From positions 2,361,001 to 2,425,000 of the forward strand of contig NC_134970.1 of NCBI RefSeq assembly GCF_965638725.1: a stretch of 64,000 nucleotides of DNA, written 5' to 3'. Positions 1 through 64,000 of the stretch are shown here, piece by piece. The DNA is from Aptenodytes patagonicus (lineage: Eukaryota; Chordata; Aves; Sphenisciformes; Spheniscidae). A program made the translations under genes and the position numbers. Numbering within the stretch: the first letter of the stretch is position 1; every line of letters begins with the position of its first letter. The notes under the pieces are model-generated. The model was given only the letters and a program-made list of their open reading frames with translations, was not told the origin of the DNA and ran no database searches.

Positions 1-3000
1 CGCTCACCCAGCGGGGCGGACTTCACCTTGCCCATTACTAAGGTCATGCGAATAGTTTAGGACACGAGAAGAGAAAGCAGGATATGCGGTAATTAACCTC
101 GTACCAAAGTTAAAATGGATGATTAGCATTGCTGCGGAGGTAGAGAGGCTTTGCCTTATTGAAAGCAATAAAACAATTATGAGAACAACCTTGCAGCACA
201 CAGAACACTTCCCAAACTCGGGGCACAAATTTGCCCCCAGACCCTTTGGTGCGCCTCCAGAGCCGAGGTCTCCCCAGGGCGGCTGCAGTTCCCCGCAGCG
301 CTTGGTCTGCCTGTCCTCACTGTCCTGCCACGGGTGTCAGCTTTAACCCCATGGCAGCACACGGGGTCCTGTGGTGACACCACTGCTGGGCTGGGCTTCA
401 CCAGTTGTCACCCAGGTGAAGACAACTGGGGTGACCAGGCTGTTGGAGACCCCTCTCCCCTCTTGCCACAGGATGAGGTTTGCCACAGGGCAAGGACAAG
501 GACCACCAGCTCAGCTCTGGTCCTCAGCTCACCCTTGCAAACCCTCCTCTGCCCCACAGAAGCGGCATCAGCTCTCCTTCTCCTTTGGGCCCTTGAATGC
601 AAATCTGCAGAGGCATCTCTGAGCGCCGAAGGAAGGAGCTGCACCCCAAACCACCAGCTTACCCTTCAGCATCGCTCGGCAGGGTCTCACCGGAGAGGGG
701 GTTTGTCAGGGGTTTCAGACTGAACGTTTCAGCCACATTTGCAGCATAGAGAAATGACACTGAGCAGTCTTAGGGGTTTCCCACCATCAGTTTTGTGTAT
801 CACATTTTATTGCTAATACAAGGGCAATCATATTGCTTTGCTACCGATGTGGTAACAAATGTCCTTAGATTAATTCTGCTGAAGCCTAATCAATATTGGG
901 AAGTTTATTGCACAGGTTTGGTACAAAACAACAACAATTACTGCAATATAAGTAATCGTATCATGATAAAGAAAGCAAAATGCTTAACAGAGATTTATCT
1001 TCATCCAGGGAGATTCTAAAACACTTCAATGATTGACTTACACAAAACACAATCTGTCTTCAAAGCATGCCTGCGCACAAGGAGGGGAAGGGCAGGACCT
1101 TTGGACCCCGCCAGCGCACCACCGGGTCAGAACAAAGTTGTTTCTATCAACTCTCCCCTGAGCATTCTGAACCACATGCCGCTTCTTACACGGTGGGTGT
1201 TATCCTGCAAACCCTGGAGATATGCAGAGTGCTGGGACCCGCCCAGGGCATTCTCAGGAGTGCCACAGGTAGATTTTTTTTCAATCAATCATTTCTATTT
1301 GAAGGAAAACCAGACGAAAGTCCCTCGTAATCTCAATTAAGATTATTTGGTTAGTGCAAAAGAGGAATTGTGTGTGTGTGCATGAACAAACTGCCCTTAG
1401 TTACATCCTCGGATCCTGTAAGGCAACGAGCGTGGCCATTATCACAGAACAAACCGTAGTTGCTCATGATGAACATGCCTCAAACACGCCCGGGTTTTGG
1501 TTGTACCTGTGCGGAGCTCTGGGTTTGGTGATGGATAGTGGTGCCTTTCCTGTGGCAATGCATCCCACCAGCTGGCGAATTTTAAGTATGCAATGGCTAA
1601 AATGCAGCAAGATTAAATTTAGAGAGAAATTAATCACCACAAAACGACAACTTACTGAGCAAGCTTAAAGATATTTTCAGGTAAAAACCCCGCGCCTTAG
1701 TGATACACCGACTTGATTTCTCAGCTACGATCTATTTAGCTGCTTGGCGACTCAGCTCGATCGGGCTGCGCTGCAATGATCTGATACAATCATGCTCATG
1801 GGAGAAAATGATAACTAAAACTGCCTTCCTGGTAATTACAGCAGGAATGCGTGCAAGTATTTATCACCACGGAGCTGGGCTGGTTTGTGCTTGGCGGGTA
1901 GCAGAAGCCGTGGGGCACCACCAGTCCCCGCAGCTTCCCAGTGCCAGTTCCTGTCTGCTTCCAGACCTCGCAGGGGGACCGTCACCCTGGAGGAGAAAAT
2001 TGCAGCGAGAGTCACAAGACGACTCTGTGGGATGAAGCCCCGCGAGCAGGGACTGGCAGTGCAAGAAAACAAACAGACAAACAAGCCAACCCTTACGCGG
2101 GAGCCTAAACATTCATTTTATAGAACCGTGGAGGGTTACTAGAGCTTTGCTGGTTAGGAAGGAGATGTCCTTGTGGAAGAGGCACCTGAGCATCCTCTGC
2201 AATGCAAAGCGGGTATTACAGGGAAGAGAAAGACCAGACTAAAAAAACGTGTTTGTGGGTTAAGCAGCACTTGCACCAGCATGGCATTATCACTTGCTTC
2301 GTTCTCATTGCAGGGATTGTTTTGTAACAGACTTCGAAGCAGAAACCGTCTTTTTGTTCTGTATTCATAAAGAGTATGGGATCAAAAGACAGGCGTGAGC
2401 TAGATGAAGCATTCGGGTTCATTCAAACCACAGAAGTTTGAGGAAACACGCAAAAAGTTCTTACTTTATGTGAAGTTCTGCCTGGAAGTGGTTCACAGCA
2501 AATAGCATTTTACAACTATTGTTTAGAAACAGTTGCTTTGTGTTAAAACTGTGCAAGTTGTCTGTAGAGTAGGGGAATTCCTCTCAAACTCTTGAAATTT
2601 CTGCTCCTGGCCTCTTCACCTTTTTTTTTTCCCCCTTCCATGATGTCACCCACATCATTAGGTGGTTAAAAATGACCATTTTGGGGTTCCATACTCAGTA
2701 CGTTGGTGGCATCTCTACTATTCCTGTAAGTATTTTGACCACCTCCAATTTGCTCAGCAATGCACATCTGGACTTAAGAAAGTTTTTAGTGCATCCATTT
2801 TTAAAATCTGGACATCAATATATTAAAAAAAGAATTAAACATCAAGAGTCAAGCAAAGACCAACTGAACTGCAGCTGCAAAAAAACACTTTATTAGACTA
2901 AATCCAAACTGGAGGCAGAGCAGGAGAAAATTTCCAGCAACAGAAGCATCACAATCTAAGGTAGGTGATCCTCAATTTGCCCTTAAAATACTATTGTTTG

Positions 3001-6000
3001 GATTACCATGCTATTGCACAGCAATTATATGAGCCACTTGAATGTACTTCACCATCATACATTTCATATGTATCACATCAGAAATTTAAAGTCATTATTT
3101 CTATAGCAATAAATGTATTATAACTCATTTATGCTGATTTTTTTTTTTAAAGCTAGTGTGATTTTTTTTCTTTTTAAAGCCCTAAACTAGATTGCTGACT
3201 TTTTTGCAAAGAACACACACAAAAATGATGTGGACAAGGTAAGTTCTTATGCAGATCCACACAGAGAGACTCTGCCCAGTTCTGTAGCAGCAGCTAGCTC
3301 ACTTTGGATGGTGGCAGGATAATGGTTTAACCAGACAGGTGCAGAAAACTGATCATATAAACATTTTCACAATACAAAACTGAAACAAAGACAGGGGAAA
3401 AAAACCCAACCATACATGGTTTACTTCTTAGTAAAGCCTGCATTTCTGGGATTTATAATTCTAGCTCTTTCTTTTAACTTTCTGTTTTTTTTTTTTTTTA
3501 ATGCTGATTTGCTGGTTAAAAACCCAAAACATCGCCTCGCCTAAAGCTTGAGATTAAATGAGATTAAAATTTAACTGGCGGCTCTGTCCTGCAGATAGGA
3601 AACCAAGTTCACTCTCCTACATCAGTGCTCACTCTGTACGGGAATTTTCACATAGACCCCCCAGAGAGCTCAGATACAGCAGCTCAATAACCCAACAACG
3701 CTGCAGGAGCAGACACGTAGTAAGAAAGACCTAGCTGAATGTGCTTTATTTTAGCTTCCATCTAATCCATAAATTGTTTGCAACATGGGTCAGCTACCTG
3801 CTCACAGAGCGTCCTGTGCATCAGCCACCATCTCGTACCTCTAAATCACGTCATTCAACGCCAGCGGATGCTGTGAATGACCCAGGAACGGCGGTTTTAG
3901 TGCTGCAGGCTGGATGAGTGTGGCTAGGGCTCAGCTGAAGTTACCCAAAATAGTTGGACTAGTTTTTCTCCTGGAAAAAGTGAGATCTCCTTATTAGCAG
4001 CTTGAAAGCCCTTCGTGGCGGTCTCGTGGCAGGCACAGTTCCTGCTCCCCCAGGCTCTTTGCTAACACGCTGCCTGTTGCTGCAGGGTGGGAAAAGGAGG
4101 AGTGAATAGGGGGGTTGTGGAGTAGTTGTAAGTGACCTTAAAAAACAGCAGCTGGGTGATTGTGTAAGCGTGGCACCCACCTCCTAAGGAGGCGAGGAGC
4201 TTGTAGACACTTCGGATCTCTATTGTTAATGGATTGATGCTGGGGAGAATTTAGCATGTTGATGCCAGCCCGGAATACATCTACTTAGGAAAAAAGCCTC
4301 ATTCAGATGCTAACCTGAACATCAGGATCACATCAGCTGGGCCAGCACATGATGAAATTTTGGCCTCCAGCTGGCAAACTGGCAACTGCTTCATTACTTT
4401 CAGCACGCCAGGACTTCTCCCCATGTCCCTAGCCCAAAAATGAGGAAAAGAGGGAGTGCACTGGCTCAACTGTAGTGGTGTACATCAGAAAAGATTAAAT
4501 GAGCATAGGGATAATATTTTTCCCTGATTTCTGGATGTAAAGAAGGACTTTCAGCTCTTCCAGGGCATTCTTGTTAGCTCCTCCTTGCTTCAAGTCCTCC
4601 AGATCGGTGGGCGTTATGGCACTGAATAAAAATCACCATTTTTCAAGTCACCTGTCTAGTCTCTGTCCAGCTGCAGTGAGGAAACTACTGAGGCTCTGTT
4701 GAAGCCACCGCCCAGCGTCAAGCTACACAGAGCTGGGGTGACTCGAACGTCTTTCTTGCTGTTTGCTGAGGACAAAGAAAGCTGTTTTGCGCAGGCAGAT
4801 GTGGTCAGCCAGCCGTGCACAGATACACACACATCTCCACAGCAGAGCTGCCTCCACTGCCTCGTACACGGGGGAAAAAATGGAGGGGAACCTACCCGAA
4901 GAGGATGCTGTGCCAGCTGCACCACCGCAGCGCTTCAGCCTCCGCTGAAAAGGGAAGAGAGCATTTCTGCAGTCCTGTCCCACGCTTCCTATCGCGGAGC
5001 AACAGTGAAGGGGAGAGCTGGATGGGAGCTGAGTTTGCAAGCCGGGAGCTTGCAGCTGAGGGAGATGCACATCATCCCCAACACAGGGCGTGCAAGGTGT
5101 GCAAGGCACAGCAAGCGACTGGTGCTTGGGCTGAGCCCATCTCCCACTCCTCTGCAGCATGAAGGGGTGGAGAGCGGGCAAGCAGTGGGCTCCCAAGGGC
5201 ATCCAGCCCAGGATGCTGCTGCCAGCAGTAGCTGGCAGGACTCAGCTTGGCACCATGGCGGGTGGGAATAAGGCTCACTATGGCATTGAGCTTCTATTGT
5301 TTCCTTGTTCATATTTCCCGAATGCTTTGAAGTGATTCCGATGCATTAGCAAGTATGAATTAAACCACGTGCTTTGCACCTACCAAGGTTTTAACTGCAG
5401 TGGGGGTTAGGCAAATCTCAAACAAATAATTATAGTAGAGACTCTTTAGGATAAAACACTGCAGTAATCAACAGTCAATTTTTAACTCAAACAAGGAAGT
5501 AATTCCTATCTGAAATAGAGACACCCAAACACTGTTTCTGTTCAGATCTGAGAATGGTTAACAACAATACAAAGATAAATTGCAGGGAAGAAAAATAAAA
5601 AAGGAAGAAAGGTATTTGGGGCGCGGCAGGAGATGTTTAAGGATGTTGGCATTCCTGAGACCTGCAGCATTTCCTATTGTTTCTTGAGCTGAAAAAAAAA
5701 AGAAGAAAAGAAATTGCTTGATGCCACAGGTCCGTCTGCAGACGGCTGGCCAGGTGGCGGGGCAGGACCGAGCAAAGTGCCACGTCTCATGGCTGCTGCT
5801 GGCTGCCCGGTGCTGGGTTTGGCAACCACCGAAGCAATCCTTGATTGCCTCTGTGCCTGCACGCACTCGTGAAAGTTGCAGCACAGCCCAGCAGGCCGCA
5901 GCAGCGCCGGCGGGGGCTGCTGCTTGGTGGCTGCGGTGCTGTGGCTCAGCTGCAGCACCGCAACAGGTCCCTCGCCAGCCCGACGGACCCCCGGCTTTCA

Positions 6001-6337
6001 GCCGCCAGTGACCTGGCAGGTCATTACCAGCAATGCCTTTAGTACCCACGCAACAGAGGATTTAATGCAGGAGTGTGAGAGCTGCAGAGCACTATTAGCA
6101 CTTTTTTTTCTTTTTAAAATTCACTTATCTTTGGGCTAGGCCGTGTCACGGGCTGGGAGCCACCAGGGACGCAGGCGCTCTGCTCCGAACGGCCATCAGA
6201 GCAATCCAGGTGGTTTACCTTGGCAGATCCCCACCCACAATCTCTCTCTTCTGTTTGATAACACAGACATCAGCAAAATCCTGTATCCAAAGCGAGATTT
6301 TTGAAGTTTGCCGAGCAAACATTTGTGAAGGCTGGAC
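1..6337. other. Intergenic region left of the receptor gene, no supported gene
   Basis: Several open frames of 60-190 codons occur (for example 4699-5271), but none shows a recognisable domain, signal peptide or splice-linked continuation. The region 5700-6000 is GC-rich and contains a short inverted repeat. In the mammalian order C1orf116 would lie further left; I see no trace of it here. The 5' UTR and promoter of the receptor gene must lie just upstream of 6338, but I see no clear TATA box. Confidence 0.6.
5932..5962. repeat. Perfect 10-bp inverted repeat, 11-base loop
   Basis: The arm tgcggtgctg (5932-5941) is the exact reverse complement of cagcaccgca (5953-5962). It lies in a GC-rich stretch about 400 bases before the start codon of the FCAMR-like gene. 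It could form a stem-loop in RNA; it may also be chance in a CTG/CAG-rich patch. Confidence 0.6.
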
Positions 6338-9300
6338 ATGGTGGTTCTCTTTCTCTTAGCAGCTTTGCTGCAAGGTGAGTCGCCAAGAAACCAGCTCTCC
6401 AGCCACTTACACTGACGAGAACAGGCAAAGCTGGAACCGGGGACACAGGTACATCCCCGGCTAAATCCTCACTAGTAGACACCTCCGCCTGCAAAATGGA
6501 AACTGGTCAAACCTCCCTGCCCACTATGCAGAGAGCTAGCAAAGGCATGGCAAGAGCTGGGAAGGAGAACCCCAGCTCTCCATTGCTCGGCACTGCAGCC
6601 AGCCACTTGTGCCTGTGCAATGCCACTGCAAGGAGAGGAAAGTTGCCAGATCAGGCAGAGTTTGCAAATGCCAAAGGTTATTAGATGTTTGCTGTTAACT
6701 GCTGCCCTTGACATTTAACTCCAGGCAGGACTGTCAGGGCTGATGGGGGTTTGGGGAATCCTGTAAGGGGCATCAAGGGTTTCCCCATTTGTGCTGTGGC
6801 AAAGGGGCAGTGGCTCTGCGCCGTCAGTTATCCCCAAGCGGATAATGTGGCACTTAAGGAAGGTAAAACACCACATCCAAAATAAACTCTGAACTTTCTG
6901 AGACAGATGTCCTACTTGGTGCCCTTGATTCGAAGGAGCTATGCCGGTTTTTGCCAGGCAAGAATCTGGCTGTCTCTAACCAACTACTTCTGTTTCTTTC
7001 TTTCCCACAAAGAGCCAGTCTCAGGTACCTTGTACGGAGCCAGATTTCTGACAGGTGAGGTTGGAGGATCGGTCACCCATCAGTGCTTCTACTCCATCAC
7101 GCCAGCCAACAAACACGACCGAAAATACTGGTGCAAAATAGCAGGAAGCGGCGTTTGCTACACCATCATTTCTACAACCGGCTACACCTCAAAAGACCAC
7201 GCAGGGCGAGTGTCCCTTGAGGACATCCCCCAGAATGGCACCTTCATGGTGACAATGACAGAGCTGAAGAAGAGTGACACGGGGACCTACCGATGTGGCA
7301 TCGGCACCACCAACAGATACCTGTATGTCAGCCTGAACCTGACGGTTTTGGCAGGTAGGATGCTGGCAGGGGAGAGGGGAGGCTCCGCTCCGCCGGCAGC
7401 CCGGCTTGCAGGGAGCGGTTTGGGGCCAGATGCTGGAGCATCCGCACAGCAGGCGTATCAACTTTTTCTACCCCGTGCTATTAACCAGATATTGACAATG
7501 ATGGGGTATAAACATACCCAGATTTGGCCAAATCAGCTGTTCATAAATGTAAAAGGAAACTCTCTCCTGCCTGGCTGGGGACTGCATGCCAGACAGTGCC
7601 TGCCATGCTCTCTCCCTACAGATGCCGGTGGGTTGAGACCGACCGAACTCATCCAGGGGGAGCTCCGTGGCTCTGTCACGGTCCTGTGCCCACCCGGGGA
7701 CACCCAAGGTGGTGAGAAGAGGTTCTGGTGCAAACTGGGGAGGACGAGCTGCGCTCTCATCGCCGACACCAATGGCTACGTGGGAAAGAGTTACCAAGGA
7801 CGAATCTTTATCACCCCTCAGGAGAGCTCTGGAGCTTTCAAAATCTTGATAAATGACTTAAAAAAGGAAGACTCGGGGCTGTACAGGTGTGGGACGGGAA
7901 GCCTTAGCAGTCAGAACAGCCCACGGGTGGTGGCTCTGCAGGTGACCGCAGGTAGGACGGGGCGCTGGGGGCTGCACGTGCTGCATGGGGTTCTTGCAGC
8001 CCTGGATGAGTAGCATGAAAGGCTAACACAGTCCTCTCCAACCTGCAGCCTCCACCCTTCCCAAGAGACCAAAATTTCTGAGCGGCACAGTCGGAGGCTC
8101 GCTGTCCTTGAAGTGCCACTATGATCCCAAGGGGAACTATGAGAAGAAGTATTTGTGCAGGTGGAAGGAAGCTAGCTGCTCACTGCTCGTGGACGCGGAC
8201 GGGTTCGTGCACGAGTCCTACAAAGGGCGAATACAAATAGCCAGCAGCGACCAGGAAAATGGGACTTACACGGTGGTGATGAGCCACCTGAGAGAGGAGG
8301 ATGCAGGATGGTACTGGTGCGGGGCTAAAAATGGGCACACAGAGCACACGTCCTCTGTGAAGCTGCGCATCCAGAAGGGTAGGTGGTGGGATGACTTGGA
8401 ACACAATAAATCCCTTTTCTTTTTTTAAATCACTCTTTCCCCTGCCCCTTCACAGGCATCAGGGGAATACACTCTCCTTTGTACTATGCATAAATATAAC
8501 AACATTATGAGAAACATCAGCTGTATGTTTTGCCTTACAGTTGTTGGCAAGTAACTGAGGTGAAGGTAAAGGTTTTCAGAGGCAGGGATGTAAGCTGAGC
8601 TTTCAGAGGAAATTTAGTTTGTTTGAATTATATTATTGATTATTTATGATGCAAACCCCTAGCATATGACATCCTGATCCTAGCAAGTGCAGCGCAGAGA
8701 CATGTGCTTTGCTCTGAAGATAAGCTGAAGGTTATCTTGCAGTTTTAGAAACTGCAGCATGTAAATACACAGATCCATGTAGCTGCTCAGCTGGCAAAGA
8801 CAGAAATAGTGGGGTTAAAGTATGAGTCTTTGCCAAGTATTAATGGGTTTTCATTAGTACTCCCAATCTGCTTTCTGTAAGACTTAAAGGAAAATAGAAA
8901 TGCTTGTGCTTGGTCATATCGTGCTGCATATTTTTTATACCGAGATGCAAGGTGAAATGCGTAAATCTTTGGTAAATTAACATGTTGTCTCTGCAAAAAG
9001 ATGGATATTCTTCAAAATAACTTTCTCAGTAGAAAACTGCTCTTCACAAGACCCAGAAACATCCACTCTTGTGAAACCCACTTTATCATCAAGTCCAGCC
9101 ACCTACAGCACGCCCACGCAGAGGAGCATCACGGGTCTGATGTACGTGATGGGCACCGTCACCGAGAGCACCAGCACCCTGCTGCCCACTGCCCCCTCCA
9201 GCACCTTTGTAACCTCCGCAAGCGAAATCTATCGCAAGAGGTAAGTTCATGGCCACATTTCTTGTTGGCACCAAGTTGGTGGTTTACAACCTGTCTGCCC

Positions 9301-12300
9301 GATTTCCTGGGGCCCTACATACATTGTGCACGGGTTGCAAGTTGAAAACACCAATAGGAGACATTAGTAATTAGAAAAGCAGAAGGCAAGGTTATCTCAT
9401 GTCCATCTGTGGCATGTATCTTTGAACTTGTCTCTAAATCTTCTGGTACTGGTCGCTCCTGTAGATCAGATGCCAGAGTCAATAGATGTGCTGCTGTCTG
9501 TTTTCCTTTGCTTAGTGGGGATACAGGACATTAGGAAACATTAGGCTTGAGCAATCATGCGGGTGAGTAAGTAGCTGCTGCATACTTCACTGCACACGTT
9601 ATCCAAGCCCTTACAAGCAGCCAGCAACCAGGGTAGCATTTGGGTGCTCTGTGTTGCATAAGGAGCTATCTTTGGACAAGGTTAATCAAAAGGCTGTGAG
9701 ATACTTTGGCCAGTAATTATTCCATGGCACTTCTCTACAGCAAGCCCTGCAGCTCACCCCGGTGCAAGTGGTTTCCCCAGTGAATTTACCTTCTGTGCTT
9801 CCTGTTACACAGGATGGCTGCGAGCAGCTCTTACACCTTTCACTCCAGCTATGGCCACCATCCAGCGCCGGGTGAAGTGATTTGCATAGCTGGTGCAGAT
9901 GCATCAGATATTGCAGTATCAGTCATAACTGAGGATAAACCACAAAGTCCACAAATCCAGTTCAATATTCTGAGCTGTCCCTCCATGCACCTTGGAGCTC
10001 GCATCTGCCCCAGTGACCCTCAGTAGGAGAAGCACCATCCTCTCCATCCCCAGCCTCCCTCAAGCCGTATCTCCTTGCCATCCAGCCAGAAAGACGAGGG
10101 GAGAGCCTGTTACCAAACACAAAATATGCTCTTGTATAAAGGGTCAGATTTTGCACCGTTCCTGGCAAAGCTCTGTCTGCCTGGGGAGCTCTGATAGCAT
10201 TTATATCTTTTTTGCAAGGAGATGGCACGTAGACACCCTCCAACAGCATGAGGGTCTACAACAACTCACAAAGAAAGAGTCTGAACCTCGCTTGTGAATT
10301 TGTGCGATGAAAATAGCTTGTTTTCCTTTTGGAGGGACTGATTCAGCTGGCAGCATAAACCCCACAGGGTAGAGCAGAGGCAAGCTGTAGAAATTACTCC
10401 TCATAAACCAAGCTCCAGATCAAATGATTTAATCTCTACTTGACTTTGTTGACTGTTCTCTGATTCAGCCAGAGTTTATAACTCCTTTATACTCTGGTGT
10501 AAAACCAGCAACCTGCATTAAGGTACTTCAGCCACACCATAGATGAATCAAAATCCAATTTAATTCTGATGGTTTGTCTTTCCAGCTCATCACGTGAATC
10601 ACATCTGCTCCCAGTTGTGTTACCAGCTCTCATTTTACTGATTTTCATCACTACTCTTGCCCTGATCAAAATAAAGCTTCGAAAGGAGACAGGTAAGTTG
10701 GCCAGGCAACACCTTTCGGGTTGAGGTTGTTGTTTTGCAATGGCTTTGCTTGCGATTTCCAAGAGCTGGAATCTGACCCACTGAAGATTTCCATCTCTGG
10801 AGACACGCGTCCATTTTGCAGCCAGTGCAGCCTGAAAGTCCAACTGTACTTGCAAGCAATGTCCTAGAGAAGTTGAAACAAAAAGCAAATGAAGGAAACG
10901 GAAATTCTGAAGTCCTGCTGAAAGCCAGGTTGAGCTTTTGTGTATAGAAGATTTACAGCTCCATGAGTGCTCGGAAGTCCTGAAGTATAAAGGGCAGGGA
11001 CCTGCGCGGTGCGAGCGGCTACATGCCGGGCGGCTTCTCGCGGCCGAATCCAGCCTGCTCGGTGCAAAGCTGACAAAGACTTGCCCCAAAAATCCTTGCT
11101 AATGACGTGATTTTCAAAAATATGTCCATATATCTTATTCTATAACATACTGTGTCCCTAGAGATAAATTTAGGGACAAAAACCTTCAGTGAGGACAGCG
11201 GTGAGTGGAAATACATTTTTCACAAGAGTGAAACTGGGAAACAATGGGCCTAATCCGGTGTCTGTTATGACATGCTTGTATATTCAAATAGGCATTAGAG
11301 GAGGTGTTCCTTCTGTGACATGCATATTTTTTGTTTTTAAGGAGAAGAAAGCAGCGCCATAGGAAACCTGGAAGCGGCGCCGATTCAGTCTGATCCGAGC
11401 CCTGTAAAAGAGCAAACGATGGAGGAAACCCTGAGTCCAGAAAAAGTGCATGAATGCAGGACAGACTCTGGCAAACATAGGTGGGTGTTTCTGGAACTGG
11501 TGCTGCAAGTGTCGTCTCCCTTGGTAGAAGAGAATAAACCCAAATTTTAAGCAAAGGGTTTGCGGCTTAGTATGTAAAAATACTTCCACAGGCTAGACAC
11601 CAGGCTTGCAGCCCAGGTATTACGATCCTGCAGTCCAGGATTTATGTTCTGATGCCAAACTATTGCCTTTGTTCCTTACCAAGAGATGTTGAGCCATAGA
11701 TTTCAAAAGACTTGGATTAAATCCCATATGAGGTTTATAAATTTATTATAGCATTGATTATAATTTTTGCTTACGCATAGTAAACATGTTATCGCTCTTC
11801 CTGCTTGCTTGTTTCAATAAAGACTGATTGCTTATGACCTCTTGCAATATTACACAGAAGCAATTCTTGTTCACTGTGTTGCAATCATATCATTCTTTTT
11901 TGTCCTACTTGTGCAGGATAATCTATGCTATCCTTGGAAGATTCAGGATGACCAACTTATGTGTAAGAGTCTATGTCTTCTGGCAAAATATAAAAATAGC
12001 GGGCCTGTCTTGGAGTATTAGTACTTAAGAGAGAAGCTCTTGTAGAAAACATCTGAGCAAATATTTTAAAGTATATCCAATTTGTGGAAACTCCCATTAG
12101 TGAAATGTACTCTTCTTCATTAAAGAAAAAAAAAAGGGTCAAACTTGGAGTAGTGGTTCGAAAAATTTGGTGATGGCATTTCATATTCTCATTACAATGC
12201 ACTTAGATCCAAACTCTCTGATTGTATAAGCAGGTGATAACATTTTAAAGTCAGATAGTTGCAGAGGCAAATAAGCAATTGTGACAATTTGCACCCTCTG

Positions 12301-12971
12301 GAATGAACCACCACCCCTGTGCACACTACTGCACGTACGCTTGTATTTCTTCTCCTATTTGAAACATCCACTGGCTTGATCAGAAGCAGAAAGCAGATCT
12401 ACAGACATCACATTTTCAAAGCTATGTAGAGAATATAACATAGACATATAAAGAAGTCTTCAGAGTGGCTTTAAAACCAAGGTCATTAAGGTTGAAATCT
12501 AGACTATTTTGTGGAGAGTGGTACAACTTGCTAAAACTATACAAGTTTTCTTGCTGTGTGAGATTTTACTTTACAAAAAAAAAAAAAAAGGAAGCTGTAT
12601 GAACGATTTTTGCAGGCCTAAATGTAAAGAATGGAAAGAAAAATTACACCACACACACCCCCAAACCTTGAAAATAAACAACCAACATTCTGTTAAAAAC
12701 TTCCAAAAATGAGAACGCAAACCAGAAGTTGCTAATAGTGCCTTTTGTTTCTAGATATCTGTTTTGGGGTAAAGCCCAGGATAACTCTCCTCTTAAGCTG
12801 AGCAGGAGGTTGACTCCAGCAGTCCCCTCCGACCCAGGTTTTTCTAGCTTTTTGTTCTCAGGACTCCCTGAAATATCAGACCCATTTAAAATATCAAGTT
12901 TAGCATAAAAACAGAAGCACCCACGAAATCACTTGTAAAAATATTGTAGAGAGGCAATGCCAGATCTCAGC

Positions 12972-13002
<31 letters not shown>

Positions 13003-13096
13003 TTACAGCAACCCTAAGGGGAAAAAAATGCTTTTCAAGGTGACTGACGAAGACTTGAGGCAGAACCGCCTTCCGTCAAACCCCCCGTGTACATGA
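6338..13096 (+). CDS. FCAMR: FCAMR-position pIgR-like receptor with three V-type Ig domains
   Basis: Coding exons: 6338-6374, 7013-7354, 7622-7951, 8049-8378, 9030-9240, 10586-10692, 11342-11480, 13009-13096. All have GT-AG borders and compatible phases, giving 527 aa. Exon 1 encodes a signal peptide (MVVLFLLAALL). Three single-exon Ig V domains follow (about residues 13-126, 127-236, 237-346), each with the pIgR-family disulfide pattern and an extra C-C' cysteine pair (for example HDRKYWC then GVC in D1). Then come a Ser/Thr/Pro-rich stalk (347-416), a membrane helix (about 424-444) and an 83-residue tail with no tyrosine. D1 keeps the KHDRKYWC loop used by pIgR and FCAMR for IgM/IgA binding, and ends CGIG...LNLTV as FCAMR D1 does. 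D2 resembles mammalian pIgR D3, and D3 resembles pIgR D4. The position next to PIGR, same strand, is that of mammalian FCAMR. A PIGR paralogue private to birds or sauropsids is the alternative; the symbol is an inference from D1 and synteny. Confidence 0.85.
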
Positions 13097-13259
13097 GCTC
13101 AGAAGTTTCCCCATGGAAAGTTGCGGCACGGCTCTAAACTGCAAAGCACCCGGCACCGCTTGTTGCTTGCTGCCCCGCTCAGAAACGGAGCGTCCCGTGT
13201 CGAGAGCCAAATCCCTGCAGGCTGCCCAAATGTCACTTGCTACGTGGTTTGTAGAAGAG

Positions 13260-13265
13260 AATAAA
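13260..13265 (+). terminator. Poly(A) signal of the FCAMR-like gene
   Basis: A canonical AATAAA lies 164 bases after the stop codon and is followed within about 30 bases by a GT-rich stretch. This implies a short 3' UTR ending near 13285. Confidence 0.65.
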
Positions 13266-16200
13266 ATAATGCACCTGTAATCAAGCTATTTGTGTGCAAC
13301 CCTGACTGTCTCTTGCAGAGGCAGAGCACCCCGAGGGAAAGGTAAAGCTGGGGAGGGGGTGCAGGACGAAGGACCCTTGTGGCTGCAGGTTGCTGAGTGC
13401 TAGGCAAAAAATGAGGATTTTCTGACTTTTTTAAAAATCCTTATCCGTTGGGTCATTTTGCAACGTGTAAACTGTATCTGACTTCAGTCTATCAAAGACA
13501 CCCAAATTCTCAAGCGCTATTTTTCCTCCACCTCTTCTGCAGAACTATCCACAGCTTCAAAACCAAATTATTTCAGCCCAAACGCAGCCCAGACCCAAAA
13601 AGTAGCTTTGGTTTGTATACTCAGATTGCATGTCATGCTGCAAACTGTGCTTTGGCCCGAAAAAAAAAAGCAAGCTCAGGGTTGTTTGTTTTCTGGAGAT
13701 GCCAAAATGCTTTGGAACCTGTGACTTGGCAGGAGGACGCTTCCTTCTCTGTTAAGGCAGGTAAATGTATTTGCATGAGACAACGGATCGGTTTTACCAG
13801 AAACCTTCAGGGTGAAGACAGTGGCTTGGTTAAAGAAACTGTTCATCCGCCCTGGTCTAACTTTTCTTCCCCGACGTGCACAAGCGGTTGCAGGTCTCCG
13901 TGGCTGGTTTCTGCCAGGACTTCCTCCACCCGCGGCCATGCCGCCTTCCTCCTGCACACCCTCCACAAGCCCAGGCCCTTTAAAACACATTTCCATGCAA
14001 ACTGCAGGATTGAGACAAGGCGAGTGGGGAAGCCGACATGCTGGCACCCAAAAGGCAAGGTGCCTGTGAGAGCGGGAGGTGCAGGAAAGCAAACACACCT
14101 GTGCCTATTGTGTCCAAGCAAGCACAACTCTACGTCCGAGAATAGAATGTAATGCCCGCAGCAGCCAGAGAAGCAGCACTGGTGGGAAAAACGCGGCTTG
14201 CAAGGGGATAAACGTTTGTTCCCATCTAGGAGAGATGGTGGCTGTTCTCTCAGTTCAAGATCCCCACTAGATCACCCTGTGCAAGCGCAGCAACAGCCTT
14301 CCTCACCTCAAAAGCTGCACATTCTTGGAAAGAAAGGAGCTTGACGCTCTTAGCTGGAGGAAAGGCACTTCCAAAGGCTGGCTTTAAGATCTGACAAATT
14401 TGTAAAACGTCCCGACTCAGGTCAGGATCTCACTACTCTCAGGCATGGCAGGAACGCCTGGAGCTGCTATCCTGTTTGAGCTCATCAGCTTTCACTGAGA
14501 GCAGAGCAAAAAAGCTTCGTGTGACCTCCTAGCTAGAAGAAATTACTGTTTTTTCATCATTAGTACAAGGTAAACCAAGTTAATGATTCATCCCACATAA
14601 TACAAACACTTTCATCTTCATTAATTTTACTTTCTTGTGTGGTTCCATTTCTGACAACCCCACACTTCACAGGGAATTTTAATTTGGGTCCCTGACATGC
14701 CTACAGCAGGAGAGCAAAGAAATGAGGGTGAAGATGGCAGCAAAGCTCCTGTTAATTATTTTTCATTTTAAAGAGCTTACAGTGTTCTCGGTCTGCACAG
14801 ACAAGGCCAACCCTTGCCCACCCAGACTCCTGCTCTTCCCACGAGGCTGAGGGGAGGCAGAGCGGCTGGAGAGGGCAGGGAAGGGAGACAGACCTGCTCT
14901 ACCAGGACAGCCAACCAGCCTGGGTCTGCTTAGGGACACTGGCTTCCAAAAAATGTGCAACAGCTAATAAAAAAACCCACCCTGGTTTTGTCCAGCTTTT
15001 CCCTACAAAGCTGTTCCACCACTGGTTGGGGGTGTCATAAGATCAGAAGCCCAGTCAGTCCTTGCAGCAAGGGGTTCTCCTGCCTGGGCCGATGGGAAAC
15101 GTGGTCACGACTCAAGGGCGGTGTTGCAATGCCGACAAAGAGGAGGGGGCTGGCCGGAGTGGGGAAAGGACCCTTGCGTGCTCAGACTCAGACCCCGTAA
15201 GGCTCCCCAGTGTCTCTGTGCCAGGTGTAGGAACCCATCTTCAAACCAAGGACTCACAGCTGCCCTAGCTATCTGGGTCCTGTCCCAGCAGAAAGCTGTC
15301 TCACAGGTACCCTACTCCCAGAGAGCAGACGACCTTCCATGGACCTGACCCCAAGCAGCCACCAGGCTCCTTCCTAAAGGAGGCAGAGGTGCCGGGGAGC
15401 ATGTCTGGGAGCCCACCCTTGGGGTTGCTGTTGTGCAATAGCAATATGTAATCAGGAGGTAAACAACAGCGTTGCACCCTCAAAGTGACAGCAGAGCTGG
15501 GATGGGCATTGGCCTCCCTGCTCTCACGTGGGGTGGTGCTCACCTGCCAGTGTTTTTGGATGCTATTCCTTTAAGGCACAACAGGTGGAAATGCAGGGCT
15601 AGAGGTACGAGGAGTATTTAAAACGGCCTGGCACTGCCAGAGCCCAGTGTCTGTCTACAGCAGGGAGGCAGGACACTCGCAGGAGGTCCTGGGGGTCGGC
15701 CACCGAGACACCAGCAAGTCTAGGAGCAGTTAGTCTAAAAGAAAAAGCAAGAAGTACAAAATAGCCTGCAGAAGTAACTTGAAGTGTAAGTAATGCTTCT
15801 TCGTTGTCTTTCTGAAATGTGAAATCTTTTGTACTACCGCTTTGAGATGGGGAAGGAGAAGAATACAAGTCCTGAGACACTTTTAAGGACTCTTCCTCAC
15901 ACATGTGCGAAGGGAAGCAGCAGTTCTGAAACAGCAGTGAATAGGTGTGCAGGTCTTGCTGGTGGGGAGGCTGATTTCCTTTGAAAGAAGGTCAGGAGCA
16001 TAGGATCAGGCTTAGGATGTTTATGTTTTCTTCTCTGCAGTAGATTTTTTTTTAATCTTTCCTTTCTGGAAAAAAGATTAATTATCATTACAATATTTGC
16101 ATTAAGTTTCAACAAGAAAATAACAAATGTTAGTAAATATTACTGTAGCAATCTGAACTGTTGCAAATCAGTTTACGGTCATTACAGTCTTTTGAATCAC

Positions 16201-16556
16201 AACACAGAGATAATCATAGGGATGCAGATTTTGACATTTAAGAAGAGAATTGTTATGGTTATGTCCTAAACGAGCTCTGAAGAGCATCAAGTTTGTACAG
16301 TTAAAAGGAAGATAGATACTGAAGCATAAGTGAATGGGATGTATGTGGTGTCTTAAAGCTGAAACAAGAGAAAGCTGGCAGACTCCTTTCACATCTATAC
16401 CAATAGCAAAGGGGTGGGTTTCTGCACACCCGAATTCTTACTCTGCAAAGGAAACATTCTTATAGGACTCCTAATATATTTCATCTGAAGTACAGAGAAA
16501 TAGCACCTCCTAATAGCAATTGTGCTGCTGCTAACAATATACGTGCCCTGGTGCTA

Positions 16557-16576
16557 TCCATCCATCCATCCATCCA
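16557..16576. repeat. (TCCA)5 microsatellite
   Basis: Five uninterrupted TCCA units are present. Confidence 0.9.
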
Positions 16577-16768
16577 GTCATGGTACAGACTGTGGCAGCA
16601 CAGTACGTGCTTTTGGATTATAGCAAGTTCCTGCTCCTTGCAATATGAGTAGTATTAAGCTAGAATAATATTTTAATAGTGTTGAAGTTGGTTTCACTTT
16701 CTAGCCCAAGAGACAAGAAACAAAAAGTAAGAAACAAATGAACCATGACACGCTTATCTGAAAAGCAA

Positions 16769-16872
16769 CAAGTTGGTGTATGGGGTATCTAACACCTTAA
16801 AGGAACATAAAATTAGGTCACAAGTTGGTGTATGGTGTATCTAACAGCTTAAAGGAACATAAAATTAGGTCA
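16769..16872. repeat. Two-copy 52-bp tandem duplication
   Basis: The units at 16769-16820 and 16821-16872 both begin caagttggtgtatgg and end aaaattaggtca. They are directly adjacent and differ at two positions, which indicates a recent local duplication. Confidence 0.95.
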
Positions 16873-19800
16873 GCAGCACAATCTCAGCAGGAAATTCAGT
16901 CACTGCCATGAGGGCTGTCTGGTTATTCTTTTTCATTTGTTTTCCAGAATATATTGCTCATATAGGACAGTGTTTAACTGGCACTTACAAATGTTCCTAG
17001 CTAGGAGGGTCACAAGTACTGCAGAGACTCCTAAAAACTGCTGATTTCTTCGTAAATCCTGATAGTCTTCAGTAACATCTGCCTAGCTGTTTCTGCCCAC
17101 TGCATCACAAAATTAGCACCTCCTATTTATCCTTTCCATATTGTAAAGGAGGCATTGGTTTGGAACGCAAAGTATTTCTTTTCTGTATGTGTTTAGGTCA
17201 GCTTGATCTTTTATCTTAAAATTGATTGCTCATTCATAACTCCATGAAAATGGAGTGGAGCGGTGGCTTTTCCCCACAGCAAATAAAACTCACAGTAAGG
17301 CCATCTATGCAGTGATCTTGATGGGCACTATAAAGATGTAGATAGCCCCAGGCCTGTGCAGCAAGAGTTCCGTTGCCGTGCCCTTCTTCTAGGCACACAA
17401 GTCTTCAGCATCTCCATAAATCACCCCTAGCACATGTGCCAGCGCTCCTCCTCACATCATAACCCCTGATGCTGCTGCTCGGCGCTGCCTGTGCCTACAA
17501 CAGTTTGCATCTGTGCAGCTTACTCATGGTGTTAGTGGGTCTTGCTTCAAAAGGATTTGAGGGGGGGGGGGATATTACTCCATTCTATATGTTATTATTT
17601 CTCAAATATTTGAATAACAGCAAGAATTCTGTAAAACAGAAGGACTCCTAGGCTAGAATTACAAATGCGGCAACTAACTCTTCATGTTTCATTGATCCCA
17701 TAGCACGTCCTTGACACTGGTCATTGTTAAGAGCAACAGTTAATAGCTAATGGATTGGACTGTGCTGATCCCTGGCAAGCTGTGTTAGGAGTGTACCAGT
17801 TTCTCCAAGCTCAACCTTGCAGCTGAGTCAGCAGAATTTGGGAACTGAACTCTGGTATTTCATACCCAGCAAGGGCAGCTGCTTGCTTGGGTTTGCATAA
17901 CTCAGGGGTCAGGTCCTGATCTCTTTCAAATCATTATAAATCTGAAGATATTCCTCCTGAGGACTGATAGAGTCACAAAAGCACCACAGAAACCCAAAGG
18001 AGGTCTTGTAATGAGTGACATTTAGAAGAGCTCACCTGGTCTGAGAGCACTTTCTGCTGGAAAACTGAAAGCACTATTTCAAAATTTAGGCATATGATAG
18101 TGCTGGAGAGGAAGGTGATGTTCCCAACCCAGGCCAATCCTGCAGTGCTTTCGGCACTGGGGGAATCCAGGGAAGTGTCCACACCCAGTAGACTGGGAAA
18201 CGCATCCCGGGGAGGCCTCATACCATAGCTACTCCAGACCAACCTCCCACTGCCCCGCAAAAGCACCATGAACCACTTTCTATGGGTCGAGACACTTCAA
18301 GACATGTCTGTATAAGCAAGGGAGACCGACTGTGGGGTTTGAGTGGGTCTAACCTCCCCAGAGCTTTACACACAGCACTAGAATTTCTTTGTCACTCAGT
18401 GGAGGTGTAATGCAGTGAGGATGGCAACGTACCAAATCAAAACAGATAGTGTTATTCATTCTCAAGATAATACTAAGATGACAAAAACATTTAGCTGCCC
18501 TGAGTTGGAAAGCAAGAAAAAAGGTCATTATGTTGTAAAGAACCTTGTGCTTGTTCCATTTGCACGGCTTTTCACACTGAACCTGCATCGCGGCACATCC
18601 GTGTCTCACTCAGCACTAACCAGCGAAGCCCCTTTGGCGCAGCGCATGCAAGTGCCAAGCTCTAATGCACTTAGGTGGTAGGAAGAAACACAACAAGACC
18701 CAAATTATGGAAACACGTTACAAGGTGTAATGAGTTTTTACCTGTCATTATGGTATAGGTATATAGTTGGGTTTTATTAATGCTCGAACATTTCCCAGGT
18801 CTCTCGTGCGCTCACACAACTGCACAGTTGCCCTCGGTCGGGTTTTCAGCAGCCCTTTGCAAGCTCATGGTCACGAACGTGGCAACTCAAGCCGAGCATG
18901 GAAATGGGTGGCTAGGAGAAAGTTAATACCCTTTGCCTGGTAATGGCTGTATCTTCTGTTTTAAAGCATGTTACAACTAAATGTTTTGATTTGTTAGTAT
19001 TAATCTTGCTGATGATTAGCCTATCCTGTTCTGGTTTTGTACAATATAATTCTTTGAAATCCCTGTTGCATTACACACCCAAACACACCAGCACACTGCA
19101 AACAGCTAGAGAGCACGGAGCCACCCCTGCCTGGCGGAGTGTCCCAGACAAGACAACGCCATCACCCCGGTCCTGGTGACATTGGTGTCCAGAGGCCTGG
19201 GTTAAGAGTGGAAAACTCATGCACCAACGTGCAAACTCCCATCTGCTAAGTTCAGCTGTAATACAGGTTTTGTGCTCTAAACCTTCAAAACCTGTTACGT
19301 TGGGACAGGGAAGAGAAGGAAGCCGGCAGTTCTGATGAAGCAAAATGAAAGTGAATTCACAAAAACAAGATTTGAGTTGTATCTAAAAAAAAAAAAACCC
19401 AAAGAAAAAGGAGTACAGCTCCAGTCCACAGCTGGTAATAATCCAGAGAGGACCACTGTTGCAACAGGGAGTTAGGGATTTATGCCAGGAGGCAACATAG
19501 CCCTTTGGCTGCAGGAGGGACTTTGCAAACACCAGACAGGCACATTCGTGCAGCTGAAAGCTTTCCCCATGGCAGCTTCTCTGCTAGTCCTGCGCCACGA
19601 GGGGAGTGGGGGAGAACTAGTACAAGCTTTTAATTGCCCTCCCCACCCCTTGACCTATCGAAATGTTTTAAACTAACCACAGAGACAGCCTGGCAGTCTA
19701 CAGAGACTGGCCCAACAGCGCAGGTGAGCTGAAGCCTGAAATGCCGACGGAGGCGGCTGTCCCAGAGCGCTACCAGCCCAGCACTTCCCACCCACGGCTT

Positions 19801-22724
19801 CTTTGCCCTGTGCTGCAGAGCAGCTTCTCGGAGACACTTTCCTACTGGGAGTAACTGGGTTCCTTCCCTGCTTTCCCTCCTGACCAGTCCATTGCACTGC
19901 CTTGCAGTCAGCTTCCCACTAGGTTTTTAACGTATCAGGCTTAACACAGCAGCTTCTTTGCCTGCATGGACATATGCGGCACAAATTGTGTGTCCAGGTT
20001 TCTCTCAGCCTGTTCAGCCTCCACAATCCCTCCTGCCTGGCAGCTCTGGTGCAGGCAGGAGCTCCGATGGCCACGCAGAGCGGGCTGCAGGCACCAACCT
20101 GCACAGTGCCGTGCACATCAGCTACCAAACAGGGTCCTGACAACCCGTCCTGCTGTGGTGTGGTAGGACCAGGTTTCTCCCCGCGGGAGAGGTTTCCAGT
20201 GTCCATCAGTCCATGGGGACACCATGGTCTCACGCGCTCAGTCCTTCCTGCTCCGAGAGTGATCAGAAATCCAGCGCAGGCACCTGGACACGCAGGTCAG
20301 TGCCTGCAAGAGGAGGAAGCAGGAGATGTGGACACGAGTGGAGGGGAACCCAACGTGGCAACTGTGTCCAAACCAGCCATGTCATGCAGCCCCCAGGCAA
20401 AACTAGTGGAGGATCATCAGTCACCTGCAAAGTCGGTGTGACTGCTCCTGTACGGGGTGACCAAATTCAGCTTCTGCTGGAAGGTTTTGGGAGCACTGCG
20501 CTCAAGCCTCATGCTTTGTGCCAACCACCAGACCCCCACCAGGACTTCAGGAAACCCCTCAGGACCAGTCATGGCATCCCTGCCTAGGGCAGATTTTTGC
20601 ACCTTTCTCTGAAGCAGCTGGTGCTGCCAGATACAGAGGGCACATACCAATAGGGTTGTGCATCTGTGTTTGAAGCCTGGAACGAAGCCTTGCCTCCACC
20701 GCCAGCTCCAGGAAAGATTTCACCAATACATAACAAAGGAGCACTACTTTTCCCCTTTCCCTACTCCTGAAAAATCAGGATAGACCGGTGAGAAGCTGCA
20801 GCTGAGTGGCAGGAGGAGTACAGGCTGGGCACAGGCACTTCACCTCTTCCAGCACTGGGGCTTCAGCAGGCACCGTCCCTGGGCACACAGCAGGATAAGA
20901 GCACAGCAGATATAATGGCACACTTGTCGTAAGCTTGCTTCCCAGCTGCTCTGGAGATCGCATACATGGCATTTCCCTCTGGTTTCAAGCCTCTTGGCTC
21001 TTCTATAGCCCCCTGCAAACCTTTGCTGTCCCATCTCCTCTCACCTTTCAACTCCCCCTCCATCTGCAGAAGCATTAATACAAACCACTTGCACAGCCAC
21101 TTACTTGCACTCCCTTTCATATGAGCTCAGCAGCCTTTCATCTTCCCTGGAGCTCTGAGGTTTAAACCTTGTGCTCTGACTAAAGACAGCAAATCCAGCA
21201 GCAAGTGTTCTTTGAAAGCAAGAAGGAACTAGAGCTCTTTTACCAACAGCTTGATGAAATTCTCCTCCAGCATCTCAAACAGCGCTTGCTCGTTGCAGAG
21301 AGTGACCAGCAAAGCTCGTTTGCACCATTTCGCTGGGCTAGGAAGCATAACCCTCGGAGTGCAATACAGCGCTGGCAGGAGAGAGGGGGTTTCCAGGCAT
21401 CCAGCTCAGTGGATTAGCATGGAAGTACATCACAGATTTTTACGTAATCAGCAGCTGTGCTTGCTCAGACTTGCTATACATGGGAGTTTTCTCCATTCAT
21501 TCAGTGAGCAGGGGAAGGTTTTAACAGCATCTGAGAAAACAGGACTAGAGGCAACTCAGAGCTGCAGAAGTTGCAGATATTGGTCATGCAAGCACACAGG
21601 AACCGTTCTTGTGTAGGCACAAGTGCACACGCGTCCTCAGAGATAGAGATGCAAAAATTCTTTCCTGCTCTAACATGCATACGAAGACCCTGATGCCACC
21701 ACTCTTGCACACATCTTTCTAGACACAGTTATATCTTTGTTTCAGAAAAGAGGTCTTGGTAATCCTTCCCTACCTGACAAAATGATGTTGTCAGTAACTC
21801 TGAAGTAGCCGACTGCTTTGGGAAGGAATCAGACTAACCGATTATTCAAATTTTGCCAAGAAGGGGAAAGCTGAACTGGGATCCTGCTTGCACTACAGAG
21901 CGTGGGCTGGAGGGCAGCAAGGTGACCATCAGCCAGAGGAACTGCTGTTAACAAGGGGCAAATATCAAGGTCTTTTTTATGCCACATTGTTTGCTTGCTG
22001 CAGAATGTTATGTTTGTCTTGCTGGCTACTTCTGGGATATGTATGAAAGAGCATTTTTCATGCTCAGTGAGTTAATTATTAGCCATGGACAAGTGGCCAC
22101 TGAGCAATTAGAAATCACAATACAAGGAAGAAAGCACAACAGAACACCTTTCATCTTAACACGGAAATAAAAGCCTTTTTCTTCTACCGGGAATTACCCT
22201 TAATAAAATTGTGTCACTTGACGCCCTGAAATCAAATTCTTCTGAATATTTACAAAGACTTTCCTTGGCACCTATCATCTTTTCTAGAACTTGGAGTATG
22301 CAGGTAGATCAACAGCCATGCTCAGGAAATGCACATTCCTACCACTGCACCATGCAGTGTCCAACAGCACACTCAGTCCAGGCCAAAGAAAACAGTTTAG
22401 GGAATTAAAAGCCTTGGCTTCCTCTGAGCCATCACTCAGTCCAAGACAAGGGGAAGGTCAGAAATATTCATCCTGAAGACTACGGACACATTTCAAGAGA
22501 CACGCAGTTTAGTTTGACATACCCCAATAATTTTGAGTCCTGGCCAAGGGTTAATTTTGGTGCAGTAGGTTTGTTGGATATACAGGTGGGACAGTGCTTT
22601 ATTGGTTTAAGTCTGATTGTTGGAGGGGTGAGGGGTAAATCCCTGCATCTCACTGACTTTACCAGCAGCTGAGGAAAGAAAAAAAAGTAGGGGTGAAAAA
22701 TATTACCCTTTTTCTCTTTTGTGT

Positions 22725-23024
22725 GTCTTTGAAGAGATCAGGGAAACAAAGAGCAGTAATTAAATACAGGCTTCAGAGGGGAACTCTGCTCTATGACATA
22801 AGGAAGAAATTTGGACATAAGGAAGAAATTTTTGCAATGAGGGTGGTAAGACACTGGCACAGGTTGCCCAGAGAAGTTGCAGATGCCCCATCAGTGGAAG
22901 TGTTCAAGGTCACGTTGGATGGGGCTTTGAGCAACACGACTTAGTGAAAGATGTCCCTGCCCATTGCAGGGGGGTTGGATTAGATAATCTTCAAAGGTCC
23001 TTTCCAAACCAAACCATTCTGTGA
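22725..23024 (+). mobile_element. CR1 LINE, 3' fragment, old copy
   Basis: The translated frame retains the CR1 ORF2 C-terminal pattern VVRHWHRLPREVADAPSVEVFK. After it come the CR1 3' tail (ggttggattagataatctt, then aggtcctttcc) and an ATTCTGTGA end at about 23024. It is strongly diverged and 5'-truncated. A 19-bp unit starting gacataaggaagaaattt is tandemly duplicated inside it (22794-22831). Confidence 0.85.
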
Positions 23025-23750
23025 GAGTAGGTTTTCCTAAGGAGTGGTTTTGGCACTCAGGCTCACAAGTGAACAAGCCTTCCTTTCAGTGCACGAACAA
23101 CATGGAAAGAAAATATGACCCCAGCTATTAAATTATTAGAAGCAGCATTATCTCCTGGCAAGGATCAAGGGAGCAGTTGAGCTCCGGATTGCCACCTGAC
23201 TCTCATGCCTGCCAGGGCTCAGTGGCTTTTGGACCATTTTTGGACTTCAGCCTTGTGATGGGCTGTTCTGATTTACGAGCGTTAAACAGATACCATTTCT
23301 GATTTTGAATCAAGTCTCTTCTGGTTTGGCCAAAATCTCTTTTTATGCTGTGCACGCCACCACTGTTGCCTGTCTGTGGGATACTGTTCCTGGGGCACTC
23401 CGCTCTGACGGACACATTGGTGGCTTGCAGGCATTGCATTAACCGAGTTTGTCATAAGAACAATTCCCCTTGTTTTACAGAAGGGAAGATTGGGGTGTTG
23501 GGATGAGACCCACGGGCAGTCGTGACGTCATGCAGCAACACAGCCAAGAACAGAGTTATCAACTCCCTCTTTCCCATTCAGTTGCTTGACAGAAGCGATT
23601 AAGTGCTATATTTCTTTCTAGCTCAAGTAGCCACAACCCTCGTATCCTCCAGGCACGAGGATTATTAGATGACTTGATCAGTTAACTTAATCATTTTGCA
23701 AATGTGATTATTCACCAACTTCTGTGCCTTTTCCAGGGAATGCAAGAAAA

Positions 23751-26700
23751 ATGACTTTACTAGCGTTCATCTTCCTGCTTGCCTTCCTCCCAGCTGAATC
23801 TGCAAGCAGCAGATATGCCCCCAAGGCAGCAAGTAAGTGTAACTTGTCTGGGGCACAGATCTTGTGGGTGGCCCAAGACCAGAGGTGGCATTACTAAGGG
23901 GGGAGCAGGGTTCAGAGCGTGTCTCTACCCCATCAGTGCCCATCACTGCCATGGGACCTTTCAGACCACATGATGCTGCACAGCCCTGGGTCCGCACTTG
24001 CCCCGGTACACCCGACCTGCTCTGCAGTCCCATCGGGTTGTGCAGCACAGCTGACATTTACAGCCAACATGTTTTCCTCTTGCAGTCTCCAGCCCTGTGT
24101 TCGGACCACGGCAGGTATATGGTCTGCTCAACGGGTCAGTTACAGTGAAATGCTTCTACCCTCCCACCCGCGTGAACAGACACGACAGAAAGTATTGGTG
24201 CAGGCAGTCGGCCATGGGCTGCATGACCGTTGTCTCCACCAACGGCTACACTGCTCCAGGCTACGAAGGCAGAGCCTCCATCACTGACTACCCACAGGCA
24301 GAAAACTTCCAGATTAACATCTCTGAGCTTACAATGGCAGATGCAGGCACCTACCAGTGCGGTGTTGGTATCAATGGCAGAGGGCTCTCCTACAAAGTCA
24401 GTCTGGATGTTTCTAAAGGTAATTACAGTCTTAGGGCTCCTTAAAGTATTATTTTCTTTTACTTCTCCCCCCCCTCCCTTTTTAATAAGGCTCCGCAGAT
24501 TGTCTGTCCAGTGTCTAAGAGCTCAAGATGCTCCATGCTTTTGGGAAACCAGCAGTTTTCATTTTCCCCTGTACTCTTACAGAATGAATTTTTTTACTAA
24601 AAACATAGCATAAAAATCAGACTAAACGAACCTCATCTTAAGATCACAAACATTGCTTAGAAACTGCTGACCTCTCTCGGCCATTAAAGTTTAGGGAGAT
24701 GCAGTCAGGGGGCAGAACTGCCCATCACTCCGATGTACCCTCCAACCCACGGCTAAGGCTGTGCAAGCCAAACCTGTGCTCAAGTCCACGAGAACGCAGC
24801 GTGCAGGACGGCACCACACTTCTGGGCAAGGCCCAGGGTGCAGAGCACGGTGCAAACTCATGGCACGGCCCCTGGCAAGAAGGCTCTGGGAGAAACTCCG
24901 CTATAGAGCAGGCAGTGATATAGCATAGAGACCGTAGTCCTGAAATGTGTGACAGACATGGGACACAACTGGGTAGATCATGCTCTGACCAGGAGTGGCA
25001 CATGGTCATATAATATAGCAAAGTAGAGAGAAACCCTATGCTAAAAAAAAGCCTTCAGAGGTATAGGGGAGTTGCACACAGTTACCAACAGAGCAGGCAG
25101 TAGACACTGACTGATGTCTCTGTATGCACAGGTCCACATGTACCCGAGGGCGCTGAGCTCTTCTATGTGAAGCTGTACAGCACTTTGACCATGTCCTGCA
25201 GCTTTGGGAAGGAGTATGAGAGCGTGAGGAAATTCTTGTGCAAGATGGAGAAAAACGGCTGCCATAACGTCATCGATAGTTATGGGAATATCGATAAGAG
25301 GTACACAGGGCGAGCTCTGCTGAGCAATGAGGATCTTCCAGGCTCATTCAGCATCGTGATAACTCAGATGGGCTGGGAAGACTCTGGCTTGTACCTGTGC
25401 GGGGTCGGCTTCTATGGGGAGAGCGGAGAATCGAAGGAACTGGACGTGCATGTCTATGAGGGTGAGTAAGCTATCCCCAGTGTTTTTTCTCTTCATCTCT
25501 GCTTCTCTTTAGAAGGATCGCTAGCAGCCTCACTTTATTTAACAGTCTCACTTTATTTAACAAGAACTTTAGTTTCCCTTTGCAGAGTGCTATTATCCTA
25601 TCCTCTCATCTAGATACTTCCTTCTATTCATGTAACTCTAATGTACTAAACCATCACTAATAAAGCTTGTATCAAGACTTAACTTTCTCAGCAGTGGCTA
25701 GCTATCTTCCCCAGTCTGGCTAGCCCAAAACTCCAGAAGGCAAATTCTGCCTACCAGTTTGAGACAAGCAAACTGTCTCTTCAAGTCTTAATTCCTTAAA
25801 TCTCAAAATGACAGATGTAGAAAGAAGACCTGCCCTTCCCCTAGCGAAGGGAGCAAAACTTTGAACTGTCAGTACACAAAGACAACAACCACCCAGTGAA
25901 TTTGGGAAAAAGAAAGGCGTGACAGACCCTTTAGGGTCAATTCCTAGCAGTGCCAGGACAGCCTCCTACCACCTGCACCCCTGAGCTTCACCTAGCCTTG
26001 CTTTAGCCAAAACAGCTTTGTTTGATCTGATATTTATTCTCTTGGGAGAGTGCCACATGGGCAAAAGTTAGACATGTATAGATGCTCATTTCATTTTTAT
26101 CTCCAGAGACAAAAGTTCCTCAAGCAAAGCCCACAATAATCGGAGTAAAAGGAAGTTCAGTAACTTTTGAATGCCACTATGAGTCTCTAAAAAAGTCATC
26201 AGTGAAGTACTGGTGCAAGTGGAGACAGAACGGGTGTGCTCGGATCATAGAGAGCTCCGGGTATGTGTCGGAGTTGTATGAAGGAAGAGTGGCCATGTAC
26301 GACAGCCCAGATAACAACACGATCACCATCATCCTGAACCAGCTGAAGGACACTGACAAAGGCTATTACTGGTGCATGACAGATGAGGATAAGGAGCAGC
26401 AATCATCAACTGAGCTGAAGATCATAGACGGTATGAGCTTGCGCGTTGGCAGTTCTCTGCCTGCTCAGCAGGTAGAAAACAACCTCGTAAGCACCACAAA
26501 GGAGCAGATCTGGCTTTTTAGGAAGAGATCTGAGGTCCAGCTCTGAACTTCTGTCTCATAGGGTGAAACATTGTGCCAATCCCCCCACATCTCAGTAGCT
26601 TTAAAAATGGAAACACAAGGTTTCAGTTTTATGGGAAAGTGTTCACAAAAATTTCTCATGCAAGTATTTCTTAAGCATTGCAAAAAAAAACCCAAGCTTT

Positions 26701-29700
26701 CACCCAGAGATGCATATACAGCATCCTTAACATTAATTTAGCAATGTAAGGAGCACTTTCCCTCAAAGATACGTCTCCTGGTTCATCATGTCTAGCAGCA
26801 CCACTGCCTGTTGACTACCATTCCCACCACTGAAACCACTAACGTCAGCCTTGATGTTCTGCTTGCCCTTGCAGGAGAACCTGGACTGAAGGGAAAGAAG
26901 GAAGTGGACGCGCAAGTGGGTTCACGGGTCGATTTAACTTGCTTTTATCCATGCAAGTACTACTCCTACCAGAAGTACTGGTGCAAGTGGAGCAGCAGCA
27001 GATGCATCCCCATGCCTGCTTCTGACCAAAGGCAGCCGGGGCCAGACGTTACCTGTGACACTGACAACAAGACAGTTATCCTGAGCTTTGACTCAGTGGC
27101 AAAGACAGACCAAGGGTGGTACTGGTGTGGAGTGAAGCGTGATGGCCTCTTTGGGGAAACCATGGCAGTCTACCTGCGGGTGACCGAAGGTGAGCTCCAA
27201 GGCAAAGGCAGGCAGGGGCTTTCCTGCTCCTCAGGGCTGTGAATCATGCTGCCTTCTGCTGAGAGAGAAGTCCTCTCCATATCCACTAGGTTGCAGCACC
27301 TCAAAACAGAAGAGCTCTCATCCAGACAGCCTCACAGACTAGGTGCCAAGATCACCATGATTTTGCGCAACTTGTCATAGAAGTTTTCATCCACTCACTG
27401 GTTTCTGCTTCCTGGTCATAAAAACCCCCACCGGTTTAAAAATCACTTCCTTCCACACCATTTTTACTTTTTAACCCTGTCCTTACTAATTATTGCTATT
27501 ACAATTTGTAACATCATTTAGTTTAAGCAACATCTGACACCTGTCAAGTGAAGGTGACTGCATGTAGTTCAGAGACACATCTTGCTCCAGGGAGCTTATT
27601 TTAATAAACAGGAGAACAGTAGGGAGCAGGAAAGGCAGGGCTGTCACCAACTCCCCTTGGACAGCAAGGGGCTTAGTCTCAGCTTTGGTGCAGTATCTTA
27701 TTTTTGGGAGGAAGGAATATTGTTAGAAGCAGAGCAGAGAAAAAGTATAGCACTAGATATCCCACATGCAACCTCCCTAAGCGGATGATGGTCAAAATGA
27801 AAACAGAGGGAAACAGCCTCATTTCGCTGCCTTTGGCAGGCAAAGAGCCAGAAATAAAAGCAAACCAATTATTCGAAGTTTGTTCAGGAATCACTAGAGG
27901 TAGAACTCAAAAATGCAAGACTTCTCAAAAGTGTATAGGTAGAGAGAGCCTACTTGAGATTTTTGCAATAAATTATTTGGAATGAGATTATTTCAGATCT
28001 CTAAACCCCATTTTAAAGAGCCTTTTATGTGCAGCCAAAACCCGCTGCAGTTCCACGTGCACCAAATATGCCCAACCAGTTTTTGTGTCACCATCTCCAT
28101 GCTGCTGCTCACGCGACTAACCGCCCTTCTTCCCTGGGAAATGTAGGTATCAGTGCCGACCGCAACCTAGAGCTCCTGAACGTTGATGCCCCCAGCCCTG
28201 CCAAGGGTGGCTTTATTCCCCAAGGAAGAGCGTACAGCGGTGCAGAGGAGCAAAGCGCAGCTGCCTCAGAAAGGTTAGTTCTCTCCAAGGCTCTGTCATT
28301 TATCATTTTCGTGACGTTTATATTAACCTGTTGTTGGTACTGTGTTTGCACACTGCATGTAAGGTATAGCAACAAAAAAAAAATCTTGCCCTAAAGAACT
28401 TAGCTCAAAACATCAGAGGAAAAGAAGCAGAAAAGTTACAGCAAAAGGCAAGATGTCTTGAAATTAATTTCTAGCTCAAGAAAATACAGTCCCAGAAGGG
28501 AACAATTAGAGATTCCAGGTACCAAAAAACTAATTGAAAATACTTCTGTCAAGATTAGAGAACTTTCTTTCACACATTTATAACCAAGCTGCTGATGTAG
28601 CTGGTTTGGCACAACCGCTGGCCTACATTTTTATTTGTTCCCCTGTGATGTGCTGGGATCCAGTTCATTAACTGAATTGCATCGTGCTCACTGAGATTTA
28701 CCATCCTATATAGATGTTAGACTACTGCAAATTCATATACATTATTCAGTCTTGAATAATGTATTTAAAAAAAAAAAAAGTATTTCACAGTTTAGTGATA
28801 TATCTTTCCCTCCGTTCCAGCTCTGATCAAAGCCATGGCCCCAATGTACTTCTTTTAGTCCTGGGCCCTGTTGGTGCCGTGCTCCTGATCGTTGCGACAG
28901 CTTTTGCCGTTTTTAAATACAGGCAGCTGAAGAGATCTGGTGAGTCCTGGCCTTTTCTAGTCTCTCAAGAAAAGTCAGCAATATTAAGACAAAGGCGATG
29001 CCTTGTGCATGCTGCCATCTGTGCTGGGCTGAGCTGCTCCCCTGGCACCCCCGTACGCGATGGGCAGACAAGGGACCCTGCTTCTCCCACTGACCCCACC
29101 CATACAGCTCAAACACCCAGCTTACAGGGTGCCCAGGCTGAGGCAGAGACCACCCCTCTGTGGGCTTTGCGCGTGGCATTGCACGGTGTCTCCTTGCACA
29201 GAGGCAGTTTGGACACCAATGCGCTTGCACCGACTGAGCAAGCATGCAGGGTATTTATCTCCTCCCTCTTAACAGACCTCGTGTCCGTCGGGAGCTACAG
29301 GACAAACATCAGCATGTCAGACTTCGAAAGTGTGAAGGAGTACGGTGCAAGCAATATCGCCTGCGTGAAAGAGAGCCAGGAGACTCAGATAGGAGGGGAC
29401 GGTAGGTTGCTGACTGATGGGTTTGCTCTCCATCCCCAGCGCGAGAGGTGCCGGGGAAGGGGTTTGCAGAAGGACCCTACAAAAGCCACAGAAATACCTG
29501 CCCACAGATGCCCCCCACACCCTAACACCTCCCTTTCTCTTCCTGCAGAGTTCATCGCCACCACGGCCACCCCAGAAAGTGCTGCCGAGACAAAGAAGGC
29601 AAAAAGGGTAAGAGGAGGCAGGAGAGAGCCCACTGACCTGGGAGGCACCGCCACAGCTCTCCAACCTCCACCAAAGGAGCTGCCTTCTCCCAGGGGCCTT

Positions 29701-30631
29701 ATTTATACCCAGGTGCTCTCCATCTTACCTGGATCTGGCCACCTGCTGCAGATCAGCCTCCATGGGGGGACCTTAACCCTTTCCTGACCCCACTTTTTCG
29801 CAGAGACAATAATACAGTACTCCAAGTCAGCCCCAGGTAGTGTCAGGAAGGTTGGGGTTGGGTTGTTACCATAAATATGAAACACTGGGATAAGCAGCTG
29901 ACCAGAGGCCAGAGCACATCCCACCTCTCAGCCTTCCCCCAGCGCTGTGCTCCCACGCGGGCAGCGGTTCAGGGGGCAGAGGTAGGCAGGGAGGTCTCTG
30001 CCATCACAAGGGCTGTGACTTGCTGTTGTGGCCCTGCCTCCCCTCCCCTTGGGTAACATCATGGTCGAGTGGCACCACTCGGCAGTAACCGAAGGTGCCA
30101 GATGCAAGCCCTTCTTTTTAAAAGTCCCTAACCAAAGGCGATATGTAGCTGTTGTAAGTAAGTGCCAAGAGCTGAACCGGAGCGATAAAGGAAACTATCA
30201 GGAAACCAGTAAAACCCAGCAGCTTTAGGACAGGTAAGCTGGATGCTGACAACGTGGGGACAGGCATGCCGCAAAGTCCCAAACCCACAAACGTTTGGGG
30301 TCTTCCCCGAGGCTGAGCAAAGGCGTGATGCTCTCGCATCGCCACCGGCGTGACCCGCCGGATTGTCCCACTCCTTCAGTCTGCCCGTATCATCCCAAGA
30401 AGCTCACGGCCCTGCGGTGCTGCCCGTGTTAATGCTGTCCTTTCCCCTGCCACATGCTGCTGTCTGTCCCCAGCCACTTAACGGTGTCCTTCTGTCCTTC
30501 CCCAGAGCTCCAAAGAGGATGCTGACCTCGCCTACTCCGCCTTCCTCCTCACCTCCAGCAGCATCGCACAGGGCAGCTCCGAGGGGGACAGCGCTGCCCC
30601 GGCCGTGTCCCCTCCAAACTGGGAGGGCTAG
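23751..30631 (+). CDS. PIGR: Polymeric immunoglobulin receptor, four Ig domains
   Basis: Coding exons: 23751-23832, 24086-24418, 25132-25461, 26107-26430, 26875-27189, 28147-28273, 28821-28939, 29276-29401, 29549-29607, 30506-30631; 646 aa, all phases compatible. Signal peptide about 1-18. Ig V domains lie at about 28-138, 139-248, 249-356 and 357-461, then a linker (462-503, site of secretory-component release), a membrane helix (about 513-535) and a cytoplasmic tail. D1 has NRHDRKYWCR, the polymeric-Ig-binding loop. The next three domains match mammalian D3, D4 and D5, so mammalian D2 is missing, as known for birds. The last domain keeps the extra cysteines (FYPC and VTC) equivalent to the pair that bonds covalently to IgA. 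The tail has SYRTNISMSDF with the Ser-Tyr spacing (S547, Y551) of the basolateral sorting/transcytosis signal, and ends in an SSKED...AYSAFLL block like the mammalian C-terminus. The receptor takes up dimeric IgA/IgM basolaterally and carries it across epithelium. Confidence 0.97.
25529..25563. repeat. Short tandem duplication in PIGR intron
   Basis: An approximately 18-bp unit, ctcactttatttaacagt, occurs twice in a row (the second copy slightly changed at its end) just after the exon for the second Ig domain. Confidence 0.8.
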
Positions 30632-31095
30632 ATCTAAAGGCAAGGGACCAAGAGGTGGCAGCAACTGGGACCAACTCTACCTTGAGGATCAGAGGGAGAC
30701 ATCAGCAAGCAGCACTGTTTATTGCTACCACAATTTGCTATAGCTTGACCTTTTTTTGCTTAAATTCAGCTTCGAGCAGTGATTTAGGAGGAATCATTTG
30801 ATGCCAAATGGGGTGGCTGGGCTGGAGGCGCAGGTCTGAGCGAGCAGGTCGGACTGGGAAATGGCATGGGCTCAAGTAGCTTAGTCCACCAACAGCCCCA
30901 GCCCCACCAGTGCCCTTCCAACGCGGTGGGCTCTCAAAGGCCAGAAGGCGCATTTTAAAAAATCTCTTTTTTTTTTAAAGGCAGCTGGAAAACCCTCTAG
31001 AATGACGACTCGCGCTTTTGATTCCTCTTAGCTTTCTCATCCAGAGGGCAGTACCTGCAGACCAGACATGGTCTGAAGTGTTTTTATGCACAAGC

Positions 31096-31101
31096 AATAA
31101 A
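31096..31101 (+). terminator. Poly(A) signal of PIGR
   Basis: AATAAA lies 465 bases after the PIGR stop codon. I noticed no earlier canonical signal after the stop, so it is the best candidate for the end of a short 3' UTR. Confidence 0.55.
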
Positions 31102-31109
31102 GAATACCA

Positions 31110-34100
31110 CTGGCTTTCAGCAGACCAGGGGGACTTGCAGTCCGTGGGAGGGCACAGGGAGAGTGCACCCAAAGAGGCTCAGTAAGGGTGCATTGGTGGG
31201 AGGGGGGGGGGCTTTCTCCTCCTTTTACTGCAGCATTATAGCATCACATCTGGTGTTGCAAATGGCACAGGACGGTAGAGGAAACCCACAATTAATGGAG
31301 ATAAACAGGATGTTTTGAGTAATGTTTCTCACGTGCATTTCCATCAACAGTAGGAATTGATAACAGCATGACATTAATTGGTACGATAACCTATCAGCAG
31401 CCTGTATAGCTGATTAGGCAATGGGCACTGGTGTTCACTGGCACTGTATCCATTTGCATAGTACAGACCAAATTCCCCAGAGCAGCTGAACCAACCCATT
31501 TCTGACTTGGAGTCAGAACAACTGAGCCCAATCCGTGCTCCTCTGCCACAGAGCTACCCCGATGAAAACCCACCCTTTGCTTAATAAACCTGAGCCATAC
31601 ATCACTCACATATTTTCCCTGGCTGACTTCATGTTCATCCAGGCAGAAACGAGGATGACTATAATTAAATGTTGTCTCGTGGTCTTATTTTCAAGAGAGG
31701 ATGACTAAACAGAGAAAAATAATTTATTGATGCATGGATTTCCAAAGAGCAGCACGACACTGCTGTCAGTTAGATACAGGTACAGAAAGCTGAATGCCCT
31801 GCAGATAACGCAATGTAGGAAGCAGCAGTGATGAAGAAGTTGTGACAAAGCAGAGAAGCAATTTTCCCTGAATACCAGGAATGGGATGGGCTGGTGCCTG
31901 CCTGGCTAAAGAGAGGGGCTGTGGAGGTGTCTGACGGGGCCAGAGCCATTCAGGAGAGAAGGGGCAGAAACTGCACAAATAAATTCAAATTCCTGAGCCC
32001 ATGTTGGTTATGTGCAGCTCTGACAGCAAGCCATAAAATACAAAGAATGGGGAGATGAAAGGGATGAAAGGGAGATCTAGCCCTGGCTAGAGCCTGAGCT
32101 GATGGTGTTACAGTAACACCACAAGTATATTTCTGTTTTAGTAAAATATTAGCTACACTTTTAAATGAAAACAGTATGGTCGTTCAGCAAGATGTCAGGC
32201 AACGGCTGTTTGCATTAGCCTACAGACACAGAGTTTTCATCAAGGATAAAAAACAAATTATGCCTGAATCATGTACCTCCCCACAGTAAGCGCTGAGATG
32301 AGCTTGGCTCACTGCAAGTAGGAGGGCAGCAGCTCCAGTGGTATTTGTGTTTCCCCTCCCAGCCCTACATTTGTGTTTTCAGGGCTGCTCTCCCATCCAC
32401 ATTGCAATAGTCATCACCTTACTGATACCACGGCTAGGACCTCAAATGTCAGGTTATAACTCATCTGCCTCATGTCCCGGGCTGCATCCCCTCGGCAGCA
32501 CGGTGGGAAGGGGCTTGAATATTGGAAAAGGTGAGGAGGGGCCAGGACAGGTCTGCGCCTGCCTGGAGTTGCTGGAAGTGAATGAATTGTTCTGGTGCAA
32601 TAGGAAAGGCGTGCACTCGGAAAGTGTCCCCCGGGGGTGAGCTGTCATAAAGCTGCAGGAAAACGCTAAGGTTTGGAAATTTCTGAGATGAGAAAACCCC
32701 TTTCGCTCTCCCTTCACAAATCCGTTTCCTCTTCAACCTGCCCGCCGGCGTCCTTTTCTCAGCTCCGCTCCTCCCGCACTGTGCTGGGAGCAGCCAGAAT
32801 GAGCTAAACTCCCGGGAGAGGTGCAGAGGGTGAGAAATGTGGATGGGCTGAGCAGCCTGCCAGCCGGCTTTGCCTGCACCCCTCAGCCCCGGCAGCTGCC
32901 TGCCCATGGCTCCTGCTCCTTCCCACCGCTGACACTTCCATCTGGCACCTCATTTCCAAAGGGGCACATCCCTGGGCTGCTGCAGTGCTTTGCAGCGGAT
33001 GGGAAAGTGTAAACTTAAGTTTGACATGAAAGCAATAAAACATGCATGGATTGAGGCATGCAACCCTCCGCACAGGATACAAAATCAATGAAATCTGATA
33101 AATAATAATAATTGTGACAGGGTAAGCTGAGGATGTGGAATAAAACCCACACTTCTCACTCAAGCTGTGATCTAGAGCCCACCACGATCAATGGAAAGGT
33201 CCACAGGGACCTCACCAAGCAGCCCCATCTCCTTCACCAAACTGCCAAACGTGCCAACTGATTTCCTTTGGTCAGCGACGAGCTGTGGTATCTCATTACG
33301 TTACCGCTTCATTCCTAAAGTTTTTTCTTTAACAGAAAGTCATGGTACGTGCAAGATACCTGTCATTTTTAAATGGTTAATTTCAAAGATGATGGTGTTG
33401 AAGATCGGCTTTCGTGACCACTGACAGAGCGTGGAGGGGTGTATTCACCCGTTTATGCCCTGGCACCAGGACAAATGAAAGTCACACTGCAAAACCACAT
33501 GAGAAAGCAAATTAAAAGAATCAAAGCCCTGAGAAGCTTTCCTTTGGCATAAGCAAATATTTGAGGAAGGATAGTGAGCAATCAAGGAGATCTTTCCTTT
33601 AAAAGTGAATCACCAAATCCCGCTCAGCGTGAAGTACATACGTATATGCTATAGGCAAATGCTGGTGAACTCACCCAGCCAGGACACCAGCCAGGCCTTT
33701 TTGGGAGAGGACAAGGAGTCTCCTCCTCCTCTGCAGCTCCTCATTCTGCTGGCACCTGATGAAAGGCACAGCGCCCACCGGACTGACGGAGGCTCTGGTG
33801 ATGCACAGTGTGCTGCCAGAGGTCTTGACCAGGGTCCTCCTGTGATGGGGATGAAACCAAAGCAGTACACTGTCCTTGAGGACACAAGGACCTTATTCCA
33901 TAATAACAAAATCCTGTTAAAGAGCCTCTTCTGCAGCTAAAGCCTTCCCTGTGTTGCCTCTGCAGCATCACTAGAAATTGCCCAAGCTGGGAACAGCCAG
34001 CCCTCCGTCCATCCCAGCTGCTGAAGCTTGCCCGTGCCCGTGGGCAGGAAAGGGAGAGCTGGGGAGTGTTGGACTGTCCCATGGGAACAGAGGTGCTGAG

Positions 34101-34892
34101 AAGAGGTTTGTGCAAGCCTGAAGGATTCAGACCTAGAAGCAATGACTCGACCCGAACAGCAATAAGAGCTGCTCAGAGCCAGGGGCGAGCATGCAGCGCG
34201 CCCTGGTTGTGCTCATGCCACCACAGCCGGCAGGAGTTTTGGTACACCTTGCTCAGCTTAGGTGATCCCTAGAGCAAAATGCACCAAGTCAGACATCTAC
34301 CCTCCAGTCTTACTCAAGCCTTATGTCTAATGAATGCAGCAGTAAGACTTTATCACTTGAAATATTAGGACTAGAGTGCTAATAAGCAGCATTTACCTGG
34401 GCCCTGACACCAAGAGTATATAACACCTCCTGGCTGCTTGGAGAGTTGATCTGGGTGGTCTTGGTTCATTTACTAACACATTAGTCCTCTGCCATTGTCA
34501 GATACTGCAGCGATATGTGTATTAACACCTTGTGGGAAAACACATTGGAAAAGGGACCTGGAGCGTGCAGAACCAGTGGGTACCAGCAATGTGTGTGCAG
34601 CCACTGGCGGCTAAAAGAGCCCAAAAGGGGTGAAAACAGACCAGAGCTATACATTATGCACAATAAAAATGGTCTCGTGGACAAGCTGGGGTGATTTAGT
34701 ATCGTTCGGGTCTAAACTTTGGTCTCTCTGGTATGCCAGGAACGATGCCTCACCTCTGGGATGCTAGCATTACCAGGAGTGACAGTATCTGCTATGAAAG
34801 GGCACCACAGTGAATTCAGAAAGTTTCACCAACGAGAATCACATAATTCCTCAGAATTTTGACAAACAGACTCAGCACAGTTTCAGGTGGGG
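31110..34892. other. Intergenic region between PIGR and the IL20-type gene
   Basis: In mammals this interval holds FCMR and IL24. I find no exon with the pIgR-family WC...C...CG pattern and no IL-10-family helix motif on either strand. Open frames here (for example 32338-32640, 33605-33940) look random. The region seems to be plain non-coding DNA. Confidence 0.55.
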
Positions 34893-34898
34893 TTTATT
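34893..34898 (-). terminator. Distal poly(A) signal candidate of the IL20-type gene
   Basis: Plus-strand TTTATT reads AATAAA on the minus strand, about 720 bases after the stop codon. Another candidate lies closer, at 35283-35288. Confidence 0.35.
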
Positions 34899-35282
34899 TA
34901 CAGTAATTGCAATAGATTTCCACAAAACTTGCTACTGAGTGTCAGTAAATTACACAATACGTACAAGAACCTTTTTCTATTCAGCAACCACATACCTTGC
35001 ATAGAAAGTTTTCTTTTACTGATAAGGCACAAAATATCATCTCAAAAGGAAACACAGATTTCTAAGGCCTGACATACCTGCTAGGACCTATTCTTGGAAG
35101 CATTTCTCACCCTGTGCACCTTGTTTCAGCCACAGCAATCAGCTGCAGCAGTTGCATAAGACTGAGCCCAGGTTTGTGAGCACTGCTCTGCAGCATTAAC
35201 TGCACCAGAGTAGTTCCAGCAGGCACACTCAGAACTCGAGTATACATTCCCTATACAAAAATTTTATAATTTAAACAATACT

Positions 35283-35288
35283 TTTATT
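35283..35288 (-). terminator. Proximal poly(A) signal candidate of the IL20-type gene
   Basis: The minus strand reads AATAAA about 330 bases after the stop codon. The surrounding 3' sequence is AT-rich. Which of the two signals is used cannot be decided from sequence. Confidence 0.4.
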
Positions 35289-35614
35289 AAATGATCACAG
35301 CTTATGTCTGCTAGCAAGAGAAATCCTTTTAGATTTTCCCTTGGAGAGCATCCTTTGATAGAAGTCTGCTAAGCGAGTGCTATGCTGATTTGATCAAACT
35401 CGGTATTTCCACCTTAATGCAAGACTCTGCTGATGCCTTCGCCTATGTACCTGGCTAGCAAAACACTCAGTGTTTGGCTGAACACAGCTGCAATCAGTGA
35501 GAAACTGCACTGGTTGATACAGTACATTATTTTCCCGTTCACCGCTGGTGTGTGCAATGTCCCAGCAGCTTTGTTAGCCCCGGCCATTGGTGGGTCGTTA
35601 ATGCCTTCTGCTCT

Positions 35615-37559
35615 CTAATGAGATTTCTCCATCCAGTCTAGTAGGATGTCCAGCTCACCCAGGGATTTAATTGCTGCAGATGTGACATTCAGCTGAAATG
35701 GTATAAAGGAACAAGTTGTAAGCAAAGACAGGGGGTACAACCCAATGTAAAGAGAATCCGAATATCTGCGTTAATTACTAGACTTAGTCATCAACTTACC
35801 CCTTCATAGTTCACAAGTATTTGCTTAAATTTCTTAGCGGATTCCTGTCCACACATGCACTTATTTTGCTCATGCTAGAAAAATAAGATAGAATTCATTA
35901 GGTTTGGGGGTTAATTTTTAAAAATAAGAGATCAGTTTCTAATTATGCTGGAAATCACTGTATAGACTGAGACCTTGTTAAACTCTGGAAAAGGCTGCAG
36001 GTCCTTAAATCAGACTTCAGCTAAGAACAGAGTTTACTTTGATAGACAGAGGGACAGGATAAATATCTTTCTTGAGAACTAACGTGGGAGTTGGCTGATG
36101 AGTGGCAAGTATAAAAATTTCTCAGCAGACATACTCAGTCTTCACATCATGCTTCTTTGTATTCTTGTTAAAAACATTTTTATAAATAAAGATTTTGTAA
36201 CTTTATAGAACACTTAGGTTTATTTATATACCAAATACTAACAGATGAAACTAAACTGTGGCAATACCCAAGACTTACACACTGCCCAAGTTTCCTCTTC
36301 ACGCTGAGGAAGGAGTTGGCTATGCTGCTGATTTTTCGGTTGACATACGAATCCTCGGTCTTGCAGTGTTTGAAGACTTTGTCCACGTAGAAGTTGAAGA
36401 GGTGATGGGTGATGCAGCATCTATCTGAAGACTTAAGGAATAAATTTCATTTTTAAAAGGTCTCCCAAAGTGCGTTAAACCCGTAGTTGCCAGCCTTTCT
36501 GCCCCCCTCTAGAATAATCCATCTCTAGCACCAAGCATGGTAGCCAAGCACAGCAGGCTGTTTTGACTCATATAAAGCTTTTTCAGTGATGCTTGATGTA
36601 AATTGATAATATATATATAGGAAATCATTTTAGACTGATTTTCCAGGAGATCCATCCTCAGCAAGTCTCATTGAGTCAACAAAATAATTAGCTGATTTTG
36701 CAGCTGGGTATTAGAGGCTGAGACCTGAAGCAGTGGCCCATGTCTATTGCCTTAGAGCATAAGAGAGCTGAAAAATACTTATTTGTAATATATTTCACCT
36801 CCCAAGACCACATTCACCTGCTTTTGGATTCTTTAATAGCTTTCCACCCAAATCCTGATTCACCTCGCTATGCCTCCACTGACCGAGGTGGTGGGCAGCC
36901 ACAGCTAAAGCTCCTGTAAGTAGAGCATCACATGCAACAAAAAAAAATCTCTGCCCACCATTTCTGGAAAGCCAGTCAGGGTGAAAGCCCGATGCAGGAA
37001 CCGGCAGTGGGACACCCACCTCTTTTCACATACGTGATCCGCATCACTTTATCCTCCCTGACCTGCGCTGTCTGCCAGCGTCTGTGTTTCGCTGGAACTT
37101 AGAAGTCATGGTATTAAATAACTTCCCCAAACGCCCTGAGCTGGCACACCTCATGACCGGTGTTAGGATGCTAGCTGGTCAAAATTATTCAGAGAAAAAC
37201 TGGAGACACAGTAAGGACACCTACCTTAACCCTGTGCAGAGAGTGCGGGTAAGACAAGATGCTCAGGGTCCTGATGGGGTCTCTGGCTTGCTGCACGGGA
37301 GAAGACAGAGATGGTGATGTACGTGCTGGCTCCAGAGGCGCTTTGGGAGCAGCTGACTAAAGAGCTTCCCAGCTCCACAAGAGCCCGGAGCAATACTTAC
37401 GATGTTGGCTTTAATTGCGGTGAAACCAGACCTAATCTCAGTCACGCTCATTGAAATCCTGCAGGGTCCAAAGTGGAAGATTTTGTTCCCAGCTGTCGGC
37501 ATCAAATTCAGCCAGCATGACATGGAGAAGAGGTAGAGGAGCAAGTGGGATCCTTTCAT
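35615..37559 (-). CDS. IL20: IL20-subfamily cytokine (IL20/IL19 type)
   Basis: Minus-strand coding exons: 37401-37559, 37225-37290, 36279-36431, 35800-35874, 35615-35692. All introns are phase 0 with GT-AG borders; 176 aa, the same length as human IL20. Residues 1-24 form a signal peptide. The cysteines fall at 33, 80, 81, 126, 132 and 134, the IL20/IL19 pattern that gives three disulfides. Diagnostic pieces are the EIRSGF helix, the short QARD...LSIL second exon, RKISSIANSF, and the C-terminal SLGELDILLDWME. The FGPC and EIRSGF parts look closer to IL20 than to IL19, but the two cannot be separated without a tree, and the symbol is provisional. The start MKGSH was chosen because it aligns with the mammalian start; an in-frame Met seven codons upstream (37578-37580) is possible. 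C98 is an extra, apparently unpaired cysteine. Secreted ligand, expected to act through IL-20 receptors on epithelia. Confidence 0.9.
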
Positions 37560-37674
37560 GTTGCTGCAGGATGCAAGCATGGCCGGCTGCCTGGGAGACC
37601 TGTTCCAGGAAGACAATACTGCCTCTCTATCTTTCCTAAATAACACAGTTGTGATATTTATGAAAATATACAAG

Positions 37675-37683
37675 TTTTATATA
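37675..37683 (-). promoter_or_regulatory. TATA box candidate of the IL20-type gene
   Basis: The minus strand reads TATATAAAA about 115 bases upstream of the chosen start codon. This would put transcription start near 37650 with a 5' UTR of roughly 90 bases. Confidence 0.45.
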
Positions 37684-37767
37684 GTACTTGTATATGTACA
37701 CGTGTATTAAAAAACCCACACCAATTAGTATCTCTTACCCATTCCTTCTTTATTCCCCAAGTGCAAG

Positions 37768-37852
37768 AGAAAAAAAAAACAAAAAACAAAACCCAAATAT
37801 TTTACAAAAGATACCAAAAGAATAAAAAGAGAAAAAAAAAAAGAAAATACCA
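37768..37852. repeat. A-rich low-complexity tract
   Basis: This is a run of adenines broken by short G and C interruptions on the plus strand (T-rich on the minus strand), directly upstream of the IL20-type promoter. Confidence 0.8.
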
Positions 37853-40800
37853 GTAAAAGATTGCATGTAAATAGACCAAGTTGTTCTGAAAAATTTTCAT
37901 CAGAAAAAATAAATACAGATAAATTAAACATTTAAAAGTCTACTGACTCAGAGCAGCAGGAGGTAACTGCACCTGAAAGCAGCAGATCCCAAAGCCTGAT
38001 CACAAAAGAAAATGCTTTCCCTCAGAAATAGCTGACTTCAAATGCAAGTTCTGTTAGCACTGAAAATTAAGGTTATTAATGAAAAAAAACCTTTCAGAGA
38101 CACATTATAGGAATACAAGGAAATACACATGAGCACATAGAGCAAAAGGATAAAAATCAGTATTTTACCTTGTTCTTTGATGTGGGTTCATCTGTCTTTC
38201 TGACATCTGACCTGAAGAGCTCCGAAGAAAGCGTTTTTATCCAGGTATCGGGAGGAAATAACTCTTGGATTAACTTTTGGGATTTTTCTTGCTTTTCCCA
38301 GCACGTATTTCCCTTTGTGATTTACTGAATTAATGAGCTAGTGAAAGGGACCAACTCTCTCACCCACAGGTGTTTCCCTAACCTACGGAGGCGGGAAATC
38401 TTGGCATTGCTGTATCATTTTTCATTCGGGAAGAAGGACGGGATGAAAAGGTTGGGGGGTTACATCCCCAAAACGCCAAGCTCGGGGGCTCCCCCCAGCA
38501 CAGAGCTGTGCCGCCAAGGCCCCCCTGGAAAGGGGCCGTTCCTGGTTCCCACAGAGGCGTTGGGGTGTGGGAAGCCGAGCAGCATCACCCCCCTGGGACG
38601 CCAGTGGTCCAAACCCCCCAAGGTAGGAGGATTTCTGGCAGTAGGACATGGCGTGCTATTAAAATAGCGTGACTCAGAAAGTTGGCAAGACCTTTCTCCA
38701 TCACTGTCCTGGCACACAGGGCCTTCACCCGCCGGGTATGGGGGGACCCTGCTCTCAGACTTGCTCCTCAGGTGGGTGGACACTTCTCTCCATCTGCACG
38801 TCCCTGGTATTTGGAGGCTGGAGATGCTCAGGTACAAGAGGGCAGGGCTTTGGGATGACACAGCTCCCACCGCGATGCCAGAAGTCACTTGGTTTTCAGG
38901 AGCACGGTTGACTTATGTGATCATTATGCACTGTCCAAAGCTATCACCCTGCAGAAGGACAGAAATTTCACTCAAACCTTTAAAAGTCCACCAGCCCAGC
39001 AGCAGCAGGGAAGTTCTACCCACAAGCAAAGACTTTGACTGCAAAGTCTATGATTACCCTGCCACAAGCATTAGCTGCTGAGAAAAACTGATGCAGCCAA
39101 GGTCCTCAAGCAGACCAGGCATGTTCTCATAGTGACGTTTCAGATCCAGGCTGTCCCCAGGGAACCAGGGTTTGCCAGCTGGGGCATGCTGTCACATGAA
39201 TGTGGCAGTACTGGTGCAAAACCCAGGCTGGTTCACCATGCTGTTGGCTCTGAGGCTAGTTTGGTTGTTTCTGTAACCCCTCTGGAGATAGCTAAGTTTA
39301 GTCTACAAACAAAAATGAGAGTTAAAAAAACTTCTTGGACTACCTGTACCCGGTAGAGAAGGTCAGATGGACTTAGAGGGCATGGAGGTGGCAAAGACGC
39401 CCCTCTAATCCCACAGCCAACCTCCAGAGCAGCCACGATGCTCTGGGTGAGAGCGGCAACCTGAGCATGTGCCTGTTGCAATGCAGGTATGTCTTGTGTG
39501 CCACTGCCTGTGGGCCAGGGCTGTTCTATAAAGTTTTGCTGGGTGAGTAATTTATTGATAACCAAGCTCAATCTTGAGCATATATCCGTCATCAGAGGAA
39601 GACTAGGCAAATAGATTTTATGCCCAGGCTAGTCATAGTATTGCATACAGCATTGCTGAAACTACCCCAAATGCACCAAACGTGCCTCCCTCATCCCTGT
39701 GCCTTTGCACTGTAAAAGCAAACAGCCAAAAGGCAGGTCCAAATCTGCAGCAGGTTGCATTTGCCTTTGCTGAGGTGTTGGAGGGATCCTCAGCAGCACA
39801 AGGCTGTTAATCTCTGCCTTCCTCCCCCAATTCCCAGCTGCTGCCTGTAATTGCAGCAAAAGTTTCACTTGGAGCAGGGGAAGCAGCACCGGCAGCGTTC
39901 CCAGGCAGCCTGGTGCACACCCAGCCTCGGTGAGGAAACGAGGGAAGAGGCAATGAGTTCTTACTTAAGTATGTAAATTGCAGATGAGAAGGGATTTCTT
40001 CTTTTTTTCCTTTTGGTAACTGAACTGACGCTCAAGACAGGTCAGCCAAATGCCAGCAGGCAAGAAACAGTCATAGGTTAAAAATTGCCAGCCATGCTGG
40101 TGGAGGAAAGATGCTGGGGTGATACGGGAACAGGAGTGAAATGTTGTATTATCAGGGTCCAGGGCCTTGCTCCATTACAGACCTCTGCATGGTCCTGGGC
40201 GGGCGTCCCTTGGCACTGACCTGTCACTGACCGTTTGCAAAGCAGAGGCAATAGCGTGCCCCTCACCACAAGGGCAAGGAGGAGGAGAACCACGTCAGAG
40301 GAGGGGAGACAATCCAGATGGTTTTACATTTCTGGTTAAGTATGTGTGCAATGATGGCGATTGATTACCCCAAGTGCTGGACCTGGGGGAGATCTGAAAC
40401 CCTCGCGTTTTGGAGCAGACAGGATGGCATCAGCAGGGATCTCGGCGTGCGTTGGACCAAGTCCTGATGGAAGCGAATCACCCACGCTTGGCTTTCCCCA
40501 GGCAGCCTGCCTAAGGGAGGCTCTCATCTACCTGCCAGCTACAGCATCATGAAAATATCCTCAATAAAACAGCAAGCCATTTCTCACATGCTCTGGGAAG
40601 GAAGAGGAAAAGGAGAAATAGGGATTTCTGAAAGACAGCAGTGTGATGATGCAGATGAGCTCAGATAGTAAAATAGGAACTGACTCCCCCAGGCGCTCGC
40701 AGAATAATTAAGCCTTTCACGTACGGCAGCGCTGGGGAGCGCGCTGGGAGCGGGGAAGTGGTCCTCTCCCCGGGAACCCTGCCAGGCAACTCCCAGCTAA

Positions 40801-43800
40801 AGGGGGGGCTCCTCCCTCGGGATTTTATGGTAGGCACGTTGCGACAGGGCACACTAAAAGCAGTTACGACCCAAATAACAAGCAAAGGCAGCATACAGGG
40901 TTGTTAGCCAGCTGCCACCATGCTAGGGAATTAAAAACTAAGCCCTGTGTACCATTAGCTTGTCATTTATATAAACTCTGACCGCTGCCAGGACCAATGC
41001 TCAGCCTCACCCTGCCATGAAGACAGCCGCGTTCACGTCACCGCAGAGCTGGCATCACTGCTATGGTAACAGAAACAGCTCAATTACAGCAGAACACACC
41101 AGACCGCTGCAGACAAATGGCTTGTTGAAACGACTAATGAAGCAGATGTTCCTGGAGAGCCCGGGAGCATGACAGGAGACGAGACACCTACTCACTGACA
41201 GCCAGTTATGTTGGGGAAATTCAGCAGCAGCTCCCGGCCCTGCTCCAGCATTGCCACTGGAGAGCCACGTCCTGCGCGCACCACTTACCGTGAGTTACTG
41301 CAGTCCTGCTCAGTGCGATCCGCTGCTGACCCAGCTCCACATTTATTCACTTCAAATATCCAAAAGCTTTTCTTTTATCCTAAAAAAAAATCCTTAAAAA
41401 AAATAAATCAGACTGTTCTGATCTGCAGGAGCCATGCTGTCAAGAACTGACCGCAGGCACAAGTTAACACTAGATTTCCAGTAAAGTGTTTCAGAGTCAT
41501 AAGGTACCAGTTTCAATAGTGCATTTCAATGTAGTTTCATGCTATAAGAAGATCTGATAATACTTTACAGACCATTCTTGGTTTGCCATTCTTTGTCATT
41601 ACTCATAGTTCACAGCAGCTTTAGGTACACCAGCATTTCAGATATGAAGCTGATAATGGTTTGTACACAGATCCCCAGAACTAGACAATATGAATGATAG
41701 AAATGCCTTCAGTAATTTTAATAAAAGAAAAATCAAGACTTAATAATAAAGTCCAGCAACAGTATCTGAACTCAGGAACTCTTCCTGACATCCTTCTGGA
41801 AAAGATCCACAAAAACCAACTCGGCCACCTGGAAGAAAAATGCTTGTAGGATTTTACATCTCTCCTGGTAATACTGTAGCTCACCAAAACCCTTGCCAAA
41901 GGAACATAATTCTGTTTCCACAGGCAGAAGAAAATGTTTCCACTTGGTTTTGATGCACTAGAGTAATTTCTTACATACTTGCAGTGGTGTAAATTGTCAG
42001 ACAGCCCTATCCTAATCACAGCTGGGCACTAACGGGAAGATTGACTGTAGCAGTGGTGCTATGCTGCAGCTCCGAGTGGTTCTCAGCGCCTTAAAAACCA
42101 GAGGTTTAATTGTCAAGCAATCACCTGGCCCTCCAATCCAGGGCCATTTCAAATCTCGTTCGAACAAGTGCTAATCTGGCACAGTCCTCTTGAAACCCAG
42201 GGATTCACACCAGCACCCAGATGGGTGTCATCCGCCCCGTCATCACTCTTTGCATTAGCTTCTGCACCAATGCGCTTTGCTCTTTGCGATGGAAACGTGC
42301 TCCGCGGCTGCCAGCACCCTCTCCCAGCCTCCAAAAATCTGGCTGCTCTTCTCCCTCTTAATTAGTGCAGTTCATTATCGACAGAAACCAGGGGCCGGTT
42401 ACCTTGCAGGCTCGCCAGCCCTGCCACTCGCTCAGCCCCAGCTCTGCAATGCTGCTGACAAAAGTAAAAAATTGTTTTTCTCGGTAAACTCATCAAATGA
42501 CTCAGAAAAAACTCTGCAAGGAGTTATCGGCTGATAGGTGTGGTACATTGTGTGCCCTCTTCTTGGTCACGTTTCTAACCATAACCACTTGAATAATTCT
42601 GAAAATCAAGCACTGAGTACTGCCTTTTAGGGAGTGACAGGCTAAGCGCGGCTCAGCTCAATGAAATGCAGCTTTTATTCAGCCCAGCACAGGAGATGTC
42701 CAAAGCCGAGGGAGCAAAACTTCAGGCTGTTTTCCAGGATCTCTTCCCGAGCAGCTCACGGCGCACAGGGCTCTCAGCAGCTTTAGGACCTGCCCTCGTG
42801 GGCAGAGCAGCTCCTTTCCCAGCGCTGAGGGGCTTCGGGGCTGAGAGCGAGCCTTGGAGAGTGTCCCCAACCCCGAGATGACGTCTGAATCACCCTGGTT
42901 TAGGGCATTGCCCACAACTGTCCCTCTGGGGCTGTTTCTGCCGTTTCCTGTTACCTGCCGCCCAGCCCAGGACGTCCCCAGGTGCATGTGTCATCAGCAA
43001 GGACACAGAGCCGCCTCCCCTGGGAAGCACCTCTCCGTTGCTGTGGGTGGTCCCGGGCTCACCCCATCCTCGCTGGCTGTCCTTGGCCAGGTCATGGTCG
43101 CCAGCCGGCTGCACAGGGCTGCACGTCACAGAAAACGACACTGCCTCAGCCGCCGCCTTCACGGAGGAGATGTGACACTCATCTGCGTGACTCACCAATG
43201 GCAGTGCTGCTGCCAAGCCAGGATTTCACCCGAAGAGGGTAAAAAACAAAAAAAAATGCAAAAAGGAGTACATCCCCCCCGCAAGATTCACCTTTGTGGA
43301 AGGGGAAAAGCGTCGTGGAGGATCTTGTACACCGACATGTTTTCTGTTCTGCAGAAAACCATTAATTTAGTCACCAGGGTGAGGGGTGTTGAAGGTTAGA
43401 TAATTGCTTCCCCTGTTTTGATAAAATGTGAACTCATATTTTGGTTATCACAAATGGCATCTTCCCCAAAGGGAAATGCATATTTCAAGTCTTTACAGTT
43501 TAATAATACAGCTAAAGAGCAGCTCCTGCTAGCTTTTCTTCAACTGTCCATCACTTGGGTTTCAGCAAGTGCCCAGGGATTCCTCTGCCCTGCAAAGCCT
43601 ACATGCAAAGTGCGTGTTCAGAAAGTCACAAGTCCAGCCAAAATGCTGCTGTGCTCAAAATCAGGCAAGTGCATGAGCTGTGTGCGATGCTAGGGACCAG
43701 ACCAGGGGAGTTCTACACATTCCTGCTAATGTCAGGAACCAGCTGGAAAATCAAATTCGTCTCGGGAAATTTTCACCCCAAAACTGCAACAGCTCAGGAG

Positions 43801-46800
43801 CCATCCGAAAGGTTTAGCAGTCCCCCTGCTTGGGTACATGTCACTCTCCTGTGATAATTTCAGCAAGATTTCCCAGTCAGAGAGTGAATTTTGATGGTTT
43901 GGGTTTTTCTTTTTCTTTTTTCCCCACCATGTTAAGGAAATTGGCTATTTCAGCAAAAATTGAGGTAAAGTTGCCTGAAAAGCACTGCCCTGCCATTGAA
44001 GATGAACAGAAGCGTCCACGAGAGAAGAATGTAAGGCCCAACACCCATGCTGAGATTTGCACCGGTCTCCAAACAGGCATATATTTCAAAGATTCAAATC
44101 TGCCAAGGAGGTGAAACACAGGCTTAATGAACGAGGCTTTTTCAGTTTCCAGGAGGTTTCAGAAGCTTTTTGATGTGGGCATCTGACATATTAGCAGTTG
44201 GGCTTCTCTAAGCAAATGGTGATGCCAATGTATAGAAAAAGAAAATGCTGAAGTACAGGCAAGATTTCGAGCTGCCTGAGAAGTGCTCTTGCTGGCCTGC
44301 GCGCCGCTGGGAGGACCAAGAGACCAATTCCACAGAGAAACGAAACTTTCTTGAAAGGTCTTTCCGAGGGACAGAGCTGTGATCAGTGAATACAAAAAGT
44401 GATCTAAGCAATCAGACTTCCACTTTCAAAACCCACAAGAAGCCCCCATGCACATCTTCCCTGCAGAATTTATGTTTACTATGCTTGCTTCTAATTTTAA
44501 ACTTTTTTCTCTCTTGCAATTAGCGCTACAATCATAATTTGCATTACCAGCCATCGTGATGCTTCCCTTGTTCCTGCAGTCCTGGGGGGCTCCCGTGGAG
44601 ACTGGGTTATGCTGTTGACAGAGCAAGTTTGCACGTTGGAAAGTGGGCAATCTAAAAGAGACACGAGACAGAGCACCAAAGAGGAGACAAAAATAAAATT
44701 AGCCAAAATTGAAGAAAATAACTCATTCCAAGGATAGGGATTTTCCATAGTGAGCCTGGGGATCCTCAGCTGAAGCCCATGGATGCTCCCACGACTCACG
44801 GAAGAGCTCGTGCAGGCAGTTCTGGGGTGCTGTTCCCCACCAACAGGCTCTTCTTCGGGAAAGGCTCGTTAACATTTAGAAAACCAAAGCTGAAGTTCTT
44901 TACTTTGAAAATGCAAATGAACAGTCACAGAAAATGGCATCAGTTATCAGGAGCTGTCCGGAGCACACAGAGATTTAAAAAGAAAAAGAATCACACAGAA
45001 TAGAACACTAGCACGTGCGCAGAGTTGTCAGGGCTAATCGTCTGCACCCCCAGGTAAGCAATAGCAGACCAAAGACTTTAAAAGATACACAGGCACAGCT
45101 AGCAAGGTCGCTGCTAGGCAGAGGGGCTGTTTCTTGTTGAAATATCAAACTACCCCCACTTCCTCCTCCAAAGCTTCAGACAGCGCTTTGAATGGTGCAG
45201 CTTTGCAAATAACCACAGTGATGCCCAGGAAAGAAGAGAAACATCCATCACAATACACTGCTGCTGTCACTGCCACCGAGACCGGTGCCGCCAGCAGCGC
45301 CGACACCGGGCTCCAGGCAGTAGCCTGGCAGATGCCAGACCATGGTCTGCCGAAATGCATGTACCTATCACCCAGCTCTCGTGTTCCTCCCGTCCTTATT
45401 TTTGGAAGAACTAAAAACTGATGTGATAGCAAAAGTCACGCAGGGCATGTTTTAGAAAACTGAGCTTGGCCTGGGATTTGAGCAAGCGATCGAGCCGGCT
45501 GCCCCACACAGCGCCTGGGTTTGCCCAGGAAGGTGAAACGTGCTGATGATGCAGGCAATAAATGATGCCTAATAGAGGAGAAACTGAGTGCTCGTTGCTA
45601 TCAGCTCAATTTTTGAATTATCTGGGGAGCAAATGAATCACTCCAATAGCCAGTCAGAGCTCTCATAGATTTAGCTTTCACCAAAACTGAAACTTATGTT
45701 TCAGTAAGTTAGCTGTGGATTCTGTACATAACCCAGCTCTTAAACACAGGTTTCAGTTTTGGCTAGGTTAATATTGCCTTGAGTATGTATTAACTCAGGA
45801 CTTGAATCAGTCTCAATTTCACAACCGTGAGGGGCCAAAGCTGGTTTCGTTGGTGCTGGATGCATGCGAACCCACGCAGAGGCACCCTGGTGGCAGGCAG
45901 GGACGGGAGCTCTGCCTGCTCCAGCCCCAGCTTGAGGGCAGAGAGAGACCAGAGGGCAAGGACAGCAAAAAGAGCTCTTGCTGGCAAGTCACAGCCACTT
46001 GGCTTCCCTACTTCCTACTTTATTTGATAATACATGTCCCTGTGGAAATGAGAAAACTCAGGCAAATCAGCAGCGAAAGCCCTGGAAGCAGCGATAAGGA
46101 CAAGCCCACGTTGGAAAGTCTCCTGTGCTGTTTTCCCACCTCCTGTTTGCATAAATCATTTAATCCAGGCTGGCAGATGTGCATCCCTCCCCACACTGGA
46201 GCTGCACAGCCTTCCTCCCCTCCTCATGCAGAAAGGCAGGCTAACGAACGAAGCTACAGCTCAGCTAACGAGGATCAACACAGAGGTCAGGCACAACAAA
46301 CGGTGCCCCAAGCAAACGTCCTGGGGAGCAAAACCATCGGGGCACCAGAGGAGGGGTTTGGGAGGTAAAAGCTGGCCCCCGCGAGCTGTACTTGCAGGGT
46401 AAGAGCACGATCTTCCCTGGACCGATCAGGATGATTTCTCCTTTGAGCTCTGCAGGGTGGCTTGAGGAGATGGAAGGGAAGAGCCTCCTGTTCAATTCAA
46501 GACGCTCTCCAGAAGGCGTGCGGGCAGAGCCACCGCTGCTGCAAACACACCCTGCAATGGGGCCGTGCACAGAACTGGATTTCCCACAGACGCGGTTCCG
46601 GCCCCGGGACGAGCAGGAGCCGCCACACCGGCTGCCCCGGCGCTCCACCAGCCCCTCCAGGACACAACCCCCATTCACAAGGTCCATACTGAGACCTGCA
46701 TGTCCCAAAAGCCCCAAAGGGTTTGTCCCACCCTGAGCCTTGCACCATCCTTGGCACCAAGAAGAGCCACCTCTTTCACCATCCATCGCCGCCACCGTTT

Positions 46801-48899
46801 GCTTCTAGGTATAAATTCTTGGAAAATCATGCTACAAGGCAAGGTTAATTTTTCCAGAGGTTTATCCTGTTATCAGCCCCCCCATATGGCTCTGCCCCGA
46901 CTCCGGCACACACAGAGAGCATCGGGTTGGCCGCGGGATGTCAGCTTTCCCACCGCAGCCCGGGCAGACCCACGCAGGCAGGCTCAGCCTTCTGCTAACC
47001 AAAGTGTCCTCTGATCTCAGTGCAAAACTGAAGACTTGGTCGCTTGCAGCACGTTTCCCTGCTGCACAAAGTGACCGGCAAAACCCCTTTTAGCCATAAA
47101 TATAAATCAGGGGCACTGCAAGGATTGCAGCTCTTACATTTGACTTTATGTTTCCAGCAAACACGCTGCCAGCCTCTGAGGAGGAGCAGGTGAAGAACTG
47201 CCCATCTCTCCTTTCCCGACAGGCAGGAGACGGCTAGCAGAGGAAGTTCACTTCAGACCTTTTTTCTTCTTCTTCTTTTTTTTTCTTCTTTTTTTTAAAT
47301 ACCATTTTCAGTGAGAGGGGTTTTCCACCATCCAGATTCATCTTCCACTTCCTAGTTATAGCCCTCAAAAGCTACATGGAAAGCAATAAACAAAAAGGGA
47401 CTTCAGTGCCTGATCCCATTACTGAAGTAACCTTCCTCAGACTTCCACAAAAAGACAAATTCTGGGCAAATTGCTTAAGCAGCGCAACAAGACCAGTGCT
47501 GAGCAGAAGCGGAGCAGACACCCCAGCAGGTCATACCCCTGGGAGCAATGCAATTGCAGTAATAGCTTTTCAATTACTGAACTCTATTGCTTTTGTAAGT
47601 CAAGTTCACTTTTTTCTTTGGGTCTCTGTAGTTAAGATACCTCACAGGAGAAACAGCCAGGTTGTATCACAGGCTCTCTCTGTAAAAAAAAAAAAGAAAA
47701 AAAAAGAAAAAAAAAAGGGAGAGAGAGAGAAAACAGAAGGGGGATCTGAACACATGGAGGTAGAAAGTTATAAACAAAATATTTAACACCCTCTGAAGCC
47801 AAGCACATCTGATGGATCATTTTTTAAACAAAAAAATCTCTGCTTAAGTAGGTGAGGTCAAGCTAAGATTATTCTTCCTCCCCCTACCTGTGGCACAGCC
47901 GGACACGCACCCTGTGCTGAGGCTGTTAATTAGAAATTCCTCAACTTAAAATAAACAAATTCAACAGAAAAAAAAACTTCAAGCAATTCTATTTTATTGC
48001 ATTTTTTTCTGAACGGGCGGCAGTGTCAGCAGCAGCCTTCTGGCTGATTATTCTGGGAATCTGCATCATGAAACTTGTTCCCTTTGCCCTGGCTTCTCAG
48101 AGGGGCCTCCGAAATGTCAGATTTGAATACAGCCTTGCATGGCCATCACTATTTCTTTTGTGGTTGAGTAACGCACCGGCTCAGAGCCCAGGCTTCAGCC
48201 TGTACAGAATGGCTCGCAGGGCAGTCCCAGAGGCCATGGCATTATCACACTAACGATTTCAGAGTAGAAACCCGCAGCGGGGACGTGCGGGAAATCCCCC
48301 AGCAGCACCAGGGGTGCTGCAGCATCTCTCGCGGCACCGGGGATGACCCGCCATCACATGCCGTCACGTGCGGCATCGCCGGCCGCGGCACATGCTTATC
48401 TGTGTGTTGGGGGGTAGAAAAGAAAGCCCGGGATTTCTCAACCTGCAGCATGAGTTGCTCTGCACCATGCAAAAAACCATCCCAAAACTCCACCACATGA
48501 GTGACCCAGCCTGATGTTTGGCTTCAGGCCGAGGGCCTGATGCTGCTGTGGAAAGTGAGCGAAGTTGCCTCTGTAATTCACCCCGACAGTCATGTTATGC
48601 TCCTGAGCAGCTGGTTTGCATTATCTGATTTCTCAAACCATGATAACTAGTTTCTGTGTTATGACCATTCATAACTATAAATAGTTTGTATTTGTATTAT
48701 TGGTCAGGGTGTTGATGCTAAATCATGACAAAGACAATATTCACCAGAAGATCCACACACCCCAGTAATACCAAAACTAGAAAAAAGAAACTCATCAAAA
48801 CAGCACTTGTGAAATGACCTGTTCAAGACAGGATTTGCTCAAAATTGCCTCTATAGGATGCTCAAAAAAAAAAGGCAGTGCAAGGGATATTTGGGTAAG
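37853..48899. other. Long intergenic region, no supported gene
   Basis: This interval between the IL20-type gene and the CR1 element is where mammals carry IL19. I searched both strands by eye for the family motifs (RKISS-ANSF, LGELD-LL-W) and for phase-0 exons and found none. Open frames up to 188 codons (45802-46368) show no domain. It contains a polypyrimidine tract (47260-47298) and an A/GA-rich tract (47682-47733). Confidence 0.5.
47682..47733. repeat. Poly(A) / GA-rich purine tract
   Basis: Long A runs separated by single G, passing into a GAGAGA run. A pyrimidine-rich tract of TTC and T runs lies about 400 bases upstream at 47260-47298. Confidence 0.85.
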
Positions 48900-51171
48900 T
48901 CAAGATCGTTGGAGGCCATCTTGGGCACAGCGATCATGAAATGATAGAGTTTTTGATTCTTGGAGAAGTAAGGAGGGGGGTCAGCAGAACTGCTCCCTTG
49001 GACTTCCAGAGGGCAGACTTTGGCCTGTTTAGGAGACTGGTTGACAGAGTCCCTTAGGAGGCAGTCCTGAAGGGCAAAGGAGTCCAGGAAGGCTGGACAT
49101 TCTTCAAGAAGGAAATCTTCAAGGTGCAGGAGCAGGCCATCCCCATGTGCCGAAAGACGAGCCGGTGGGGAAGAAGACCAGCCTGGCTGAACAGAGAGAG
49201 CTTTGGCTGGAACTCAGGAAAAAAAGGAGGGTTTGTGACCTTTGGAAGAAGGGGCAGGCAACTCAGGAGGACTACAAGGATGTCGTGAGGTTATGCAGGG
49301 AGAAAATTAGATGGGCCAAAGCCCAACTAGAACTTAATCTGGCTACTGCTGTAAAAGACAATAAAAAAATGTTTCTATAAATACATTCACAACAAAAGGA
49401 GGGCTAAGGAGAATCTCCATCCTTTATTGGATGCAGGGGGAAACAGTGACAACGGACGAGGAAAAGGCTGAGGTACTTAATGCCTTCTTTGCCTCAGTCT
49501 TTAATAGTAAGACCAGTTGTTCTCCAGGTATCCAGCCCCCTGAGCTGGAAGACAGGGACGGGGAGCAGAATGAAGCCCCCATAATCCAAGGGGAAATGGT
49601 TAGCGACGCTACACCACTTAGACACATGCAAGTCTATAGGGCCAGATGGGATGCACCCAAAGGTACTGAGGGAGCTGGCAGAAGTGCTCACCAAGCCACT
49701 TTCCATCATTTATCAGCAGTCCAGGCTAACGGGGGAGGTCCCAGTTGACTGGAAGTTAGCAAATGTGATGCCCATCTACAAGAAGGGCAGGAAGGAGGAC
49801 CCAGGGAACTACAGACCTGTCAGTCTGACCTCGGAGCCGGGGAATGTTATGGAGCAGATCATCTTGAGTGCCATCACACGGCATGTACGGGACAACCAGG
49901 TGATCAGGACCAGTCAGCATGGGTTTATGAAAGGCAGGTCCTGCTTGACTAACCTGACCTCCTTCTATGACAAGGTGACCCGCTTAGTGGATGAGGGAAA
50001 GGCTGTGGATGTGGTCTACCCAGACTTTAGTAAAGTCTTTGACACCATTTCCCACAACATTCTCTTGGAGAAACTGGCTGCTCGTGGCTTGGACAGGCAT
50101 ATTCTTCGCTGGATAAAAAACTGGCTGAACGGCCGAGCCCAGAGAGTTGTGGTGAATGGAGTTAAATCCAGGCGGCGGCCAGTCATGAGCGGTGTTCCCC
50201 AGGGCTCAGTTTTGGGGCCAGTTCTGTTTAATATCATTATCAACGATCTGGACGAGGGGATCGAGTGCACCCTCAGTCAGTTTGCAGACGACACCAAGTT
50301 GGGCGGGAGCGTTGATCTGCTCGAGGGTAGGAAGGCTCTGCAGAGGGACCTGGACAGGCTGGATCGATGGGCCCAGGCCAACTGTATGAGGTTCAACAAG
50401 GCCAAGTGCCGGGTCCTGCACTTCGGCCACAACAACCCCATGCAGCGCTACAGGCTTGGGGAAGAGTGGCTGGAAAGCTGCCTGTCGGAAAAGGACCTGG
50501 GGGTGCTGGTCGACAGCCGGCTGAACATGAGCCGGCAGTGTGCCCAGGCGGCCAAGAAGGCCAATGGCATCCTGGCCTGTATCAGCAATACAAGTGTGGC
50601 CAGCAGGAGTAGGGAAGGGATCGTGTCCCTGTACTCGGCCCTGGTGAGGCCGCACCTCGAATACTGTGTTCAGTTTTGGGCCCCTCACTACAAGAAGGAC
50701 GTCGAGGTGCTGGAGCGTGTCCAGAGAAGGGCAACGAGGCTGGTGAAGGGTCTAGAGCACAAGTCTTATGAGGAGCAGCTGAGGGAACTGGGACTGTTTA
50801 GCCTGGAGAAGAGGAGGCTGAGGGGAGACCTCATCGCTCTCTACAACCACCTGAAAGGAGGTTGTAGCGAGGTGGGGGTCGGTCTCTTCTCCCAAGTAAC
50901 AAGCGACAGGACGAGAGGAAACGGCCTCAAGTTGTGCCAGGGGAGGTTTAGATTGGACGTGAGGAAAAATGTCTTTACTGAAAGAGTGGTTAAACATTGG
51001 AAGAGGCTGCCCAGGGAAGTGGTGGAGTCACCATCACTGGAAGTATTTAAAAGACGTGTAGATGTGGTGCTTAAGGACATGGTTTAGTGGTGGACTGGGT
51101 AGTTAACGGTTGGACTCGATGATCTTAAAGGTCTTTTCCAACCTAAACAATTCTATGATTCTATGATTCTA
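48900..51171 (+). mobile_element. CR1 LINE, 5'-truncated, about 2.3 kb
   Basis: The element starts within ORF2 downstream of most of the endonuclease region (GGHLGHSDHEMIEF-like frame near 48915) and runs to the typical CR1 3' end, with ATTCTATG repeated at 51150-51168. The first 700 bases contain several frame changes and stops; the rest is open. The exact left boundary is uncertain by some tens of bases. It is not an autonomous element. Confidence 0.95.
49651..51087 (+). pseudogene. CR1 ORF2 reverse transcriptase, C-terminal 478 codons open
   Basis: Uninterrupted frame covering the CR1 reverse transcriptase core and C-terminus. Visible motifs: [20 protein letters not shown], the [15 protein letters not shown] block, and the catalytic FADD box at about residues 211-214. 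The FADD box and the DFSKVFD aspartates are intact. The frame extends a little upstream of the first Met ([12 protein letters not shown] in CR1), then is broken by frameshifts: 49147-49380 carries an upstream ORF2 part in the same frame, 49431-49630 continues in another. The N-terminal endonuclease is missing, so it is scored as a broken gene despite the long open part. Confidence 0.9.
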
Positions 51172-54100
51172 AGATGGACCATATATTTGACCAATTTTGC
51201 ATACTTTTACCTTCTTGGCTTACCTGCAAACATACTGCGTTCTTCTGAGAAAACCTCGTTCATCCTCCCTGCTCGCTCGGAGCACACGCTCCCCACTCCC
51301 TGAAATGCCAGTGCCAAGATCTCATCGGTCTCTATTAGGACAGAAAGAGGACATTGCTGTGAGCATTGGAAAATCCCCGCCAACAGCTTATTTCAGGAGA
51401 AAAGAGAAGAAAGGTAATAACACCTCCGTTTGTAACTGCTCCCCTGCCGAGCAGGAAATAGCCTCACATGGACGAGGGCAGCATCATTCACCTGGCAGAT
51501 GGCCTGACGCCGCGTCAATGGGCTCGTTAGAAGACCCAGCGACAAGAACGTATTGCAGCAGCACCAACCTCACCCACAACTCTGCACAACCGTCACAGAC
51601 TAACTTAAAATGGCAAAGTACATGCAACCTGGGGGAAAAAAAGCACAGCTCGCTCTTCTAGGTTGGCAGAGAGCACCCTGAAATCCCAGGGCAGGATATT
51701 AAATAGGGATGTTATTCTTTATCTGCCTTATAGACTGCAGCAGATTTCCAAATATTGGGAGTTTTATGTATGCAATTAAAAAAGTGCAAGTATTTCTCAG
51801 TTAATCACCAAAACACTGAATCTACAGATGGGAGGAAGTCTCCATTACTTGATGCTTTTAGGTGACGATTCCAGCTTGATTTAGATCAAATGGGACGTCT
51901 GGTCCTGCTAAGAACTTCTTATGTAAAGCTCTCTCTCTGTCATATTAGAAGTCACATTAGAGGTCACAATAACGTCTTCTATTCATGATTAGTAACTTAT
52001 TTCTGGACACTTAGATGTTACAAGACAAAAGAATGACATTGGTTAAATTTCCAAAGAGTAATTTGGGATTTACCTGTTGAGGTCGATATGAGTCACATTG
52101 CAAATTCCGACAAGGGTGCTAGAAAGCAGGTTTCCAGAAGTGAAAAATCAAACGTCATGCCTTGCCAGCAAAAAAATTCTTTAAAAAAAAAAAAAAAGGC
52201 AGTCCATTTTATGCTTCGCCCATCAGGAACTGTTAGTCATCAGCGACGGGGCTGCTGAGAGCGCAAATGCCATTGCTTTAAAACTACTCTTCACACAAGG
52301 TGAATAAAAGGCCACCAAGTCTCTGCTTCCCCCAGAGCGTCACTGACAGCAGATCTCCCGAACCTGAAGGGATGAGAAATGGGGAATTTTTGAAAAAGAA
52401 AGAGAGAACCACACCATTATGATAGCCTGGAAACCTAGGGGATCCTCCAATCTATAGCTAGAATAGATAGTGCATAAAATACACAACATTCCTTTGTCCG
52501 AAAGCAATGATGGAGACCAAGAAGGCAAAAAAATGTAAAAATTTGCCCACATAAAAGCTTCCCAACATAAGAAAAGCTACACACGTAGGCAGCCCCTTTA
52601 ATAAGAAGTGTCAGATGCCACCCTGCTCCGGAGGACGGGACCTCTGAAGACCACCGAGCCCAAGCCCTGCCTGTGCAGGGTCAGCCAGTGCCGGTTGCCC
52701 AGGACCACATCCAGGAGAAACCTTTCCGCATGCCACGCTGTGGGGGAAAAGCGTTTGCCTAAATGCCTCTGTTTTGCTGCAGAAATGCAACTCTGCTGTC
52801 CTGCTGAGTATTTCTTGTGAACATGCATCTCTTAGAAGTTTGTGGGAGGTGGGGTAAAAGTGTATGAATGGCTTTTGAGTAACACACTTTCCTTCCGGAA
52901 ATGATCTTCTTGGCAAACATGAAAGCTGTTTCCTAAAGGTTTAGAAATACACCCACGTCCCCCGGACACTCTTTAGGAAAAGGTGCTTTATTCATTCATG
53001 CAATCACTTCGTAGTACTGCAGAGTCAATGCATTTCCACAGCAGTAAGCAAGAGTGAGTCAGAGCGAAACTGCACCGTCAAGATCTCTGACACGGCAAAG
53101 GAAATACAGGTAAACACAGCAGAATATCATCCGTGCGCAGGCCAGAGTTTCCTTTGTGGAATGGACACATCTGGCTTACGCTCATACCAAAAAAAAAAAA
53201 ATACAAACCAGGTTCCAAAACAGGGAGGAGGGAATTGCACAAGACTGAGAACCTCTCTGCACGCTCAGGGTGGCGAACTGAAATGACTTCATGGAGACCC
53301 ACAGATTGCTCAAAATAAGGCAACTTTGGAAACAAGCGCTCAGCTCCTTGGCAGGAAGGAAGGAGGGCTCCCGGCGCCGTGCCGCTGCTGCACCAGCTCC
53401 TGCTGATGGCAGAGGAGATTCCCGTGTGCCACAAGACCCTTTGCTTTGCATCCCACAAAAATATAAGCACCTAAACCTACAGCTGAGGCTGAGAGTGACC
53501 CTTCCGTTGCAGGGGACCCGATTTGCAGAGAAGTGCCTGGGACCGCATCCTTCACCGAAGGGAGCGGGTTTAGCTCCGGGCTTCGGTCCAGGGCCAGGCT
53601 GCCCGCAGACCCGCTCCAGGACACTGTCTCCTGACAGCATTGCACCCACTGCCCTTACCACATCAGTTTCAATGCCCTGATGGAACTTAAGCAGCTGTCC
53701 ACGTCTTGGCAGTGAAGCTTTATTGACGCCTGGCAGATTCGAGTTAATCCAAAATAAGCAAAAAATCTCCCAGGGTGGGAGCCAAGGGGGAAAGCAGAGA
53801 AAGGTGTGATCCTACCCACGGAAATGGGTTGAGTTTAAAACTACTCGGTTTTGTCTGAGCCATCTGCTGCTGCTCGCTCTTCTCCCTTCTCATAGCTTCT
53901 GCTGGCAGTCGAGGGGAGAAACCGCACGGCTGCGTTAGAGCAGGGGAAGAAAAATGGGTCACCAAATACATGACACAGGCTGTGATTCAGATAAAGCTAG
54001 TGTGCCTGCAGTGATTCACTGGGAGCAGGCTTCCTCATCTCCTCTGGAAGAGGCAACATCAACAACAAAAGGAAAACAAATCAGAACACAAAATCCCACA

Positions 54101-55584
54101 TTGTCTCTACCTCAACACCTCCAATTACTAATGTGTCATCCCCTTTACTCTTACTCATACATACGTACATGTCATTCCTCTCTTTTGCTCCTAAAAATAA
54201 TAATAAAAAAGAAAATCTAAACATACAGTGACAAACAATACTTTGTATTTTTCCAGCATTTTTTTTGCAACAAGTTCCTTCGCAGAGGTTTGCAAATTCA
54301 ACTTAAAAGAGGTTCAGAGCGGTGAAGGAAATGAGAATTGAAGTGATTTGTCCAAAGCAATGTATCGGAGGCAGGCTGGGAAGAACGCATTATTTCAAAA
54401 TAACACGGGAGCTTTCAAAGAAAACCCTCTGATTTCAGAAAGGCCAAATTCATCTCCACTTTCTCTTTCTTGGATAACGGATTCCCAAATTCGTCAGTGA
54501 AATCTTTATCACAAGGAAGCAGGGGGGTGTGTGTATACAAATATATATATAGAAAGAGAGCATGAAAGAGAGGAAAGCAGAAACAAGAAAGACGTCAGAG
54601 GAATTATCTTCAGCTCTGAAATGGTAATTTTATCGGAGCTGGAACAATAAGTCTCAGTTAACACAGTACACCCAGTTCGTAGAGCCAGCACTGGGTTGCT
54701 TGGATGGGGTTAATGTCCATTTCTAGGAAACGAAATAGGATTAAAGAGCCAGAAACACAACTATTCATGACCTGCTTATATACTTTAACACCACACACCA
54801 ATGTTAAAATAGTGTCTCCCGTGGCACAAACCCTGCTCCCACCCAATGCCGTGGGTAAGCAGCCAGGCAGCCGTGCACAAGCCCTGGGGGACCTGAGCAG
54901 CAACGCATCCCAGTCGGGCCGGGCTCCTCCACCGCATCCCGGCACATCACAGAACTAACCCCGTTAGCATCCAGACATACCGCCGGCTGAAGTTTGGGAG
55001 CATAGTCTTTGAGCTTGCTGAAGGCAGTGAAAATTCACATCGACTTCAGCAGACATATGCATTAACTGAAAAACAAAAATAAAAATTAAGGTTCAAGATT
55101 GTTATGTGCATTTGCAGTATAGCATTAGAATGCCAAAGGATGTGACAGTGTATTTGTGCAGGTTCATTAAAAACAATGCAGCTGAATTATGCATGGTGCT
55201 GGGGATCCTAAGTGCAGGTTTGATACAGAGTTTAAACATAGAAACACTTTTTTCCCCCCTAACAATAGGGCATTCATCTAAAAATAAAAAGTAACTGTGA
55301 GAATGCAGAAGTAACCTCACACAGCACCTTTTCTTCTTCACATTATATCTGAAGCTTTCCTCTTTAGCCACATTTAAATTTACAAGAAGCAAGCAATGAA
55401 AAAAAAAAATGCAGAGTCTAAGCACAAAAGATTTGATGGGGTGTGAGGAGAGGAGGGGGGTCAAGAGAACAGGAAACCCAAGTTGACGGGAAACCCAAGT
55501 GACATTTGGTTTTAATGAATGACTTAAAACCCCAATATTGCTCGCCAGGAAATGGGGAGAGGAAACTGAGCGATGTTTTGAGAG
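51172..55584. other. Intergenic region upstream of IL10
   Basis: No supported gene. Open frames (for example 51197-51661, 53182-53661) lack recognisable domains. A TG/TA-rich simple repeat lies near 54527-54551. The right end is the IL10 promoter region. Confidence 0.5.
55472..55500. repeat. GGAAACCCAAGT direct repeat in the IL10 promoter
   Basis: The 12-mer ggaaacccaagt occurs at 55472-55483 and 55489-55500, starts 17 bases apart, roughly 85-110 bases upstream of the IL10 TATA box. Its position suggests possible paired factor sites; no factor can be named from sequence alone. Confidence 0.7.
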
Positions 55585-55590
55585 TATAAA
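55585..55590 (+). promoter_or_regulatory. TATA box of IL10
   Basis: TATAAA followed by TT, 107 bases before the start codon. Transcription would start near 55615 with a 5' UTR of about 75 bases, as in other IL10 genes. Confidence 0.7.
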
Positions 55591-55691
55591 TTAGGGGCTC
55601 CATCAAGGTGAAGGCTGCAGATCTGCTTTTTACCCTCCTCTGAAATTCATCCAAGAGCTGGACCACGAGGCAAGCGGCTCATTTTCACAGC

Positions 55692-58600
55692 ATGCAAACC
55701 TGCTCAGCCCTGGTCTTGCTGCTCCTGGCTGCCAGCACCCTGCCTGCCAGGTGCTCGCCCACCGAGCCCAGCTGCCTCCACTTCTCGGAGCTCCTGCCTG
55801 CAAAGCTCAAAGAGCTGAGGATCAAGTTTGAGGAAATTAAGGATTATTTTGTAAGTATAACGCTGCTAGTCTCTCCTCCTTCTTGTTTTGCTTTTTTTTT
55901 TTTTGCAAAGTTCAGTGATTTGGATAAGGGGGAAGACAGCTTCCTCCCAGCAGAAATGATTTGGTCGTGTGTTGTGTTACAGGCTGACAGGGGTGAGCAA
56001 AAGAAGTTCAGTTTCATTGCTCACTGAGAGACAACACGCAAGGGTTTTCTTCCTAGTTTTCATTACAATGAACTCAAGAGATTTCATAATGAATCTTTGT
56101 GAACTTTACTAGCCAGACTTCCCCCTAAATGTTGCAGAACAAATTATTCACTGAATTAATGGGAAGGAAATAGTCCCTTCTTCAGGGCAACGAGGTCCAG
56201 CCTCGCTGAAGTCAACGCTAGATGAAAAGGGAAATCTTTTGCTACAGACTTTTTCTTTGAAAGAACCACAAAAGCCTGAACATGGTATTTTATGACTGGA
56301 GAAACGCTACAGTAACTAGCACTTGCTGCGGTGCCTGTAAAATGTCACTGCTTTGCATTGCAGCTAATGAGAGCCTCAGGGTTGCTGAGAAAGCAGTACA
56401 AGATACACTCAGAGCATTTGTCATTGCATCAGTACTGATGGAGATGGTTGGTCACGTCTGTGTTACCATTTTAGTTAATGTCAGTGTGTTTTAGCAATAA
56501 AACAAGATAATTCTCCAGATTAAATCTCAGGCTAACGTCATGACTTGCATTTATTATCAAATGAACGCAGTCAAGACTTTAGATTTAAAGCTTGCTGTAA
56601 ATCTCCCAGTTAAGGTTGGGAAGGAATATTTTTAACCTCTCAGGGAAGCTTGGTACCTTGGTGCCATGGGGTGATGCTTTGGCTGGTGCCAGCCCACCCC
56701 GCTGCTGCAGCTCTCTGGTCTTCCAGAGCTGACGGTGCAACAGAGGCACCACAAGAACAAACACCCTCTGCAGATCCCTTTTCCCTATTGCCTGGAGACT
56801 CACAGAGATAACAAAAACGGGGGGGGGGGGGGGGGGGGGGAATTAAACCCTCCTGCCCTGGCAAGCCTGTGGGCAGACAGGCTGGGGTGGATACCTCACC
56901 TTCAGGGGCTGCCATAACTTTGACACCCATCGTGTCGGCGGTGAGGTTTGCATCAGCACTCTTACATAAACACCCTCTGCAGCTGAGGCGAGCGTGCGGT
57001 GCTGGCAGCGGCGGGAGGAGTTTCACATTAACGAAATCGATGGTACTGAAGTTTGTGATTTCATTATCTTGCTGTCTTGACCTAACAGTAGTTCCACTGC
57101 AAGATTACGGACCAAAGAAGGGGTGACTGTTGTATCTGGTGTTACTGTGCTATGCACACAAGTGTGCTGGCTGCTCTTTGTCTTCGCTGCAGTGAGACCA
57201 TAAATGCAAACAAGGAAAACGATCATTCGGTAGGACAAAGGGAAAAATAGTGTTGACTGCCTCTCTAAGTAAAGCTCATGTTTCCATTGCATCCTTCTAC
57301 AGCAATCAAAAGATGATGAACTTAGCATCCAGTTGCTCAGCTCCGAACTGCTGGATGAATTTAAGGTAAGAATTATAATTATTATCTAAGTCCCTTATCC
57401 TTCGGCCAGTGTTTTGTAAGAAAGGAAGCCGATTATAAATTGGGGCATTTTCAGTGTCAGACAAGGACAGTTCTCCAGCCAAGCAGTAACACATGTGTCT
57501 GCAGCAAGGCTGACGCGTGGCTCCCCCCACATCGAGCAGTGCTAACATGCTGCGAGCGCTCTGACCACCACCAAGATTTTGATTTTTAAAAACACTCACA
57601 CATCGGTGCTGGTGGCCGGCCCCAATGTGGTTACCTCCTCTCGCCCCAGGGGAGCTTCGGCTGCCAGTCGGTGTCGGAGATGATGCGGTTCTACACAGAG
57701 GAGGTCCTGCCCAGCGCCATGAGGACCAGCACGCACCACCAGCAGAGCATGGGTGACCTGGGCAACCTGCTGCTGAGCCTGAAGGCAACGATGAGGCGCT
57801 GTGTGAGTGGGGCTCAGCATCATGGGGGGGGGGTGAAATCAGTGCTCCGGCAAGGCAGGGCCAGTCCCAGACCAGCAGCAGGGTGGGGAGCGGGTGCTGG
57901 GTCTTCCCAGGAGCAGGAGCACGGGTGTCGGGATGGTGCAGCGGAGCAAGGCTCCGGGCAGGCACCCCATAAGGATGGGGTTTCTCGTAGTCCCTGCTCT
58001 CCAGGCTTTCATCAGTTAAATACTGATGATTCAGAGGCTCTGTTCAGGAGCACCACTTATTTGCAGCCAACCCCACCCAACTCAGTCTGCTGAAGAGATA
58101 AGGGGAGGGTGGGCGGAGGGTCCATCCTTTACCTGGGCGCCGGAGCAGCGGAGCAGCGTGGCTCTGCGACGATGCCTCCCGAAACCACCCCCGGTGCAGC
58201 CATGACCCCATCACCTGCCACAGGCTGAGTCAGATGGGGTGAACCCTGCCCTAGGCAGAGAGCACCGTGGTGCTGCCCTCGCCCAGCCCCGGGGCCGGTG
58301 GCAACGGGCACAGGGCTGGGAAAGGGCTCGGGGTCCGTGCTCGGGTCGTGCCGTGCTCGTTTCACCAGTGTACGGTGCAAAGCAGCCGCAGTTGGTGCCC
58401 CGGAGAACCCCATGGCCACACGTGGGGAAGGGGAAGGTGGAGACTGGCGTGGCGGCAGTGACGAGGGGCAGGAGGAGGGGAGAGCCACTGCCACACACCC
58501 CGGGAAGGAAATCCGTGTGGTTGAAGCCGCTGCTTTTGTCCCTTTGCAGCACAGATTCTTCATGTGCGAGAAGAGGAGCAAAACCATAAAGCACATTAAG

Positions 58601-59005
58601 GAGACGTTCAATAAGGTAAGGCTCACGTGGCTGCGCTGAGGTTGGGAGGAACCCGCCGCCCCAGGCGAGGCAGCGGATTTTACTGCTGGCTTCAACTTAG
58701 GGCAGAGAACAGAGTCCAAAAGAGTCTTTAATTGTGTAAATACCTAAGGCAGAGAAATCCAGGGAGCGATGCTCGAAGGAGCAGCCAGCGGGTTCCCCAG
58801 AGGGGTGGGGCAGAGAAGCCGGAGATGGCGGTGGAAGGAGAATATGTCTCGCGATTGTACACCACGTATATCGTCGCATTCAGACTTAAACGGACTTGAC
58901 TTTCACCTGCAGATGAACGAGAATGGAATCTATAAGGCCATGGGAGAGTTTGACATTTTCATCAACTACATCGAAGAGTACTTGCTGATGCAGAGAAGGA
59001 AGTGA
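55692..59005 (+). CDS. IL10: Interleukin-10
   Basis: Coding exons: 55692-55850, 57303-57365, 57650-57802, 58550-58615, 58913-59005. All introns are phase 0, the conserved five-exon IL10 structure; 177 aa. Residues 1 to about 22 form a signal peptide. Landmarks: CLHFSELLPAKLKELR, FEEIKDYF at the exon 1 end, LLSSELLDEFK in exon 2, FGCQSVSEM and HQQSMGDLGNLL in exon 3, ETFNKMNENGIYKAMGEFD across the last intron, and the C-terminus FINYIEEYLLM. Four core cysteines (28, 79, 125, 131) fit the two IL10 disulfides. The protein is a secreted homodimeric anti-inflammatory cytokine acting through IL10RA/IL10RB and STAT3. A TATA box lies upstream and AUUUA elements downstream, consistent with inducible, short-lived mRNA. 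It is very close to the chicken protein as I remember it. Confidence 0.98.
56819..56840. repeat. 22-base G homopolymer in IL10 intron 1
   Basis: An unbroken run of 22 G on the plus strand, the longest homopolymer noticed in the window. It lies in the RNA-sense strand of IL10 intron 1 and could form a G-quadruplex; its exact length may be a sequencing or assembly artefact. Confidence 0.85.
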
Positions 59006-59186
59006 AAACGCCCACGGGTCTGCATCTTTCGCACAAAATCCTGCTATTTTTTCAGAAATCACTTTAGGCTGCAAGAGCACAGAAGAGATGAAGTTATCTT
59101 AGGGTTCAAGTCAAGAATTACAGGTCAATAACTTCAAGTTTAGTATTGTATTTAAAAGTGGGGGGTTTTTAACAACTGAATTTAAT

Positions 59187-59493
59187 ATTTATTACTTCTA
59201 ATACCTCAGTATTTATGTTTACAATATGTTTTGAAGAAAAGTGTGATGAGCTTGTAAAATACTATTTATTGTTCAATATTTTAATACTGTCTATAATAGT
59301 GCTATTTTATTCATAGCTTCAAAACACCCAAAGCAGCATTCTTCTGGGGAGCAGAAAATGAGCAGAGCTCATCCTGAGTGCAGTTTCACTGAGCGTAGTC
59401 GCCTGACCAGGAGCAATTCCAGCTCCGAGTTCAGCAAAGCTTAATTTTAAGCAAATGAGCACTCTCCTCCTGTTCTATCCCTCTATTTATTTA
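59187..59493 (+). promoter_or_regulatory. AU-rich elements in the IL10 3' UTR
   Basis: AUUUA pentamers lie at 59187-59191, 59211-59215 and 59274-59278, and an overlapping ATTTATTTA at 59485-59493, within 500 bases of the stop codon. Such elements mediate rapid decay of cytokine mRNAs (TTP-type control). Confidence 0.7.
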
Positions 59494-60786
59494 ACGCAGT
59501 CAAATGTTTCTATGCATAACCATGTCACCGCCTCTGGTTCTGCAGTTGGAATTAGGCACTGAAATATTCTAAATTATTCCTTGCACTGAGCAAAATAACC
59601 ATAAATGTAACCAAGGGCTTTTTTTTCTCTTGTGCATGGAAAAGTGGAGGAGGAGGAGGACCTGTGCTCCCATGAACAGCATGCAGTCATGCCACAGCAA
59701 TAGATCAGTTAACCCCACCTCTAGACTTCAGCCTATATATTAGTTCAGGTTAAAGAAAAAAATAGTAGTAGGAATGAAATGTTTGGTTCTAACAGAACTT
59801 GACTTAAATGTTTTTAACGATGGACTTCCAGAGCTGCTGGGTTGGCCACTCTGCACTTTTGAAAGTTAATCTTACTATTTTCCAGTCTTTGATTGGGTTT
59901 TACTCGCTGTTTTGTTGTGGGTTTTCTTTTTTTCTTTTAGAAGTTATAAGGTATTTAATTAACCACCATTTTAAGGTGGCTTGGGTAATTTGCATTCAAA
60001 TTCATAAAGCTGCAGGCAGCACTGACAATATTTGGGTTTGTGTTATGTCTAATCCTACGCACGAGGAGCCGCAGCAGGCGAGCGCTGCGGGGGAAGGCTG
60101 CGGCGAGAGCAGCTTTGGTGCCCCCGAGAGCTGCTGATTTTCAGGCTCCTCTTCCTCCTTGCCCCGGTCTCCTGCATGCCCCCATGAGTGCTACAGGACA
60201 CTGAGCCAGAGGAAAATGCCATAACCCAGAGGCATTTGCTTCTAATATTTAGAAGTATTAGGGCACCAATATGATGAAACACTGTCAGTTTGTTGTTTGC
60301 TTTGAAAGTTACAACTGAAGAGAGGCTATTTATACTTGATTTATTCTACTTGTATGTTTGTGGTGACCGAATGGCATCCCTCCTGTCAGCCTGCCCGCAC
60401 GGGAACCGGTTATCCCAGAGCAAGGGTGGCCCCAAAGCAGGAATGCTGCTCCGTGGGTTGCTCTTTCCGCTGAAATCAATCAGGTGGCATCGGCTCAAGG
60501 GCAGCGTGGGAGCCAAACACTGTAAAACTTAAATTAAGCTTCTTACCAGGACACATTAAGCTCCTGTTGAGCCAGCTCTGTACTTGTTTTTCCACCAAAC
60601 GCCTCGACTTCAATGTCGTAGGAGAAGCGAGGACGGCCCCGGAGCCGCGGCGAGAGCCGAGAGCATCAGTGGCTCCGTTCCCAGAGGGGCCGCGCTGGCG
60701 GGGGCACTGTGCCTTGGCCACAGCTTCTGTCACTGCATGAACTTTTGCATGTTTATCTGTATGAAAAGAAATCTTTTATTTTTGCT

Positions 60787-60810
60787 AATAAAGACCTCCT
60801 AATGAATAAA
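60787..60810 (+). terminator. Double poly(A) signal, probable IL10 3' end
   Basis: AATAAA occurs at 60787-60792 and again at 60805-60810, followed by a TCTGTTCTGTTCTT stretch typical of a downstream element. It would give IL10 a 3' UTR of about 1.8 kb, long for the gene, and I noticed no earlier canonical signal. Confidence 0.4.
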
Positions 60811-60829
60811 GCCTCTGTTCTGTTCTTCC

Positions 60830-62416
60830 AAGCTGTTAACAGGGCTGTAAATCAGTGCCAGTGCATAGATGCTGTGCCCAGTGTCACCGTGCTGGGGAAG
60901 AGCCCAGCAGGCACGGATCCAGGCGAGGAGGACCACCGAGGATGTGTTGCATGCATTAATGGCCAGGGAAGTGAGAAGACCCAAGGTCCTCACATTTAAA
61001 TGCAAATTTCTGACAAAATTTGCGGGAACAAAATACCTGCCAGCAATTTCTTACAGTAGAGAAATGCTGGCCCCAAGGTACTCCATGGGTCACTCCAGCC
61101 TCTTCAGCCTCTAAGTCTAGCAAGTGTTTCAGCCATTGCCCTTTTCAGAGCAGCATTTACAGTTACATAGCTGGTTACGTGCCCAAATGTCACTGATAGT
61201 CACCAGGGCTTTAACAACCCTGCACCTCCCTTCCCCTGACTTACAGGAGACAGCACTGCTGCCTCCGTTTATCTACTAAGTTGTTTTTAACTTCACGTTT
61301 GTTCTCAGTCAGGATGAGGCCTTGATCCTAGATCAGATAGTAGATACGAGCTAAAAACTAGACTAATATAAATTAACAACAGAACTGCTTGCATTTCCTC
61401 GGGCTGGGGATTATGTATCTATGCACGTGGATCCATAGGCACAGCCGTTGAATCCCGAACAAAACCGAGCAGGTGTGCACGTGGGAATTTAAAGCTCTGT
61501 TACTAATAAACCCAGAATTCAACTAGCGCAACCATTTCCAAACTCCAGCTCGCACCGACAGCCCGGGATGGCTGCTGGCAGGTACCCACCTGGCCACGTT
61601 TCCATTTCACTTTCGAGCCTCTTTCGTTTTCACTGCTCTTAGCCCTTTAATTGAAAGTCCAGCAGACTCCGGGTGTTTATTGGCAGCTGGGGTTTCTTTC
61701 CTCACTGCATTAGAAACAAAAATATTTTCAGTTAATACCACAATTTCTAAGTGTGTTTCTGCCCAGACTTCAGTCCGGTGTTGGTCAGTGGAATTGCTGA
61801 ATTTGCCCCAAGAGATTATTTGTGTTCTCAGTAAAACCAGCACTTACGAGCACTGCTCGAAGCTTCACCCCGGGCAGATCTGGTCTGCATGCTCCCCTGA
61901 CCCCTCTGCACGTATTTGTACCCCTTTTATATAACTCTTCTTCCATGGGGAGGCAGGAAAGAGCTGTCAGAGCTCATGTCACCAGCTCAAGGTAGGAGCC
62001 CAAGGACCCTCGTGAGCGAAACCAGTGCCGGGCTCTGCCCTGCTTGGAGAAAAGGGCAGCATCAGCTCAGCTGTGGTGAGTTTTTCAGTAAAGCTCAGTC
62101 ACTCTGGTTAATGTAACCACAGGAAGGAAGCAGATGGGATGCCTCTTGCTGTACGGAGAGCGAAGGTTTCCAGTTACCTGATGCTACAGGACTTGTTTGA
62201 TTCAGAAGAAAATGGAGGCAGAGCAAGTCAGCAATCTGAATGGGATGGCTGCCTGCTCGCAGGGGCATCAGCGCGGGAGAGGAGCTGACACGGTGGGGAG
62301 ATGCAGCTCCGCCCCTCCAAAACTGGGTTGGGAGGCTGGAGGGACTGCAGAAAGGTGCTGCAGGGCTCCCAGCCAGGGGCACGGGTTTGCTTGAGGGAGA
62401 GAAGGAGTTCTCCTTG
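60830..62416. other. Intergenic region after IL10
   Basis: No supported gene. In the mammalian order MAPKAPK2 follows IL10 tail to tail on the opposite strand; none of its coding exons is recognisable here. A minus-strand AATAAA at 61676-61681 could end its 3' UTR, but this is unsupported. Confidence 0.4.
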
Positions 62417-62840
62417 GAGAAGGGTCTGGAGAACAAGTCTTATGAGGAGCGTCTGAGGGAACTGGGGTTGTTTAGCCTGGAGAAAAGGAGGCTCAGGGGA
62501 GACCTTATCGCTCTCTACAACCACCTGAAAGGAGGTTGTAGCGAGGTGGGGTCAGTCTCTTCTCCCAAGTAACAAGCGATAGGACAAGAGCAAATGGCCT
62601 CAAGTTGTGCCAGGGGAGGTTTAGATTGGACATGAGGAAAAATTTCTTTACTGAGAGAATGGTTAAACATTGGAAGAGGCTGCCCAGGGAAGTGGTTGAG
62701 TCCCCATCCCTGGAGGTATTTAAAAGATGAGTAGATGAGGCACTTAGGGACATGGTTTAGTGGGCATGGTGGTGTTGGGTTGACGGTTGGACTCGATGAT
62801 CTTAGAGGTCTTTTCCAACCTTAATGATTCTATGTCTATG
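62417..62840 (+). mobile_element. CR1 LINE, 3' end fragment
   Basis: Closely similar over its whole length to 50744-51171 of the larger CR1: same [22 protein letters not shown] frame-coded part, same ggttggactcgatgatctt tail, and an ATTCTATG end. The coding part is broken by a frame change near 62552 and a stop. It is clearly the same CR1 subfamily as the larger copy and younger than the fragment at 22.7 kb. Confidence 0.93.
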
Positions 62841-64000
62841 TCAAGAGAGGAACAAGAGCCAGGGGACATTTAGTGCTAGATCGCCATGCAAGCCACGTGC
62901 AAAGAAGTCTGTGCCATTTGTCACCAATGTTTGCATCATGCGATGGGGATATTTGCATCATGACGCAGCTCTAGTGGGCAAAAGCACGCAAACACACCTC
63001 TAACTAAACATATTTATCATCTCCAAGAAGCTCTGGAAATCCCAGCAGAAGCCATCCAGGCAACCAAAGGCAACATCTACCATGGAGAAATGACGTTTCC
63101 AGCAGAGGAGCAATCGCCATGATTCATTTCTGGCCATGTCCTCAAGCAGCCTTTTTCCCATTGCCAGCCAGCCCTGTCCACAACAGTCCCTCTCTGCCAG
63201 GACGCACTGCTTAAAAAAAGGCAAGAAAAGGGGAAAAAAAAACCCCAAAGGGCAGCCTGCAGAGCTGAGACACCCAAGGCACCATTACAAGTCATCCATG
63301 TGACTCATGACACCTACCTCAAACCAGAATCTCAGCACCAGAATCACCCAGCTCCCAGCTCGCCGTGTCTCGCCAGGCTGTGCCCTGACCTGATGCCTGC
63401 TGCACGTGTCGGGTGCGGGCAGCAGCTCTGCGGACCCCCTTGGGTCCCAACACCAACTAACATGTGCCAAAACCATCAGTGTTTGGGGGAAAAAAAAACC
63501 AGCAACAAAATGTCTTTTACTACAGCAGCGTGATGCCATCACAGCATGAGCTCTGTGCACGCCGTCAAAGCCAATTGAAGCAGCAGCGGGCGAGATGAGC
63601 TGAGCTGAGAGCCGGCGCGCGGGGCTGGGGCTCAGCCCTGTCTCTGCTGTGCTGGATCCCACCGGGGCCATGCAAGCCGCAGGATAAGACCCTGGGCACA
63701 GCGTCCCCTCTGCAAAACAAAATGGGACAGTGCTCCCCTGCACACCTCTTCTGTGTGCAACCTTCTGCTTCTCATGCAACCCCGAAAGCTGCTGCAACGG
63801 GAGGCTGCATGCCCCGGCACGGTGCGTTATCCCACATCGCTTAGTGCTGATGCAGTTCCTGCCAATCTCAGTGTCAGTCTGGGTGTTACAGTAACAGCAC
63901 AAGACTGTCACATAGATCAGAGGTGATAGTTTTCTGGGTTTTTTTATCCCACAGAAGCAAATGGTTTCCTTACTGGGTATCTTCTTCCTGAGAGCTCAGC
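62841..64000. other. Right-end intergenic sequence
   Basis: No supported feature. The 208-codon minus-strand open frame at 63285-63911 has no recognisable domain or splice-linked continuation. Confidence 0.4.

Follow-up and report, generated by a model that had tools for sequence, protein, structure and literature searches.

The closest described relatives of the gene analysed here are pIgR, FCAMR, and FCMR. In mouse secretory IgA, as set out in the cited part of the structural report, pIgR D1 residues Asn30, Arg31, His32, Arg34, Thr48, Tyr55, and Leu101 contact the J chain, the Fc or the tailpieces, a bridge consists of D1-D3-D4 and D5, and D2 is described there as making no antibody contact; its authors expect bird secretory component to bind as D1-D3-D4-D5 (PMC7707832). 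In free human secretory component, according to the section cited, D4 Glu392 holds D1 Arg34 and D5 holds His32 (PMC4786434). The portions of the survey by Akula et al. 2014 used here report no FCAMR in birds or reptiles, place the origin of the gene in early mammals, and assign two copies of PIGR to chromosome 26 of the chicken (PMC4016189). In passages crediting Fulton et al. 2022, the chicken E blood system is attributed to FCAMR (PMC9957549, PMC11188259). Among the matches listed for the open-licence literature (titles and abstract beginnings, weak evidence of absence), none described a three-domain avian FCAMR, and the FCAMR and pIgR peptide letters occurred in none of the open-licence paper texts searched.

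We analysed a 64,000-nucleotide stretch of the Aptenodytes patagonicus genome (hereafter the window) and its surroundings, where the genes follow the order PFKFB2, YOD1, SARG (C1orf116), the gene described here, PIGR, and IL10; PFKFB2, YOD1, and SARG/C1orf116, the last with a Pfam match of 254.8 bits, are situated left of the window. The gene sits in the slot between C1orf116/SARG and PIGR, on the same strand as PIGR. In mammals, the order around FCAMR matches the one found here. The exons of this gene in the FCAMR slot are the following:
6338..6374, + strand: exon 1, signal peptide, phase 1 out.
7013..7354, + strand: exon 2, V1, FCAMR / pIgR-D1 type; most pIgR-D1 ligand contacts kept.
7622..7951, + strand: exon 3, V2, pIgR D3 (D2/D3) type.
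8049..8378, + strand: exon 4, V3, pIgR D4/D5 type; Lys at the Glu392 equivalent.
9030..9240, + strand: exon 5, stalk rich in Ser/Thr; contains a single cysteine and an NxS site.
10586..10692, + strand: exon 6, transmembrane segment, phase 2 in and phase 1 out; resembles the PIGR transmembrane exon.
11342..11480, + strand: exon 7, cytoplasmic tail.
13009..13096, + strand: exon 8, tail end and stop.

The eight exons, at 6338–13096 (+), splice in frame into a product of 527 aa with its stop at 13096; all seven introns are GT-AG, in phases 1, 1, 1, 1, 2, 1, and 2, and a poly-A signal (AATAAA) stands at 13260, downstream of the stop. The product consists of a signal peptide, three single-exon V domains (V1–V3) with four cysteines each, a Ser/Thr-rich stalk of ~77 residues (S or T at 32 of 77), a transmembrane segment, and a tail of 83 residues that contains neither a tyrosine nor a dileucine motif; the human FCAMR tail likewise lacks a tyrosine. 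Pfam V-set matched three stretches of the 527-aa product with 124.5 bits. Much of what the initial annotation said of the structure is borne out: the FCAMR position by SARG, YOD1, and PFKFB2 on the left and PIGR and IL10 on the right, the eight-exon gene with three single-exon V domains by in-frame GT-AG splicing and the three V-set stretches, and the absence of a D5 equivalent and of a tail tyrosine by a V-domain profile search of the window and by the tail as read. Rfam gave no match, nor did a scan for bacterial promoters, which is not relevant to a bird gene, and a single-sequence structure prediction for the signal peptide plus V1 (pLDDT 45) was set aside. As a separate observation, an open frame at 9813–10026 follows a good acceptor in frame with exon 5 and stops short of any transmembrane segment; it may be an alternative last exon or encode a soluble isoform, for which the next poly-A hexamer comes only at 10670.

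Downstream, the window holds PIGR and IL10:
24091..24417, + strand: PIGR D1 (V part of the exon).
25131..25460, + strand: PIGR second V domain, D3 equivalent.
26106..26429, + strand: PIGR third V domain, D4 equivalent; Glu392 kept.
26874..27188, + strand: PIGR fourth V domain, D5 equivalent; the alignment shows its extra cysteines.
28816..28941, + strand: PIGR transmembrane exon, borders approximate.
29284..29400, + strand: PIGR tail exon, with a GSYRTNISMSDF stretch that is absent from the upstream gene.
57590..59005, + strand: IL10, two open frames, Pfam IL10 above cut-off, similar to chicken IL10; right-hand anchor of the locus.

PIGR was named by its domains and by the tail exon with GSYRTNISMSDF, which we take to be the PIGR tail motif. 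The window contains seven V domains, three in the gene in the FCAMR slot and four in PIGR at 24.1–27.2 kb, and an HMM found no further V domain within it; since that HMM was built from the same seven domains, it is informative only in finding no others. Elsewhere in the window, an open frame at 36180–36446 (–) resembles an IL19/IL20 exon and had no Pfam match, and a 500-codon open frame at 49585–51087, presumably CR1-like, matches the Pfam reverse transcriptase family RVT_1 with 117.5 bits. Outside the window, two further V-domain clusters were seen: one at C16:715–735 kb, CD300-like by look as far as we can judge, which served only as outgroup, and a second at C22:4.273–4.293 Mb, ~1.9 Mb further along the window's own contig, which we take to be TREM- or CD300-like by look. 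Searching the 1.35 Gb assembly with the human FCMR V domain returned six matches, all in PIGR and the gene in the FCAMR slot (best two tied at 67.4 bits), and no FCMR gene within what the search scores. Relatives were sought by pattern in viral contigs, with no match, and in prokaryote genome contigs, where none of the 56 pattern matches was a relative.

The first V domain compares most closely with FCAMR and pIgR D1, the sole mammalian FCAMR compared being one unverified human sequence (the provisional FCAMR below). V1 is 46% identical to this provisional FCAMR, 44% to bird PIGR D1, and 40–42% to human and mouse PIGR D1, against 34% to FCMR; bird PIGR D1, for its part, shares 51–52% with mammalian PIGR D1 vs 44% with V1. 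With the provisional FCAMR V domain as query, V1 came top of the whole genome (108.8 bits vs 90.0 for PIGR D1), whereas in the outward direction, against 18 other domains, provisional FCAMR was best only narrowly (110 vs 108 for mouse PIGR D1). In trees, V1 joined provisional FCAMR with UFBoot 44–79 in the six runs that included FCAMR and 93 with eight outgroup domains; grouping V1 with PIGR D1 without FCAMR was not rejected (AU 0.216). The FCAMR/pIgR-D1 character initially read into V1 is borne out by its first place in the genome, with a thin reverse margin, and the comparisons support V1 as an FCAMR / pIgR-D1-type domain.

V1 also keeps six of the seven D1 contacts in the cited part of the secretory IgA report (PMC7707832), with Arg31 replaced by Lys; by the same list, provisional FCAMR and bird PIGR D1 each keep seven, human FCMR three, V2 one, and V3 none. 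Over all 11 places in the table of that report, V1 equals human D1 at 8; besides Arg31, it departs at 53 and 97, where mouse differs as well. FCMR shares the D1-type V domain but has a single domain and, in human, fewer of these contacts than V1. At the Glu392 place, V3 has a Lys, and the PIGR of the same window keeps the Glu.

The second and third V domains align as one stretch to D3–D4 of human and mouse pIgR, with 141–147 bits. Scored alone against human pIgR, V2 was closest to D3 (55.1 bits), followed by D4 (47.4), D1 (46.2), D2 (34.2), and D5 (13.6), and it joined D2/D3 once eight V domains were added to the trees (UFBoot 88; 78 without FCAMR); in trees of at most 19 domains, however, the values for V2 were 9–22, and by summed column score D3 rows (145.7, n = 3) and D1 rows (145.3, n = 3) were practically equal, which counts against a clean D3 label. 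V3 alone scored 74 bits against D4, with D5 (41–48), D3 (40–47), and D1 (40–45) behind, and grouped with D4/D5 in small runs (UFBoot 77–88). The initial naming of V2 as D3 and of V3 as D4 therefore stands as to best score, but V2 joins D2/D3 in the larger trees only, and V3 is of D4/D5 type rather than cleanly D4. The string AGWYWCGA, offered as a mark of D4, does not serve as one: by eye in the alignments, it is nearer to D5 (mouse DEGWYWCGV) than to D4 (AGFYWCLT). A constraint pairing V3 solely with bird PIGR D5 was rejected (AU 9e-6).

In two trees, the bird PIGR domains clustered with those of mammalian PIGR, and V1, V2, and V3 all fell outside. The larger trees (27 domains with FCAMR) drew their extra outgroups from the best 8 of 11 V domains of the C16 and C22 clusters, and trivial splits were left out of the UFBoot ranges (V1 with FCAMR, 100, and bird PIGR D1 with mammal D1 and FCAMR, 93, in the FCAMR-less run; V3 with D5, 100, in the D5-less run). 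Bird and mammal PIGR excluded V1 from D1 with UFBoot 60–94, V2 from D2/D3 with 85 (larger trees; 80 without FCAMR), and V3 from D4 with 84–97, while bird D3 joined mammal D3 with only 43–70. Pairings with the bird PIGR partner drew 0–7 for V1, 1–3 for V2, and 0–5 for V3; V2 and V3 share only 28% and 31% identity with the domains of the adjacent PIGR. Because bird PIGR groups with mammalian PIGR to the exclusion of V1–V3, the duplication that gave rise to the gene in the FCAMR slot probably predates the bird–mammal split. In both genes, the transmembrane exon begins in phase 2 and ends in phase 1 (judged by eye for PIGR). Compared with the PIGR exon, that of the gene in the FCAMR slot scored 62, where 2000 shuffles averaged 27; against provisional FCAMR, the transmembrane part scored 44 vs 27 (p 0.009), weaker than against PIGR. 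The likeness to the PIGR exon in score and phase favours tandem copying of the whole gene.

How old that copy is, and whether it arrived whole, depends on how far other histories fit the same domains. Akula et al. 2014, in the part cited, counted two chicken PIGR copies and no FCAMR outside mammals (PMC4016189), in line with their proposal that mammalian FCAMR arose from mammalian PIGR independently; the present gene would then be a second PIGR copy specific to birds or sauropsids. A recent avian PIGR copy comprising all three domains had AU 0.065 without provisional FCAMR and 0.082 without FCAMR and FCMR, not rejected at 5%, and an arrangement with FCAMR beside mammalian PIGR and V1 beside bird PIGR D1 reached 0.056 even with provisional FCAMR included. 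Yet with that sequence in the trees, the recent copy fell to 0.003 (19 domains) and 0.021 (27 domains) and FCAMR confined to mammals to 0.027 and 0.046; together with the low support for bird PIGR partners and a slot identical to that of mammalian FCAMR, these values make a separate bird copy unlikely in our view. The claim of an old tandem PIGR duplicate, and the domain trees proposed to check it, came out in part: V1–V3 lie outside avian PIGR in the best trees, but a recent copy is rejected at 5% only when provisional FCAMR is included. The direction of the trees is the same throughout, and their strength rests partly on that one provisional sequence. Single-domain constraints were never rejected (AU 0.08–0.43), nor was an entirely old, collinear order in which V2 pairs with D3 and V3 with D4 (AU 0.18), which was not the best tree.

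Less probable again is a one-domain ancestor, in which V1 is FCAMR and V2 and V3 were copied in later from PIGR in the sauropsid line. Single-exon, phase-1 domains would shuffle easily, and pairing V2 with bird PIGR D3 and V3 with bird PIGR D4 was not rejected at 5% (AU 0.058, 0.094, and 0.105); the exclusion of V3 from D4 and of V2 from D2/D3 by bird and mammal PIGR, and the low identity of both to their PIGR neighbours, count against such a gain. We give little credence to V3 as a D4/D5 hybrid left by unequal crossing-over when a four-domain receptor collapsed to three, its first 80 residues D4-like and its last 28 D5-like. The score contrast does flip sign once residue 80 (of 108) is passed (p 0.044 by permutation), and V3 joined D5 with UFBoot 62–78 in six small runs that included D5, but the switch test is not calibrated, being significant on two of three control domains, ordinary D4 domains (p 0.011 and 0.015); the UFBoot value drops to 8–13 with more outgroups, and an ancestral D4/D5 state accounts for the pattern equally well. 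That the gene is a pseudogene or a wrong joining of exons is very improbable: the exon joins were read from genomic sequence, with a possible alternative last exon at 9813–10026, but against this stand seven GT-AG introns with matching phases, the absence of any internal stop, four cysteines per V domain, and a poly-A signal.

Of these histories, we favour as reasonably likely an orthology with mammalian FCAMR: this bird gene would be an ancient product of tandem PIGR duplication whose three pIgR modules (of D1, D3, and D4/D5 type) sit on a short stalk rich in Ser and Thr. With mammalian FCAMR it shares the slot beside PIGR, a D1-type V domain, a stalk, and a single transmembrane segment; the mammalian protein differs in having one V domain on a long stalk, vs three on a short one (~77 residues) here. 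With bird PIGR (D1-D3-D4-D5) it shares one exon per domain, phase-1 borders, a similar transmembrane exon, and the D1-D3-D4 order, but PIGR has a D5 with extra cysteines, Glu392, and a GSYRT tail stretch, all three absent from the upstream gene, and the split between the two is probably older than birds and mammals. Going by name and place in the cited passages, chicken FCAMR, the E blood system gene, is probably its orthologue (PMC9957549, PMC11188259), and the second PIGR copy that Akula et al. 2014 counted on chicken chromosome 26 may be the same gene (PMC4016189, as cited). Because the chicken E blood-group gene has already been published as FCAMR, the gene itself is known; what is new is its three-domain architecture, a variant of a known receptor. 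This architecture and the likely age of the gene contradict the 2014 survey, as far as its cited portions go (Akula et al., PMC4016189).

In its mechanism, V1 would dock on J-chain-containing polymeric IgM or IgA through the CDR contacts of pIgR D1, and V2–V3 would run along the antibody, like D3–D4 in secretory IgA. Given the missing D5 and a Lys where closed pIgR uses D4 Glu392 to hold D1 Arg34, we infer that V1 is permanently exposed, in an always-open, reversible receptor; without D5 and tail tyrosine signals, neither a covalent IgA bond nor transcytosis would be expected. Judging from these residues, the receptor would be always open, non-covalent, and non-transcytosing for polymeric Ig; the initial suggestion that it could bind without covalent capture or transcytosis is a reasonable one. 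Binding would be reversible, with immune complexes displayed or cleared at the blood-cell surface instead of being carried across epithelium. On the simplest reading, which is also that of the initial annotation, mammals may have trimmed FCAMR by loss of the distal domains, the mammalian protein being a reduced form with a long stalk in place of V2–V3. The full account—FCAMR as the product of tandem duplication of an entire multi-domain PIGR gene before the bird–mammal split, a three-domain, permanently open, non-covalent polymeric-Ig receptor kept by birds on circulating cells, the mammalian one-domain form as a secondary reduction, and the published early-mammal origin wrong—seems to us evenly balanced between true and false.

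If true, the IgM/IgA receptor family would have to be redated, and birds, with FCMR not found in this genome, would gain a candidate IgM/IgA receptor. The gene would then also be a natural experiment on the pIgR domains required to bind polymeric antibody without transporting it, and it would bear on the role of the chicken E blood-group antigen on red cells.
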